In this document: one piece after another, positions 1-47,082 of the stretch
Position numbering within the stretch: the stretch's first letter is position 1
How the letters are laid out: each line of letters begins with the position of its first letter
From: Lachnospiraceae bacterium
GTDB lineage: Bacteria > Bacillota > Clostridia > Lachnospirales > Lachnospiraceae
Assembly: GCA_011959805.1 (NCBI GenBank)
Contig: BLMC01000017.1
Coordinates: forward strand, 1 to 47,082
Direction: 5' to 3'
DNA: 47,082 nucleotides
Notes under the pieces: model-generated
Told to the model about the DNA's origin: nothing
The model's database searches: none
The model's input: only the letters and a program-made list of their open reading frames with translations
Program-made: the position numbers and the translations under genes

Positions 1-84
1 ACCGATAAATCGGTTTGATGACAAATTTCACTTGGGTGCCCGTGTGCATAAAAATCGAGCAAGAGAATAATTTCCCTGCTCGAT
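1..84 (+). repeat. Dispersed palindromic repeat, copy 1 (cut by window edge)
   Basis: The right arm GACAAATTTCACTTGGG then TGCCCGTGTGCATAAAAA (20-54) matches copy 7 at 23100-23134 nearly base for base. A small palindrome ACCGATAAATCGGT (1-14) forms the tip of the hairpin; the left arm lies outside the window. A second ATCGAG stem follows at 54-84, which suggests that units can be joined in tandem. Confidence 0.75.
50..84 (-). terminator. Intrinsic terminator of the HIT gene
   Basis: On the minus strand TCGAGCAGGGAA pairs with TTCTCTTGCTCGA (54-84) and is followed by TTTTT (54-50). The hairpin matches the AATCGAG stem of the dispersed repeat, and the T-run is the complement of the repeat's GTGCATAAAAA end, so terminator and repeat are merged here. 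Confidence 0.75.
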
Positions 85-100
85 TCTATCGCATCAATTA

Positions 101-523
101 TTATAAATACGTTTTCAACGCTGCCATAATAGTCTCATACTCTGTGTCAGACAACGTTTTTCTTTTTGGGTCCATCGCAAATGTACTCCCCCATTCAAAT
201 TCATCTTCCCGATACTTGGGAACCAAATGAAAATGAAGATGATGTCCTGTATCTCCATAGGCGCCATAATTTACTTTATCTGGTGCAAATGCTTTGTGAA
301 TTGCCTCTGCAACATGATTTACATCACGGAAAAATGCATTTCTCTGGTCTTCTGTAAGTTCTATCATCTCGCTCACATGATATTTGCTCGCCACAATAAC
401 CCTTCCCTTATGGCTCTGTTCCTTAAATAAATATACTTTTGATGCATTCAATTCGCATATTTTAATGCCAAACTTCTCTACCAATTCGCCTTCTGCACAA
501 TATGCACAATTATGATCTACCAT
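101..523 (-). CDS. HIT family nucleotide-binding protein
   Basis: This is a 140-residue histidine-triad protein, expected to hydrolyse or transfer nucleoside monophosphates in the cytoplasm; the exact substrate is unknown. The triad is visible as HLHFHLVPKY around residues 95-104, and an N-terminal CAYC suggests a zinc-binding pair. Length fits the family. The start is supported by GGAGGG about 9 nt upstream. A hairpin followed by a T-run directly after the stop (positions 84-50) should end its transcript. The next gene upstream (612-917) reads the same way 88 nt away, so the two may be co-transcribed. The family call is secure, the cellular role is not. Confidence 0.9.
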   Translation of the reverse strand: MVDHNCAYCAEGELVEKFGIKICELNASKVYLFKEQSHKGRVIVASKYHVSEMIELTEDQRNAFFRDVNHVAEAIHKAFAPDKVNYGAYGDTGHHLHFHLVPKYREDEFEWGSTFAMDPKRKTLSDTEYETIMAALKTYL

Positions 524-611
524 AGTACAATCCCTCCTTTTGTTTTTTATAATCTCTTAAATTATACTTTTACAAGAACTTTTCTGTTACACTTTAATGT
601 TTTTCAATATT

Positions 612-917
612 TTATTTTTGACCATTTCCTGCCAACTTCGCAAAATGTCGTTCCAAAAGTGCGACAACAGCGTCTTTATCTTCCATCTTATCTAGTATCA
701 CACAAGTTCCAAATATATCATCGTACTGATAAACTAACTTGTAGGGATCACCCTTAATCATAAATTGTGCATCTCCTTCATAGGGCTGAAACACTTCCTT
801 TCCCATCTCCTCAGCAACACTCTGCACAAGCATGCGAATTGGTTCAGATGCCCACCCGTTTGTATCAATCACAATCCAACCGTCTTCTTGTGTAATCATA
901 TTAATCTGAAATAACAT
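612..917 (-). CDS. Uncharacterised 101-residue protein
   Basis: I do not recognise this family. The product is a soluble alpha/beta-looking protein with no membrane segment or signal peptide; notable stretches are GWIVIDTNGWASEP near the N-terminus and YKLVYQYDDIFGTCVIL in the middle, ending in a basic helix. The start has a strong GGAGG about 9 nt upstream. It reads in the same direction as the HIT gene 88 nt downstream and the aldolase gene upstream, but the hairpins at 958-1061 probably separate it from the aldolase transcript. No function can be assigned. Confidence 0.6.
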   Translation of the reverse strand: MLFQINMITQEDGWIVIDTNGWASEPIRMLVQSVAEEMGKEVFQPYEGDAQFMIKGDPYKLVYQYDDIFGTCVILDKMEDKDAVVALLERHFAKLAGNGQK

Positions 918-950
918 CTATCAACACCTCCTCAAATGTATTATCTTTGT

Positions 951-1066
951 GCGCAAAGAGGCATTGCATATTACGCAATACCTCTGTTTTAACACGTGAG
1001 TGTCCATAGGAACATTACCTATGAACACCCAACATGACGAATAGAGAATTTTCTTCTACTCGATTT
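951..1066 (-). repeat. Dispersed palindromic repeat, copy 2, merged with a terminator-like hairpin
   Basis: Read on the minus strand, directly after the aldolase stop, it starts AATCGAGTAG with a first stem (1061-1039), then a 13-bp stem GGGTGTTCATAGG / CCTATGGACACTC (1030-1018 with 1010-998), then a third stem GAGGTATTGC / GCAATGCCTC (984-958). The second stem has a different sequence from other copies but keeps pairing. The third hairpin probably ends the aldolase transcript. Confidence 0.7.
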
Positions 1067-1075
1067 TCTGTATTC

Positions 1076-2038
1076 TTATTTCTGCACAAGGTGAACTGCA
1101 AAACCGCCAATCTCTTCTTCCATATAGATTGCTATAAGCTTGCCGTTCTTTACAACTGCGGAGTCCTCTATAAACTTCACATTCTTAACCGATTCCAAAT
1201 AATTCTTTGCGCGTGCTACACTGTTTGTACCAATTGCAATATGTCCATTTGCACCGCGCCCCATTTTCTTCATTGCCTCAATTTCAATCCCCGCAAAGAT
1301 TGAACTATTTCCCACTTTCTTAGTAAATCCGAACAATTCGTCATATCTGGAAGACACTGCATCTGCCGCTGCCTCATCCTCACAATTCACACCGATATGT
1401 CTAAGTTCAAAGCCAAGCATTGTTCTGACTGCTTCCTCTGTAAGAATCTGAATTTCATCATATTTTCCAGCAGCTACAAGATCTTTTTTGACCATCCAAG
1501 AACCGCCGCAAGCAATAATCTTGTCAAATGCAAGATACTCACAAATGTTTTTTGCAGAAATACCTCCTGTAGGCATAAACTTCATCTGTGTGTAAGGTGC
1601 CGCCATAGACTTAATCATATTCAAACCGCCTGCTGCTTCTGCGGGGAAAAACTTAACAACCTCAAGGCCAAGTTCGATTGCCTGCTCCACATCCGAAGGA
1701 TTTGATGTACCTGGAGTTACTGGAACCCCCTTATCAATACAATATTGCACCACCTTTGGATTTAATCCAGGACTCACTATAAATTTTGCACCTGCATTCA
1801 CTGCACGATCCACCTGCTCTGTTGTGAGCACAGTGCCTGCACCAACCAACATTTCAGGAAATTCACTTGCCATAATACGAATCGATTCCTCAGCCGCCGC
1901 TGTTCGGAATGTCACTTCTGCACAGGGAAGTCCCCCCTTAATTAGTGCTTCCGCCAATGGTTTCGCATCCTTTGCATCATCCAATACCACAACAGGTACT
2001 ATACCTATTTTACTAATTTTATCCAATATTTCGTTCAT
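1076..2038 (-). CDS. eda: KDPG/KHG aldolase with C-terminal VOC-like domain
   Basis: The N-terminal 210 or so residues are a class I KDPG aldolase that splits 2-keto-3-deoxy-6-phosphogluconate into pyruvate and glyceraldehyde 3-phosphate. The catalytic Glu lies in CAEVTFRT and the Schiff-base Lys in VVKFFPAEAAGG. Family members are usually about 210 residues; here about 110 more follow, beginning LGFELRHIGVNCEDE and ending in IYMEEEIGGFAVHLVQK. The layout resembles a single glyoxalase/VOC module, which is inference. The start is taken at the ATG preceded by GAGGAAAAAT; an in-frame ATG 12 nt earlier lacks a ribosome site. The KDG-kinase-like gene lies upstream on the same strand, giving kinase then aldolase of the lower Entner-Doudoroff route. 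Confidence 0.88.
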   Translation of the reverse strand: MNEILDKISKIGIVPVVVLDDAKDAKPLAEALIKGGLPCAEVTFRTAAAEESIRIMASEFPEMLVGAGTVLTTEQVDRAVNAGAKFIVSPGLNPKVVQYCIDKGVPVTPGTSNPSDVEQAIELGLEVVKFFPAEAAGGLNMIKSMAAPYTQMKFMPTGGISAKNICEYLAFDKIIACGGSWMVKKDLVAAGKYDEIQILTEEAVRTMLGFELRHIGVNCEDEAAADAVSSRYDELFGFTKKVGNSSIFAGIEIEAMKKMGRGANGHIAIGTNSVARAKNYLESVKNVKFIEDSAVVKNGKLIAIYMEEEIGGFAVHLVQK

Positions 2039-2293
2039 ATTTTTCCTCATTTCTATATTTTAATACCTTAACATTGTTTCACTAGGGCTGCTTTCCTATT
2101 AAGTAAAGGATTTACCGCCAACATACAGTATATGTCTATTTATTTCATTTGATGCTTATAATACAAGGAAAACAACAGTGCCGCTATATTCTTTAACCGT
2201 AATCATTCGTCCACAAAAATTTTGTATATAGAACATACGTGTTCATTAACACCTTGAATCTAAATTACAGATACTTCAATATTGTTTTGTTAT

Positions 2294-3328
2294 CTAGCGC
2301 TGTACACGTCCTGAAGCATCACCGCCGGCAAGGGTTTCTACTTCTTTTCTTGATACTAAGTTAAAATCTCCTGGAATTGTGTGTTTCAGCGCAGATGCCG
2401 CTACACCAAATTCCAATGCTGCCTTAAAATCCTTGTCATCCAGCAACCCACAAATTACACCACCCGCAAAAGAATCACCACCGCCAACACGGTCTATAAT
2501 TGGATGGATACTATATTCTTTTGAATGATAAAATTCTTTTGTATCTCTGGAATAAATACATGCTGACCAGCCATTATCAGATGCAGAATGGCTTACTCTC
2601 AGTGAGGAAATACAATACTCAAAATTATAGTCTGCTACCATCTGCTCAAAAATAGATTTGTATCCTGCAAGCTCAAGGTCTCCACTTGTCACATCTGTAT
2701 TTCCAGGCTTGTAACCCAATACAAGCTCTGCATCTTCCTCATTTCCAATACAAACATCTACATATTGCATTAGGTTTTTCATAATCTTTTGTGCCTTCTC
2801 TGAAGACCAAAGTTTCTTTCTAAAATTCAGGTCCACAGACACCTTCACACCATGTTTTTTCGCTGCCTTTAACGCCTCCTCTGTAAGCACTGCTGCCGAA
2901 TCGGATACCGCTGGTGTAATTCCTGTAAAATGAAACCAGTCTACTCCCTCAAAAATCTTGTCAAAATCAAAGTCAGCAGCAGTTGCGGTAGAAATGGATG
3001 AGTGTGCTCTGTCATACACAACCTTAGATGGTCTCATTGCAGAACCAGACTCCAAATAATAAATGCCAAGGCGCTCCCCACACTTTGCAATGTTCTGTGT
3101 ACCCACACCATACTTTCTCAATGCAGCAATCGCACATTCTCCCAACTCATTGTCAGGAACCGCTGACACAAAGCTTGCGTCATGCCCATAGTTTGCCAAC
3201 GACACTGCCACATTTGCTTCGCCGCCCCCATAATTAATGTCAAACTCGTCCGCCTGAATAAATTTTTCGTTGTTGGGGGTAGAGAGTCTCAACATAATCT
3301 CACCCATTGTTACTACTTTTTTTGCCAT
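2294..3328 (-). CDS. kdgK: PfkB-family sugar kinase, probably 2-keto-3-deoxygluconate kinase
   Basis: A ribokinase/PfkB kinase of 344 residues. The N-terminal MGEIMLRLS and NYGGGEANVAVSLA motifs bind sugar, and GGGDSFAGG near residue 285 holds the catalytic Asp and anion hole. Its pairing with a KDPG aldolase gene argues for 2-keto-3-deoxygluconate as substrate, supplying KDPG; the exact sugar is inferred from context. The start is the ATG 10 nt after AGGAGG; another ATG 9 nt upstream sits too close to that site. Two catabolite-type operators lie upstream (3503-3518, 3605-3618), suggesting carbon-source control. Confidence 0.85.
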   Translation of the reverse strand: MAKKVVTMGEIMLRLSTPNNEKFIQADEFDINYGGGEANVAVSLANYGHDASFVSAVPDNELGECAIAALRKYGVGTQNIAKCGERLGIYYLESGSAMRPSKVVYDRAHSSISTATAADFDFDKIFEGVDWFHFTGITPAVSDSAAVLTEEALKAAKKHGVKVSVDLNFRKKLWSSEKAQKIMKNLMQYVDVCIGNEEDAELVLGYKPGNTDVTSGDLELAGYKSIFEQMVADYNFEYCISSLRVSHSASDNGWSACIYSRDTKEFYHSKEYSIHPIIDRVGGGDSFAGGVICGLLDDKDFKAALEFGVAASALKHTIPGDFNLVSRKEVETLAGGDASGRVQR

Positions 3329-3502
3329 GATTATCATTCCTCCTATCGATTTTTATACATTATGTCATAGCACAGTCTTTGTAAAATATACTCGTTCACA
3401 GTTCTCTCACTTTCAAATTACTTTCATATCCCCGCTTTGCTAGTCCTTGCCACATTTAACAATTCCACTGTCCTCTATTTTACAGTATTCTACGCAACAT
3501 TT

Positions 3503-3518
3503 TTGTAAGTGCTTACAA
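3503..3518 (-). promoter_or_regulatory. LacI/CcpA-type operator upstream of the kinase gene
   Basis: TTGTAAGTGCTTACAA is a 7+2+7 inverted repeat. It fits the catabolite-responsive element consensus except for TG in place of the central CG. It lies 175 nt upstream of the kinase start. A LacI-family KdgR-like regulator is an equal possibility. Confidence 0.55.
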
Positions 3519-3604
3519 TAAGCATTCTAAATCCTTTTTCACAATAAGTCAACCATATTTTGGATACTTTTTAGTTTATTTTTCCCATTTATATTTCATT
3601 CTTA

Positions 3605-3618
3605 TGAAACCGGTTACA
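3605..3618 (-). promoter_or_regulatory. cre-like operator matching the full consensus
   Basis: TGAAACCGGTTACA matches the TGWAANCGNTNWCA catabolite-responsive element at every defined position. It sits between the kinase gene and the 3' end of the DUF2974 gene, about 275 nt upstream of the kinase start. Whether it acts on the kinase promoter is inferred. Confidence 0.5.
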
Positions 3619-3626
3619 TTCATTCT

Positions 3627-4787
3627 CTAATGCTCTATCCTCTGTCGAATTTTATCGAATGTCTTCCATCGTCTGATATGCTCTTGCTGGTCTTTTGCAA
3701 GCATTTCAATCATAAATCCACCGATTTCCCAGAATACACGTTTTGTTTCTTCATTCATTGCAGAATATTCTTGCATAATTGTGTGCAGCTTTTTCGCAAA
3801 CTCTCCACCCTTTACATTTTTAAGATCAGTTAAAGTCTTTGCCTCCGTAATCTCTATTATCTTAAAAAGACTCTCAATAAACTCTCCAACTTGCTCGATT
3901 TCCAATGCAAAAATCCAATTATTAATGCGATCATAAAGTTCTTTTCTCTTTGGTATCTGAACCTTTGCGCGCTCAAAGTGGTCTCCCTCAACACACCACG
4001 AAAAACAGATATGCTGTTGTACCCCAATTTGTGTACTCTTAATCAAGTCATAATCCGCCTTTTGTTCCATCAGCATTCCTACAAACGATTCATCTGGAAC
4101 AATTTTTAAAATCTTGTCCTTAACCTCATCATAATCGAGTGTCTCCATAAAATCTGGTCGAAATCCCGGTCCATCCATGTTATAAACTTTTCCAATTCTG
4201 CACCGGATACTTTCCTCACAAGTCATGGCAGCATATACAGCCAAATTCCCACCTTTGGAGTGTCCTCCAAAATAAAATCTGAGATTTCTTTTTCTGGCAA
4301 GAATCTTTGCCACTTGATGCACATACTCTGTACTTCTTAATTGTGCTCCAACGGGAGTACGATAAGCCATATAAAAATCCTCTTTCCATCCTATCAACGC
4401 ATCATCTGTTCCGCGAAAAGATAAAAAAATATCACCATTTCCCAATAAAAAAGTCACTGCACAAAACTGTACCCCTTCATTCGCATCCATCTCATCCACC
4501 AAAAAATTTGCCTTCGTATTCCGATATCTGCGTGAAAATGCTACCTTATAAAAAAGTTCTCGATTCTTGTCCAATTCCCATTTGACCGAAATAAAATTAT
4601 GCCAGTCCATCCGCTGTGCTACATCACACAACGCAACAGCTGGCATATTATCGTCTATCCCAGGAACAATCCCATCAAAAAGAAAATAAGAAAAATGAGA
4701 AAAAACAAGACCATCAATCTCACAGAAAGGTTTTTCGGTAAAGGTAAAACCACCAAATTCATAAACATATGAAATAATATCTCCCAT
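3627..4787 (-). CDS. DUF2974 (Mbeg1-like) alpha/beta hydrolase
   Basis: A 386-residue predicted serine hydrolase of the lipase-like DUF2974 family. The nucleophile elbow is GGHSKGGNLAVYAA (GxSxG type), preceded by FLSFRGTDD, which is typical of lipase-class folds. No signal peptide is visible, so it probably acts inside the cell; the substrate is unknown. The start is the ATG 6 nt after GGAGG; in-frame upstream codons overlap the neighbouring gene and lack a ribosome site. It follows the DUF3810 gene after a 47-nt gap that contains a 13-bp hairpin, so the two are likely one transcript. Confidence 0.8.
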   Translation of the reverse strand: MGDIISYVYEFGGFTFTEKPFCEIDGLVFSHFSYFLFDGIVPGIDDNMPAVALCDVAQRMDWHNFISVKWELDKNRELFYKVAFSRRYRNTKANFLVDEMDANEGVQFCAVTFLLGNGDIFLSFRGTDDALIGWKEDFYMAYRTPVGAQLRSTEYVHQVAKILARKRNLRFYFGGHSKGGNLAVYAAMTCEESIRCRIGKVYNMDGPGFRPDFMETLDYDEVKDKILKIVPDESFVGMLMEQKADYDLIKSTQIGVQQHICFSWCVEGDHFERAKVQIPKRKELYDRINNWIFALEIEQVGEFIESLFKIIEITEAKTLTDLKNVKGGEFAKKLHTIMQEYSAMNEETKRVFWEIGGFMIEMLAKDQQEHIRRWKTFDKIRQRIEH

Positions 4788-4800
4788 AATAATCCTCCAA

Positions 4801-4833
4801 GATATCAACACCCATAGACAGGGCGTTGATATC
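4801..4833 (-). other. Intercistronic hairpin between DUF3810 and DUF2974 genes
   Basis: GATATCAACACCC pairs with GGGCGTTGATATC (one G-T pair) around a 7-nt loop. It starts directly after the DUF3810 stop and ends just before the downstream ribosome binding site. No T-run follows, so an RNA-stability or translation-tuning role is more likely than termination. Confidence 0.6.
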
Positions 4834-6033
4834 TTAATATAATTCTCCATCATAATATGTCAAAAGTAAACCTACAACATTATTGTACTGAAGCACTCCT
4901 TCTTCCACACCATTTAATTTCAATGTTACATCCATCAATGTACTAGAAACTTTCTTGACTGTAGAAGTCTTTACAACTGCCTTTTTCTCCACTGTCTGCC
5001 ACTCTTCTCTTGTCAAGAAAATATTATCGTCTGCCACTCCATCACTGATTCGCACATGTTTTCGATAAATACTCTTATTGTTTCCAATAGATTCACAAAA
5101 ATCACTATTGACATAGCTAAGTACACTTAAATATCCACAATATTGTAAAAAAGGATCGTCAGAACGGATACATGCCAAAAAGCCAATCATATTAGCATCA
5201 TCTTCATAAATAAAGCCTTTCGTATGTGCAAGTTCATGGCAAATTGTCGGTGCAATATTCGTAATATACATTACAGAATTAATATTTGCTTCCATAGAGA
5301 ATGGGAAGTAATATCCCATTATGTACTGTTGACTAAAAAATTCAGAAAAGCTTAAATATTTAGGAGTGACATAAAATCCAGCCAACTGGTCATATTCTTC
5401 TCCAAGCTGAATCATTGCCTGTCGTGAAGCCTCAATTAAATCGCCTTCATAATAAGCATCTCCACTGTCATCATGAACTATCTTTTTTTCTAATTCATTA
5501 CATTTTCTCACAATGTAGTCTCGCAATATGGCCAATTCTCTCTTTGTATATGTCTTTTCTTTTGCTGTCTGTGCCATTGCATAATCTGAAACACTGACCA
5601 CCATCAAATCTGATTCTACTTTATTTGTGAGATACTTTTCAGCAAAGCTAGAACTGTGATACAAAATAAAGCAATTGAGAGTCATTACATAGCATACACA
5701 CAGCGCTGTCCAAACATAAAACTTCCCAAAACCAACGGCTACTTTCTGAAATTTATGTTTACACGCCAAGTTCAAAATCCATAAACCAACAACAAACAAT
5801 GTAATCACTACTGCCAAAATCAACATAATTTCACCGACACTAAATGGTACTTTGCTTGTGAGACGCGCATAAGTGTTCAACCAGGCGGGAAAAATATTTT
5901 TGATATACCAATCACTGAAAACCACACTTTTCCACGACGCAATATTGAGTGCTATCACCCCTACTACACCAATGGCAAATATAATTTTGTGCATTTTGAC
6001 TTTTCGATTCGTATTTTTCTCATCTTTTTCCAT
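4834..6033 (-). CDS. DUF3810 membrane-anchored zinc metallopeptidase-like protein
   Basis: A 399-residue protein with three hydrophobic segments in the first 125 residues and a large extracytoplasmic domain. ICHELAHTKGFIYEDDAN carries an HExxH zinc site and a downstream acidic ligand, as in DUF3810 proteins. This suggests peptidase activity on cell-surface substrates, but no activity is established for the family. The start has GGAGGG 6 nt upstream. It leads a probable two-gene unit with the DUF2974 hydrolase. Confidence 0.8.
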   Translation of the reverse strand: MEKDEKNTNRKVKMHKIIFAIGVVGVIALNIASWKSVVFSDWYIKNIFPAWLNTYARLTSKVPFSVGEIMLILAVVITLFVVGLWILNLACKHKFQKVAVGFGKFYVWTALCVCYVMTLNCFILYHSSSFAEKYLTNKVESDLMVVSVSDYAMAQTAKEKTYTKRELAILRDYIVRKCNELEKKIVHDDSGDAYYEGDLIEASRQAMIQLGEEYDQLAGFYVTPKYLSFSEFFSQQYIMGYYFPFSMEANINSVMYITNIAPTICHELAHTKGFIYEDDANMIGFLACIRSDDPFLQYCGYLSVLSYVNSDFCESIGNNKSIYRKHVRISDGVADDNIFLTREEWQTVEKKAVVKTSTVKKVSSTLMDVTLKLNGVEEGVLQYNNVVGLLLTYYDGELY

Positions 6034-6146
6034 ATTTTTCCCTCCAGCAAATGTCTTTATCCATAATTTATTATTTATATTACCATATTATTATGTTAAA
6101 AATATAAATAAATTGTGAACATTCGCCAAAGCACATTTTATTCTAC

Positions 6147-7415
6147 TTATTTTGCTAAGAACTGCTCATATCGCGCTGCATCAACACGACTTACATTTGT
6201 CTCCATATAGATACCCTCCTCATGATATTCCGTATGATATACTACAGCATTGTCATTAAGATAAGACACAATATCTCCTCGCTTATAAGGAATCATAAAC
6301 TCACAGTCCTTGTATCCTGCTGACAATTTTCCCGTTATTAGTGTAATAAGTGTTTCCATACCACTACGCGATTTTGCAGACATATATAATCTATCATCTC
6401 CTTGCACCGTCGCAAATTCTCCCATTCCGCACAGATCTGCTTTATTGTATGCATAAATCATTGGAATTTTCTCTGCGCCAAGTTCCTTCAGCGTATTCTC
6501 TGTCACCCGAATATGCTCCATATAATTCTCATCAGAATAATCAATCACCTGTACAAGCAAATCTGCTTCTAAGACTTCCTCTAAGGTCGAGCGAAATGCT
6601 TTTACCAAATTATGAGGTAAATTAGAAATAAATCCTACTGTATCTGATAGCAAAAAAGCATTTCTATCTGTCGGTGCAATTCTTCTAACGGTGGTATCAA
6701 GAGTGGCAAATAACATATCTTCCTCAAAAACCATCTTCTGTTCATCTGCAACATATGCAGCCAACATAGCATTCATGATCGTCGATTTTCCGGCGTTTGT
6801 ATATCCTACCAGCGCCACTCTTGGGATTCCTGATTCTGCTCTTTTTTTGCGCTGTGTCTTTCGCTCTTCTGCTATATTCTCCAACTCTCGGCGCATGGTC
6901 GTAAGGCGTTGCTCTAATCTGCGCCTATCCAACTCTAGTTTTTTCTCCCCGGCTCCTTTATTGCTCATTGCACCGCTGGCGCCTCCTTGTCTTGATAGCG
7001 CATCGTGAAGCCCTACTAACCTTGGAAGCATATATTGTAGTCTTGCCACTTCAACCTGCAATTTCGCTTCCCTTGTTTTTGCGCGTACAGAAAAGATTTC
7101 TAAAATAAGCGTCGTTCTGTCCATAACTGCACAACCTAGTTCTTCGCTCAAATTTCTAAGCTGAATTGGTGATAAACCATTATCAAACACAACCATATCT
7201 GCTTCCAGAGCCTTCGCCATCTCTCGTACTTCCTGTACCTTACCTGCACCAATATAAGTAGCGGTATTAACACTCTCCATGTTCTGTTCCACACGCCCCA
7301 CTGGTTCCATATCACATGCTTTTACTAAACAAACCATCTCATCCATGGCAAGATCAAAATTCTGGCTTTTTGGGTTTGTCGTAAGATTTAAACCCACAAT
7401 TAACACTTTATCCAT
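6147..7415 (-). CDS. hflX: GTPase HflX, ribosome-splitting factor
   Basis: HflX binds the 50S subunit and splits stalled or hibernating ribosomes; in several Firmicutes it protects against macrolides and lincosamides. The 422-residue product has the N-terminal HflX domain (GAGKVQEV, VFDNGLSPIQLRNL), a coiled-coil linker rich in Arg/Glu near residues 160-190, then the GTPase with GYTNAGKST (G1), DTVGF (G3) and NKAD (G4). The start is the ATG directly after GGAGGTAGAT; a codon 12 nt upstream overlaps that site. It stands alone behind a roughly 420-nt leader with a putative attenuator, described separately. Confidence 0.93.
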   Translation of the reverse strand: MDKVLIVGLNLTTNPKSQNFDLAMDEMVCLVKACDMEPVGRVEQNMESVNTATYIGAGKVQEVREMAKALEADMVVFDNGLSPIQLRNLSEELGCAVMDRTTLILEIFSVRAKTREAKLQVEVARLQYMLPRLVGLHDALSRQGGASGAMSNKGAGEKKLELDRRRLEQRLTTMRRELENIAEERKTQRKKRAESGIPRVALVGYTNAGKSTIMNAMLAAYVADEQKMVFEEDMLFATLDTTVRRIAPTDRNAFLLSDTVGFISNLPHNLVKAFRSTLEEVLEADLLVQVIDYSDENYMEHIRVTENTLKELGAEKIPMIYAYNKADLCGMGEFATVQGDDRLYMSAKSRSGMETLITLITGKLSAGYKDCEFMIPYKRGDIVSYLNDNAVVYHTEYHEEGIYMETNVSRVDAARYEQFLAK

Positions 7416-7452
7416 ATCTACCTCCATACTCTACAGATCTATCATTTCACTA

Positions 7453-7493
7453 GCGTTCAATGTATATTTCATATAATTGTATCTATTGAACGC
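7453..7493 (-). other. 9-bp inverted repeat in the hflX leader
   Basis: GCGTTCAAT and ATTGAACGC form a perfect 9-bp stem about 40 nt upstream of the hflX start. It has no T-run. It may be a second regulatory hairpin or an operator. Confidence 0.4.
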
Positions 7494-7667
7494 ACTTAGC
7501 CTAATGCAATGCGAAATTCCAAACATAATGTTTATACTTATTATAATACTTCGCTACAAATATTGATAGCTTTCTTTTATAATTTACGAATACAAAAATG
7601 CTCTTTTATTCTTTATTCTTTTGGCTCTGCACCGACAAAAAAGATATTGTTTGTAACTATTGTATAC

Positions 7668-7728
7668 AAAAAAAGCTTTTTCAAACAGCAAATTGGGAGG
7701 ATACTGTCTTGAAAAAGCTTTCTTCAAG
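7668..7728 (-). promoter_or_regulatory. Putative transcription attenuator of hflX
   Basis: On the minus strand AGCTTTTTCAAGACAG pairs with CTGTTTGAAAAAGCT (7720-7704 with 7688-7673) and is followed by seven Ts, an intrinsic terminator inside the leader. The same 5' arm can instead pair upstream in CTTGAAGAAAGCTTTTTCAAG (7728-7708), so the two hairpins exclude each other. A 25-codon ORF ends just before this switch. This is the layout of ribosome-mediated attenuation; the mechanism is inferred. Confidence 0.6.
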
Positions 7729-7733
7729 GATTA

Positions 7734-7811
7734 CTATATTGAAAAAGAGTTAAGTGAAAAGCATTCTCTTGATTGCTGTATTCTACTGAACACCGCATCC
7801 ATAATGCTCAT
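7734..7811 (-). CDS. Putative 25-residue leader peptide of hflX
   Basis: A short ORF (starts MSIMDAVFSR, ends SLNSFSI) begins about 25 nt after the predicted transcription start and stops 6 nt before the anti-terminator arm. Its own ribosome binding site is weak. The position fits a stalling leader peptide that would report slow ribosomes, as known for antibiotic-induced resistance genes. Coding status is uncertain. Confidence 0.4.
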   Translation of the reverse strand: MSIMDAVFSRIQQSRECFSLNSFSI

Positions 7812-7841
7812 TCGCGATTAAATTATCACGAATCTACAAAT

Positions 7842-7870
7842 AATATACTAAATTGTCAGACAATTGTCAA
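7842..7870 (-). promoter_or_regulatory. Sigma-A promoter of the hflX leader
   Basis: TTGACA (7870-7865), 17-nt spacer, TATATT (7847-7842) on the minus strand. The -35 overlaps the 10-bp palindrome GACAATTGTC. It is divergent from the tRNA promoter about 50 bp away. Confidence 0.7.
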
Positions 7871-7915
7871 TAGTTTATATTAATTTTCTTATTTTTATAT
7901 TCTTTTATTTTGATA

Positions 7916-7944
7916 TTGACATTATGAACTTGTTTCTATATAAT
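7916..7944 (+). promoter_or_regulatory. Consensus sigma-A promoter of tRNA-Pro
   Basis: TTGACA (7916-7921), 17-nt spacer, TATAAT (7939-7944): a perfect consensus promoter about 32 bp upstream of the tRNA, as expected for stable RNA. Confidence 0.85.
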
Positions 7945-7975
7945 TAAATTGTTATTCCGTCAAGTATATTATTGT

Positions 7976-8050
7976 CGGGGTGTGGCTCAGTTTGGCTAGA
8001 GCGCCACCTTAGGGAGGTGGAGGCCGCAAGTTCGAATCTTGTCACTCCGA
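7976..8050 (+). tRNA. tRNA-Pro, anticodon AGG
   Basis: A 75-nt cloverleaf. The acceptor stem CGGGGTG pairs with CACTCCG, the D arm is GCTC/GAGC, the anticodon stem CCACC/GGTGG encloses the loop TTAGGGA (anticodon AGG, G37), and the T arm is GCAAG-TTCGAAT-CTTGT. The CCA end is not encoded. The body matches bacterial tRNA-Pro. Its A34 would need conversion to inosine to read several CCN codons. Confidence 0.88.
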
Positions 8051-8052
8051 TT

Positions 8053-8187
8053 AAATTGAGTAGGGGAAGATAAACCTTCCTCTATTTCTGTACCGAACGC
8101 GAGCAGGTTTCGCTGCATATTGTCTTTTCGTGTCCGTGTGCAATCGAGCGGGGAAGCTTACTACTCTCACGCCTGGCACCCAAGTGC
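8053..8187 (+). repeat. Dispersed palindromic repeat, copy 3 (1.5 units)
   Basis: It starts right after the tRNA with ATTGAGTAGGGGAAG and a first stem (8057-8087), then GCGAGCAGGTTTCGCTGC as inner hairpin and CGTGTCCGTGTGCA as right end. A second partial unit follows, with ATCGAGCGGGGAAG and the left arm GGCACCCAAGTG, the complement of copy 1's right arm. It is transcribed with the tRNA. Confidence 0.65.
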
Positions 8188-8216
8188 TGCAGAATTATAA
8201 GTTCTGCGGTCTTTTT
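8187..8216 (+). terminator. Intrinsic terminator of the tRNA-Pro transcript
   Basis: GCAGAA/TTCTGC stem (8189-8194 with 8202-8207) with a 7-nt loop, followed by GGTCTTTTT. It lies 140 nt after the tRNA, with repeat copy 3 between. Confidence 0.75.
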
Positions 8217-8407
8217 ATTATAATCTTATCTGCAAATACCAATATTTTGACTAATGTAAAAATCTGTTGTTTTCTACGCTGAATCTTTGCCGCCAATTTT
8301 ATCATTTTCTTAATTTTCTTTCATTTTTCCTCTTTTGTATAGCAAAACAATAAACGTCTTTCGTTTTTTATTGCTTAATATCTATCACACGTCCCAAAAT
8401 ATTTGTA

Positions 8408-8436
8408 TTGATTTTGTAAGTGCAAAAAGCTATAAT
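8408..8436 (+). promoter_or_regulatory. Promoter of the CPA2 antiporter gene
   Basis: TTGATT (8408-8413), 17-nt spacer, TATAAT (8431-8436), about 60 nt upstream of the start codon. The stretch 8217-8407 is AT-rich with no other signal seen. Confidence 0.7.
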
Positions 8437-8497
8437 GTAGACGATACGAAAATACGATGATTAAAAGGCTATCATTACGAAAGAGGGGGAAATTAAA

Positions 8498-9679
8498 ATG
8501 GAATCGTATTTCATGTTTAAAAATCTGGCGATTATTATTGTCGCCGCAAAGATATGTGGGATTGCCGCCAGAAAATGCAAGGCGCCACAAGTAGTAGGCG
8601 AAATCATTGCTGGACTGTTAATTGGACCAAGTCTGCTGGGTTGGGTGGAACAATCCGATTTTCTGATACAGCTCGCTGAGATTGGTGTAGTATTACTTAT
8701 GTTTTCTGCTGGACTAGAAACAGATTTAAAGGATTTGATGAAAACGGGACCGATTGCCGCACTGATTGCCTGTGCTGGTGTATTTATTCCATTAGTATGT
8801 GGCGCGCTGCTGTATATGGCATTTTATGGTTTCGCACCGTGGGGTTCAGAAGAATTTTATAAGGCAGTTTTTGTAGGTACAATACTTACTGCAACCTCCG
8901 TGAGTATTACTGTAGAATCCTTAAAAGAAATGGGAAAATTAAAGGGCCGTGTTGGAACCACTATACTGAGTGCCGCTATTATCGATGATATTATTGGTAT
9001 TATTGTGCTAACCTTTGTAATTGGTTTCAAAAGTCCTGACTCCAAACCTGTAGCTGTTTTAATTAATACCGTCTTGTTTTTTGTATTTGCTATTGTAATT
9101 GGATTTGTTTGTTATAAACTTTTTCAGTACGCAGATAACAAATACCCTCATACAAGGCGCATTCCAATTATGGGACTCGCACTCTGTCTTGCAATGGCAT
9201 ATATCGCAGAAAAATATTTTGGTATCGCTGACATAACAGGAGCTTATGTAGCTGGAATTATTCTTTGTTCCATTCGAGACTCCAAGTACATCGCAGAAAA
9301 GATGGATACAAATTCCTACATGTTGTTTGGTCCTGTCTTCTTTGCAAGTATTGGTTTGAAGACCAATGTAGAAAGCGTGAATATGAGTATTTTAATATTT
9401 TCCATCGCGTTTGTTGCTGTTGGATTAATCTCAAAAATTGTTGGCTGTGGGATTACAGCTCGTCTATGTAAGTTTAGAGGGATTGATTCGTTAAAAATCG
9501 GTGTTGGTATGATGACCCGAGGAGAAGTTGCGCTGATTGTAGCACAAAAAGGATTAACAGCAGGTCTATTGACCCCAGTATATTTTACATCTGTAATCTT
9601 TTTAATTATTGTATCCTCTATATCCACGCCAATTATCTTGAAAATATTATATTCTAAAGATGCTGCTTCCCCGACATAA
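8498..9679 (+). CDS. CPA2-family cation/proton antiporter
   Basis: A 393-residue integral membrane protein with about 12 hydrophobic segments. It matches the Na+/H+ exchanger (KefB/NapA-like) fold: PQVVGEIIAGLLIGPSLLG near residue 30, GLETDLKDL in the first repeat, and the ion-binding pair in AAIIDDIIG near residue 163. It likely exchanges Na+ or K+ for protons across the cytoplasmic membrane. No C-terminal TrkA/RCK domain is present, so this is the short form. The start has GAGGGGGAAA about 7 nt upstream. It is monocistronic, with its own promoter and terminator; the stop codon lies in the terminator loop. Confidence 0.88.
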   Translation: MESYFMFKNLAIIIVAAKICGIAARKCKAPQVVGEIIAGLLIGPSLLGWVEQSDFLIQLAEIGVVLLMFSAGLETDLKDLMKTGPIAALIACAGVFIPLVCGALLYMAFYGFAPWGSEEFYKAVFVGTILTATSVSITVESLKEMGKLKGRVGTTILSAAIIDDIIGIIVLTFVIGFKSPDSKPVAVLINTVLFFVFAIVIGFVCYKLFQYADNKYPHTRRIPIMGLALCLAMAYIAEKYFGIADITGAYVAGIILCSIRDSKYIAEKMDTNSYMLFGPVFFASIGLKTNVESVNMSILIFSIAFVAVGLISKIVGCGITARLCKFRGIDSLKIGVGMMTRGEVALIVAQKGLTAGLLTPVYFTSVIFLIIVSSISTPIILKILYSKDAASPT

Positions 9680-9693
9680 ACGGGGAAGTTTTT
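9666..9693 (+). terminator. Terminator overlapping the antiporter stop codon
   Basis: CTTCCCC/GGGGAAG stem (9666-9672 with 9682-9688) followed by TTTTT. The TAA stop (9677-9679) is in the loop. The T-run is also the GTGCATAAAAA end of repeat copy 4 read from the other strand. Confidence 0.8.
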
Positions 9694-9776
9694 ATGCACA
9701 CAAGTATCCCAAAAATATATTATCAAGGCTTATGGATACTCAACGCGAATAGGAGAAAAATCTTATCCACTCGATT
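9689..9776 (-). repeat. Dispersed palindromic repeat, copy 4
   Basis: On the minus strand it starts AATCGAGTGGATAAGA directly after the HisI-like stop, with a first stem ending CTATTC, then GAGTATCC pairing with GGATACTT (9741-9734 with 9709-9702), and ends GTGTGCATAAAAA. The outer stem is GAGTATCC here but GAGCAC in copy 7; both pair, which is compensatory change. Confidence 0.8.
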
Positions 9777-9779
9777 CTT

Positions 9780-10193
9780 TTATTCCCTATTTTCGCTGTT
9801 TAAATGAATAAGTCTCATATTTTCCATGTCAATTTGTCTATAAAAACAATTGTTTGCCACTCCATTATAAGAAGTATGACATATATTTCCTCTTTGTGGT
9901 CGCACTTGATATACCAATGAATTTTGTTCACAGTTTACCAAAATCTCTATTAATTCAAATTCATTTCCTGATGTTTTCCCCTTATACCACAGTTCGTTTC
10001 TCGATGTGCTCCACAACACTAATCTGCGCAGTCTTATGGATTCTAACATCGCCTGCTCGTTTGTATATGCCACAAGAATTACTTCTTTTGTATCCACATT
10101 CTGAACAGCTACAGGAATCACTTCCTGTCCTACCATATTTGCAATTTTTTTAAAATCAAGATTTAATTCATTTGTTTCTTCTATATATCCCAT
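9780..10193 (-). CDS. HisI-like protein (phosphoribosyl-AMP cyclohydrolase family) with altered metal site
   Basis: The family opens the ring of phosphoribosyl-AMP in histidine synthesis. The 137-residue product keeps VAYTNEQAM, LWYKGKTSGNEFELIEI and the zinc cysteines of CHTSYN and NNCFYR. The usual magnesium-binding DCDxD is NCEQN here, so all three acidic ligands are changed (one conservatively to Glu). No other his gene is nearby. It may be a diverged paralogue with a different role, or poorly active. The start is the ATG after AGGAAAGGAAATTTTG; upstream in-frame codons lack a ribosome site. It follows rplS but is separated by a terminator. Confidence 0.75.
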   Translation of the reverse strand: MGYIEETNELNLDFKKIANMVGQEVIPVAVQNVDTKEVILVAYTNEQAMLESIRLRRLVLWSTSRNELWYKGKTSGNEFELIEILVNCEQNSLVYQVRPQRGNICHTSYNGVANNCFYRQIDMENMRLIHLNSENRE

Positions 10194-10262
10194 CAAAATT
10201 TCCTTTCCTAAAAACTTTCGTGTGCCTGAGAAATATCGAGTAATCAAGGATTGAAATCACGC

Positions 10263-10292
10263 AAAAGCGGAGCCTGTCACCAAACTCCGCCA
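10263..10292 (-). terminator. Terminator after rplS
   Basis: GCGGAG/CTCCGC stem (10290-10285 with 10272-10267) with a 12-nt loop, followed by TTTT on the minus strand, about 10 nt past the rplS stop. Confidence 0.75.
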
Positions 10293-10302
10293 CACAAAAC
10301 AA

Positions 10303-10650
10303 TTATTTCACTAATTCTTTCACTTTCGCCTTCTTACCAACACGATCTCTCAAGTAATATAACTTTGCACGTCTTACTTTACCTGCTCTCACAAGCTCTA
10401 CTTTCTCGACATTTGGAGAATGCATCGGCCATGTTTTCTCTACGCCAACACCGTTAGAAATCTTTCTGACTGTAAAGGTCTTTCTATTACTACCACCTTG
10501 AATCTTTAACACAGTACCCTCAAAAATCTGGATTCTCTCACGATTACCTTCTTTGATTTTACCATGTACTCTTACAGTATCACCAACTCTAAAGTTGTCA
10601 ACATTTGCCTTTAACTGTTCTTTCTCAATTTCTCTAATAATTTCGTTCAT
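10303..10650 (-). CDS. rplS: Ribosomal protein bL19
   Basis: A 115-residue 50S protein at the 30S-50S interface. [28 protein letters not shown] and [22 protein letters not shown] are diagnostic, and length is normal. The start has GGAGG about 9 nt upstream. It is the last gene of the rpsP-khpA-rimM-trmD-rplS cluster and is separated from trmD by a 256-nt leader. Confidence 0.97.
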
Positions 10651-10906
10651 TTGTTTTGCCTCCTTATTTTCTCGACGTTCTTAATACTTCTATATTGTAA
10701 CCATGCCATACTTTTAAGTTACCTTATATGACTTGTACCAGAGGACCATCTCTTTATTCGCAACATTAGTAATTTACCATAAAATCAGCTTAAATGCAAG
10801 CATATTTTTCTACTTTTACTCTTTAATCAGTAAAATTTGAATATAAAATTGTTACTACGCCTTTAATAAACTAACTTATCAATTTGGGGCAGCGTGAGAA
10901 ATCATA
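10651..10906 (-). other. Long leader upstream of rplS
   Basis: This 256-nt stretch lies between trmD and rplS. On the minus strand a possible promoter TTGCAT-N17-TAAATT lies near 10800-10770, then a short hairpin around GAGATGGTCCTCTGG (near 10755-10740). Several Firmicutes carry an autoregulatory L19 leader RNA here; I could not match its consensus, so the role is open. Confidence 0.35.
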
Positions 10907-11647
10907 TCAGGGTGAATTCATCTTTAAATACGTGGCAAACAAATCAGGTCTTCGTTCCTTGGTCCTTTCCAAGGATTTCTCCAAACGCCACTTTTCAATG
11001 TTGGCATGATGTCCACTTAATAGTACCTCCGGCACTTTTTTCTCATGCCAGATTTCCGGCCGAGAATACTGTGGATATTCTAAAAGTCCATTTGTATGCG
11101 ATTCTGTTTCAGTAGATTCCCTATTATTTAGAACTCCTGGAACAAGTCTTGACACTGTATCAATTATAACCATCGCTGGCAACTCTCCTCCAGTAAGCAC
11201 ATAGTCCCCAATCGATATATAATCTGTTACAATCTCTTCCAGAACCCGCTCGTCAATCCCCTCGTAATGTCCACACAAAAAAATCAAATCTTCTTCCTGG
11301 GATAACTCCATAGCTTTTTTTTGATGGAAAACTTCCCCTTGTGGAGTCACATAAATCACCTTTGTCCTTGAAAAATTCTTGGAGGACTTTTGTTCTATGC
11401 TTCTCCTTAAATTAATCTTTTCATCTAGTGCTTTCCAACAATCATAAACAGGCTGTGCCTGCATTAACATTCCTGCACCACCGCCATAAGTATAATCATC
11501 CACCTTCTTGTGTTTATCCAATGTATAGTCACGTATATTTACCGCCTCGATAGAAATGCATCCCTTTTCTGCTGCCCGTCCTATAATGCTAGTGCATAAT
11601 CCTTCAAGCACCATCTCTGGGAACAGAGTCATAATATGAAAATGCAT
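10907..11647 (-). CDS. trmD: tRNA (guanine37-N1)-methyltransferase
   Basis: TrmD adds the m1G37 mark to tRNAs with G36-G37, including tRNA-Pro such as the one at 7976, and prevents frameshifting. The 246-residue product has the N-terminal [12 protein letters not shown], the knotted SAM site [27 protein letters not shown], and [10 protein letters not shown]. The start is the ATG after TAGGAGAAAATTT; its ribosome site overlaps the rimM stop, so the two are coupled. An upstream in-frame start would lie inside rimM and is not chosen. Confidence 0.95.
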
Positions 11648-11657
11648 AAATTTTCTC

Positions 11658-12167
11658 CTAATCCAACAACCCATCCATAATGTGTACTTTCATCTTCCGG
11701 CTTTCCAAATCTATATTCAGAATACACTGCTTAATGGCTGGAAACAGCACTTCCCTGCCATTCTCAAATTTCACTTCATACACATCATTTGCGCCTGTCT
11801 CAATCACATTCGTGAGTACACCAAGGTACTGGTCCTGTTCATCATATACGGCCAAATCAATTAAATCCGCAATGAAATACTCATTCTTTCTAAGCTTTAC
11901 TGCATTTTCTCTTGTCACCAGGAGGGGTTTTCCTTTATATTTTTCAATGTCATTAATACTGTCGAGACCTTTGAATTTTAAAATTACATACTGTTTAAAA
12001 AACTTTACTCCTTCTATTTCAAGAATTATCTTTTCCTTGCCAGTATCCAAAATAACTTCTTTCAGTTTGTTAAAACGTTTTACATCATTTGTTGTCGGAA
12101 ATACTTTTACCTCTCCATGAATGCCATGTGGCTGTGTAATCGCCCCTACTTGTAATAAATCCTCCAT
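11658..12167 (-). CDS. rimM: Ribosome maturation factor RimM
   Basis: RimM assists 16S 3'-domain folding with uS19. The 169-residue product has the N-terminal beta-barrel motif [20 protein letters not shown] and the C-terminal PRC barrel with [16 protein letters not shown] and NDVYEV. It is 10 nt upstream of trmD. The start has a weak AATGGAGGA-type site read from the preceding bases. A 193-nt gap separates it from khpA and includes the khpA terminator. Confidence 0.95.
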
Positions 12168-12326
12168 TTTTATTCTCCAATCAAACTCTTTAACAAGGCT
12201 ATCTGCGCAAAAATAATCAAAAGTTTATCTATTAGTCAAAGATGGTACTTCCACCAATTGAAAATTGTATTCACTTACCCTTGATAGCAATGGAAGTCTT
12301 CTATGGCTGAGAAAATCAGCGCACAT

Positions 12327-12354
12327 AAAAAGGTGTTCAGAAGAACACCTTTTT
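12327..12354 (-). terminator. Bidirectional hairpin after khpA
   Basis: AAAAAGGTGTTC pairs with GAACACCTTTTT, giving a T-run on either strand; on the minus strand it lies 6 nt past khpA. Beyond it the bases ATGTGCGCTGA and two further short stems (12247-12320) look like a strongly diverged relative of the dispersed repeat. Confidence 0.65.
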
Positions 12355-12360
12355 ATGATC

Positions 12361-12591
12361 TTACACAATCTCAACATCTACCTTAAGATTATCTTTAGAA
12401 GATGCTGCTTTGACCACAGAGCGAATTGCTTTTGCAATTCTTCCCTGCTTTCCAATCACTTTCCCCATATCGGCCGGTGCTACATGAAGTTCTACAGTGA
12501 TATTTTTACCCTCTGTCTTCTCTGTAACGACTACCTCATCAGGGTTGTCCACTAAAGCCTTCGCGATAACCTCGACTAACTCCTTCATCAT
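12361..12591 (-). CDS. khpA: KH-domain RNA-binding protein KhpA
   Basis: A 76-residue single KH domain with the GKVIGKQGRIAKAIRSVV nucleic-acid loop. In Firmicutes KhpA pairs with KhpB/EloR, binds many small RNAs and mRNAs, and influences cell elongation. The start follows GGAGGTGTGA; two adjacent ATG codons are possible. It lies 28 nt after rpsP, in the usual position between rpsP and rimM. Confidence 0.95.
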   Translation of the reverse strand: MMKELVEVIAKALVDNPDEVVVTEKTEGKNITVELHVAPADMGKVIGKQGRIAKAIRSVVKAASSKDNLKVDVEIV

Positions 12592-12619
12592 TCACACCTC
12601 CATGAGTGTTCAATTCCCC

Positions 12620-12865
12620 TTATTTCTCAATTCCTGCTGCCTTAAAAATCTTTGAAACTACTTCTGTTGGTTGTGCACCATTTGACAACCACTTCTTCGC
12701 TAGTTCCTCATTTACCTTAAATTCACTAGGATCTGTGTTCGGATTGTATGTTCCAATCTCCTCAATACACTTTCCATCTCTGGGCGATCTCGAATCTGCT
12801 ACAATAATTCTATAAATAGGAGCTTTCTTCTGACCCATTCTTCTTAATCTGATTTTTACTGCCAT
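12620..12865 (-). CDS. rpsP: Ribosomal protein bS16
   Basis: An 81-residue 30S assembly protein. [19 protein letters not shown] and [12 protein letters not shown]-type residues identify it. The start is the ATG after GAGGTGAAAGAA. It opens the rpsP-khpA pair; the gap to ffh upstream holds repeat copy 5 and the ffh terminator, so a fresh promoter is expected there but was not clearly seen. Confidence 0.97.
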
Positions 12866-12906
12866 TTCTTTCACCTCATAAATCTTTCTTTAAAATAATA
12901 ATATAA

Positions 12907-12996
12907 TCAAGTAGGAAAGGTTACTTCCTCTACTCGTGCGCTGGACACACGTCAGCTTTGCTGACATATTCTTTAGGTGCCCATGTGCATTAAAAA
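12907..12996 (+). repeat. Dispersed palindromic repeat, copy 5
   Basis: First stem GTAGGAAAGG/CCTCTAC (12911-12933); then GCGCTGGACAC ... GGTGCCCATGTGC as outer stem, with a perfect inner hairpin GTCAGC-TTT-GCTGAC (12951-12965). The end GTGCATTAAAAA merges with the ffh terminator T-run on the opposite strand. It fills the rpsP-ffh gap. Confidence 0.8.
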
Positions 12997-14348
12997 GGAA
13001 GTTTAAATCTTCCCTTTTTACCACCACCAAAACCTCCCATCATTCCGGGAAGTTGCTTCATCATTTTCTGGGACTGCTCAAATTGTTTGATAAAACGGTT
13101 TACAACTGCAATATCCACACCGGCACCTTTTGCAATTCTATGTTTTCTGCTTGGATTTAGCAGCTTGGGGTCTTTGCGTTCTGCTGGAGTCATCGATAGT
13201 ACAATTGCCTCCATACGCGCAAGCTGTGTGTCATCCACTGCTGACTCAATATCACTCGCCTTGATTCCCATCCCAGGCATCATACCCAGAATACTAGATA
13301 GACCACCAAGTTTTTTCATTTGATTCATACTTTCCAAGTAATCTTCAAAGTCAAATTTTCCCTTTTTGAGACGCGAAGCCATCTGCTTTTCTTTCTCCGC
13401 ATCCATATCAAGATTTGCCTCGGCAACTTTATCAATTAGCGTAAGGACATCTCCCATACCCAAAATACGATTTGCCATTCTATCAGGATAAAACTGTTCA
13501 ATATCTGTCAGCTTTTCACCTGTACTTACAAATAAAATTGGCTTGCCAGTAACCGCCTTTACAGACAGTGCTGCACCACCTCGCGTATCGCCATCCATCT
13601 TTGAAAGAATGACTCCGCTCACACTTACCTTATCATCAAATTCCTTTGCGACATTAACAGCATCTTGACCAGTCATCGCATCCACTACCAAAAGTGTTTG
13701 ATGCACTTCGACATTCGCCTTGATTTCCTGCAACTCCGCCATCATTTCCTCATCGATATGCAAACGTCCCGCAGTATCTATAATCACAATATTGTTATTG
13801 TTTTTTGCCGCATGTTCCAAGGATGCCTTCACAATATCAACCGGTTTATGGTTACTTCCCATCGAAAAGAAATCCACCTGCTGTTTATTCGCATTTACAT
13901 TCAACTGTTCAATCGCAGCGGGTCTATAGATATCACATGCCACAAGCAACGGTTTCTTACCCTTTAATTTCAACTTTCCGGCAATTTTTGCCGCCGCAGT
14001 TGTTTTCCCGGCACCCTGCAAGCCACACATCATGATTACTGTTGTCGCTTTGCCTGGCTGCAATTCCAGTTCCGTTTTCTCAGAACCCATCAGAGATACC
14101 ATCTCTTCATTTACGATTTTGATAACCATCTGTCCAGGATTCAATCCGTTCATAACATCAGAGCCGATTGCACGCTCTTCTACTGATTTCACAAATTGTT
14201 TTACTACTTTAAAGTTGACATCTGCTTCCAAGAGCGCCATCTTAACTTCTTTAAGTGCGGACTTCACATCCGCCTCTGTCAGTCGTCCTTTACTTCTCAA
14301 ATTTTTAAAAACATTCTGCAATTTATCTGTTAAGCTCTCAAATGCCAT
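12990..14348 (-). CDS. ffh: Signal recognition particle GTPase Ffh
   Basis: Ffh binds SRP RNA and signal peptides and docks on FtsY to target membrane proteins. The 452-residue product has the N-domain (MAFESLTDKLQNVFKNL), the G domain with GLQGAGKTTAAAKIA, DTAGRLHIDEEMM and SKMDGDTRGGAALS, and a methionine-rich M domain ending GGFGGGKKGRFKLPF. Length is normal. The last codons also form the terminator hairpin. It follows ylxM by 4 nt, the standard coupling, and probably shares a transcript with it. Confidence 0.97.
   Translation of the reverse strand: MAFESLTDKLQNVFKNLRSKGRLTEADVKSALKEVKMALLEADVNFKVVKQFVKSVEERAIGSDVMNGLNPGQMVIKIVNEEMVSLMGSEKTELELQPGKATTVIMMCGLQGAGKTTAAAKIAGKLKLKGKKPLLVACDIYRPAAIEQLNVNANKQQVDFFSMGSNHKPVDIVKASLEHAAKNNNNIVIIDTAGRLHIDEEMMAELQEIKANVEVHQTLLVVDAMTGQDAVNVAKEFDDKVSVSGVILSKMDGDTRGGAALSVKAVTGKPILFVSTGEKLTDIEQFYPDRMANRILGMGDVLTLIDKVAEANLDMDAEKEKQMASRLKKGKFDFEDYLESMNQMKKLGGLSSILGMMPGMGIKASDIESAVDDTQLARMEAIVLSMTPAERKDPKLLNPSRKHRIAKGAGVDIAVVNRFIKQFEQSQKMMKQLPGMMGGFGGGKKGRFKLPF
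12992..13016 (-). terminator. ffh terminator overlapping its stop codon
   Basis: GGAAG/CTTCC stem with a 7-nt loop (13013-12997) plus TTTTT; the TAA stop is at the end of the T-run (12992-12990). The hairpin is encoded by the last Ffh codons. Confidence 0.65.
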
Positions 14349-14352
14349 CCGT

Positions 14353-14709
14353 TTAAAGCTCCTCTATAATTTCATTGGACAATCGTTTTATTTGCTCATC
14401 TTGTGTAAGTCTGTTAATCTGTTCAATACTTTCCTTAATTCTGGAAAACTTTTCTACAAGGTGTAGTTTTGCCTCATAATCCACTAATAACTTATCACAT
14501 CGCTTCAGCAAGTCATATACTCCCTGACGACTAATTCCTTGTTCATTCGCTATCTCGCTCAAAGATAAGTCATTGAAAATCGCATCTTCATATATTTTTT
14601 TCTGATGCTGTGTCAAAAGCTCTCCATAAAAATCATAGAGCATACCTTTATATTCAAGCTTTTCCAGCCCAATAATAGCTTCTCCAGCCGTCAGATTACC
14701 AGCTTTCAC
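14353..14709 (-). CDS. ylxM: YlxM helix-turn-helix protein
   Basis: A 118-residue sigma-70-region-4-like protein conserved next to ffh and thought to modulate [55 protein letters not shown]-type sequence spans residues 25-77 and contains the helix-turn-helix. I place the start at GTG, 7 nt after GGAGG; this adds about 20 residues before the usual family start, and no closer site is visible. The stop is 4 nt before ffh. Confidence 0.85.
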
Positions 14710-14810
14710 ATTCTTTCCTCCGCTTAATATCCCACGCGACTTTATCAGAATACAACAAAAAACAATGGGTGTCAAGTGTTTTTTCTTTACAAACTTTTAT
14801 TCGATATTTT

Positions 14811-15587
14811 TTATGCCGAAGCCACTGCCTCCTTCATCTTACGTACATACTGACAGACAGGCTCGATGCAATTTTTTCCATTTTGTGCAATAAGTTGAAC
14901 AATAGCACTGCCCACAATCGTGCCATCGGATACTGTTGCTATCTCCTGTGCTTGTTCTGGTGTCGTAATTCCAAAACTAATAGCACATGGAATATTTGAT
15001 ACTTCTTTAATATGATTTATCATCTCTTTCAAATCTGCAATGGTTTTACTTCGTACTTCAGGGACACCTAGAGGCGACATACAATAAAGAAAACCATTTG
15101 CATAACGTGATATCATATCAATACGTTCCCTTGATGTAGGTGCAATCATAGTAATCAACTCAATTCCTGCTGCCACACACGCACCGTTTACTTCCTCTCT
15201 TTCTTCAAACGGAACATCAGGAATAACAACTCCGTCAATGCCGCACTCAGCACACTTTTCAAAAAAGTGTTTCGTTCCATAAGTGAAAACTGGATTGATA
15301 TAGGTCATAAAAACTAATGGAATTGTTACTTTTTTGCGCACACGTTTTACCATATCCAATAATTTATCAGTCGTTGTCCCTGCCCTCAACGCTCGTTCAT
15401 CTGCTTGTTGTATGACAATCCCCTCTGCGATTGGGTCTGAAAATGGAATCCCAATCGCAATGATATCCGCACCTGCTGCCGCCATCTGTGGAATCAGTGC
15501 TTCTGTTGTCTCTATATCAGGATCACCTCCTGTTATAAATGCGATAAATGCTTTCCTATGTTCAAATGCTACGCTAATTCTAGCCAT
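14811..15587 (-). CDS. trpA: Tryptophan synthase alpha chain with substituted catalytic residues
   Basis: The fold matches TrpA: AFITGGDPD near the N-terminus, GIPFSDPIAEG, FMTYINPVF, GIDGVVIPDVPFEE and ISFGITTPEQ. Family members cleave indole-3-glycerol phosphate and pass indole to TrpB. The general acid Glu49 of Salmonella TrpA (LELGVPFSDP) is Ala here (IAIGIPFSDP, codon GCG), Asp60 is Glu (common in clostridial relatives), and the phosphate loop GVTG is GVPE. These changes should cripple indole-glycerol-phosphate cleavage. The gene is full length and in frame (258 residues), so it is not a simple pseudogene. The start follows GAGAGGAGAAATAAAA. It is 213 nt downstream of trpB. Confidence 0.88.
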   Translation of the reverse strand: MARISVAFEHRKAFIAFITGGDPDIETTEALIPQMAAAGADIIAIGIPFSDPIAEGIVIQQADERALRAGTTTDKLLDMVKRVRKKVTIPLVFMTYINPVFTYGTKHFFEKCAECGIDGVVIPDVPFEEREEVNGACVAAGIELITMIAPTSRERIDMISRYANGFLYCMSPLGVPEVRSKTIADLKEMINHIKEVSNIPCAISFGITTPEQAQEIATVSDGTIVGSAIVQLIAQNGKNCIEPVCQYVRKMKEAVASA

Positions 15588-15800
15588 TTTTATTTCTCCT
15601 CTCAAATTCTATCATCACAATTAAATTTATCATAAACTCTTTTTGATAATAACAAATACTTGTCATTTTATTACAGATGTGCAAGTTGGTTTTATGTCAG
15701 TACACTGCAGCAAGAGTACCGACAGCATTCTTGAATTATCAAAAGCCACAAATTTCCATTTTTATGCAATCAATATCTATCTTTCCTAAAACTGCGCGCA

Positions 15801-17000
15801 TTAATCAAAAATCTCCACACCTCTATACCTTGCAATCGCTGCAACATCCTTGTCGCCGCGCCCTGAAATAGTTATTACAATAATCTGGTCTTTCTGAAAT
15901 TTTGATGCTATCTTTTTCGCATAAGCAACCGCATGTGCACTTTCAATTGCTGGAATAATCCCCTCTATCCGTGATAAATACTCAAATGCTTCCACAGCTT
16001 CCTCGTCTGTAATAGGTACATACTCAGCGCGTCCTGTATCATGAAGATTTGCATGCTCTGGTCCAATTCCAGGATAATCTAATCCTGCCGATATTGAGTA
16101 GACAGGCGCAATCTGTCCATATTCATCTTGACAGAATAAAGACTTCATACCATGAAAAATACCAATCGTCCCATTCGCAATTGTCGCCGCATTTTTGGGA
16201 TTATCTACGCCAAGACCTGCTGCCTCACAACCAATTAATCTAACTTCTGTATCAGGTATAAATTCATAAAAAGACCCCATTGCATTGCTTCCGCCACCTA
16301 CACAAGCAATCACCGCATCCGGCAACTTTCCCTCTAACTTCATAAGCTGCTCTTTGATTTCTTCCCCAATAACTTTCTGGAAATCGCGCACAATCATTGG
16401 AAACGGGTGTGGTCCCATAACAGAACCTAGCACATAGAGTGTATCGTCCATTCTGGAAGCCCACTCCCGCATTGTCTCATTAACAGCATCCTTAAGGGTC
16501 ATGGTTCCTGTGGTTACAGGATGCACTTTCGCACCCAAAAGTTCCATTCGATAGCAGTTTAACACCTGTCTATCCGTGTCTTCCTTTCCCATAAAAATCT
16601 CACACTCTAAGCCCATCAGAGCTGCTGCAGTAGCTGTTGCAACGCCATGCTGCCCTGCACCAGTCTCTGCAATTACACGTCTCTTTCCCATCTTCTTTGC
16701 TAAAAGCACTTGGCCAAGCACATTGTTAATTTTGTGAGAGCCTGTGTGATTCAAATCCTCTCGTTTTAAATAAATTTTTGCGCCCCCCAAATCCTTTGTC
16801 ATTTTCTTAGCATAATACAAAAGCGAAGGTCTACCTGCATAATTTTCCATCAAATTCTTTAACTCTAATTGGAACGCCACATCATTTTTATATGTATCAT
16901 ATGCTTTTTCCACCTCTTGTATTGCCGGAATCAGTGTTTCTGGTATGTATTGTCCTCCGTATAAGCCATATCTACCTTTTTTTGCTTCCATCTTATTCAT
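15801..17000 (-). CDS. trpB: Tryptophan synthase beta chain
   Basis: A PLP enzyme joining indole and serine to tryptophan. All key residues are present: the PLP lysine in HTGSHKINN, the catalytic Glu in [17 protein letters not shown] for the phosphate, and [11 protein letters not shown]. Length (399) is normal. Two starts are possible, at 17000 or nine bases later; both share AGGAGGGGA. It is preceded by a T-box leader for tRNA-Trp and followed by trpA. No trpE, G, D, C or F gene is adjacent, so the pair is split from the rest of the pathway or serves indole salvage. Confidence 0.96.
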
Positions 17001-17062
17001 TCCCCTCCTACAAAATATTATTATGCTCTATAAAATACTTTTTTTCTTTAAGCAACTGTGCG

Positions 17063-17153
17063 CAATCGAGTAAGAAATATCTTTTTTTCCTCGCGCCGAA
17101 CGTCTGTCAGCTTTGGCTGACATTTTTCCTTTGCGAACCGTGTGCACAAAAAA
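17063..17153 (+). repeat. Dispersed palindromic repeat, copy 6
   Basis: AATCGAGTAAGAAA, a degenerate first stem, then an inner hairpin TGTCAGC-TTTG-GCTGACA (17104-17121) and the end CGTGTGCACAAAAAAA. The outer stem is weaker than in other copies. It lies in the trpB leader between the T-box terminator and the start codon, and its A-run is the terminator T-run on the other strand. Confidence 0.75.
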
Positions 17154-17445
17154 AGCTCCTGTCCTAATATTTCTACTAGGACAAAAGCTCTAACACTTCT
17201 GCGGTACCACCTAATTTGGCATATCAAAAAATACACCCTCTCTACACACGCACCATCATGCGTTTTCCCTTGATAACGGGCGGAAATCCCGTTGGGCATT
17301 ACTCAAGTCACCTTTGCCTGACTCTTTGCTCCCACCTTCCCAAGTCCATTCCATATCTTATTGAATACTGCAATCCCACCACCTGCAGCTCTCTGTAAAT
17401 CTCCTAACACATGTACTCCTCTTGGTCATTAGTTTCGTGTCGGTA
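17150..17445 (-). promoter_or_regulatory. T-box riboswitch sensing tRNA-Trp, controlling trpBA
   Basis: The antiterminator core TTAGGTGGTACCGCAG (17215-17200) is the T-box hallmark. Stem I contains the AGTA element of the specifier loop near 17414 and the matching 3' side GAATGGACTT near 17350, giving specifier codon TGG (Trp). The terminator is GTCCTAGTA/TATTAGGAC extended by AGCT-type pairs (17193-17158) and followed by seven Ts. Uncharged tRNA-Trp should allow read-through into trpB. Confidence 0.92.
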
Positions 17446-17468
17446 TTAAATTTTATTTTATAGATTTT

Positions 17469-17497
17469 ATCATAAATGTTCTGACAGAATATGTCAA
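17469..17497 (-). promoter_or_regulatory. Promoter of the trpBA T-box transcript
   Basis: TTGACA (17497-17492), 17-nt spacer, TATGAT (17474-17469) on the minus strand. TGACATATTCTGTCA is a 5-bp dyad overlapping the -35, which could be an additional operator. Confidence 0.75.
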
Positions 17498-17526
17498 GCA
17501 TGAAATTATATTTTTAAATCTTATCT

Positions 17527-17664
17527 GTAACAGTTCAGCCTTGGGCTTCCTGTTACGGCATCAAGCCATGCAAAACCACTTCGTGGTGGCTTGATGCATC
17601 TCAATTACTACGTATTCCTACGGACTTTGCAGCGTAGTGCAAAGTCCTAGGCTGAACTGTTACT
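17527..17664. mobile_element. MITE-like element with perfect terminal inverted repeats and target duplication
   Basis: The termini GTAACAGTTCAGCCT (17527-17541) and AGGCTGAACTGTTAC (17650-17664) are perfect 15-bp inverted repeats. The 8-bp direct repeat TCTTATCT flanks both sides (17519-17526 and 17665-17672). Inside are two further perfect hairpins, GCATCAAGCC/GGCTTGATGC and GGACTTTGCA/TGCAAAGTCC, so the whole can fold as a multi-arm junction. No ORF is present, so it would need a transposase in trans. Confidence 0.85.
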
Positions 17665-17671
17665 CTTATCT

Positions 17672-17711
17672 TGACAATTCTTTCTAAAAATACTATAATG
17701 AACATTGTTCA
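17672..17711 (+). promoter_or_regulatory. tetR promoter with TetR-type operator
   Basis: TTGACA (from 17672), 16-nt spacer, TATAAT, then the perfect 13-bp palindrome TGAACATTGTTCA (17699-17711) over the expected transcription start. Autorepression by the TetR protein is the likely reading. The -35 begins at the last base of the MITE target duplication. Confidence 0.75.
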
Positions 17712-17732
17712 CTATAGAAGGAGGGACAATAT

Positions 17733-18290
17733 ATGAATACCATTATCACTTCCAAAGAAGCTATTTTAGACACAAGCAGACAGCTAGTAACAACAAAAGG
17801 CTGGTCAGCTGTCAATATTCGGAGTGTCGCCGCTGCCTGCGGAGTTTCTGTGGGTTCCATCTACAACTATTTTTCATCCAAATCGGATTTAGTCACTGCC
17901 ACTGTAGAAAGTATCTGGCACGATATCTTTCACTTTTCGGAGCGCCAGACAGAATTTGACAGCTTTGCAGACTGTGTGCAATGGATTTATGACAGCATAA
18001 AAACAGGCAGTAAAAGATACCCGGGCTTTTTTACCTCACACTCTATGCACTTTTTGGAGAGCGACAAAACAGATGGGCAGCAACGAATGGCACAGTCATG
18101 GGAACATATTCAAGCAGAACTTTTTCGTGTTTTAAAAAAAGACAAGAAAATTCGTCCAGATGTTTTTGACAAGGCACTGACGCCTGAGAGATTTGTAGAC
18201 ATTGTGTTTTCACTAATAGTTTCCGCGCTCATTCGCCAAAATTATGACGACAGCGGGGTAATGGAACTTATTAATCGAATTATTTATTGA
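17733..18290 (+). CDS. TetR/AcrR family transcriptional regulator
   Basis: A 185-residue repressor. The N-terminal helix-turn-helix is ILDTSRQLVTTKGWSAVNIR followed by SVAAACGVSVGSIYNYFSSK near residues 28-48; the C-terminal ligand domain shows no recognised specificity. GAAGGAGGG precedes the start. A membrane-protein gene follows 30 nt later on the same strand and is the probable target along with the regulator itself. Confidence 0.88.
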   Translation: MNTIITSKEAILDTSRQLVTTKGWSAVNIRSVAAACGVSVGSIYNYFSSKSDLVTATVESIWHDIFHFSERQTEFDSFADCVQWIYDSIKTGSKRYPGFFTSHSMHFLESDKTDGQQRMAQSWEHIQAELFRVLKKDKKIRPDVFDKALTPERFVDIVFSLIVSALIRQNYDDSGVMELINRIIY

Positions 18291-18320
18291 TTCACAAAAA
18301 TATTTTAGGAGGAAAAACTT

Positions 18321-18983
18321 ATGCAAGCTATCGTAGAAACATTATTTGACACAGTTTACCTAATTACTGTCATCACCCTTGGAATAATTATGATCCGGAA
18401 AAATAATGGGCGTAAACAATATCAACTGTTTGGTATTATGGCAGTAATTTTGGGGCTTGGAGATTCTTTTCATCTGGTCCCGCGCGCACTCGCACTGTGC
18501 ACGACTGGACTGGAAAACTATACTGTTGCACTCGGTGTCGGCAAACTTATCACTTCCGTCACAATGACAATTTTTTATATTCTATTGTACTATGTATGGC
18601 GAAGCCGCTATCACATTTCTGGAAAAAATGGCATAACGGCTGTTGTATACTTGTTGTCTGCACTTCGTATCCTTTTGTGTCTCTGCCCGCAAAATCAATG
18701 GCTACATGCAAATCCACCATTGATATGGGGCATTTATCGCAACATTCCCTTTGCACTGTTTGGTCTACTTATTATCATTCTATTTCTTCAGCAAGCAAGA
18801 CAACACCATGATACTGCCTTTCAATATATGTGGTTAACTATAGTGCTAAGTTTTGGCTTTTATATTCCTGTCGTACTCTGGGCAGATGCAATTCCCATGA
18901 TTGGCATGCTTATGATACCCAAAACTTGCGCCTATGTATGGACAGTTGTAATAGGCTATCGAGCAATGTGCAGTGAAAATTGA
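18321..18983 (+). CDS. Uncharacterised seven-helix membrane protein
   Basis: The 220-residue product has about seven hydrophobic segments and almost no extramembrane domain. I do not recognise the family; conserved-looking points are LGDSFHLVPRAL near residue 45, ALGVGKLITS, and PVVLWADAIPMIGMLMIPKT near the C-terminus. AGGAGG lies 9 nt upstream of the start. It is in an apparent operon with tetR, so it may be induced by the TetR ligand, possibly as a transport or stress-response protein. That is inference. Confidence 0.65.
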   Translation: MQAIVETLFDTVYLITVITLGIIMIRKNNGRKQYQLFGIMAVILGLGDSFHLVPRALALCTTGLENYTVALGVGKLITSVTMTIFYILLYYVWRSRYHISGKNGITAVVYLLSALRILLCLCPQNQWLHANPPLIWGIYRNIPFALFGLLIIILFLQQARQHHDTAFQYMWLTIVLSFGFYIPVVLWADAIPMIGMLMIPKTCAYVWTVVIGYRAMCSEN

Positions 18984-18997
18984 TTTTTATATTAGAT

Positions 18998-19777
18998 TTA
19001 ATTCGTCTCACACAAAATCTTTTGAATTTCCTGAAGCAGCCGGTCTTTCACTGGCGGCTTTAGGAAATACCCTGCCGGCTTTAATTTCAGCACTGCCTCA
19101 ATGTTTTCCCGATTGTTAATCGCCGTTAGAAACACCACTGGAATACTCGTCAAATCTTCGTCGGCACGTATCATTTCCAAAGTCATTTTTCCATCACAGA
19201 CAGGCATCTCATAATCCAGCAAAATCAAATCTGGTCTTTTTTTACCGATAGAAGTCATTGCCTGCGCTCCAGAAATCGCCAAAGCCACCTCGTAGGTATC
19301 TTCCAATATCGCCTTGATGGTCCGAAGTGCTGTACCATTATCATCCACAACCAAAATTCTCTTTTTTCCGCTGTTATCTTTCTTTCCTTCTCGCGCTTCC
19401 TGCTCTACTTTCTCCTCCTCTAAGCCAAGTCGTCTGCATATGGCATTCATAATCACTGTATTTTCTACCGGACGAATCAAATTTTCAAACTGTTCTCCTT
19501 CATAATACTTAAAGAATTTGCCGCTCTCTTCCTTTGTCCCAATCGTCAGAACTGGTATCTGCGCATATTGGTCACTCAACAGAAAAAAGATAGATGTATC
19601 AATGTCATAGGCGCCAATCAGACTAATAACAATCAAGTCAGGGTTTACAATTTTTAACATTCCCTTTAAAACGCCTGCGTTCTCTGAGCAGAGCTGCACA
19701 TGAAAATACTGGGACAAAAATTGATTCGTCTCGTTCACTACAGTGTTAAACTTTCCGATTAATAGTATCTTTTTCAT
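18998..19777 (-). CDS. Double-receiver response regulator (first receiver degenerate)
   Basis: The 259-residue product has two receiver-like domains. Residues 1-110 keep the fold, but the phospho-acceptor region reads NPDLIVISLIG with no Asp at the usual place. Residues 135-258 form a canonical receiver with ILVVDDN, the phospho-acceptor in LILLDYEMP, the Thr in VVFLTA and the Lys in YFLKP. There is no output domain, so it probably acts through protein contacts. The start is the ATG after GGAGGACGAA. It lies 21 nt downstream of the hybrid kinase gene and is its likely partner. Confidence 0.85.
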   Translation of the reverse strand: MKKILLIGKFNTVVNETNQFLSQYFHVQLCSENAGVLKGMLKIVNPDLIVISLIGAYDIDTSIFFLLSDQYAQIPVLTIGTKEESGKFFKYYEGEQFENLIRPVENTVIMNAICRRLGLEEEKVEQEAREGKKDNSGKKRILVVDDNGTALRTIKAILEDTYEVALAISGAQAMTSIGKKRPDLILLDYEMPVCDGKMTLEMIRADEDLTSIPVVFLTAINNRENIEAVLKLKPAGYFLKPPVKDRLLQEIQKILCETN

Positions 19778-19798
19778 TTCGTCCTCCAATCACAAACA

Positions 19799-22700
19799 TT
19801 ACTTTAATTCTGCCTTCTGTCGTATTATTTGTTCTGACAGTAAATTTGCAAGGCACTCTGATTCTTCTGAGTCCAGATTGGTTACTGCTTCCGCAAGTTT
19901 CTGTATATTCTGTCCAATCTCGGTCGGATAATCATATTCGCGCAATTGTTTTATCCATTCGTCTGCCTGATCAATTTCCATCTCCTGCATACTGACACGC
20001 ACCATTTCCACAAGCGCCTGTATCACTGAATAATCCGTAATTTCTTTTCCTACCCTGCTTCCAATGCCAAAAATTCCCTGCAGTTTTATCCGATAACTGC
20101 GCCATTCCTCCAAAAATATGGTAGTCATGGAAATAATCACATCTATTTTACCATCTTTTGCCGCAAATTCCAATACCCTGGCAATACCTGACAACGATAT
20201 CATTCCGATTGTCGCCGCAAGGCTCTTCATCGCATGTACCTGAATACGGTATGATTCCAAATAATTTTCCTTTATACACTGTTCATAAGCTCGTTCCAGG
20301 CAGTCTGCCGCCGCATCAATCTGGTCATAAAATTCTTTTATTGTATATGCGAGCAATTCCATATCAGGCAAATGCAACCATGCATAATTCCAATCAAGTC
20401 CTTCCACCACAGGCAGCTCCTCCAAATTCAATGCGGATATTGTTTGTGCTTCTGGATTTTGCGCCGATTGTTTTGTGGCACATAATAATGCTTCTGGCAG
20501 CATCTTTTCAATCAGCGCCTCGAGTTTCTCTGGCATAATTGGTTTTGATAGAAAATCATCAAAACCCTCTGATAGATAAGCTTCTTTTGCCCCTGACACA
20601 GCATTTGCGGTCAGCACAACAACAGGAGTATTTTTACAGGGAAATTCAGACAACGCTTTTATGTGATGCAATGTTTCCACACCGTCCATTTCAGGCATCA
20701 TATGGTCCAAAAATATCAAATCATATTGCTTTTCTTGAATCAGTTGTAAACACTCTGCACCACTAGCAGCCTCCGTCACCTGAATCGCTGTCTCTTTCAA
20801 TAGATTTCGCAACACCTTACGATTTACAGCATTATCATCCACTACCAATATTTTTGCATCTGGCGCATAAAGCGTAGATTCATAACAAAAATTCTCCGCC
20901 ATCTGCTGTACTTTTGACTCAAAATCGCCAATTGGCGTATGGTCAATAATCTTTTGTTCTAATTCAAAATAAAACTTAGAACCTTTTCCATATTCACTCT
21001 CAACATGCAGCTTGCTACCCAACAACGCCAAAAGCTGAATTGTAATACTCATTCCAAGTCCAGTACCTTCAATATTACGATTTTTATCCTCCTCTATCCG
21101 CTCAAACTCTGCGGAGAGTTTCGGCAAATCTTCCTTCTTAATTCCAATCCCTGTGTCCTCCACCTCAAAGCGTAGCACTGCTGTCTCATCCAAGCAAAGA
21201 CTACAGACCCGCAGCCAAACAGTCCCATCATGTGTATACTTAACCGCATTGGTCAAAATATTAATTAATATCTGTCGAATCCGTACATCATCCCCATACA
21301 AGCGAGAAGGAATTTCATGATCAACCTCCACTTCCAACTGAAGCGCCTTGTCTGCTGCCCGCTGAGATATCATATTCACCAAATCATGAATCAGACTACT
21401 GATATCATACACGACTGGCACAATCTCCATTTTTCCAGAATCAATCTTAGAAAAATCCAGAATATCATTGATTAGAGATAATAAGGACTGACCCGCCGTG
21501 TAAATATCCATCGCGTATTCCCTGACATTCTGCTCTTTCGATTCCCGCAAAATCATCTCGTCCATACCAAGTACCGCATTGATTGGTGTTCGGATTTCAT
21601 GGGACATCTGTGCAAGGAATTTCCCTTTTGCCTCATTTGCAGCAAGTGCCTCCTGCCTGGCCACATCTGCGTCTTTGTTTGCCTGCGCAAGCAATATATT
21701 CTGTAATTCTGCCGCTCGTACTCTTTCCTCTGCATCCAACCGATATTCTTTTGAAATTTGTAAGATATGTAGAATTGCCAACATCAATGCAGAAGATGTC
21801 ATACCATGCAACTCTGCCACATTTGCAAAACTATACAAAGAAAAATAATTTAAAATAAACTTTACCACTTCTGCTATCAGTAGCATAAATAGTGATATTA
21901 TTGGCAAAAACTTCTGATACTGACCACTTTCACTCTCAATCTGAAACAGACTTACAATGCTGGTCATACAGACTAAACCAACAACGATTGTTGATATCTC
22001 TGCCATTTCAATTAGATTCCATCCTCCAAGCCATTCCAGTAAAATTTGAATCAATGCATTGCAAAGAACAATGCACAACAACCCTATAAAACGGCGCGGA
22101 TAGATAACGCGCAAATTTCGCTCAAAATAAAGCGCAAGAAACAGCGGGATCATCAACATCAAATACTCCTGTAATACAAGCGCTTCATATATATTAAAGA
22201 AAAGAAAAAATGTTTCTGTACCAATAAAACAATAAACACCTGCTGTCAAACCGAACAATCCCAGATACAATTCTCCCCTGCTTGACTGGCCGATATATCG
22301 CCGTATCAGTGCAAGCACAAACATGACGATTGCCATAATCACAATGAGCAAGCAACAGACAATATCCGCCAGATTATTGCCCATCAGTCCGACCATGATT
22401 GTATTTTTTATCTCAATAGAAACATTTTGCAGCACCATCTCTTCCTGTTGATTCACAGCAGTCAATTCAATGCACAGTTCTCCCCATGTCTCACTATCCT
22501 GCTGGATATTGGGTATATCGACATAATGCTCGACATTGGTACTAATATTCTCCAATTCCTGCTGATAAATCACTTCCCCGTCCAAAAAGACACGTACATC
22601 TGCATTTTCACAGGAAATTTTCATCGCTAGTCCTGCATATTCCTCTATCAATGAATTTTCAAAGATAATGGTTTCCGAAGTCTGAAATTTTTCTGAATAG

Positions 22701-22888
22701 GGCAGCTCAACTTCTATCCGCTCTACACTGTCTGAAACTCCCATCATCCACCCCTCGTTCAAGTAATACTCAATTGACTTTGATGCCATAGATTCCCCAT
22801 CATGTTCTGGGTGTATAAAAAATGCAGTCACCATAAAAGCTGCAACAAGAAATATTATAACTCCTGTAAGTTTTCGTATGTATTTCAT
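19799..22888 (-). CDS. 7TM hybrid sensor histidine kinase with receiver and Hpt domains
   Basis: A 1029-residue phosphorelay protein. Order: one N-terminal membrane helix (residues 8-25); an extracytoplasmic jelly-roll-like region, resembling ligand-binding 7TMR-DISM sensors; seven membrane helices (about 185-385); coiled coil; HisKA with MSHEIRTPINAVLG; HATPase with NILTNAVKYT, VEDTGIGI and GTGLGMSI; a receiver with ILVVDDN, LIFLDHMMPEMDG and FLSKPI; and a C-terminal Hpt with VHAMKSLAATIG. The ligand is unknown; relatives sense carbohydrates or small molecules. The start is the ATG after GGGGAATTAAA; 51 nt of in-frame upstream sequence lacks a ribosome site. The double-receiver gene follows. 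Confidence 0.9.
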   Translation of the reverse strand: MKYIRKLTGVIIFLVAAFMVTAFFIHPEHDGESMASKSIEYYLNEGWMMGVSDSVERIEVELPYSEKFQTSETIIFENSLIEEYAGLAMKISCENADVRVFLDGEVIYQQELENISTNVEHYVDIPNIQQDSETWGELCIELTAVNQQEEMVLQNVSIEIKNTIMVGLMGNNLADIVCCLLIVIMAIVMFVLALIRRYIGQSSRGELYLGLFGLTAGVYCFIGTETFFLFFNIYEALVLQEYLMLMIPLFLALYFERNLRVIYPRRFIGLLCIVLCNALIQILLEWLGGWNLIEMAEISTIVVGLVCMTSIVSLFQIESESGQYQKFLPIISLFMLLIAEVVKFILNYFSLYSFANVAELHGMTSSALMLAILHILQISKEYRLDAEERVRAAELQNILLAQANKDADVARQEALAANEAKGKFLAQMSHEIRTPINAVLGMDEMILRESKEQNVREYAMDIYTAGQSLLSLINDILDFSKIDSGKMEIVPVVYDISSLIHDLVNMISQRAADKALQLEVEVDHEIPSRLYGDDVRIRQILINILTNAVKYTHDGTVWLRVCSLCLDETAVLRFEVEDTGIGIKKEDLPKLSAEFERIEEDKNRNIEGTGLGMSITIQLLALLGSKLHVESEYGKGSKFYFELEQKIIDHTPIGDFESKVQQMAENFCYESTLYAPDAKILVVDDNAVNRKVLRNLLKETAIQVTEAASGAECLQLIQEKQYDLIFLDHMMPEMDGVETLHHIKALSEFPCKNTPVVVLTANAVSGAKEAYLSEGFDDFLSKPIMPEKLEALIEKMLPEALLCATKQSAQNPEAQTISALNLEELPVVEGLDWNYAWLHLPDMELLAYTIKEFYDQIDAAADCLERAYEQCIKENYLESYRIQVHAMKSLAATIGMISLSGIARVLEFAAKDGKIDVIISMTTIFLEEWRSYRIKLQGIFGIGSRVGKEITDYSVIQALVEMVRVSMQEMEIDQADEWIKQLREYDYPTEIGQNIQKLAEAVTNLDSEESECLANLLSEQIIRQKAELK

Positions 22889-23040
22889 TTTAATTCCCCA
22901 TACCGCCTTTGGCGGCTCATATTGTATTTTGAATCCCATTTTATAGATATCGTATATTATTCTATTGTCTAATCTTGATAACCTCTCTTAACAATTATTT
23001 GATTGTTTTGGCACAACTCGGATAGAATACATATACACTA

Positions 23041-23134
23041 ATCGAGTAGGAAAAGTATATCTTCCCTACTCTTGCGCTGAGCACTTGTCAACTTCCGCTG
23101 ACAAATTTCAATTGGGTGCTCGTGTGCATAAAAA
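23041..23134 (+). repeat. Dispersed palindromic repeat, copy 7 (best preserved)
   Basis: ATCGAGTAGGAAAAG with stem GAGTAGG/CCTACTC (23044-23071), then GCGCTGAGCAC and GTGCTCGTGTGC as outer stem, an inner TTGTCA/TGACAA stem, and the end GTGCATAAAAA. The MATE gene on the minus strand stops inside it at 23088, so its last 13 codons are repeat sequence. Confidence 0.85.
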
Positions 23135-24428
23135 GAATTATATCTGCAAAAATCCAAGCAAATACTTCCCCCCAAAATATCCCATCGCTTCCAATAAATC
23201 TTGTCAAAACAATTGTACAAAAAAGTCGCATTAATAATTGTGCAAAACTAGACACCATAGGTATAATTGTATTATTGATTCCTTGTAGCGCTGCCCGCAA
23301 AATATATAAACTATATAACAAAGGAAAAAATATTGCCAATATTTTCAAAAATCGATTACCATACCATAATGTTTTCTCTGTCGTATCAGATATATCAATA
23401 AACAATCTCAATATATCCTTTCCACCAAAAATCATCACTCCTGAACAGACCAACGCTACAATAACCCCCATTATTAAGCTTGCCCGAACTCCCTCTCTAA
23501 TTCGACTCAATTTGCCTGCTCCATAATTTTGCGCAACATAAGCTACAACCGCCATTCCAAAGGAAGATGCTGCAATTTCCAACAATCCATATAATTTTAC
23601 CGCGGCAGTATATCCAGCAAGAAAAGTGATATCATACTGATTGATTCTGTTTACAACAATCAATCCGCCAATTGATGTAATAACACTCTGTAACGCCATT
23701 GGTGTTCCCATTTTAATTAGATTCCATGTAACCAATTTGTCATGATAAACTTCAATATAATTATCAATCTTTCTCTTCTCTTTATAATAATAGTAGCCAC
23801 AGATTAACATTACCACACATTCCGAAAGAATTGTCGCTAATGCTGCTCCAGCAATCCCAAATTCTAAAATATTAACAAATAAAATATCAAAAACAATGTT
23901 GCATAAAGAAGAAATCGTCATTGCCAACAGTGGAATTTTACTGTTTCCTCTACTTCTTAATGCACCTGAAAATAACTGATAAAATACAAGGAAAGGGATT
24001 CCCAAAAACAAAATATTTGTATATTCTCTAGCCATTGTATACACTTCATCTTTTGTGCCAAGCAACTGCAAAATCACACCTGAAACCAGCAAAAATACGA
24101 CTGTCAGCACGATAGCAAGCACAAAGCAAATTCTCTTCGCTCCTGCAAAATAAATTTCAAATTTTTGTTCATTTCCTTCTCCAAAACTGTTCCCTAATAG
24201 GATACAAAAACCCTGGACAAGACCAATTATCACACCATTTACAAGAAAAATCAACCATTCTGTACCGCCAACTGCCGCAAGTCCTAACGTACCAATTTTC
24301 TTTCCTATAACAATGGTGTCCACAAATGTATACAATTGCTGAAATAAATTGCCAATAATCAAGGAAAAAGAAAAAGCTCCAATTAACTTAAAAGGATTTC
24401 CCACTGTCATATCCTTATCTTTTCTCAT
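23088..24428 (-). CDS. MATE family efflux transporter, C-terminus supplied by a repeat
   Basis: A 446-residue membrane protein with 12 predicted helices. It belongs to the MATE group that exports drugs or metabolites by Na+ or H+ antiport; MTVGNPFKLIGAFSFSLIIGNLFQQLYTFVDTIVIG-type residues at the N-terminus are typical. The start is the ATG after AGGTGATAGTT. The final residues MHTSTQLKFVSGS are encoded by repeat copy 7, which also provides the stop codon. It follows a second MATE gene by 63 nt on the same strand, so the two are probably co-expressed. The substrate is unknown. Confidence 0.88.
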   Translation of the reverse strand: MRKDKDMTVGNPFKLIGAFSFSLIIGNLFQQLYTFVDTIVIGKKIGTLGLAAVGGTEWLIFLVNGVIIGLVQGFCILLGNSFGEGNEQKFEIYFAGAKRICFVLAIVLTVVFLLVSGVILQLLGTKDEVYTMAREYTNILFLGIPFLVFYQLFSGALRSRGNSKIPLLAMTISSLCNIVFDILFVNILEFGIAGAALATILSECVVMLICGYYYYKEKRKIDNYIEVYHDKLVTWNLIKMGTPMALQSVITSIGGLIVVNRINQYDITFLAGYTAAVKLYGLLEIAASSFGMAVVAYVAQNYGAGKLSRIREGVRASLIMGVIVALVCSGVMIFGGKDILRLFIDISDTTEKTLWYGNRFLKILAIFFPLLYSLYILRAALQGINNTIIPMVSSFAQLLMRLFCTIVLTRFIGSDGIFWGEVFAWIFADIILFMHTSTQLKFVSGS

Positions 24429-24491
24429 AACTATCACCTGCGCACATTGATTTGATGTGCTGTCAAACAAACAGCAATATCGATGTCCCTT

Positions 24492-25880
24492 TTATGCAAC
24501 AATATTTTGCAGCCAGACTCCTTTTTTGACCAATATAAAACCAATAATACATTTGATAATGTCCCCAAGTTGTACCATTGCATACACTACAATGACAGGA
24601 AGTCCTGTATAGCGGCTAAGTATAAACGCAATTACCACACTTACACACCAGATAAACACACTGTCAAACAAAAAGGTAATAATCGTTTTTCCACCAGAAC
24701 GCAATGTAAAATAAGTTGCATGCAAAAAAGCATTCTGTGGCATAAAAAAAGCTGTGACTATAATAAAATACTTGGCAAGCAATTGTGCTTCTTCGTTAAT
24801 CTTGTATAGTCTTGGAAACAATGGTGCCATAATAAACATAACAAGCGCTACACAGGTACAGCACATTACAGAAAATGCAATTAGCTTATTGTCTGTATCC
24901 CTTGCTTCTTTCATCTTACCAGCTCCCAAAAGTTGCCCTACAATAATTGCAACGGAATCCCCCAAAGCGATAAATACAATATTAAAAACATTGTTGATTG
25001 TGTTTGACACATTTAATCCCGCTACAACATTCAGACCACGAACAGAATAGCACTGTGTCAACATTGCCATTCCAGCTGCCCACAAAGTTTCATTGAACAG
25101 AAGTGGGCTGCCCTTCTTCATAATTTTTAATGTCAATTCTTTTGGTACTTTCAATGTACTGTAAAGGCTTATAACAAACGAGTATGTACTATGATTTTTT
25201 CTGTGAACGCCAATCACCGTAATTAACATCTCTACATATCGTGAGAGAACTGTCGCAATCGCTGCACCATTTACCCCGAGTGCTGGTGCCCCAAATTTTC
25301 CATAAATTAAAATATAATTGAACAGAAGATTTACAACGACTGCTGCAACCCCCGCTTTCATAGGCAGTATTGTCTGGCCACACTCGCGCAGTGTACTGGA
25401 ATAAATTTGTACCATTGCAAAAGCTGGTAGGCCAATCAACATAATCTTGAGATATTTTTTTCCATAAAATAAAGTTGCTGTGATACTCTCTGCTGATCCA
25501 TCTCCTTTTAAGTAAGCACTGATCAAATTTGTACCGCCACATAAAAAAAGAATCACTGTCAACACTGTGATTATTGTAACCATCCACAACTTAAAACGCA
25601 TTGTCTGACGCACACCTTCGTGATTTCCTTGTCCAAAATATTGCGCTGTAAAAATGCCTGCACCAGACACCCCGCCAAAAATACACAGATTATAAACAAA
25701 AATCAGTTGGTTTACAATCGCCACTCCTGACATCTGTTCTGTGCCTACCTGACCAATCATAATGTTGTCCAATAAGTTGACAAAATTCGTAATTCCATTC
25801 TGTATCATAATTGGTACGGCAATCATCAATACCATCTTGTAGAAATCTTTGTTCCCAATAAATTTTGATATCGTTTTCAT
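24492..25880 (-). CDS. MATE family efflux transporter
   Basis: A 462-residue, 12-helix membrane protein of the MATE group: VPIMIQNGITNFVNLLDNIMIGQVG is the family's first-helix signature. It is clearly a different protein from the neighbouring MATE, not a recent duplicate. The start is the ATG after GGAGGAAATA. It is first in a two-gene unit; the upstream region contains dyads at 25926-25951 and 25972-25999 that may be operators. Export substrate unknown. Confidence 0.88.
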   Translation of the reverse strand: MKTISKFIGNKDFYKMVLMIAVPIMIQNGITNFVNLLDNIMIGQVGTEQMSGVAIVNQLIFVYNLCIFGGVSGAGIFTAQYFGQGNHEGVRQTMRFKLWMVTIITVLTVILFLCGGTNLISAYLKGDGSAESITATLFYGKKYLKIMLIGLPAFAMVQIYSSTLRECGQTILPMKAGVAAVVVNLLFNYILIYGKFGAPALGVNGAAIATVLSRYVEMLITVIGVHRKNHSTYSFVISLYSTLKVPKELTLKIMKKGSPLLFNETLWAAGMAMLTQCYSVRGLNVVAGLNVSNTINNVFNIVFIALGDSVAIIVGQLLGAGKMKEARDTDNKLIAFSVMCCTCVALVMFIMAPLFPRLYKINEEAQLLAKYFIIVTAFFMPQNAFLHATYFTLRSGGKTIITFLFDSVFIWCVSVVIAFILSRYTGLPVIVVYAMVQLGDIIKCIIGFILVKKGVWLQNIVA

Positions 25881-25925
25881 TATTTCCTCCAATTATCTTG
25901 TATTTTTTATCATATCATTCTTTTG

Positions 25926-25999
25926 ATCCAAATACAATGCTGTCTTTGGATTTATCAGTTACTTTTCACGCCCGCACTATACTTGCTCCATAGTGTCGG
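25926..25999 (-). promoter_or_regulatory. Two dyads upstream of the MATE genes
   Basis: ATCCAAA/TTTGGAT (25926-25951) and CCGCACTAT/ATAGTG(T)CGG (25972-25999) lie 45-120 nt before the MATE start. The second resembles regulator sites of MerR-type multidrug systems in its symmetry, but no promoter could be fitted with confidence. Confidence 0.35.
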
Positions 26000-26063
26000 A
26001 ACCAGCATATGTATCAAGTGTCGCAATTCATACCAAATCATCTAAATTTCACCCCTTTTTATA

Positions 26064-26091
26064 TTGCAAATTTCTTTTATTTGTCTATAAT
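26064..26091 (+). promoter_or_regulatory. Promoter of the chemoreceptor gene
   Basis: TTGCAA (26064-26069), 16-nt spacer, TATAAT (26086-26091), about 75 nt before the start codon. This is a housekeeping-type promoter; no sigma-28 (flagellar) motif was seen. Confidence 0.65.
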
Positions 26092-26165
26092 AAAAGATAG
26101 TGCTGTTTGTCGTTTACAGACAGGTAAAAGGAATTTTTGTGGTAAAAGAAAGGGGAAAATTAACA

Positions 26166-27863
26166 ATGAACGAGCAAAAAAGCATTGAAAAGAAGCTGAC
26201 CAAATCATTTTTTAAGGTAGCGTCTATTACTGCAAGCGTAGCAATCCTTGGATTGATTGCACTTGCCATTATATCAAACAGATATTCCTATGCTTTGAAA
26301 AATTATGGTTTTGCACAAGGAGACATAGGAAAGGCAATGTTTGAATTTGCAGATGTTAGATCATCTTTGCGCGCTGCTATTGGTTATGATGAACCCGACG
26401 TAATTGCCGCTGTAGTAAAACAACATGATAACCATAAAGCTGCCTTTCTAACAAATTTTGCAAAAGTTGAAGATACCATTGTATCACAAGATGGAAGAAA
26501 AACATACAATGAAATTCGTGCTGAACTAGAGGAATATTGGAAACTAGATGCAGAAATTATGAACCTTGGCGCAACGACAGACCGTGAACTTTGTAAGCAG
26601 GCACAAGATATTGCCATAAATGAACTGGCTGATGTATATGACAATATCTACTCCAACCTGGAAGCTCTTTTGAATGTCAAAGTAAATGAGGGAAATAGCC
26701 TCTCTGCCAAACTTACAATCGCAGAGATAATTTTATTTTTTACAATCACCATTGTAATTGTAATCGCAATGATACTGTCAACCAAAATTGGCAAACAGAT
26801 TGCCAAAGGCATTGCCTCTCCTCTTGGAAAACTTGGACAACGTCTTAAAACTTTCTCTACAGGAGATTTAACTTCACCGTTCCCTATGATTGAAACTGGT
26901 GACGAAGTAGAACATATGGAAAAAGATGCGACAGAGATGGCAAACAACCTAAATATTATTATCAATGATATCAGCGAAGTGCTCGGGGAGATGGCAAGTG
27001 GAAACTATGCTGTCAAATCAAAATATTCTGCAAAATACACAGGCGATTTTCAAAAGTTATATGAATCTATGCGTGGGTTGCGAGATCAAATGGTAGATAC
27101 ACTCACATCAATCGGTGAAGTTTCTAGCCAAGTAACCTCTGGTTCTGGTGATCTTGCCGAAGCATCACAAGTTCTTGCAGAAGGTGCAACGGAACAGACA
27201 AACGCTGTTATGGAACTACAAGCTACCATTTCCGATATTACTACCACAATGCAAAAGAGTGTGCAAAGCGCAGATGAATCTTACATAAAAGCACAACATT
27301 ATGCAGAGAAAGCGGATAACAGCCGTGAGGAAATGAACTCTATGATGGCAGCGATGGAACGAATCAACGCCGCATCAAACAGAATCGGTGATATTATCTC
27401 CGAAATTGAATCGATTGCTTCTCAGACAAATCTTCTATCCTTAAACGCATCGATTGAAGCAGCAAGGGCCGGAGAGTCTGGACGTGGCTTCGCAGTTGTA
27501 GCTGACCAAATTAGAGTGCTTGCAAATCAAAGCGCGAAGGCTGCTGTCGATACCAGAGAACTAATTGAGGGCTCTATTCGTGAAATTACAGATGGAAACC
27601 GCGCAGCAGAAAACGCTGCTAGTGCTATTGGTTCTGTTGTGGACGGTATCAAACAAATTGCTGATTTCTCCAAAAATCTTAAGACAATGGTGGAAGACCA
27701 AACTGACGCAATGCGTCAGGCAGAACAAGGCATTAACCAGATTTCAGAAGTCGTACAAAGTAATGCTGCGACTGCTCAGGAAGCATCTGCTACCAGCCAA
27801 GAATTATCCGCCCAAGCAACAATTCTCAACGGATTAATTGGTCAGTTTTCATTAAGAAAATAA
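26166..27863 (+). CDS. Methyl-accepting chemotaxis protein
   Basis: A 565-residue chemoreceptor. Membrane helix 1 at about residues 17-38, a roughly 150-residue helical-bundle ligand domain outside the cell, membrane helix 2 at about 180-205 ([20 protein letters not shown]), HAMP, then the long signalling coiled coil with the conserved hairpin tip [22 protein letters not shown]. It signals through CheW/CheA; the ligand is unknown. The start is the ATG after AAAGGGGAAAA; an upstream in-frame codon lacks a site. It has its own promoter and terminator. No che or flagellar genes are in the window. Confidence 0.93.
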
Positions 27864-27870
27864 ATATTCC

Positions 27871-27909
27871 ATATATAAAGCTCCTGCTGTACAGTAGGAG
27901 CTTTATATA
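27871..27909 (+). terminator. Bidirectional terminator between the chemoreceptor gene and asnS
   Basis: ATATATAAAGCTCCT pairs with AGGAGCTTTATATAT, a 15-bp near-perfect stem with a T-rich 3' side on both strands. It can end both convergent transcripts. Confidence 0.8.
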
Positions 27910-28012
27910 TTACTTAATTTCCAATTTAATCAAATCTATTCCCAACGTTTCATTTTGTCTTTCTGATATATATCTTGTGTAATATTTAGAATTTATCCAT
28001 CAATATAGCTGA

Positions 28013-29395
28013 TTATAATTCACAATTATTCACAGTTCTTGGGAATGGAATTACATCTCGAATATTTCCCATACCTGTTAAATACATAATGCAGCGCTCA
28101 AAACCAAGTCCAAATCCTGCGTGCCTTGCACTGCCATAGCGCCTCAAATCGAGATAGAAATCATAATCCGCTGGATTTAGATGACATTCTTGCATTCGTC
28201 TTTCCAAAATATCGAGTTTATCCTCTCTCTGACTTCCACCAATAATCTCTCCAATACCCGGCACTAGACAATCCATCGCCGCAACTGTTTTGTTATCCTC
28301 ATTTAATTTCATATAAAAAGCTTTTATTTCTTTTGGATAATCTGTTACAAATACCGGACGACCAAAAAGCTTCTCTGTCAGATATCGCTCATGTTCTGTC
28401 TGTAAATCGCAGCCCCATGATACTTTATATTCAAACTCATCATTGTGCTTCTCAAGTTCTGTGATAGCATCTGTGTAAGTGATGTGACCAAACTCCGAAC
28501 CAGCTACATGCTGCAACCGCTCAATCAATCCTTTGTCCACAAATTGATTAAAGAATGCCATCTCCTCTGGCGCATTTTCCAACACGTAGTTAATAATATA
28601 CTTGAGCATACTTTCGGCAAGCATCATATCATCCTTCAAATCCGCAAAGGCAATCTCCGGCTCAATCATCCAAAACTCAGCCGCATGACGAGTCGTATTA
28701 GAATTTTCAGCCCGAAAAGTTGGACCAAAAGTATAGATATTTTTAAATGCCATCGCATAAGTTTCACCATTTAACTGACCACTCACAGTCAAATTTGTCG
28801 GTTTATTAAAGAAATCCTTGCTAAAATCAACTTGTCCATCCACCATAGGCAGATTCTTTAAGTCAAGCGTAGTCACTTGAAACATTTCTCCTGCGCCTTC
28901 ACAATCACTTCCTGTAATCAGTGGTGTATGGACATAGACAAAATCTCGCTCCTGGAAAAACTTATGAATTGCGTAAGCACAGAGCGACCGCACTCGAAAC
29001 ACTGCCTGAAAAGTATTTGTACGCGGTCTTAAATGGGAAATTGTTCTAAGATACTCAAAGCTGTGTCTTTTTTTCTGTAACGGATAATCTGGTGTTGAAT
29101 CACCCTCAATCGCAATATTTACTGCTTGTATCTCAAACGGCTGCTTTGCGTCTGGCGTCAATGTCACAATCCCTGTTGCAATCACTGCAGCGCCCACATT
29201 TAGTTTTGAGATGGTTGCAAAATTATCAAGTTTATCACTGTAAACCACTTGAAGCGGCTCAAAAAATGTACCGTCATTAATAACCAAAAATCCAAATGTT
29301 TTGGAATCCCGCTTACTTCTAAGCCAACCGCCAACTGTCACCTCCTGATCTGCATATTCTTTGTAATTGTGCTGTAATTCACGTATGTTTATCAT
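28013..29395 (-). CDS. asnS: Asparaginyl-tRNA synthetase
   Basis: A class IIb synthetase of 460 residues charging tRNA-Asn. The N-terminal OB fold starts [25 protein letters not shown]; motif 2 is [21 protein letters not shown]; motif 3 is [25 protein letters not shown]. Length is normal. It stands alone, convergent with the chemoreceptor gene. Confidence 0.97.
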
Positions 29396-29533
29396 ACTTG
29401 TTTTTTCCTTTCTCTTATCATGTATTTGAATTCTTCCTCAAACAGAAAAAAGTCCATCACTCTGCTTTCCATTATACCCTTTTGAGGCTATGTACGCAAT
29501 CATGTCTGGACCTTTTGCTGAATATAATTGTGC

Positions 29534-29586
29534 GTGATATTGTATCCCATATAATTAGGGTGTAACCGAGAATTATATGATATCAC
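29534..29586 (-). other. Large hairpin after the small coiled-coil gene
   Basis: GTGATAT and ATATAATT on one side pair with AATTATAT and GATATCAC on the other, with an 8-nt bulge and a 14-nt loop. It lies just past the stop at 29595. There is no T-run, so its role is unclear. Confidence 0.45.
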
Positions 29587-29594
29587 ACATCGTT

Positions 29595-29816
29595 TTATTG
29601 GGCAACCTGCATCTGCGCCATCTCAATAATTTCTGAAATCTCCATACCGGACTTCTGCACAACCATTCTAAGCTCATTGAGTTCTTCCATCTTTTGCATT
29701 TCCAGAAGTTCGTTCAATTCTTCCTTCTCTTTCTTAATGCGCGTAGAAAGTGCTTCTATCAGCTCCTCTTTCTGTGCAATTTTTTCCTGTAATGATTTCC
29801 TAACTCCTCTTGCCAT
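29595..29816 (-). CDS. Small coiled-coil protein of unknown function
   Basis: A 73-residue, highly charged protein starting MARGVRKSLQEKIAQKEE. Heptad-like Leu/Ile spacing through residues 8-50 predicts a coiled coil, and the tail QKSGMEISEIIEMAQMQVAQ looks like a short helical hook. I do not recognise a named family. GGAGAACAAC lies 4-8 nt before the start. It lies 84 nt downstream of the hemerythrin-receiver gene on the same strand, so it may be co-transcribed. Confidence 0.6.
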   Translation of the reverse strand: MARGVRKSLQEKIAQKEELIEALSTRIKKEKEELNELLEMQKMEELNELRMVVQKSGMEISEIIEMAQMQVAQ

Positions 29817-29900
29817 TGTTGTTCTCCTTATACCAACACATAATTTTTAGTTTATATGGTAATATTGTATGGACAAGAAAGGAATTTTATTCATACTTTT

Positions 29901-31271
29901 CTATTTTTTTACACGGTTTTTTTTCTCAAAAAAGTGGTCTACTTCTCTCTTTACGTTCTCTGGCGATATAGACTTGGACAGATACCCTTCTGGTTTCAGT
30001 GCGATAACCTTACTCACACTCTCCTTATCCACTTTACTTGTCAAAAAAATTACTGGAAGATCTGCAAGTTCTTTCTCAGAACGAATCATTTGCAACACCT
30101 GACTTCCATTGCAGACGGGCATCTCATAATCTAGTAGAACCAAATCTGGTTTTTCAAGCGTGATACTCCGAATTGCAGACATTCCTGATTTTGCTGTAGT
30201 CACTTCATAATCACTGCTAAGCAAATCATTCAATGCCCTTAGCATAAACTCAGAATCATCTACCACAAGAACCTTCTTTTTTTGACTGATCACTGTTTTT
30301 TCTATTTTACTTTGACTCAAATATTTTCCGACCTCAGCCATAGCGTTCTCTGTAATAATAGAGACGCCTCCTTCTGGTTGGAGCGTATCTGTAGCAGTTA
30401 CACAATATGCAAAGTATCCTTTTCCTGTATCAAATAGCAAACTATACTGTGGACTTTGCTTCTCAAAAACTTTCTGGAATTGCTCATATGTCAATAACTG
30501 TTCTTCTTTCATCTCAAACTGCTCAGACTCTGGAAAATGCCCTTTCACGCGCTCTACAAATTGCTTCGCTACGTATCTTGCAGCGTTCATTAGCATAACA
30601 TTTAGCGCTTCCGATCGCATATCCATTACGCTTCCAATTGTACTGACAATCAACTGCTGCTCAAAAATTAGATAAAATTCCCATCTCTTTTTTTGTTTGG
30701 TACTATAGATCAAACGATAATAAATACCATCTCCAAATTTCTCACCACCATAACAATTGCTGATTAACCGTGGGTCCAGTTGAAACATACTATGCAACAA
30801 ATTCGCAATCGTCTGTCCCATCACTGCTTGCTCTTCATCTGGAAGCAAATTTTTCCACTGTGTTACAACTTCACCACTCACAATCGCATGGTCTTCTATC
30901 AGTGTATGTCCAATCAACCATCCTGCGCAAACACCAAGAAAATGATTGATTGAATCCTCCGCATAGTTTGTTAGCTCTAACTCTCGTTCCAGTGCTGGAA
31001 CAGTCCTATCGCGAAAATTTGTGTGAATGCGCTGATGTGTCTCAAGCCCTGCATAATTGATGGAAGCCATATATTCTTCCTCGTCTGAAAAATGCTGGAC
31101 TGCATGATCCCTAAAATATTTTACTGCTTCCTGGCAAACCCATTGACTCTTCTCCTCCTGCCGCCCAAAATCAAACAGCTTATTTAAAATACTGAACAAT
31201 TTCTTATGTTCTTTGTCAATAATTTCTACCCCAATATTATACCGTTCGTTCCATACTAATTGATTTCCCAT
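29901..31271 (-). CDS. Hemerythrin domain - CheX-like domain - receiver fusion
   Basis: A 456-residue three-part protein. Residues 1-135 are a bacteriohemerythrin with all expected di-iron ligands: His22, His60, Glu64, His79, His83, His122 and Asp127, so it should bind O2 or sense redox. Residues about 150-310 resemble CheX/CheC-type chemotaxis phosphatases in pattern (a central strand pair then SEALNVMLMNAARYVAKQFVE), which is inference. Residues 333-450 form a canonical receiver (VLVVDDSEF, LVLLDYEMPVCNG, IFLTSK, GYLSK) similar to the second receiver of the 18998-19777 protein. No DNA-binding output is present. It may link oxygen or redox state to chemotactic or phosphorelay signalling. Confidence 0.85.
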   Translation of the reverse strand: MGNQLVWNERYNIGVEIIDKEHKKLFSILNKLFDFGRQEEKSQWVCQEAVKYFRDHAVQHFSDEEEYMASINYAGLETHQRIHTNFRDRTVPALERELELTNYAEDSINHFLGVCAGWLIGHTLIEDHAIVSGEVVTQWKNLLPDEEQAVMGQTIANLLHSMFQLDPRLISNCYGGEKFGDGIYYRLIYSTKQKKRWEFYLIFEQQLIVSTIGSVMDMRSEALNVMLMNAARYVAKQFVERVKGHFPESEQFEMKEEQLLTYEQFQKVFEKQSPQYSLLFDTGKGYFAYCVTATDTLQPEGGVSIITENAMAEVGKYLSQSKIEKTVISQKKKVLVVDDSEFMLRALNDLLSSDYEVTTAKSGMSAIRSITLEKPDLVLLDYEMPVCNGSQVLQMIRSEKELADLPVIFLTSKVDKESVSKVIALKPEGYLSKSISPENVKREVDHFFEKKNRVKK

Positions 31272-31340
31272 TTTTTCTCCTTTGCCCCCAACTAACCGCT
31301 ATTGAAATATCAATCGAGAATTCCATCCTTTTCCACCCAA

Positions 31341-31369
31341 ATTATAGCATGATTACCAAAATAATGGAA
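31341..31369 (-). promoter_or_regulatory. Promoter of the hemerythrin-receiver gene
   Basis: TTCCAT (31369-31364), 17-nt spacer, TATAAT (31346-31341) on the minus strand, about 70 nt before the start codon. Confidence 0.6.
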
Positions 31370-31772
31370 GCCATTTTCGTCTTTTCGTTTTACATATTAT
31401 AATAGTTTAGCCATACCCAACCGCAAATTATAGGATTGTACATTCTAATAATTTATTTAGACTGTTTTCAACTACTTATTTCATGCTAGGCATCTGTTTT
31501 TATAAAATTGAAGGTACAAAGCACCTTATACAAGCAAGTTCTCAACAGCATTTTGTACATTCAATTTTGCAAGCTTAAATTGTTACTACATATTAATTTC
31601 AATGCTACTGTTCACTCATCTATCAAAATAACAATATTTATATGTCAGCGAAATACCGTTTATCAATTTATGTGTAAAATTGTTGCTATTTACACCTTCA
31701 ACAGATAAAATTATATCCGTTCAATTCAGACATAAACAATCGCATTTAAACCGTAACAATAAAACAACTAAC

Positions 31773-31801
31773 TTGTTTTTCATGAACTACTATTGTAATA
31801 T
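31773..31801 (+). promoter_or_regulatory. Promoter of tmcAL
   Basis: TTGTTT (31773-31778), 17-nt spacer, TAATAT (31796-31801), about 58 nt before the start codon. Confidence 0.5.
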
Positions 31802-31859
31802 GTAATAAGAACCTGATAGGTTCCTTTAAAACAAATTTTAATAAGGCAGGATTTATTTT

Positions 31860-33131
31860 ATGAAAGTCACAGCAGTAATTGCCGAATACAATCCGTTGCA
31901 CAATGGACATCTATATCAATTGGATACGATACGTCATACAGAAAACTCCGACATTATTCTTGTCATTATGAGTGGAAATTTCATGCAGCGTGGCATTCCC
32001 GCCATCGTAAATAAATATGAACGCTGTCGCATGGCACTATTGCATGGTGCTGATCTTGTTTTCGAATTGCCAGTCTACTTTGCGCTTGGCAGCGCAGAAT
32101 ACTTTGCCCAAGGAGCTGTTTCTCTCGCGGATAAACTTGGTGTTGTAGACATACTTCACTTTGGCAGTGAATCTGGTAATCTCTCTCAAATACTACAGTA
32201 CGCTAAAATCGTCCTTGACGAACCAGACTGGTACAAAATAGAACTGAACAAATCCCTCAAACAAGGTTGTTCTTTTCCTGCGGCCAGAAGCAATGCCCTA
32301 TCAAAAATATTTCCAAGTCAAGACTTCCAAAACTTTTTCCATGCTCCCAACAATATTCTCGCAACGGAATATGTTAAAGCTATCCTACAAAGAAACAGTA
32401 TAATTAAACCAGCAACTCTTGTGCGAAGAGGTGCAGCGTATACTTCCATCTCTCTGGAATCAGATAGCTTTATATCTGCAAATGCTATACGAAACGCACT
32501 TTACAGCCAATCATCTAACACTGCAACGGAAAGCGCAATCCAAAATTATATGCCTGCTGATGTATATACACTGTTACAAAATCAAGAACGCTTATATCTG
32601 GAAGACTTTTCTGAGATTCTTCTCTATAAAATGCTACAAAAGAATGGTAGTAAGGATGCGTTTGCTGATTACTTTGACGTTGGAAGGCAACTTTCTCATA
32701 CGCTGCACAACAATCTGCCCCACTTTATCTCTTTTGATGACTATGTATTATTATGTAAGACCAAAAATCTGACACATTCTCGTATTTGCCGTAGTCTAAT
32801 GCATATTCTTTTAGAGCTGACGCAAGAACAAGCAGATATCTTAAAGCAACAAGACTACACTCCTTATGCCAGATTACTTGGTTTTACTTCCCGCGGTCAA
32901 AAACTATTGAAATCTATCAAAGCAAACGCATCCATTCCTATTATAACCAAACCTTCTCATGGGCTAAAACAGCTAAATGGCTTTGCGCTGACAACTCTGC
33001 AATCCGATTTGTTTGCCGCTAATATTTATGAGAGTATCCGACAACAAAAACAACGACGGCAGCCACACAATCCCACTAGCCTTCATCGTCAAAATGAGCT
33101 GACCAGCGAACTAATCAAAATTAATTTTTAA
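31860..33131 (+). CDS. tmcAL: tRNA(Met) cytidine acetate ligase
   Basis: TmcAL (YlbM family) makes N4-acetylcytidine at the wobble base of elongator tRNA-Met using acetate and ATP. The 423-residue product has the nucleotidyltransferase-like N-terminus [12 protein letters not shown], then SGNFMQRG and [21 protein letters not shown], all diagnostic. Length is normal. AAGGCAGGA precedes the start. Its last 11 bases overlap the convergent UPF0210 gene. Confidence 0.93.
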
Positions 33132-34485
33132 AGCTATGGATTGGCGCTGGTATTCTACCTCCACGGTTTACAAAGGCATCACAAGAATATCTATTGACAG
33201 GCATAATCGGGGCGTGTCCAAGCAATCCACCAAACTCAGCACTATCGCCCACTGTCTTGCCAATCACTGGAATAATGCGTACTGCGGTAGTTTTCTGATT
33301 AACCATCCCAATCGCAAGTTCATCTGCTATAATGCCTGCGATTGTTGTTGGTTTTGTATCGCCCGGAATTGCAATCATATCCAAACCAACCGAACAAACA
33401 CAAGTCATCGCTTCAAGTTTCTCTAACGTAAGCGCACCTGCATTCACCGCATCAATCATACCCTGATCTTCACTGACTGGAATAAAGGCACCACTAAGGC
33501 CACCTACATATGATGATGCCATCACACCACCTTTTTTCACCTGATCATTTAACAATGCAAGTGCTGCTGTTGTTCCCGGAGCCCCCGCATATTCGAGTCC
33601 AATCTCACACAAAATGTCTGCTACACTGTCACCGATTGCCGGTGTAGGAGCAAGGGAAAGATCTACAATCCCAAAAGGAATCCCAAGTCGTTTCGACGCT
33701 TCCTGTGCAACCAATTGCCCAACACGTGTTACCTTAAAAGCTGTCTTTTTGATAGTCTCACAAAGCACCTCAAAATTTTCTCCACGCACACGTTCCAGTG
33801 CATTCTTGACAACTCCCGGACCGCTGACACCAACATTAATAATGGCATCCGCCTCCGTAACTCCATGAAATGCGCCTGCCATAAATGGATTGTCATCTGG
33901 CGCATTACAAAATACAACCAATTTGGAACATCCAATAGAGTCGTTCTCCTTTGTGTACTCTGCTGTCTCTTTGATGATATCTCCCATCAACCTTACTGCA
34001 TCCATGTCAATCCCTGTCTTAGTAGATCCAAGATTAACTGAACTACACACAAACTCTGTCTGCGCAAGCGCCTGCGGAATCGACCGCAGCAGCAGTTCAT
34101 CTGCCTTTGTCATTCCTTTTGACACTAGCGCCGAATATCCTCCGATGAAATTTACACCAACGTCCTTTCTAGCTTTGTCAAGTGTTTTAGCAATTGTCAC
34201 AAAATCCTCCGAAGTCTTGCATGCAGCCCCGCCGATAATTGCAATCGGAGTGACAGAAATCCGCTTGTTTACAATCGGAATCCCAAACTCTTTCTCAATC
34301 GTTTCCCCCACAGCCACTAAATCCTTTGCAACAGAGGTAATCTTATTATAAATCTTCTCGTTTAGTTGCAAAAGATTCGAGTCAATACAATCCAACAGAC
34401 TAATGCCAAGTGTGATTGTCCTAACATCCAGATTTTCCTTCTCAATCATTTTATTGGTTTCTAATACTTCATTTATGTTTATCAT
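33121..34485 (-). CDS. UPF0210 (DUF711, PFL-like) protein
   Basis: A 454-residue conserved protein of unknown biochemical role. The Gly/Ala-rich core includes [33 protein letters not shown] and [40 protein letters not shown]. Length is standard. It forms the widely conserved pair with the ACT-domain gene 42 nt upstream, which suggests that a small ligand bound by the ACT protein controls or serves it. It is last in the operon starting near 41716. Confidence 0.9.
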
Positions 34486-34527
34486 CTCAAATGTCCTCCA
34501 TTACTTTCTTGTCTGATTGTACACAAT

Positions 34528-34800
34528 TTACAATCTGTGCATGCTATTAAAAATTTCTTCTCTTTGACATTTGATTATAACACCAATCTCTGCTCCAAGC
34601 TTATCAAACTCATCAGAAACCTCACTGACAGATTTAACCGACTTGCTCATATCTGCAATCATCATCATATTAAAATAATCATCTACAATGGTCTGTGAAA
34701 TATCTAAAATGTTGATTTTATTCTCAGCAAGATATGTACATACCTTAGCAATAATTCCGACGGTATCTTTTCCTACTACTGTAATAATTGTTTTTTTCAT
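34528..34800 (-). CDS. ACT-domain protein (UPF0237)
   Basis: A 90-residue single ACT domain: VVGKDTVGIIAKVCTYLAENKINILDISQ is typical of amino-acid-sensing ACT folds. It is expected to bind an amino acid or related metabolite and act on a partner, presumably the UPF0210 protein encoded next. The start is the ATG after TAGGAGTTATATTG. It sits 25 nt after walJ. Confidence 0.92.
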   Translation of the reverse strand: MKKTIITVVGKDTVGIIAKVCTYLAENKINILDISQTIVDDYFNMMMIADMSKSVKSVSEVSDEFDKLGAEIGVIIKCQREEIFNSMHRL

Positions 34801-34825
34801 CAATATAACTCCTATCTTTTTATAT

Positions 34826-35623
34826 TTATATTTCTACAATCTGCGACATCTCAGTGCGTGGCGCCACAAATATTGGAAAATCATCTGGTTTATAAGGGAT
34901 ATCCGCCATAGAAATTTCCAGCCGCACAGTTTCATATGCTAACTCTGCTAAATTATTTTCCTTACTTAAATGTCCTAGAAATACAGTTTTCAGATTGCCA
35001 TGCAAAAGTTGGCTTAATAACCGACCTGAAAGCTCATTGGACAAATGCCCTTTTTTTCCCAATATCCTTTGTTTTAAAACATATGGATATTTACCTACTT
35101 GCAACATATTAACATCATGATTTGCTTCTAGCAAGAGAACATCCATTCCTCTGAGACTCTCAACTGTATATGCATCATAAGTACCTAGATCTGTCGCAAT
35201 TGCCATACGTTTATTTCCATATTGAAATCTATATGCTGCTGGCTGCGCCGCATCATGGGATACCTTCATGGGATTGACTGTGATATCCTTTAGAATAAAT
35301 TTTTCGTCAATTTTGACTGCATGAAAAAGTGAGTCCTCTATCCTTCCAAGATTACTCACTTTTTTAATGGCAGCTATTGTCCCCTCCGTAGCATAAACTG
35401 GTATTCCAAACTTTCGGCACAGTATACCCAGACCACTAATATGGTCTGAGTGCTCATGTGTTATCAGTATTCCATCAATATCTCTTCCCGCCAATCCAAG
35501 CTGATTGAGCCCTTCTAAGGTTCTCTTGCAGCTTATTCCTGCATCTACTAAAAGATGGGTAGCCTCTGTCCCAATATAAATACAATTGCCACTGCTTCCA
35601 CTGGCTATACTGCACATCTTCAT
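34826..35623 (-). CDS. walJ: WalJ/YycJ-like metallo-beta-lactamase-fold hydrolase
   Basis: A 265-residue MBL-fold protein. ASGSSGNCIYI opens the family and ITHEHSDHISGL is the HxHxDH metal site; VSHDAAQPAAYR and LEANHDVNML follow. YycJ proteins are linked to 5'-exonuclease activity or DNA repair and cell-wall control in Bacillus; the substrate is not settled. Here it is not beside walRK but in the polA-coaE unit. The start is the ATG after GGGGTAAAATTTG. Confidence 0.88.
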   Translation of the reverse strand: MKMCSIASGSSGNCIYIGTEATHLLVDAGISCKRTLEGLNQLGLAGRDIDGILITHEHSDHISGLGILCRKFGIPVYATEGTIAAIKKVSNLGRIEDSLFHAVKIDEKFILKDITVNPMKVSHDAAQPAAYRFQYGNKRMAIATDLGTYDAYTVESLRGMDVLLLEANHDVNMLQVGKYPYVLKQRILGKKGHLSNELSGRLLSQLLHGNLKTVFLGHLSKENNLAELAYETVRLEISMADIPYKPDDFPIFVAPRTEMSQIVEI

Positions 35624-35655
35624 CAAATTTTACCCCTGTTCTATTGCAATCTATT

Positions 35656-38091
35656 TTATTTCCAGTATACCTCTATCTTATCCCCATTATGAATCTCTTG
35701 TGTATACTGTGCATCCTTTCCGTTGACAAGAGTAGCAATTCCACCGCCGCGTACTCTGCTGGTATCAAAATCAATATAGTCAAAGATATCCACAAACATA
35801 TAACTTTGTTTACCTCTCATAACAATTGGACTTTGATTTACAATAACAATTATCTTCTTTCCAACTTCTTCTTTTACTTCTTCCTTTGTCTCTGTTTTTT
35901 GTTCTGGTTTTGTGGCAGTCTCAGCAGTCTTATTTTGCTTTGTTTCTTCTGCAACTGGTTTTGGTTCAGTCGCTTGTGTTGGTGTTTTTTCCTCTTTCAC
36001 TTCCTCTTTAGAACTCTCTGGCGAATCTTTGTCTATATCTGGTATCTCTTCTTTTTTTATCTCTTCCTCTCGAATCTCTTCTTTTTTTATCTCTTCTTGT
36101 ATCTCCTCTTTTGTTTCATTCGTCGTTGTCCCCTCTGAAACTTTATCCGAATCCACATTTAATTTTTCACTATCAGATAACTCTGTAGCTGTCTCCTGTA
36201 TTGGTGACTCCTCTAGTTTTTCCTTCGCATTCAAAAGTCCTTGTTCTCTTCTTTTTTCCGCTTTTGACACATGGTCTTTCACTGCTTCTCTAACCGCTTC
36301 CCGCTGTGATTCCTTATAAATCTCTTTCAGTTGATGTTCTTTTCGATTCTTAATTTCAAGCTTATCCGAAGCATGAATCTCCACTGTACTGTCTACCTGC
36401 TCGCCATTGACAAAGAGAATAATATCCTCTTTTGACAAATCCATAAATGCCAAGAAAGAATCATATGTGTAAAAAGTAAATACCTCAATCTCATCACCAT
36501 TCTGTATCAGATACTCTTCTGTGACAGCTGTACCATTTACCTTTACTGGTTTTGGAAGCTGCATCTCGTCACCGTTTACTGAGACAACAATCTTTCCATT
36601 ATAGTCTATCAAATCTGCAATTTTTTCCTGCGCAGATGTCCCAAGTGTGGATTCTTCAAGCACAATCACATCATTTGCCTTGATATTATGGCTGAGACTA
36701 ACCTCCTCACCATTTACATAAATATGTGCACTCTCACCATATTCTCCTTTTGTAACACGATTTTTGCCATTTACAGTATAGCGTAATTCTTCCCCGCGCC
36801 TTGGAAAAAGACCATCTCTTGTAAAATCCGCCTGAATCGCGGCATCTGTCACTGTAAGTTTATTATTGTCATAAAGCTTAATTTTATTGCCATTGAATGT
36901 AATATAGATAAAATTATTGTACTGCTCATAATATGTCAAACAAATTCCAATAGGTGTAATAATTGTAGAATCTTTTAGTGCTCCCTCCGGGAAATCAATG
37001 TCTCGCATAATCTCCTCCCCGCGAAGCGCCACACGTTTAGGGTCCAATCCAAGTTCCGCTGCAATCAGCGCATCAAATCCTCTAATTTTACCGCCACCGC
37101 CAACAATAAACACAGCACTTGGAGAAGTCCCACCATTCAGTTCTTTAATGGTATTGGCAGTCAGTTTTGCCATCCGCTCAATCTCACCCTGACAGATAGC
37201 AATCACTTCCTTGGCAGTGATTGTCTGCTCCATACCCATAATGTCTTCATATACAATCTCTTCCTGTTGTGTTGATGCTGTCTTAATCATTTCTGCTGTG
37301 CCAAAATCAATCAGACAAGTTTTTGCCAAAAGTTCTGTAAGCGTATCTCCTGCACAAGGAATCATTCCAAATGCAACCACGCTTCCATCACTTGTGATTG
37401 AAATGTCTGATGTTCCTGCTCCAACATCAATCATTGCAATATTTAGCAGCCGAAATTTCTCTGGAATGGCAACTCGAATTGCTGCAATTGGTTCCAAAGT
37501 AAGATTTGCAACCCGCAATTCAGCAAGTTCCACAGCACTGTACAAACCATCCACAACATCATCTGGCAAAAACGTAGCGATAATATCCGCACCTATCGTT
37601 TTCGCCTTATGGTGCTCTGGCTGTCCCATCCACAATCCATTTAAGTAATATCGCACAACAGAATATCCCACACAATAAAAATGCATATCTGTGTCATTAT
37701 TGTCTTGAAACTCTGCGAATGCCTGCTCTATTCCCAATGAAATCAGATTATTCATGTCCTCTTTTGTGACATTTCGTTCCTTGTCAAGGTCCATATCTGC
37801 ATGTACATTCATTGTCTTAAGTACACGTCCTGCGGCCGCAATACAAACTTCATTTAGTTTGACGCCTGTCTTCTCTTGCAGACATTGCCTAATATCTGCT
37901 ATGGTAGCAGCCACTCTGTTGATATCATGAATCTGTCCATCGAACATGGCGCGCGTCTGATGTTGTCTAATTTCCTGCGCTGTCACTACAAATCTTTCTC
38001 CTTGTCTATAACCCACAGTACCGACAATACTTCTTGTACCAATGTCCAGTCCAAATACAAGCTCCTCCTCTTTCACATTCCTCTCGTTCAT
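35656..38091 (-). CDS. FtsA-like ATPase with long C-terminal extension of beta-grasp-like repeats
   Basis: Residues 1-385 match the actin-like FtsA/PilM fold: VFGLDIGTRSIVGTVGY phosphate 1, MIDVGAGTSDISI phosphate 2 and VFIVGGGGKIRGFD adenosine motifs. At 811 residues it is about twice FtsA length. Residues 390-600 hold several 45-70-residue modules with VNG plus NGDEIEV or ANDVIVLEE endings, suggestive of ubiquitin/beta-grasp folds (inference). Residues 600-735 are a low-complexity Lys/Glu/Thr linker. The last 80 residues, with YMFVDIFDYIDFD and LVNGKDAQYTQEIHNGDKIEVYW, form a conserved terminal module. Its ATG overlaps the coaE stop (ATGA), so translation is coupled. No FtsA membrane helix is evident at the end. 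Likely a cytoskeletal or division-linked scaffold; the function is unknown. Confidence 0.82.
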   Translation of the reverse strand: MNERNVKEEELVFGLDIGTRSIVGTVGYRQGERFVVTAQEIRQHQTRAMFDGQIHDINRVAATIADIRQCLQEKTGVKLNEVCIAAAGRVLKTMNVHADMDLDKERNVTKEDMNNLISLGIEQAFAEFQDNNDTDMHFYCVGYSVVRYYLNGLWMGQPEHHKAKTIGADIIATFLPDDVVDGLYSAVELAELRVANLTLEPIAAIRVAIPEKFRLLNIAMIDVGAGTSDISITSDGSVVAFGMIPCAGDTLTELLAKTCLIDFGTAEMIKTASTQQEEIVYEDIMGMEQTITAKEVIAICQGEIERMAKLTANTIKELNGGTSPSAVFIVGGGGKIRGFDALIAAELGLDPKRVALRGEEIMRDIDFPEGALKDSTIITPIGICLTYYEQYNNFIYITFNGNKIKLYDNNKLTVTDAAIQADFTRDGLFPRRGEELRYTVNGKNRVTKGEYGESAHIYVNGEEVSLSHNIKANDVIVLEESTLGTSAQEKIADLIDYNGKIVVSVNGDEMQLPKPVKVNGTAVTEEYLIQNGDEIEVFTFYTYDSFLAFMDLSKEDIILFVNGEQVDSTVEIHASDKLEIKNRKEHQLKEIYKESQREAVREAVKDHVSKAEKRREQGLLNAKEKLEESPIQETATELSDSEKLNVDSDKVSEGTTTNETKEEIQEEIKKEEIREEEIKKEEIPDIDKDSPESSKEEVKEEKTPTQATEPKPVAEETKQNKTAETATKPEQKTETKEEVKEEVGKKIIVIVNQSPIVMRGKQSYMFVDIFDYIDFDTSRVRGGGIATLVNGKDAQYTQEIHNGDKIEVYWK
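36044..36097 (-). repeat. In-frame 30-bp tandem duplication in the FtsA-like linker
   Basis: A 30-bp unit at 36044-36073 is repeated from 36074 for 24 bases, coding for EEIKKEEIRE-type decapeptides. Copy number could vary between strains without shifting the frame. Confidence 0.65.
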
Positions 38092-38684
38092 ACCTCAACC
38101 CCCATTATTTTATTGATCTGTCTGTAGGTTTCCTCCAAATCACCATTGTTTGTAATCACCACTTGGCAGTATTTTCTAAATTCTTCCTCACTCAACTGTC
38201 CCTTCATAATCTCTGTTGTCTTCTGTGCGCTGTATTGCCTACTTTTTGCAAGTCGCTTCTGCCGGACTGCAACATCAGAATGAATATACCACATCTCATC
38301 CACAATCTGGTCATAGTGTTCCTCAATTAAAAGTGCCGCCTCGATAAAAAAGTAATCCACCACTCCTCTTTCGCGCTCAAAAGCAATTTGTTCTAAAATA
38401 TACTTTTTCACTTCTGGATGCACAATGTAATTTACTTGGACCAACAGTGCGTTATCTCCAAAAATAGCAGTTGCCATTTTCAATTTATCAATTGTATTAT
38501 CGGCGTTTAAAATCTCTTGTCCAAGAAGCGCAACAAGCTTCTGATAACACATTTGCCCTGGTTCATACAGTTTGTGTGCTGCCTCGTCTGCCCTTATAAC
38601 TCTGCATGAAAACTGTTCTTCTATATAGGAGAGAACCTTTGTTTTCCCTGCGCCGACACCGCCAGTAATTCCTATAATTTTCAT
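38088..38684 (-). CDS. coaE: Dephospho-CoA kinase
   Basis: CoaE phosphorylates dephospho-CoA, the last step of coenzyme A synthesis. The 198-residue product begins MKIIGITGGVGAGKT (P-loop) and has RADEAAHKLYEPG and the Asp/Arg lid region RQKRLAKSR. The ATG is 1 nt after the polA stop and uses the GAGG inside the last polA codons. polA-coaE adjacency is common in bacteria. The stop overlaps the FtsA-like start. Confidence 0.95.
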   Translation of the reverse strand: MKIIGITGGVGAGKTKVLSYIEEQFSCRVIRADEAAHKLYEPGQMCYQKLVALLGQEILNADNTIDKLKMATAIFGDNALLVQVNYIVHPEVKKYILEQIAFERERGVVDYFFIEAALLIEEHYDQIVDEMWYIHSDVAVRQKRLAKSRQYSAQKTTEIMKGQLSEEEFRKYCQVVITNNGDLEETYRQINKIMGVEV

Positions 38685-38685
38685 A

Positions 38686-41403
38686 TTATTTTGCCTCATA
38701 CCAGTCCATACCTGTATGGAGGTCAATCTCTAGTTTTACTGCCAACTCACATGCATTTTGCATCTCTTGCGACAAAACTGCGCGCACTTGCTCAACCTCA
38801 TCCTTTCTTGTCTCAATCAGTAGTTCATCATGTATTTGTAGTATTAGCTTTGACTGAAGTCCCTTTGCTTTTAATGCATCATAGACATGTACCATTGCAT
38901 ATTTAATAATATCTGCCGCTGTTCCCTGTATTGGAGAGTTCATAGCAACACGCTCTCCAAAAGAACGCTGCATAAAATTTGTAGATTTTAGCTCAGGAAC
39001 AGGTCTACGTCTGCCAAACATTGTTTCACAATATCCCTTTTCCTTTGCATCCTCCACCAACGTATCCAAAAATTTCTTAATTCCAGGATACGTCTTAAAA
39101 TATTCATCGATATAAATCTCTGCTTCTTTGCGTGTAATACTCAAATCTTGACTCAATCCGAACGAACTGATACCATATACAATCCCAAAATTTACTGCCT
39201 TTGCATTGCGTCTCTGCAAGTCTGTGACCTCCGCAAACGGTGTGTGAAAAACCTTCGACGCAGTAATTCTATGGATATCCTCCTCCATCTTATAAGCCTC
39301 GATTAGCTGGTGGTCTTCTGACATATGGGCCAGCACACGCAACTCAATCTGCGAATAATCCGCATCCATAAAAATACAGCCCTCTTGCGGAACAAATACT
39401 TTTCGGATTCGTCTACCAAGTTCCATACGCATTGGAATATTCTGTAAATTAGGTTCTGTTGAACTCAATCTTCCCGTCGCAGTAATCGTCTGATTAAAGT
39501 TTGTGTGTATTTTGTTTTTCGCGTCAATAAACACTGCAAGCCCGTCTGCATAAGTTGATTTAAGTTTTGTAAGTCCTCTATATTCCAAAATATCTTTGAC
39601 AATCGGATTTTCTGGTGCAAGCTTCTCCAACACTTCCGCCGCTGTCGAATATCCTGTCTTTGTCTTCTTCCCTCCGGGCAATTTCATTTTATCGAATAAA
39701 ATTTCCCCCAACTGCTTTGGTGAATTGATATTAAAAACTTCTCCTGCCACATTATGAATTGCCTTTTCTAACTCATCAATCCTGACATTGAGCGCCTCCC
39801 CATAAGCCTTTAATTCCTCTGGACGAACAAGAATTCCCTCCCGTTCCATATCAAATAACACATAAGTCAATGGCATCTCAAGCTCCCGAAAAAGCTTATC
39901 CATTTTATTCTGTACCAATGCTGTTTCTAGCAACGGCTCTACCCGATACAAAACATATGTTTCTTTCGCAAGACAAGTTAGACACATCTCCTTCTGATTG
40001 CGATATATGGTACTAAAATCACTCTTTCCAAAAATCTCTACCCATTTCTGTAACTGAATATTGAGATGTTCCTTTGCCACATCAACAATATCATAATCAC
40101 CCTTGAGTGGGTTCAACAAATATGCTGCAATTTTACAGTCAAAGAGATGTTTTGTAATCTCATATGATGCCAGTTTTTTATCACTTTCCTCTGAAAATAG
40201 GCTTCCATAATCATTTTTTACATCAAATACAGCAACGGACATCTTATCAGATAACAACATTCTCTCAATCTGTTGTTGAAGAAATTCTGCTGATATTACA
40301 TCACAACTTTCCATAAAGTAAACATTTTGCTCCTGCTCTGAACCACCACATAACATGCAGCCAAAGATTGATTCCTCTGCGTTCATCTGCAAAAACATCT
40401 GTCCATCTGCATGCGCTCCAAACTCACTGATGTCTTTTGCTTTTATATGAATTGGTCGTATTGCCGCGAAACCAGCTTTGATAACCCTATCAAAAGCGCT
40501 CTGTACATCCTCTTTTGTCCGAATCGCAACTACTTTAATATCTCTGTTAATATCAATCGCAGTTGTATTGTTTTCTAATTCGGCTTGTCCAAATTTGCCG
40601 TACAAAGAGAGTTTCTTCAACAGAGCATTAGCCTCCATTGAAAACATATTCCCCGCAGTAAACGCTGTCTTTTCCAATGAAAAATCAACAATTGTATTTT
40701 TAAAAATCTTCCAGGACTCTTTATTTTGTAAAACATCCTCCTTGTTCTGCAACAATTTCTCCCGAATGCTTTTTTGTGGCAACTCTTCCAAATGTACATA
40801 CAATTCCTCTAGCAAATCTTCCTTCGCGACATACGTACACAACAAATTAATTGCTGTCTTTTTTCCAATGTGTGCTATTTCTGTCAATACTGGTAGCGTG
40901 CAGAGGAACTCTGGTGTAAACTGATATTCCTCCTGCACTATATCGATTCCATAGTCCCGAAATATTGTTTTTCCATTGCTAGTCTCTATAACACAAACTT
41001 TTGTTTGCTTAGAAACAAGCTGCAAAATATTCCAATCACCGGTAACCACTGTGATTTCTAGTTCCTCTTTTGTGGAAGCTTCTTTCTCTAGTCTCCCTAC
41101 GATACTTCCCAGAAAAGCTGTTACTTTCAACTCTTCCGACGCAACAAAGTTGATTCTCATCGCTAAAATAAGTTCCTTTAGTACAGAAAACTGCTCATGA
41201 AGCCCCTTTGGTATCACTCCTTCTTCCGTTCCAAATACCACACACAGATTATCTGGTTTTTCCTTCTCCACAACTTTTAACAATACATTTACAAATCCAA
41301 AAATCGCATTTGTCTGAAGTCCCGTTGTATCTGTCATTATCGGTACATTATAGAATGCTTTTCGTAAAATATTATTGCCATCTATCAACACAATCCTGCT
41401 CAT
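38686..41403 (-). CDS. polA: DNA polymerase I with degenerate 5'-nuclease domain
   Basis: The polymerase domain (about residues 510-905) is intact: motif A DADYSQIELRVLAHMS, motif B RRNAKAVNFGIVYGIS, motif C QIHDELL. The 3'-exonuclease-like domain lacks the catalytic acids, as in many Firmicutes. The N-terminal 270 residues start as a 5' nuclease (VLIDGNNILRKAFYNVP, NAIFGFVNVLLK) but lose its active site: the FD...FRHE...YK stretch is gone, the EADD motif reads SEELKVTAFLG, GDRDxLQL reads GDWNILQL, and the GDxSDNIPGVPGIG loop reads LPVLTEIAHIG. It is probably polymerase-only. Length (905) is near normal. It lies 4 nt after the zinc-finger gene and 1 nt before coaE. Confidence 0.95.
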   Translation of the reverse strand: MSRIVLIDGNNILRKAFYNVPIMTDTTGLQTNAIFGFVNVLLKVVEKEKPDNLCVVFGTEEGVIPKGLHEQFSVLKELILAMRINFVASEELKVTAFLGSIVGRLEKEASTKEELEITVVTGDWNILQLVSKQTKVCVIETSNGKTIFRDYGIDIVQEEYQFTPEFLCTLPVLTEIAHIGKKTAINLLCTYVAKEDLLEELYVHLEELPQKSIREKLLQNKEDVLQNKESWKIFKNTIVDFSLEKTAFTAGNMFSMEANALLKKLSLYGKFGQAELENNTTAIDINRDIKVVAIRTKEDVQSAFDRVIKAGFAAIRPIHIKAKDISEFGAHADGQMFLQMNAEESIFGCMLCGGSEQEQNVYFMESCDVISAEFLQQQIERMLLSDKMSVAVFDVKNDYGSLFSEESDKKLASYEITKHLFDCKIAAYLLNPLKGDYDIVDVAKEHLNIQLQKWVEIFGKSDFSTIYRNQKEMCLTCLAKETYVLYRVEPLLETALVQNKMDKLFRELEMPLTYVLFDMEREGILVRPEELKAYGEALNVRIDELEKAIHNVAGEVFNINSPKQLGEILFDKMKLPGGKKTKTGYSTAAEVLEKLAPENPIVKDILEYRGLTKLKSTYADGLAVFIDAKNKIHTNFNQTITATGRLSSTEPNLQNIPMRMELGRRIRKVFVPQEGCIFMDADYSQIELRVLAHMSEDHQLIEAYKMEEDIHRITASKVFHTPFAEVTDLQRRNAKAVNFGIVYGISSFGLSQDLSITRKEAEIYIDEYFKTYPGIKKFLDTLVEDAKEKGYCETMFGRRRPVPELKSTNFMQRSFGERVAMNSPIQGTAADIIKYAMVHVYDALKAKGLQSKLILQIHDELLIETRKDEVEQVRAVLSQEMQNACELAVKLEIDLHTGMDWYEAK

Positions 41404-41407
41404 GATG

Positions 41408-41716
41408 TTATACTCCTCCCAGCAAAAATATACAAAATATCAGTGATCCAACTAAAAAAAGACCGGCCTTTAGCTGTTTAAATACCTTTTTGCGGGTAAT
41501 AATCCGATTCAGCCTGTCCTCCAGTTCACTCTGTACATCTATATCCTCATCATTCTCAAGTCTGCTGATGCCTTCTAACAGAAGATATTCAACTGTAAGT
41601 TCCTCCATGCATTCACTGCAAGAAGTTATATGTTCCACCAACCGATACTCTGTATCTCTGTCTAACTCATCTTTTAAAAACAGATGAATACACCGCTGTG
41701 CCTCTTTACAATCCAT
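41408..41716 (-). CDS. Zinc-finger (zf-HC2) anti-sigma-like membrane protein
   Basis: A 102-residue protein with MDCKEAQRCIHLFLKDEL at the N-terminus, HITSCSECMEEL (the HxxxCxxC zinc anti-sigma motif) near residues 29-40, and one C-terminal membrane helix (LFLVGSLIFCIFLLGGV). It has no extracytoplasmic domain and no sigma-factor gene beside it. GAGGG lies 5 nt before the start. It is first gene of the polA-coaE unit, so its link to DNA polymerase expression is notable. Confidence 0.8.
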   Translation of the reverse strand: MDCKEAQRCIHLFLKDELDRDTEYRLVEHITSCSECMEELTVEYLLLEGISRLENDEDIDVQSELEDRLNRIITRKKVFKQLKAGLFLVGSLIFCIFLLGGV

Positions 41717-41809
41717 CGCTGCCCTCTACATTATACGAAAACTACGCCATTACAGGCCGCACGGCTATCCTTAGAGCCTGAATATACTACTTCCCTAATG
41801 ATACACTAA

Positions 41810-41838
41810 ATCTTATCATATTAAAAGAGTGAAATCAA
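41810..41838 (-). promoter_or_regulatory. Promoter of the zf-HC2/polA/coaE unit
   Basis: TTGATT (41838-41833), 17-nt spacer, TAAGAT (41815-41810) on the minus strand. The hairpin AGTGAAAT/ATTTCACT (41828-41849) overlaps the -35 and could affect its use. Confidence 0.55.
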
Positions 41839-41880
41839 AAAATTTCACTTTTATACAGATTATTCCTTTCTTTTTTGTAT

Positions 41881-41924
41881 AAAATAACAATGGCAGCAGA
41901 GCCATTCTCTGGACTTCTGCTGCC
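41881..41924 (-). terminator. Terminator of the 68-residue protein gene
   Basis: GGCAGCAG/CTGCTGCC (41924-41917 with 41899-41892), 17-nt loop, followed by ATTGTTATTTT on the minus strand, about 20 nt past the stop. The hairpin at 41823-41852 is a second, T-rich stem. Confidence 0.65.
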
Positions 41925-41943
41925 GCTTTTACAGTTTTGCTGA

Positions 41944-42150
41944 CTACATCATTGTGTCTCCCTCACTAATTCGCTGTATCAGCTGTTGCATCTCTTCTTT
42001 ACTTTTTACGCTATTACTCTCAGCAAGAATTCGTTCTTTTTCATACTCAGTCAACTTACCATAATTATTAATCGCCTGCTCATCCATTGCTAATCCAAAT
42101 GCCAGTCCCAATGGCAACACGCCGCCTTGCAGCCCATCTATATAGTCCAT
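41944..42150 (-). CDS. Small uncharacterised protein
   Basis: A 68-residue protein starting MDYIDGLQGGVLPLGLAFGLAMDEQA, with a helical C-terminus YGKLTEYEKERILAESNSVKSKEE. A short Leu/Gly/Ala stretch is probably an amphipathic helix, not a membrane span. Similar short hypothetical proteins occur in related gut Clostridia, from memory; no function is known. The start is the ATG after GAGGTGTGATT. It is monocistronic, with a terminator. Confidence 0.65.
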   Translation of the reverse strand: MDYIDGLQGGVLPLGLAFGLAMDEQAINNYGKLTEYEKERILAESNSVKSKEEMQQLIQRISEGDTMM

Positions 42151-42278
42151 AATCACACCTCATCCTTATCAACACTACTTTCAAAAACCCCATCTGCAAT
42201 ACCTGCATTTTGCAAGTTGCACAATATAGTGTCTCCTAAATGCTATGTAATTATGTATCTGTCTTTAATTATATCATT

Positions 42279-42667
42279 TCATGCTTCTTTTTCCAAAGTC
42301 CCAGAAAAATATCTTCCTATGTCGGCAACAAATCCAAGAACATCTGTTTTTATTTCATCTGGAAAAGTTGTGAGCACAGGTGCTGTCTCAAAACTCAATG
42401 CACCATTAAAATGGGTTCTTTTGTTTTATATGCCATATGCTTTTTTGTGTTGGATATCTTTGCTCTTCCATTTCGACGCATTTCTTTCAATATATAATTC
42501 AGAAATTTTATTCTGAATTTTACCAAATCAATGTCATATATATTTCCTGTACTTGTTATAATCATGTTCCATAAACTAAGTGAAATACCAATTTCATTTG
42601 TATAGTTATTTTCAAAGCGTCCAATTATTTTGATAACAAAGCAAATATAATACCTGTTCTCTAGCAA
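42279..42667 (-). pseudogene. Decayed gene fragment with a frameshift
   Basis: Two overlapping minus-strand frames together read as one protein-like sequence: residues RFENNYTNEIGISLSLWN to LNYILKEMRRNGRAKI (42667 to about 42410), then, in another frame, NGALSFETAPVLTTFPD to FSGTLEKEA before a stop at 42279. A shift near 42410 would join them. No family recognised. Confidence 0.35.
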
Positions 42668-42694
42668 AACCTTTTATTCTTACCAGCTGCATCA

Positions 42695-42945
42695 TTAATT
42701 CCACTTTTCACCTGTGCCCACATAATTTGGATATCTCCAAATACCTTGTTCATAGCTGCGGAAAAAATATACACTTGGAAACTCTAGTTTTTCTCGAAAT
42801 TCAGCCGACTTTACTTCTGTCTCTATAGCATAGTCGTGATACAGCTTTCCAAGACTTTTAATGCCTCTATATCTTTGATCGCTATAATTTCTTTGTTGTC
42901 ATATACCCATATCCTATAATCATAAGTATGTTCATATTTTCAACA
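42695..42945 (-). pseudogene. Decayed gene fragment with a frameshift
   Basis: On the minus strand HTYDYRIWVYDNKEIIAIKD (from about 42940) and then, in another frame, KLYHDYAIETEVKSAEF to RYPNYVGTGEKWN, stop at 42695, read like the C-terminal part of one protein broken near 42850. There is no start codon. It lies between the large glycosyltransferase and the 42279-42667 fragment, consistent with gene loss in this region. Confidence 0.4.
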
Positions 42946-42960
42946 CTGATTTTTCCTTTG

Positions 42961-45012
42961 CTATACTGATGTATTCTGAATCAATCTCCATTTTTGTGTA
43001 TTGCTGCCATCAAATTTCTTAATGCAGATTTTTCCTTCACTGTCATAACTTAAGGCACTCTGTGTTCCAATAAGAATATAATAAATATCTTTTTGAGTAC
43101 AGTCTCGTTTTAATACCCACTTCTGCGCATCTGTATTATTCTTCTGGTGTGCTTGAATTGGTCCGTTTTCAATCTCTTTATTATTTCTCAAATCCAGATA
43201 TAGTTCTGAATTATAAAATCGTAAATAAACCCTATCATCTATTGTTTTTATTTCAAGTTGATTTTGTTGATTTGACATTAATGCAATCTCCGAGTTCTTT
43301 TTATTTTCCAAATCCAAACATACAATTGACAACTTGTCATTTTCGTAAGGACAAATACGATATATTCCGTCTGTTATCTTATCGGTAGTATTAAATTGAA
43401 CATATTGTGTATACTCGTCCATATTATCTGCTATCTTTATCATTTGATTGATGGCAACAGAACTGCTAAATCGTACAAATCCCGCAATTCCAAATACTAA
43501 CATAATAAAGACAGATGCTCGATTTATATACTGCCTGTTACCGACTTTCTGTATCGTTTGTTCTACAATATGACAAATATTAGAATATCCTTTTATAGCT
43601 ATTGGAATCAGCAATATAAAATAGGGCAATGTATACTGGCACTTCGCCTCCCAAAATACATGAAATAAAAAACCGCCAACAAATATTGTTTGTAGCATAA
43701 TCCAACCATTTTTTATTCTGGAAGTATCAAAAACACAAAACAACAAACTTCCCATTAAAACCATAAATTGAAGCAAATTTAATATCTTACTAAAAAAATT
43801 CTGACCTCTGACACTATACATTCTTTTAATCCATTCCGGTTGCTCAATATTAGACTGCTGCTTATTAACTACCCAAAAGCACTGAAATGTTGGATTATTC
43901 CATTGTGATGCAAGCTTATGTCCCATAAATTGAACGGCATATTCCCAATCACTAGCAAAATAATTTAATCTCTCATTAATATATCTTTTTGCTGCCTCTG
44001 CCTGTTTATTGGTATCACTGCCATTGTCAAAATAACTTCTACTATTATACTTATTCCACCAACCATCGGCCTTATCTCCTTCCTGTAGTCCCATTGCAAT
44101 ATATGCCCATGGAGAAATTCCGCTTTTCATAGATTGTCCAATTTTATTTGCAATAAAAGAGTTTACAGCAACTCCTTGAATCCACTGAAACAGCAAAATT
44201 GTTATGAGCAAAAGCAATACTTTTCTCCAATAATTTCCTACTATTTTAAACAATGCATAGAGAATCATTGCAATCATAAATATTAGAGAATTACTTTTCA
44301 ACATTACACTAAGCGCTATCGAACAAGCAGCAAATAGCAAATCACGCCATTTCCAATTCTCAAAGAAAAGCAGTTCATGTTTTACTGCCTTCAATGCAAA
44401 TGCAAATGAAATCAAAGTACCATAAACAAATGTTGTGTACAAAGTCAATGGCAAAAAGAAAATTCCAAAAAGTAATATTGCAAGTTGACAAATTTTATTC
44501 ATACCTGCAAAATTTGCTATCTCTGCCAACTCTTTATAGATTAAGATTAATGCCACTACATTTAGTAACTGAAATACAATATAATTATTCTCCCCAAAAA
44601 ACATAGTCAAGAAATAGATGAACACAACAATTCCACTTTGATTCTGGCACATCTGTATATAACCACCAGACTCAAACATTGTAAAGTCACCTTGTTTTAA
44701 TCCCTGCGCAGCCGTTATAATTCCCAATTGATCTGCTCTTGGAATTGTATGACAGCAAAGTACAATCAACGTGCCAATTACTCCAATAGAGAATAAAAGA
44801 ATTATTTTTCGATTCTTTACAGATAAATATGAAAATGATTTTTTTCTTATCTTTTTTCTAGTAATAAATACAACCGATACGAGTATCACACACGCCGCCA
44901 TATTCCAAAGTATATTATCTTTCACAAAATATGTATGCTCTGTGCTGATATTGATATATGATGTACTAAATCCGGCAACTAATATCAACCATATTATAAT
45001 AATTGAAAACAA
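42961..45012 (-). CDS. GT-C-type membrane glycosyltransferase with C-terminal ricin-like repeats
   Basis: The 683-residue product has about 12 membrane helices in residues 1-520 and an acidic motif (PRADQ) after an early helix, as in lipid-linked-sugar glycosyltransferases of the PMT/GT-C type. The last 130 or so residues are extracytoplasmic and contain two QxW repeats, DAQKWVL and NTQKWRL, typical of ricin-type beta-trefoil lectins. It probably transfers a sugar to a surface polymer outside the membrane; donor and acceptor are unknown. The sequence is more AT-rich than the left part of the window. A second GT-C gene lies 202 nt upstream on the same strand. Confidence 0.75.
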   Translation of the reverse strand: MFSIIIIWLILVAGFSTSYINISTEHTYFVKDNILWNMAACVILVSVVFITRKKIRKKSFSYLSVKNRKIILLFSIGVIGTLIVLCCHTIPRADQLGIITAAQGLKQGDFTMFESGGYIQMCQNQSGIVVFIYFLTMFFGENNYIVFQLLNVVALILIYKELAEIANFAGMNKICQLAILLFGIFFLPLTLYTTFVYGTLISFAFALKAVKHELLFFENWKWRDLLFAACSIALSVMLKSNSLIFMIAMILYALFKIVGNYWRKVLLLLITILLFQWIQGVAVNSFIANKIGQSMKSGISPWAYIAMGLQEGDKADGWWNKYNSRSYFDNGSDTNKQAEAAKRYINERLNYFASDWEYAVQFMGHKLASQWNNPTFQCFWVVNKQQSNIEQPEWIKRMYSVRGQNFFSKILNLLQFMVLMGSLLFCVFDTSRIKNGWIMLQTIFVGGFLFHVFWEAKCQYTLPYFILLIPIAIKGYSNICHIVEQTIQKVGNRQYINRASVFIMLVFGIAGFVRFSSSVAINQMIKIADNMDEYTQYVQFNTTDKITDGIYRICPYENDKLSIVCLDLENKKNSEIALMSNQQNQLEIKTIDDRVYLRFYNSELYLDLRNNKEIENGPIQAHQKNNTDAQKWVLKRDCTQKDIYYILIGTQSALSYDSEGKICIKKFDGSNTQKWRLIQNTSV

Positions 45013-45214
45013 GAAAAATATTACATATTGGACAAATTTTTCTATCGATTTGAAAATTAAATTTGTTTTATGCCCCCGGTATTATTTAATATATTTATAT
45101 TTAATCTATAGACTATTTTCTGCCCTAATTTTATAATCTTCATAATTAATTTGTATACCTCCTAGAGACATAATGTCTTATCGCCCCTCTTTTAGCAAAT
45201 CATAATCCAAAAGT
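45013..45214. other. 202-nt AT-rich spacer
   Basis: Between the two glycosyltransferase genes. It contains only a short palindrome AGACATAATGTCT (near 45165-45177) and no clear promoter or terminator. Confidence 0.4.
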
Positions 45215-46897
45215 CTATCTTTCTATAAAATAAACCGCAGATGAATTTGTACTATATATCCATTTTGACCTAATTGCACCCACATTATCTTTTACTGCTG
45301 CTAATTGGTTATCTACACTATCATACGATTTATCTACATGTAAAATAAAAGAGGAAGCATGCACTTCATCTAACACTTTGTAAATTTCATCAATTCCTTT
45401 TTCATCAATTGGATATACATTCTGTCCATTTTGAAAATAAAATGCATCATTACATGATGTAAAACGAGCATTATTATATGTGAGTAATATAATTGGCAAT
45501 TCAACATAAGAATTTGCGACCTTAAGTCGTTCGTTCCCTCCTCTATATAAATACCCTACTCCTGTCGTAAAATAACCATAGATAATAGTTAGTAACATTA
45601 CAATCATACACAATATTTTTAAATCAGACCGTTTAGAAATCCATTCACATAATGTATTTCCCAATACAACAATAACCAGGATTGCAACTGGTTGTATATT
45701 AAAAATATACCTATCCGATTGATATGGTGCAATCTTTGCGATAATAATAATATCTAATATCGTTGTTATAGATAAGAAACCTATAAATATAATATTCTTT
45801 GTTATCTTTATAGAAATCTTTTCTATCTTTCTTCTTGAAAAAATAAGCTGAATTTCTCCCATTTCACTTGGTTTGCATTTTACCTGATATAAGTGAATAA
45901 AAACCCCAATTAAAAGTAATATTATAATTCCTAATAAAAGAAGTTTTAATTTCCCCGAAAAAATTTCCTTACTAAGTAAATTTATAAAATTTCTTAAACG
46001 ACCAAAGTCAAACTCTGATTTTATACTTTCGAATGCTTCATTTCCACGATATTCTTTAAAAATCTGATTGTACATTGATGGAAAAATAACATAACTACTT
46101 AATAATCCCAAAAACATTGTTATTGTATATTCAATTACACTTCGTCTTTTATATAGCCACAAAAAAATCCATGTACATGCGCTCAAGAAAAACGCAAAAA
46201 TCAAAAAATAATATTGTGTTAATGTTCCAAATACTGTTGTCCCACAAATGCCAATTAGAATTTTTTTCCCTATTGTATTCTTGTTGATTATATTCTCAAT
46301 TAAAATAGAATGCAGATATATAAAGAGAAGAGTCGCACAAGTAAGCTGCATGTACATGCGCCCAAACACTGCTATCGTAACTGTTCCAACACTAAATCCC
46401 CATAAAAGGCAAGGAATAATTTGACCAATTTTTGTTGAAATCAATTTCTTGCAAATTTGGTACAAAATAAAATCGGATAACACAAAAAATATAATATTAA
46501 GTAAAATAAAAGACCACTTTGAAAATTTCCGAAAAAAAGAACACATAATCATCAACAACATATAATACAATGGAGGATGAACATCCTTTTTAATACTATT
46601 ATATACACCAGCAAAATCAAATGCTTCCTCATCTGAAATTGTAAAATAATCTTGATAGTATTCCGACGAATGCCAATTATTCAAATAGCTTGCTTCTGGG
46701 CGATTTGCATTGATAGAAGGATACTTTGTCTGACAAATGAATTGATAAGAATAAAGTTCATCTCCAAAATATCCCTCCTTACAACTACCCCAATATATAA
46801 TATTTACTATTTGAAAAAACAATATTAATAGAACCCCCCCCCCCCGAAGAATATTTGTTCTATTTTTGTTTATAAAACTATTTATATTAATTATCAT
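45215..46897 (-). CDS. GT-C-type membrane glycosyltransferase, probably phase-variable
   Basis: A 560-residue protein with about 11 membrane helices. GYFGDELYSY after the first helix and KKDVHPPLYYMLL near residue 105 are the acidic and PPLYY motifs of polyprenyl-phosphate-sugar transferases (ArnT/PMT-like). It likely glycosylates surface polymers or lipids. Codons 18-22 (Arg-Gly-Gly-Gly-Val) are built on a run of 12 G on the coding strand; at 12 the frame is open, at 11 or 13 it is not. GAGGAG precedes the ATG by about 10 nt. No close relative of known specificity is recognisable. Confidence 0.75.
   Translation of the reverse strand: MIININSFINKNRTNILRGGGVLLILFFQIVNIIYWGSCKEGYFGDELYSYQFICQTKYPSINANRPEASYLNNWHSSEYYQDYFTISDEEAFDFAGVYNSIKKDVHPPLYYMLLMIMCSFFRKFSKWSFILLNIIFFVLSDFILYQICKKLISTKIGQIIPCLLWGFSVGTVTIAVFGRMYMQLTCATLLFIYLHSILIENIINKNTIGKKILIGICGTTVFGTLTQYYFLIFAFFLSACTWIFLWLYKRRSVIEYTITMFLGLLSSYVIFPSMYNQIFKEYRGNEAFESIKSEFDFGRLRNFINLLSKEIFSGKLKLLLLGIIILLLIGVFIHLYQVKCKPSEMGEIQLIFSRRKIEKISIKITKNIIFIGFLSITTILDIIIIAKIAPYQSDRYIFNIQPVAILVIVVLGNTLCEWISKRSDLKILCMIVMLLTIIYGYFTTGVGYLYRGGNERLKVANSYVELPIILLTYNNARFTSCNDAFYFQNGQNVYPIDEKGIDEIYKVLDEVHASSFILHVDKSYDSVDNQLAAVKDNVGAIRSKWIYSTNSSAVYFIER
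46834..46845 (+). repeat. Homopolymer of 12 C (12 G on the coding strand)
   Basis: A run of 12 C in a roughly 25 percent GC context, inside the 5' coding part of the glycosyltransferase. Such tracts slip during replication and switch genes on and off. Confidence 0.9.
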
Positions 46898-46918
46898 GTC
46901 ATTATTGTCTCCTCTTTT

Positions 46919-47008
46919 TTATACCCAAACCTTTTTTAGCGTTTCTATTAAAATAGAACCTCCTAATGAAATTCCCATAAGCACAAAATACGAAAGTAAA
47001 AAGTAAGT
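46919..47008 (-). pseudogene. C-terminal remnant of a membrane protein
   Basis: A minus-strand reading YFLLSYFVLMGISLGGSI and LIETLKKVWV, then stop, has the look of a last membrane helix and basic tail. An in-frame TAG precedes it, and a neighbouring frame holds KKLPLYNLDLLFTF just upstream, suggesting a frameshift near 47000. It could be the end of another surface-polysaccharide gene. Confidence 0.35.
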
Positions 47009-47082
47009 CTAAATTATAAAGTGGCAATTTCTTCTTTTATTGAAGTATGTTCTTATTTGTATTTTCTGTATTAAGTCTATAT

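What the first reader, a model, noticed from the sequence alone, without database searches (positions are those of the whole stretch)
14811..15587. TrpA lacks the catalytic glutamate while TrpB is intact
The LELGVPFSDP motif is IAIGIPFSDP (Glu49 to Ala), Asp60 is Glu and the GVTG phosphate loop is GVPE. Glu49 is essential for indole-glycerol-phosphate cleavage. The gene is otherwise full length and co-located with trpB under a Trp T-box, so the alpha chain may be kept only to activate TrpB for indole and serine condensation, or it has a new substrate.
Basis: partly seen in the sequence, partly recalled or inferred. Interest (0 to 1): 0.7.

Follow-up and report, generated by a model that had tools for sequence, protein, structure and literature searches.

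The report
Non-catalytic TrpA kept beside TrpB
A gut bacterium appears to have lost most of its tryptophan-making operon and then the cutting activity of one subunit of tryptophan synthase, keeping that subunit most likely as a helper for the other one; the same loss has happened independently in several related bacteria.

Summary
The window TrpA (14811-15587, -) is full length, with Glu49 replaced by Ala, GVTG by GVPE, and also Gly211 by Ser. Asp60 to Glu is not part of the loss: 107 of 117 intact relatives have Glu60. The window is the ancestral operon locus: in relative G016 the same genes flank T-box-trpEGDCFBA, and here about 4.9 kb (trpEGDCF) is missing between T-box and trpB. TrpA departs alone at 14 genus-invariant sites (next species 4, median 0), TrpB at 1. 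Among 125 TrpAs compared, 8 have a broken active site (window included), at least three independent losses on a TrpB tree. All 8 keep the TrpB-facing loop 2; all 8 lose Thr183. This fits a non-catalytic alpha subunit kept as TrpB's partner for indole + serine to tryptophan; urogenital Chlamydia trachomatis is a known precedent. Caveats: the genome is an 86.5%-complete draft, short contigs sampled were unreadable, and a foreign trpE sits at a contig end, so a second operon with a working TrpA is a serious rival for where the indole comes from. Seven of 12 TrpC-less genomes keep an intact TrpA. Nothing was assayed; a structure prediction never finished.

The parts
14811..15587 (-). trpA', full-length TrpA without the catalytic glutamate and with an altered phosphate site
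15456..15458 (-). codon GCG: Ala at the position of Glu49
15057..15068 (-). codons for GVPE in place of GVTG (loop 6, Thr183 and Gly184)
14976..14978 (-). codon AGT: Ser at the position of Gly211
15801..17000 (-). trpB, all 169 conserved columns kept, catalytic and allosteric residues present
17174..17438 (-). T-box leader, UGG after GAA in the specifier region (read by eye), 78% identical stretch to the leader of trpE in G016
16995..17088 (-). deletion junction: in G016 about 4.87 kb with trpEGDCF lies here
17469..17497 (-). promoter-like site upstream of the T-box (11 of 12 matches; the region as a whole has no excess of such sites, 10 against 8.6 expected)

Best explanation
The window holds what is left of a native trp operon after an in-place deletion of trpEGDCF. 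Its TrpA can hardly cleave indole-3-glycerol phosphate (inferred from sequence) and is kept as a non-catalytic partner of TrpB. It docks on TrpB through loop 2 and neighbouring interface loops and supports TrpB in making tryptophan from serine and free indole, most likely indole taken up from the surroundings. The Trp T-box turns the pair on when tRNA-Trp is uncharged. Shown: the residue losses, the missing genes at this locus, the intact TrpB, the kept interface columns, the T-box, the recurrence in other genomes. Inferred: loss of activity, docking and activation of TrpB, the source of indole.
For: Four active-site positions lost in TrpA while TrpB keeps 169 of 169 conserved columns. 14 genus-invariant departures in TrpA, 1 in TrpB; dN/dS of TrpA against three relatives 0.09-0.15 by YN00 (0.05-0.11 by NG86), so still constrained. 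trpEGDCF missing from a locus that is otherwise syntenic with G016 and G060. No IGPS, trpD or trpF found in the assembly. Same pattern in G098, G159 and G235: no IGPS found, single TrpA, E49 and loop-6 motif lost, beside trpB. In the six broken TrpAs found without a motif pattern, 72 of 72 interface cells kept against 212 of 264 cells at other conserved columns. Two broken TrpAs that share a clade in the TrpB tree, L228 and L235, differ with dN/dS 0.22-0.24, so the gene is maintained after the loss. Precedent: C. trachomatis TrpA cannot make indole from IGP, yet full-length TrpA is needed for TrpB (PMC6635532, passages).
Against: The draft is 86.5% complete in 431 contigs and the two contigs under 3 kb that I fetched read as N, so absence of trpGDCF is not proven. 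A foreign trpE with its own T-box lies at the end of contig C181. Of 12 genomes with a TrpA read and no IGPS found, 7 keep an intact TrpA, so decay does not always follow. G011b is broken although its genome has IGPS and a second, intact TrpA. TrpA' evolves about twice as fast as its intact relatives (dN 0.13-0.15 against 0.055-0.065), which would also fit slow decay. G235's TrpB has Cys for Arg175. No assay, no reads, no complex model.
Confidence: 0.65

Rival explanations
1. Operon replacement: the genome carries a second, foreign trp operon (T-box-trpEGDCFA, as in relative G011) whose TrpA does the IGP cleavage. The native trpEGDCF was then free to go, TrpB is still supplied from the window, and the window TrpA is a non-catalytic second alpha subunit, redundant or a standing partner of TrpB.
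For: C181 TrpE is 79-80% identical to G011's and about 50% to the genus's own. This type was found in only 2 of the 38 same-genus genomes searched, G000 and G011, and both have a broken TrpA next to trpB. G011 has trpEGDCF then an intact trpA, without trpB in the 17-kb stretch read. The part of C181 away from trpE is closest to G000 in tetranucleotides and GC, the trpE part is not, so C181 looks like a genuine contig with an acquired trpE.
Against: No trpD, IGPS, trpF or second TrpA over the cut-off in the readable assembly. C181 stops at the end of trpE, so nothing downstream is seen. It does not explain G098, G159 and G235, each with one TrpA and no IGPS found.
Confidence: 0.35
2. Pseudogene in the making: trpA' is a recently freed gene decaying neutrally, with no remaining role.
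For: Recent loss: the nearest TrpBs in the tree, G016 and G060, come with intact TrpAs; TrpA changes faster than in relatives.
Against: ORF and ribosome-binding site intact; dN/dS well under 1; interface columns kept in 8 of 8 broken TrpAs, some far diverged; L228-L235 constrained.
Confidence: 0.12
3. TrpA' has taken a new substrate.
For: Full-length TIM-barrel family protein with a changed active site.
Against: Phosphate site lost by different changes in each lineage without shared new residues; it stays next to trpB with an unchanged interface.
Confidence: 0.03

Closest known systems
Chlamydia trachomatis (urogenital) trpRBA indole salvage
   Same: trpBA without the upstream pathway; TrpA reported unable to make indole from IGP; full-length TrpA needed for TrpB to use indole (PMC6635532, passages)
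   Different: Here a T-box, not TrpR; outright loss of Glu49 and of the loop-6 motif; several independent origins in Clostridia; the C. trachomatis TrpA residues were not compared here
TrpAB-only 'A1' pathway variant of human gut bacteria
   Same: only tryptophan synthase left, indole + serine proposed; listed for 14 strains (PMC9026213, passages)
   Different: the passages say nothing on whether TrpA is catalytic
TSB-like pseudoenzyme of eudicot plants
   Same: a dead tryptophan synthase subunit kept as allosteric activator of its partner (PMC12727527, passages)
   Different: mirror case: dead beta activates alpha, to make free indole
Canonical tryptophan synthase alpha subunit (TrpA)
   Same: family score, length, loop 2, adjacency to trpB
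   Different: Glu49 and the phosphate site are lost

Membership tests
TrpA protein family (TIGR00262 / PF00290) | profile score over the curated cut-off | tested here: met
   261.5 against 102.35 bits; PF00290 271.4 bits, over cut-off
TrpA as an IGP-cleaving enzyme | catalytic Glu49 | tested here: not met
   Ala; Glu in 117 of 117 intact relatives
TrpA as an IGP-cleaving enzyme | acidic residue at position 60 | tested here: met
   Glu, the clade norm (107 of 117 intact)
TrpA as an IGP-cleaving enzyme | phosphate site / loop 6 (Thr183, Gly184, Gly211, Gly213, Gly234, Ser235) | tested here: not met
   T183P, G184E, G211S; Gly213, Gly234, Ser235 kept
TrpA as an IGP-cleaving enzyme | measured IGP cleavage | not testable with these tools
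   needs an assay
TrpB-partner alpha subunit | loop 2 (P53-P57, A59) and other interface columns kept | tested here: met
   kept in 8 of 8 broken TrpAs; assignment of 129, 132, 134, 135 to the interface is recalled
Chlamydia-type indole-salvage trpBA | trpBA present, rest of the trp pathway absent from the genome | tested here: inconclusive
   trpD, C, F not found, one foreign trpE present, genome incomplete, trpG not searched
Chlamydia-type indole-salvage trpBA | TrpB needs TrpA to use indole | not testable with these tools
   needs an assay
T-box leader (RF00230), tryptophan type | covariance model over the gathering score, UGG specifier | tested here: met
   108.5 against 93 bits; UGG read by eye

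The most novel reading that the evidence does not exclude
Gut and related Clostridia have repeatedly (at least three times on well-supported branches, five on the best TrpB tree) turned the tryptophan synthase alpha subunit into a purely allosteric subunit: the IGP site and the mobile loop 6 are lost while loop 2 stays invariant, giving a ligand-independent activator of TrpB dedicated to scavenged indole. This would be a recurrent pseudoenzyme class and a natural separation of loop-2 from loop-6 signalling.
Probability: 0.5. Interest if true: 0.75.

Novelty: new variant of a known kind. Interest (0 to 1): 0.6.

Why it matters
Tryptophan synthase is a textbook allosteric enzyme whose two subunits activate each other. 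Here evolution seems to have run the experiment of removing the alpha reaction while keeping the alpha subunit, several times, in gut anaerobes. Natural variants with loop 6 deleted and loop 2 intact would let the two signalling routes be separated at the bench. It also means that annotating such a TrpA as a working enzyme, and calling the pathway from it, is wrong for these genomes, which may depend on indole made by neighbours.

Tried and rejected
Sequencing error at one codon: rejected, four active-site positions and 14 genus-invariant positions changed in TrpA, 1 in TrpB. D60E as decay: rejected. New substrate: rejected for lack of shared new residues. Mirror specialisation in G011 (its intact TrpA having lost the interface): tested and not so; it departs at 2 of 104 columns conserved at 85% or more, neither in loop 2. 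Foreign trpE as a plasmid gene: 649 plasmid records match, none at 60% identity or more. Association of broken TrpA with missing IGPS by independent pairs on the TrpB tree: about 2 informative pairs, median p 0.5, no power. 'Res6' stand-alone residues of TrpB (PMC11917138, passages): positions could not be mapped safely, not used. Literature: eight searches of an open-licence library; in their listings and in passages of nine papers I saw dead or non-working TrpA only for Chlamydia; I saw no report of it in Clostridia, which is not proof that none exists.

Limits of the counts. 'Broken' is defined by active-site columns, so losses there are by construction; only the kept columns and the remaining losses inform. 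Rows dropped before the 125-row set: fragments G027, G298 and G419, TrpA-like paralogues G317 and G095, and 9 duplicates. TrpA-like matches of G056 and G097 were not read. G177 and G356 (weak matches, E above 1e-4) were not followed. The list of genomes with TrpA but no IGPS was read by eye. Of the order-wide genomes that do have IGPS, only those also in the first 60-relative set had their TrpA read; some low-scoring ones (for instance G100, G307, G309) were not, so broken TrpAs beside IGPS may be under-counted. The 80 named loci were fetched by patterns around PFSDP or the Y.N motif, so loop-2 conservation in L228 and L235 is partly by construction. Fisher p-values treat related rows as independent.

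Full report
Observation. The ORF at 14811-15587 (-) encodes a full-length TrpA of 258 aa that starts with ATG behind AGGAG and is over the TrpA cut-off. Aligned to E. coli TrpA and relatives it has Ala for Glu49, GVPE for GVTG and SFG for GFG. In that alignment 42 of 42 other relatives with the site readable keep Glu49. Position 60 is Glu in 29 of 29 intact same-genus rows and 107 of 117 intact rows overall, so that part of the finding is normal for the clade.

Not an artefact. Among 33 same-genus TrpAs the window protein departs alone at 14 columns that are otherwise invariant; the next species have 4 (G006, in which no IGPS was found either) and 3, the median is 0. Its TrpB departs at 1 column (31 rows). 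Against three relatives the window TrpA has dN 0.13-0.15, compared with 0.055-0.065 between intact orthologues, and dN/dS 0.09-0.15 by YN00 (0.05-0.11 by NG86); TrpB is at 0.03-0.04 by YN00. TrpA changes faster but remains constrained. dS is near or above 1, so the ratios are rough.

The locus. G016 has, in order, HK, RR, a 220-aa gene, tetR, trpE, G, D, C, F, B, A, ylxM, ffh, rpsP, rimM, trmD, rplS; G060 has the same from the 220-aa gene to trmD within the stretch read. The window has these genes on both sides and lacks only trpEGDCF. Window 17740-17089 aligns at 78% to the stretch before trpE in G016, and 16994-15802 to trpB; in G016 about 4.87 kb lies between. The T-box scores 108.5 bits, with UGG after GAA in the specifier region by eye. 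There is a promoter-like site upstream and no terminator-like site between trpB and trpA on that strand. This is a deletion in place that put the old leader in front of trpB.

The genome. It is an unnamed draft (4.25 Mb, 431 contigs, 86.5% complete) of a genus that includes the public record Lachnospiraceae bacterium UBA7205: G032's contig and L162's have the same length and the same TrpA. IGPS, trpD and trpF were not found, nor a second TrpA over the cut-off; IGPS was found in 29 of the 35 other same-genus genomes. Two caveats. The two contigs under 3 kb that I fetched read as N. And contig C181 stops at the 3' end of a trpE that has a T-box upstream just under the gathering score (90.7 against 93 bits). 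This TrpE is 79-80% identical to that of G011 and about 50% to the genus's own; its third-position GC is 0.55, against 0.29-0.40 for seven window genes. Among 38 same-genus genomes this type was found only in these two. G011 has trpEGDCF followed by an intact trpA, without trpB in the 17 kb read, and elsewhere trpB with a broken TrpA. The part of C181 away from trpE matches G000 in composition, the trpE part does not. A second, acquired operon is therefore a serious rival for the source of indole, though not for the non-catalytic nature of the window TrpA.

Recurrence. In 392 genomes of the order, 258 have a TrpA match and 253 an IGPS match. Of those with TrpA and no IGPS, 15 were sent on together with 2 more same-genus genomes. 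G098 (E49K), G159 (E49Q) and G235 (E49I) have lost both Glu49 and the loop-6 motif, each beside trpB and each with that single TrpA match; their completeness is 96, 67 and 79%. G159 has a T-box match upstream of trpB (76 bits, under gathering); none was found in the G098 and G235 stretches. Against a simple rule, G369 (99% complete, one contig), G391 and G010 have trpBA without IGPS but an intact TrpA, and G170, G208, G145 and G240 keep an intact TrpA without IGPS in their assemblies; G208's contig begins at trpF, so its trpC may simply be missing. Of 80 named loci from a scan of public genomes (best 80 of 583), all keep Glu49; L228 and L235 have a broken phosphate site, and L216 has T183N alone. 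None of 66 loci with another trp pathway gene in the stretch held is broken; 2 of 14 without are (Fisher p 0.029). Among 52 G rows, 5 of 12 without IGPS and 1 of 40 with IGPS are broken (p 0.0016). Rows are related, so these p-values are only indicative, and a tree-aware test had no power. The 1 of 40 is G011b, whose genome has another, intact TrpA.

Pattern of loss and retention. Of 71 columns conserved in at least 95% of 117 intact TrpAs, the eight broken ones keep 44 to 67. Thr183 is kept in 0 of 8, Gly184 in 2, Gly234 in 2, Glu49 in 4; Pro53 to Pro57, Ala59, Asn104, Pro129, Asp130, Pro132, Glu134 and Glu135 in 8 of 8. In the six broken TrpAs found without a motif pattern, these interface columns are kept in 72 of 72 cells against 212 of 264 cells at other conserved columns, with the defining columns and loop 6 left out. 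Asp56 and Pro57, Asn104 and Asp130 are named as interface or coupling residues in passages of PMC6608616 and PMC8187860; 129, 132, 134 and 135 are assigned from recall. The seven TrpBs that could be examined keep 165 to 169 of 169 conserved columns (G006's trpB is off its contig). A TrpB tree of 65 rows needs 5 changes, at least 3 on well-supported branches. The window's TrpB sits with those of G016 and G060, both with intact TrpAs, so its loss is recent; L228 and L235 form one clade and their TrpAs differ with dN/dS 0.22-0.24.

Mechanism. E49D alone is reported to abolish TrpA activity (PMC12930369, passages) and T183A to cut it dramatically (PMC6608616, passages), so the window protein should be inactive on IGP. 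What is preserved is the surface that faces TrpB. A passage of PMC11917138 describes coupling from loops 2 and 6 of TrpA to the COMM domain in a TrpA-dependent TrpB; the broken TrpAs keep the first and change or lose the second. The most economical reading is a ligand-independent partner for the indole + serine reaction. That tryptophan synthase of gut bacteria can use outside indole is reported for bifidobacteria (PMC11085991, passages). Whether indole here comes from outside or from a second TrpA in this genome is not settled.

Comparison. C. trachomatis is the functional precedent (PMC6635532, passages), so the kind is known. New here are its repeated origin in Clostridia, the T-box setting, and the outright loss of Glu49 and loop 6. 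My literature searches covered open-licence papers only.

Noticed in passing
L108 (G013) 3512-10178: The operon begins with trpD after tetR; no trpE or trpG was detected in the stretch and no chorismate-binding domain in the genome, so this species may live on outside anthranilate. The genus shows several stages of trp operon loss.
   Followed up: no
L033 3676-9236 and L034 8003-9959 (G011): Two TrpAs in one genome: an intact one behind trpEGDCF without trpB, and a broken one behind trpB.
   Followed up: partly
L086 1900-5019 (G000:C181): Transposase-like and integrase-like ORFs (by eye) next to the foreign trpE; 531 bases are 92% identical to a stretch in same-genus G013, so a mobile element may have been involved.
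   Followed up: no
12951-12965 and 17106-17121: A short palindrome (GTCAGC...GCTGAC) occurs in both places and also in the leader of G016 at L101 6013, close to where the deletion begins.
   Followed up: no
9780-10247: A lone phosphoribosyl-AMP cyclohydrolase-like gene (PRA-CH over the Pfam cut-off, 75.2 against 27; under the NCBIfam cut-offs, 89.6 against 126).
   Followed up: no
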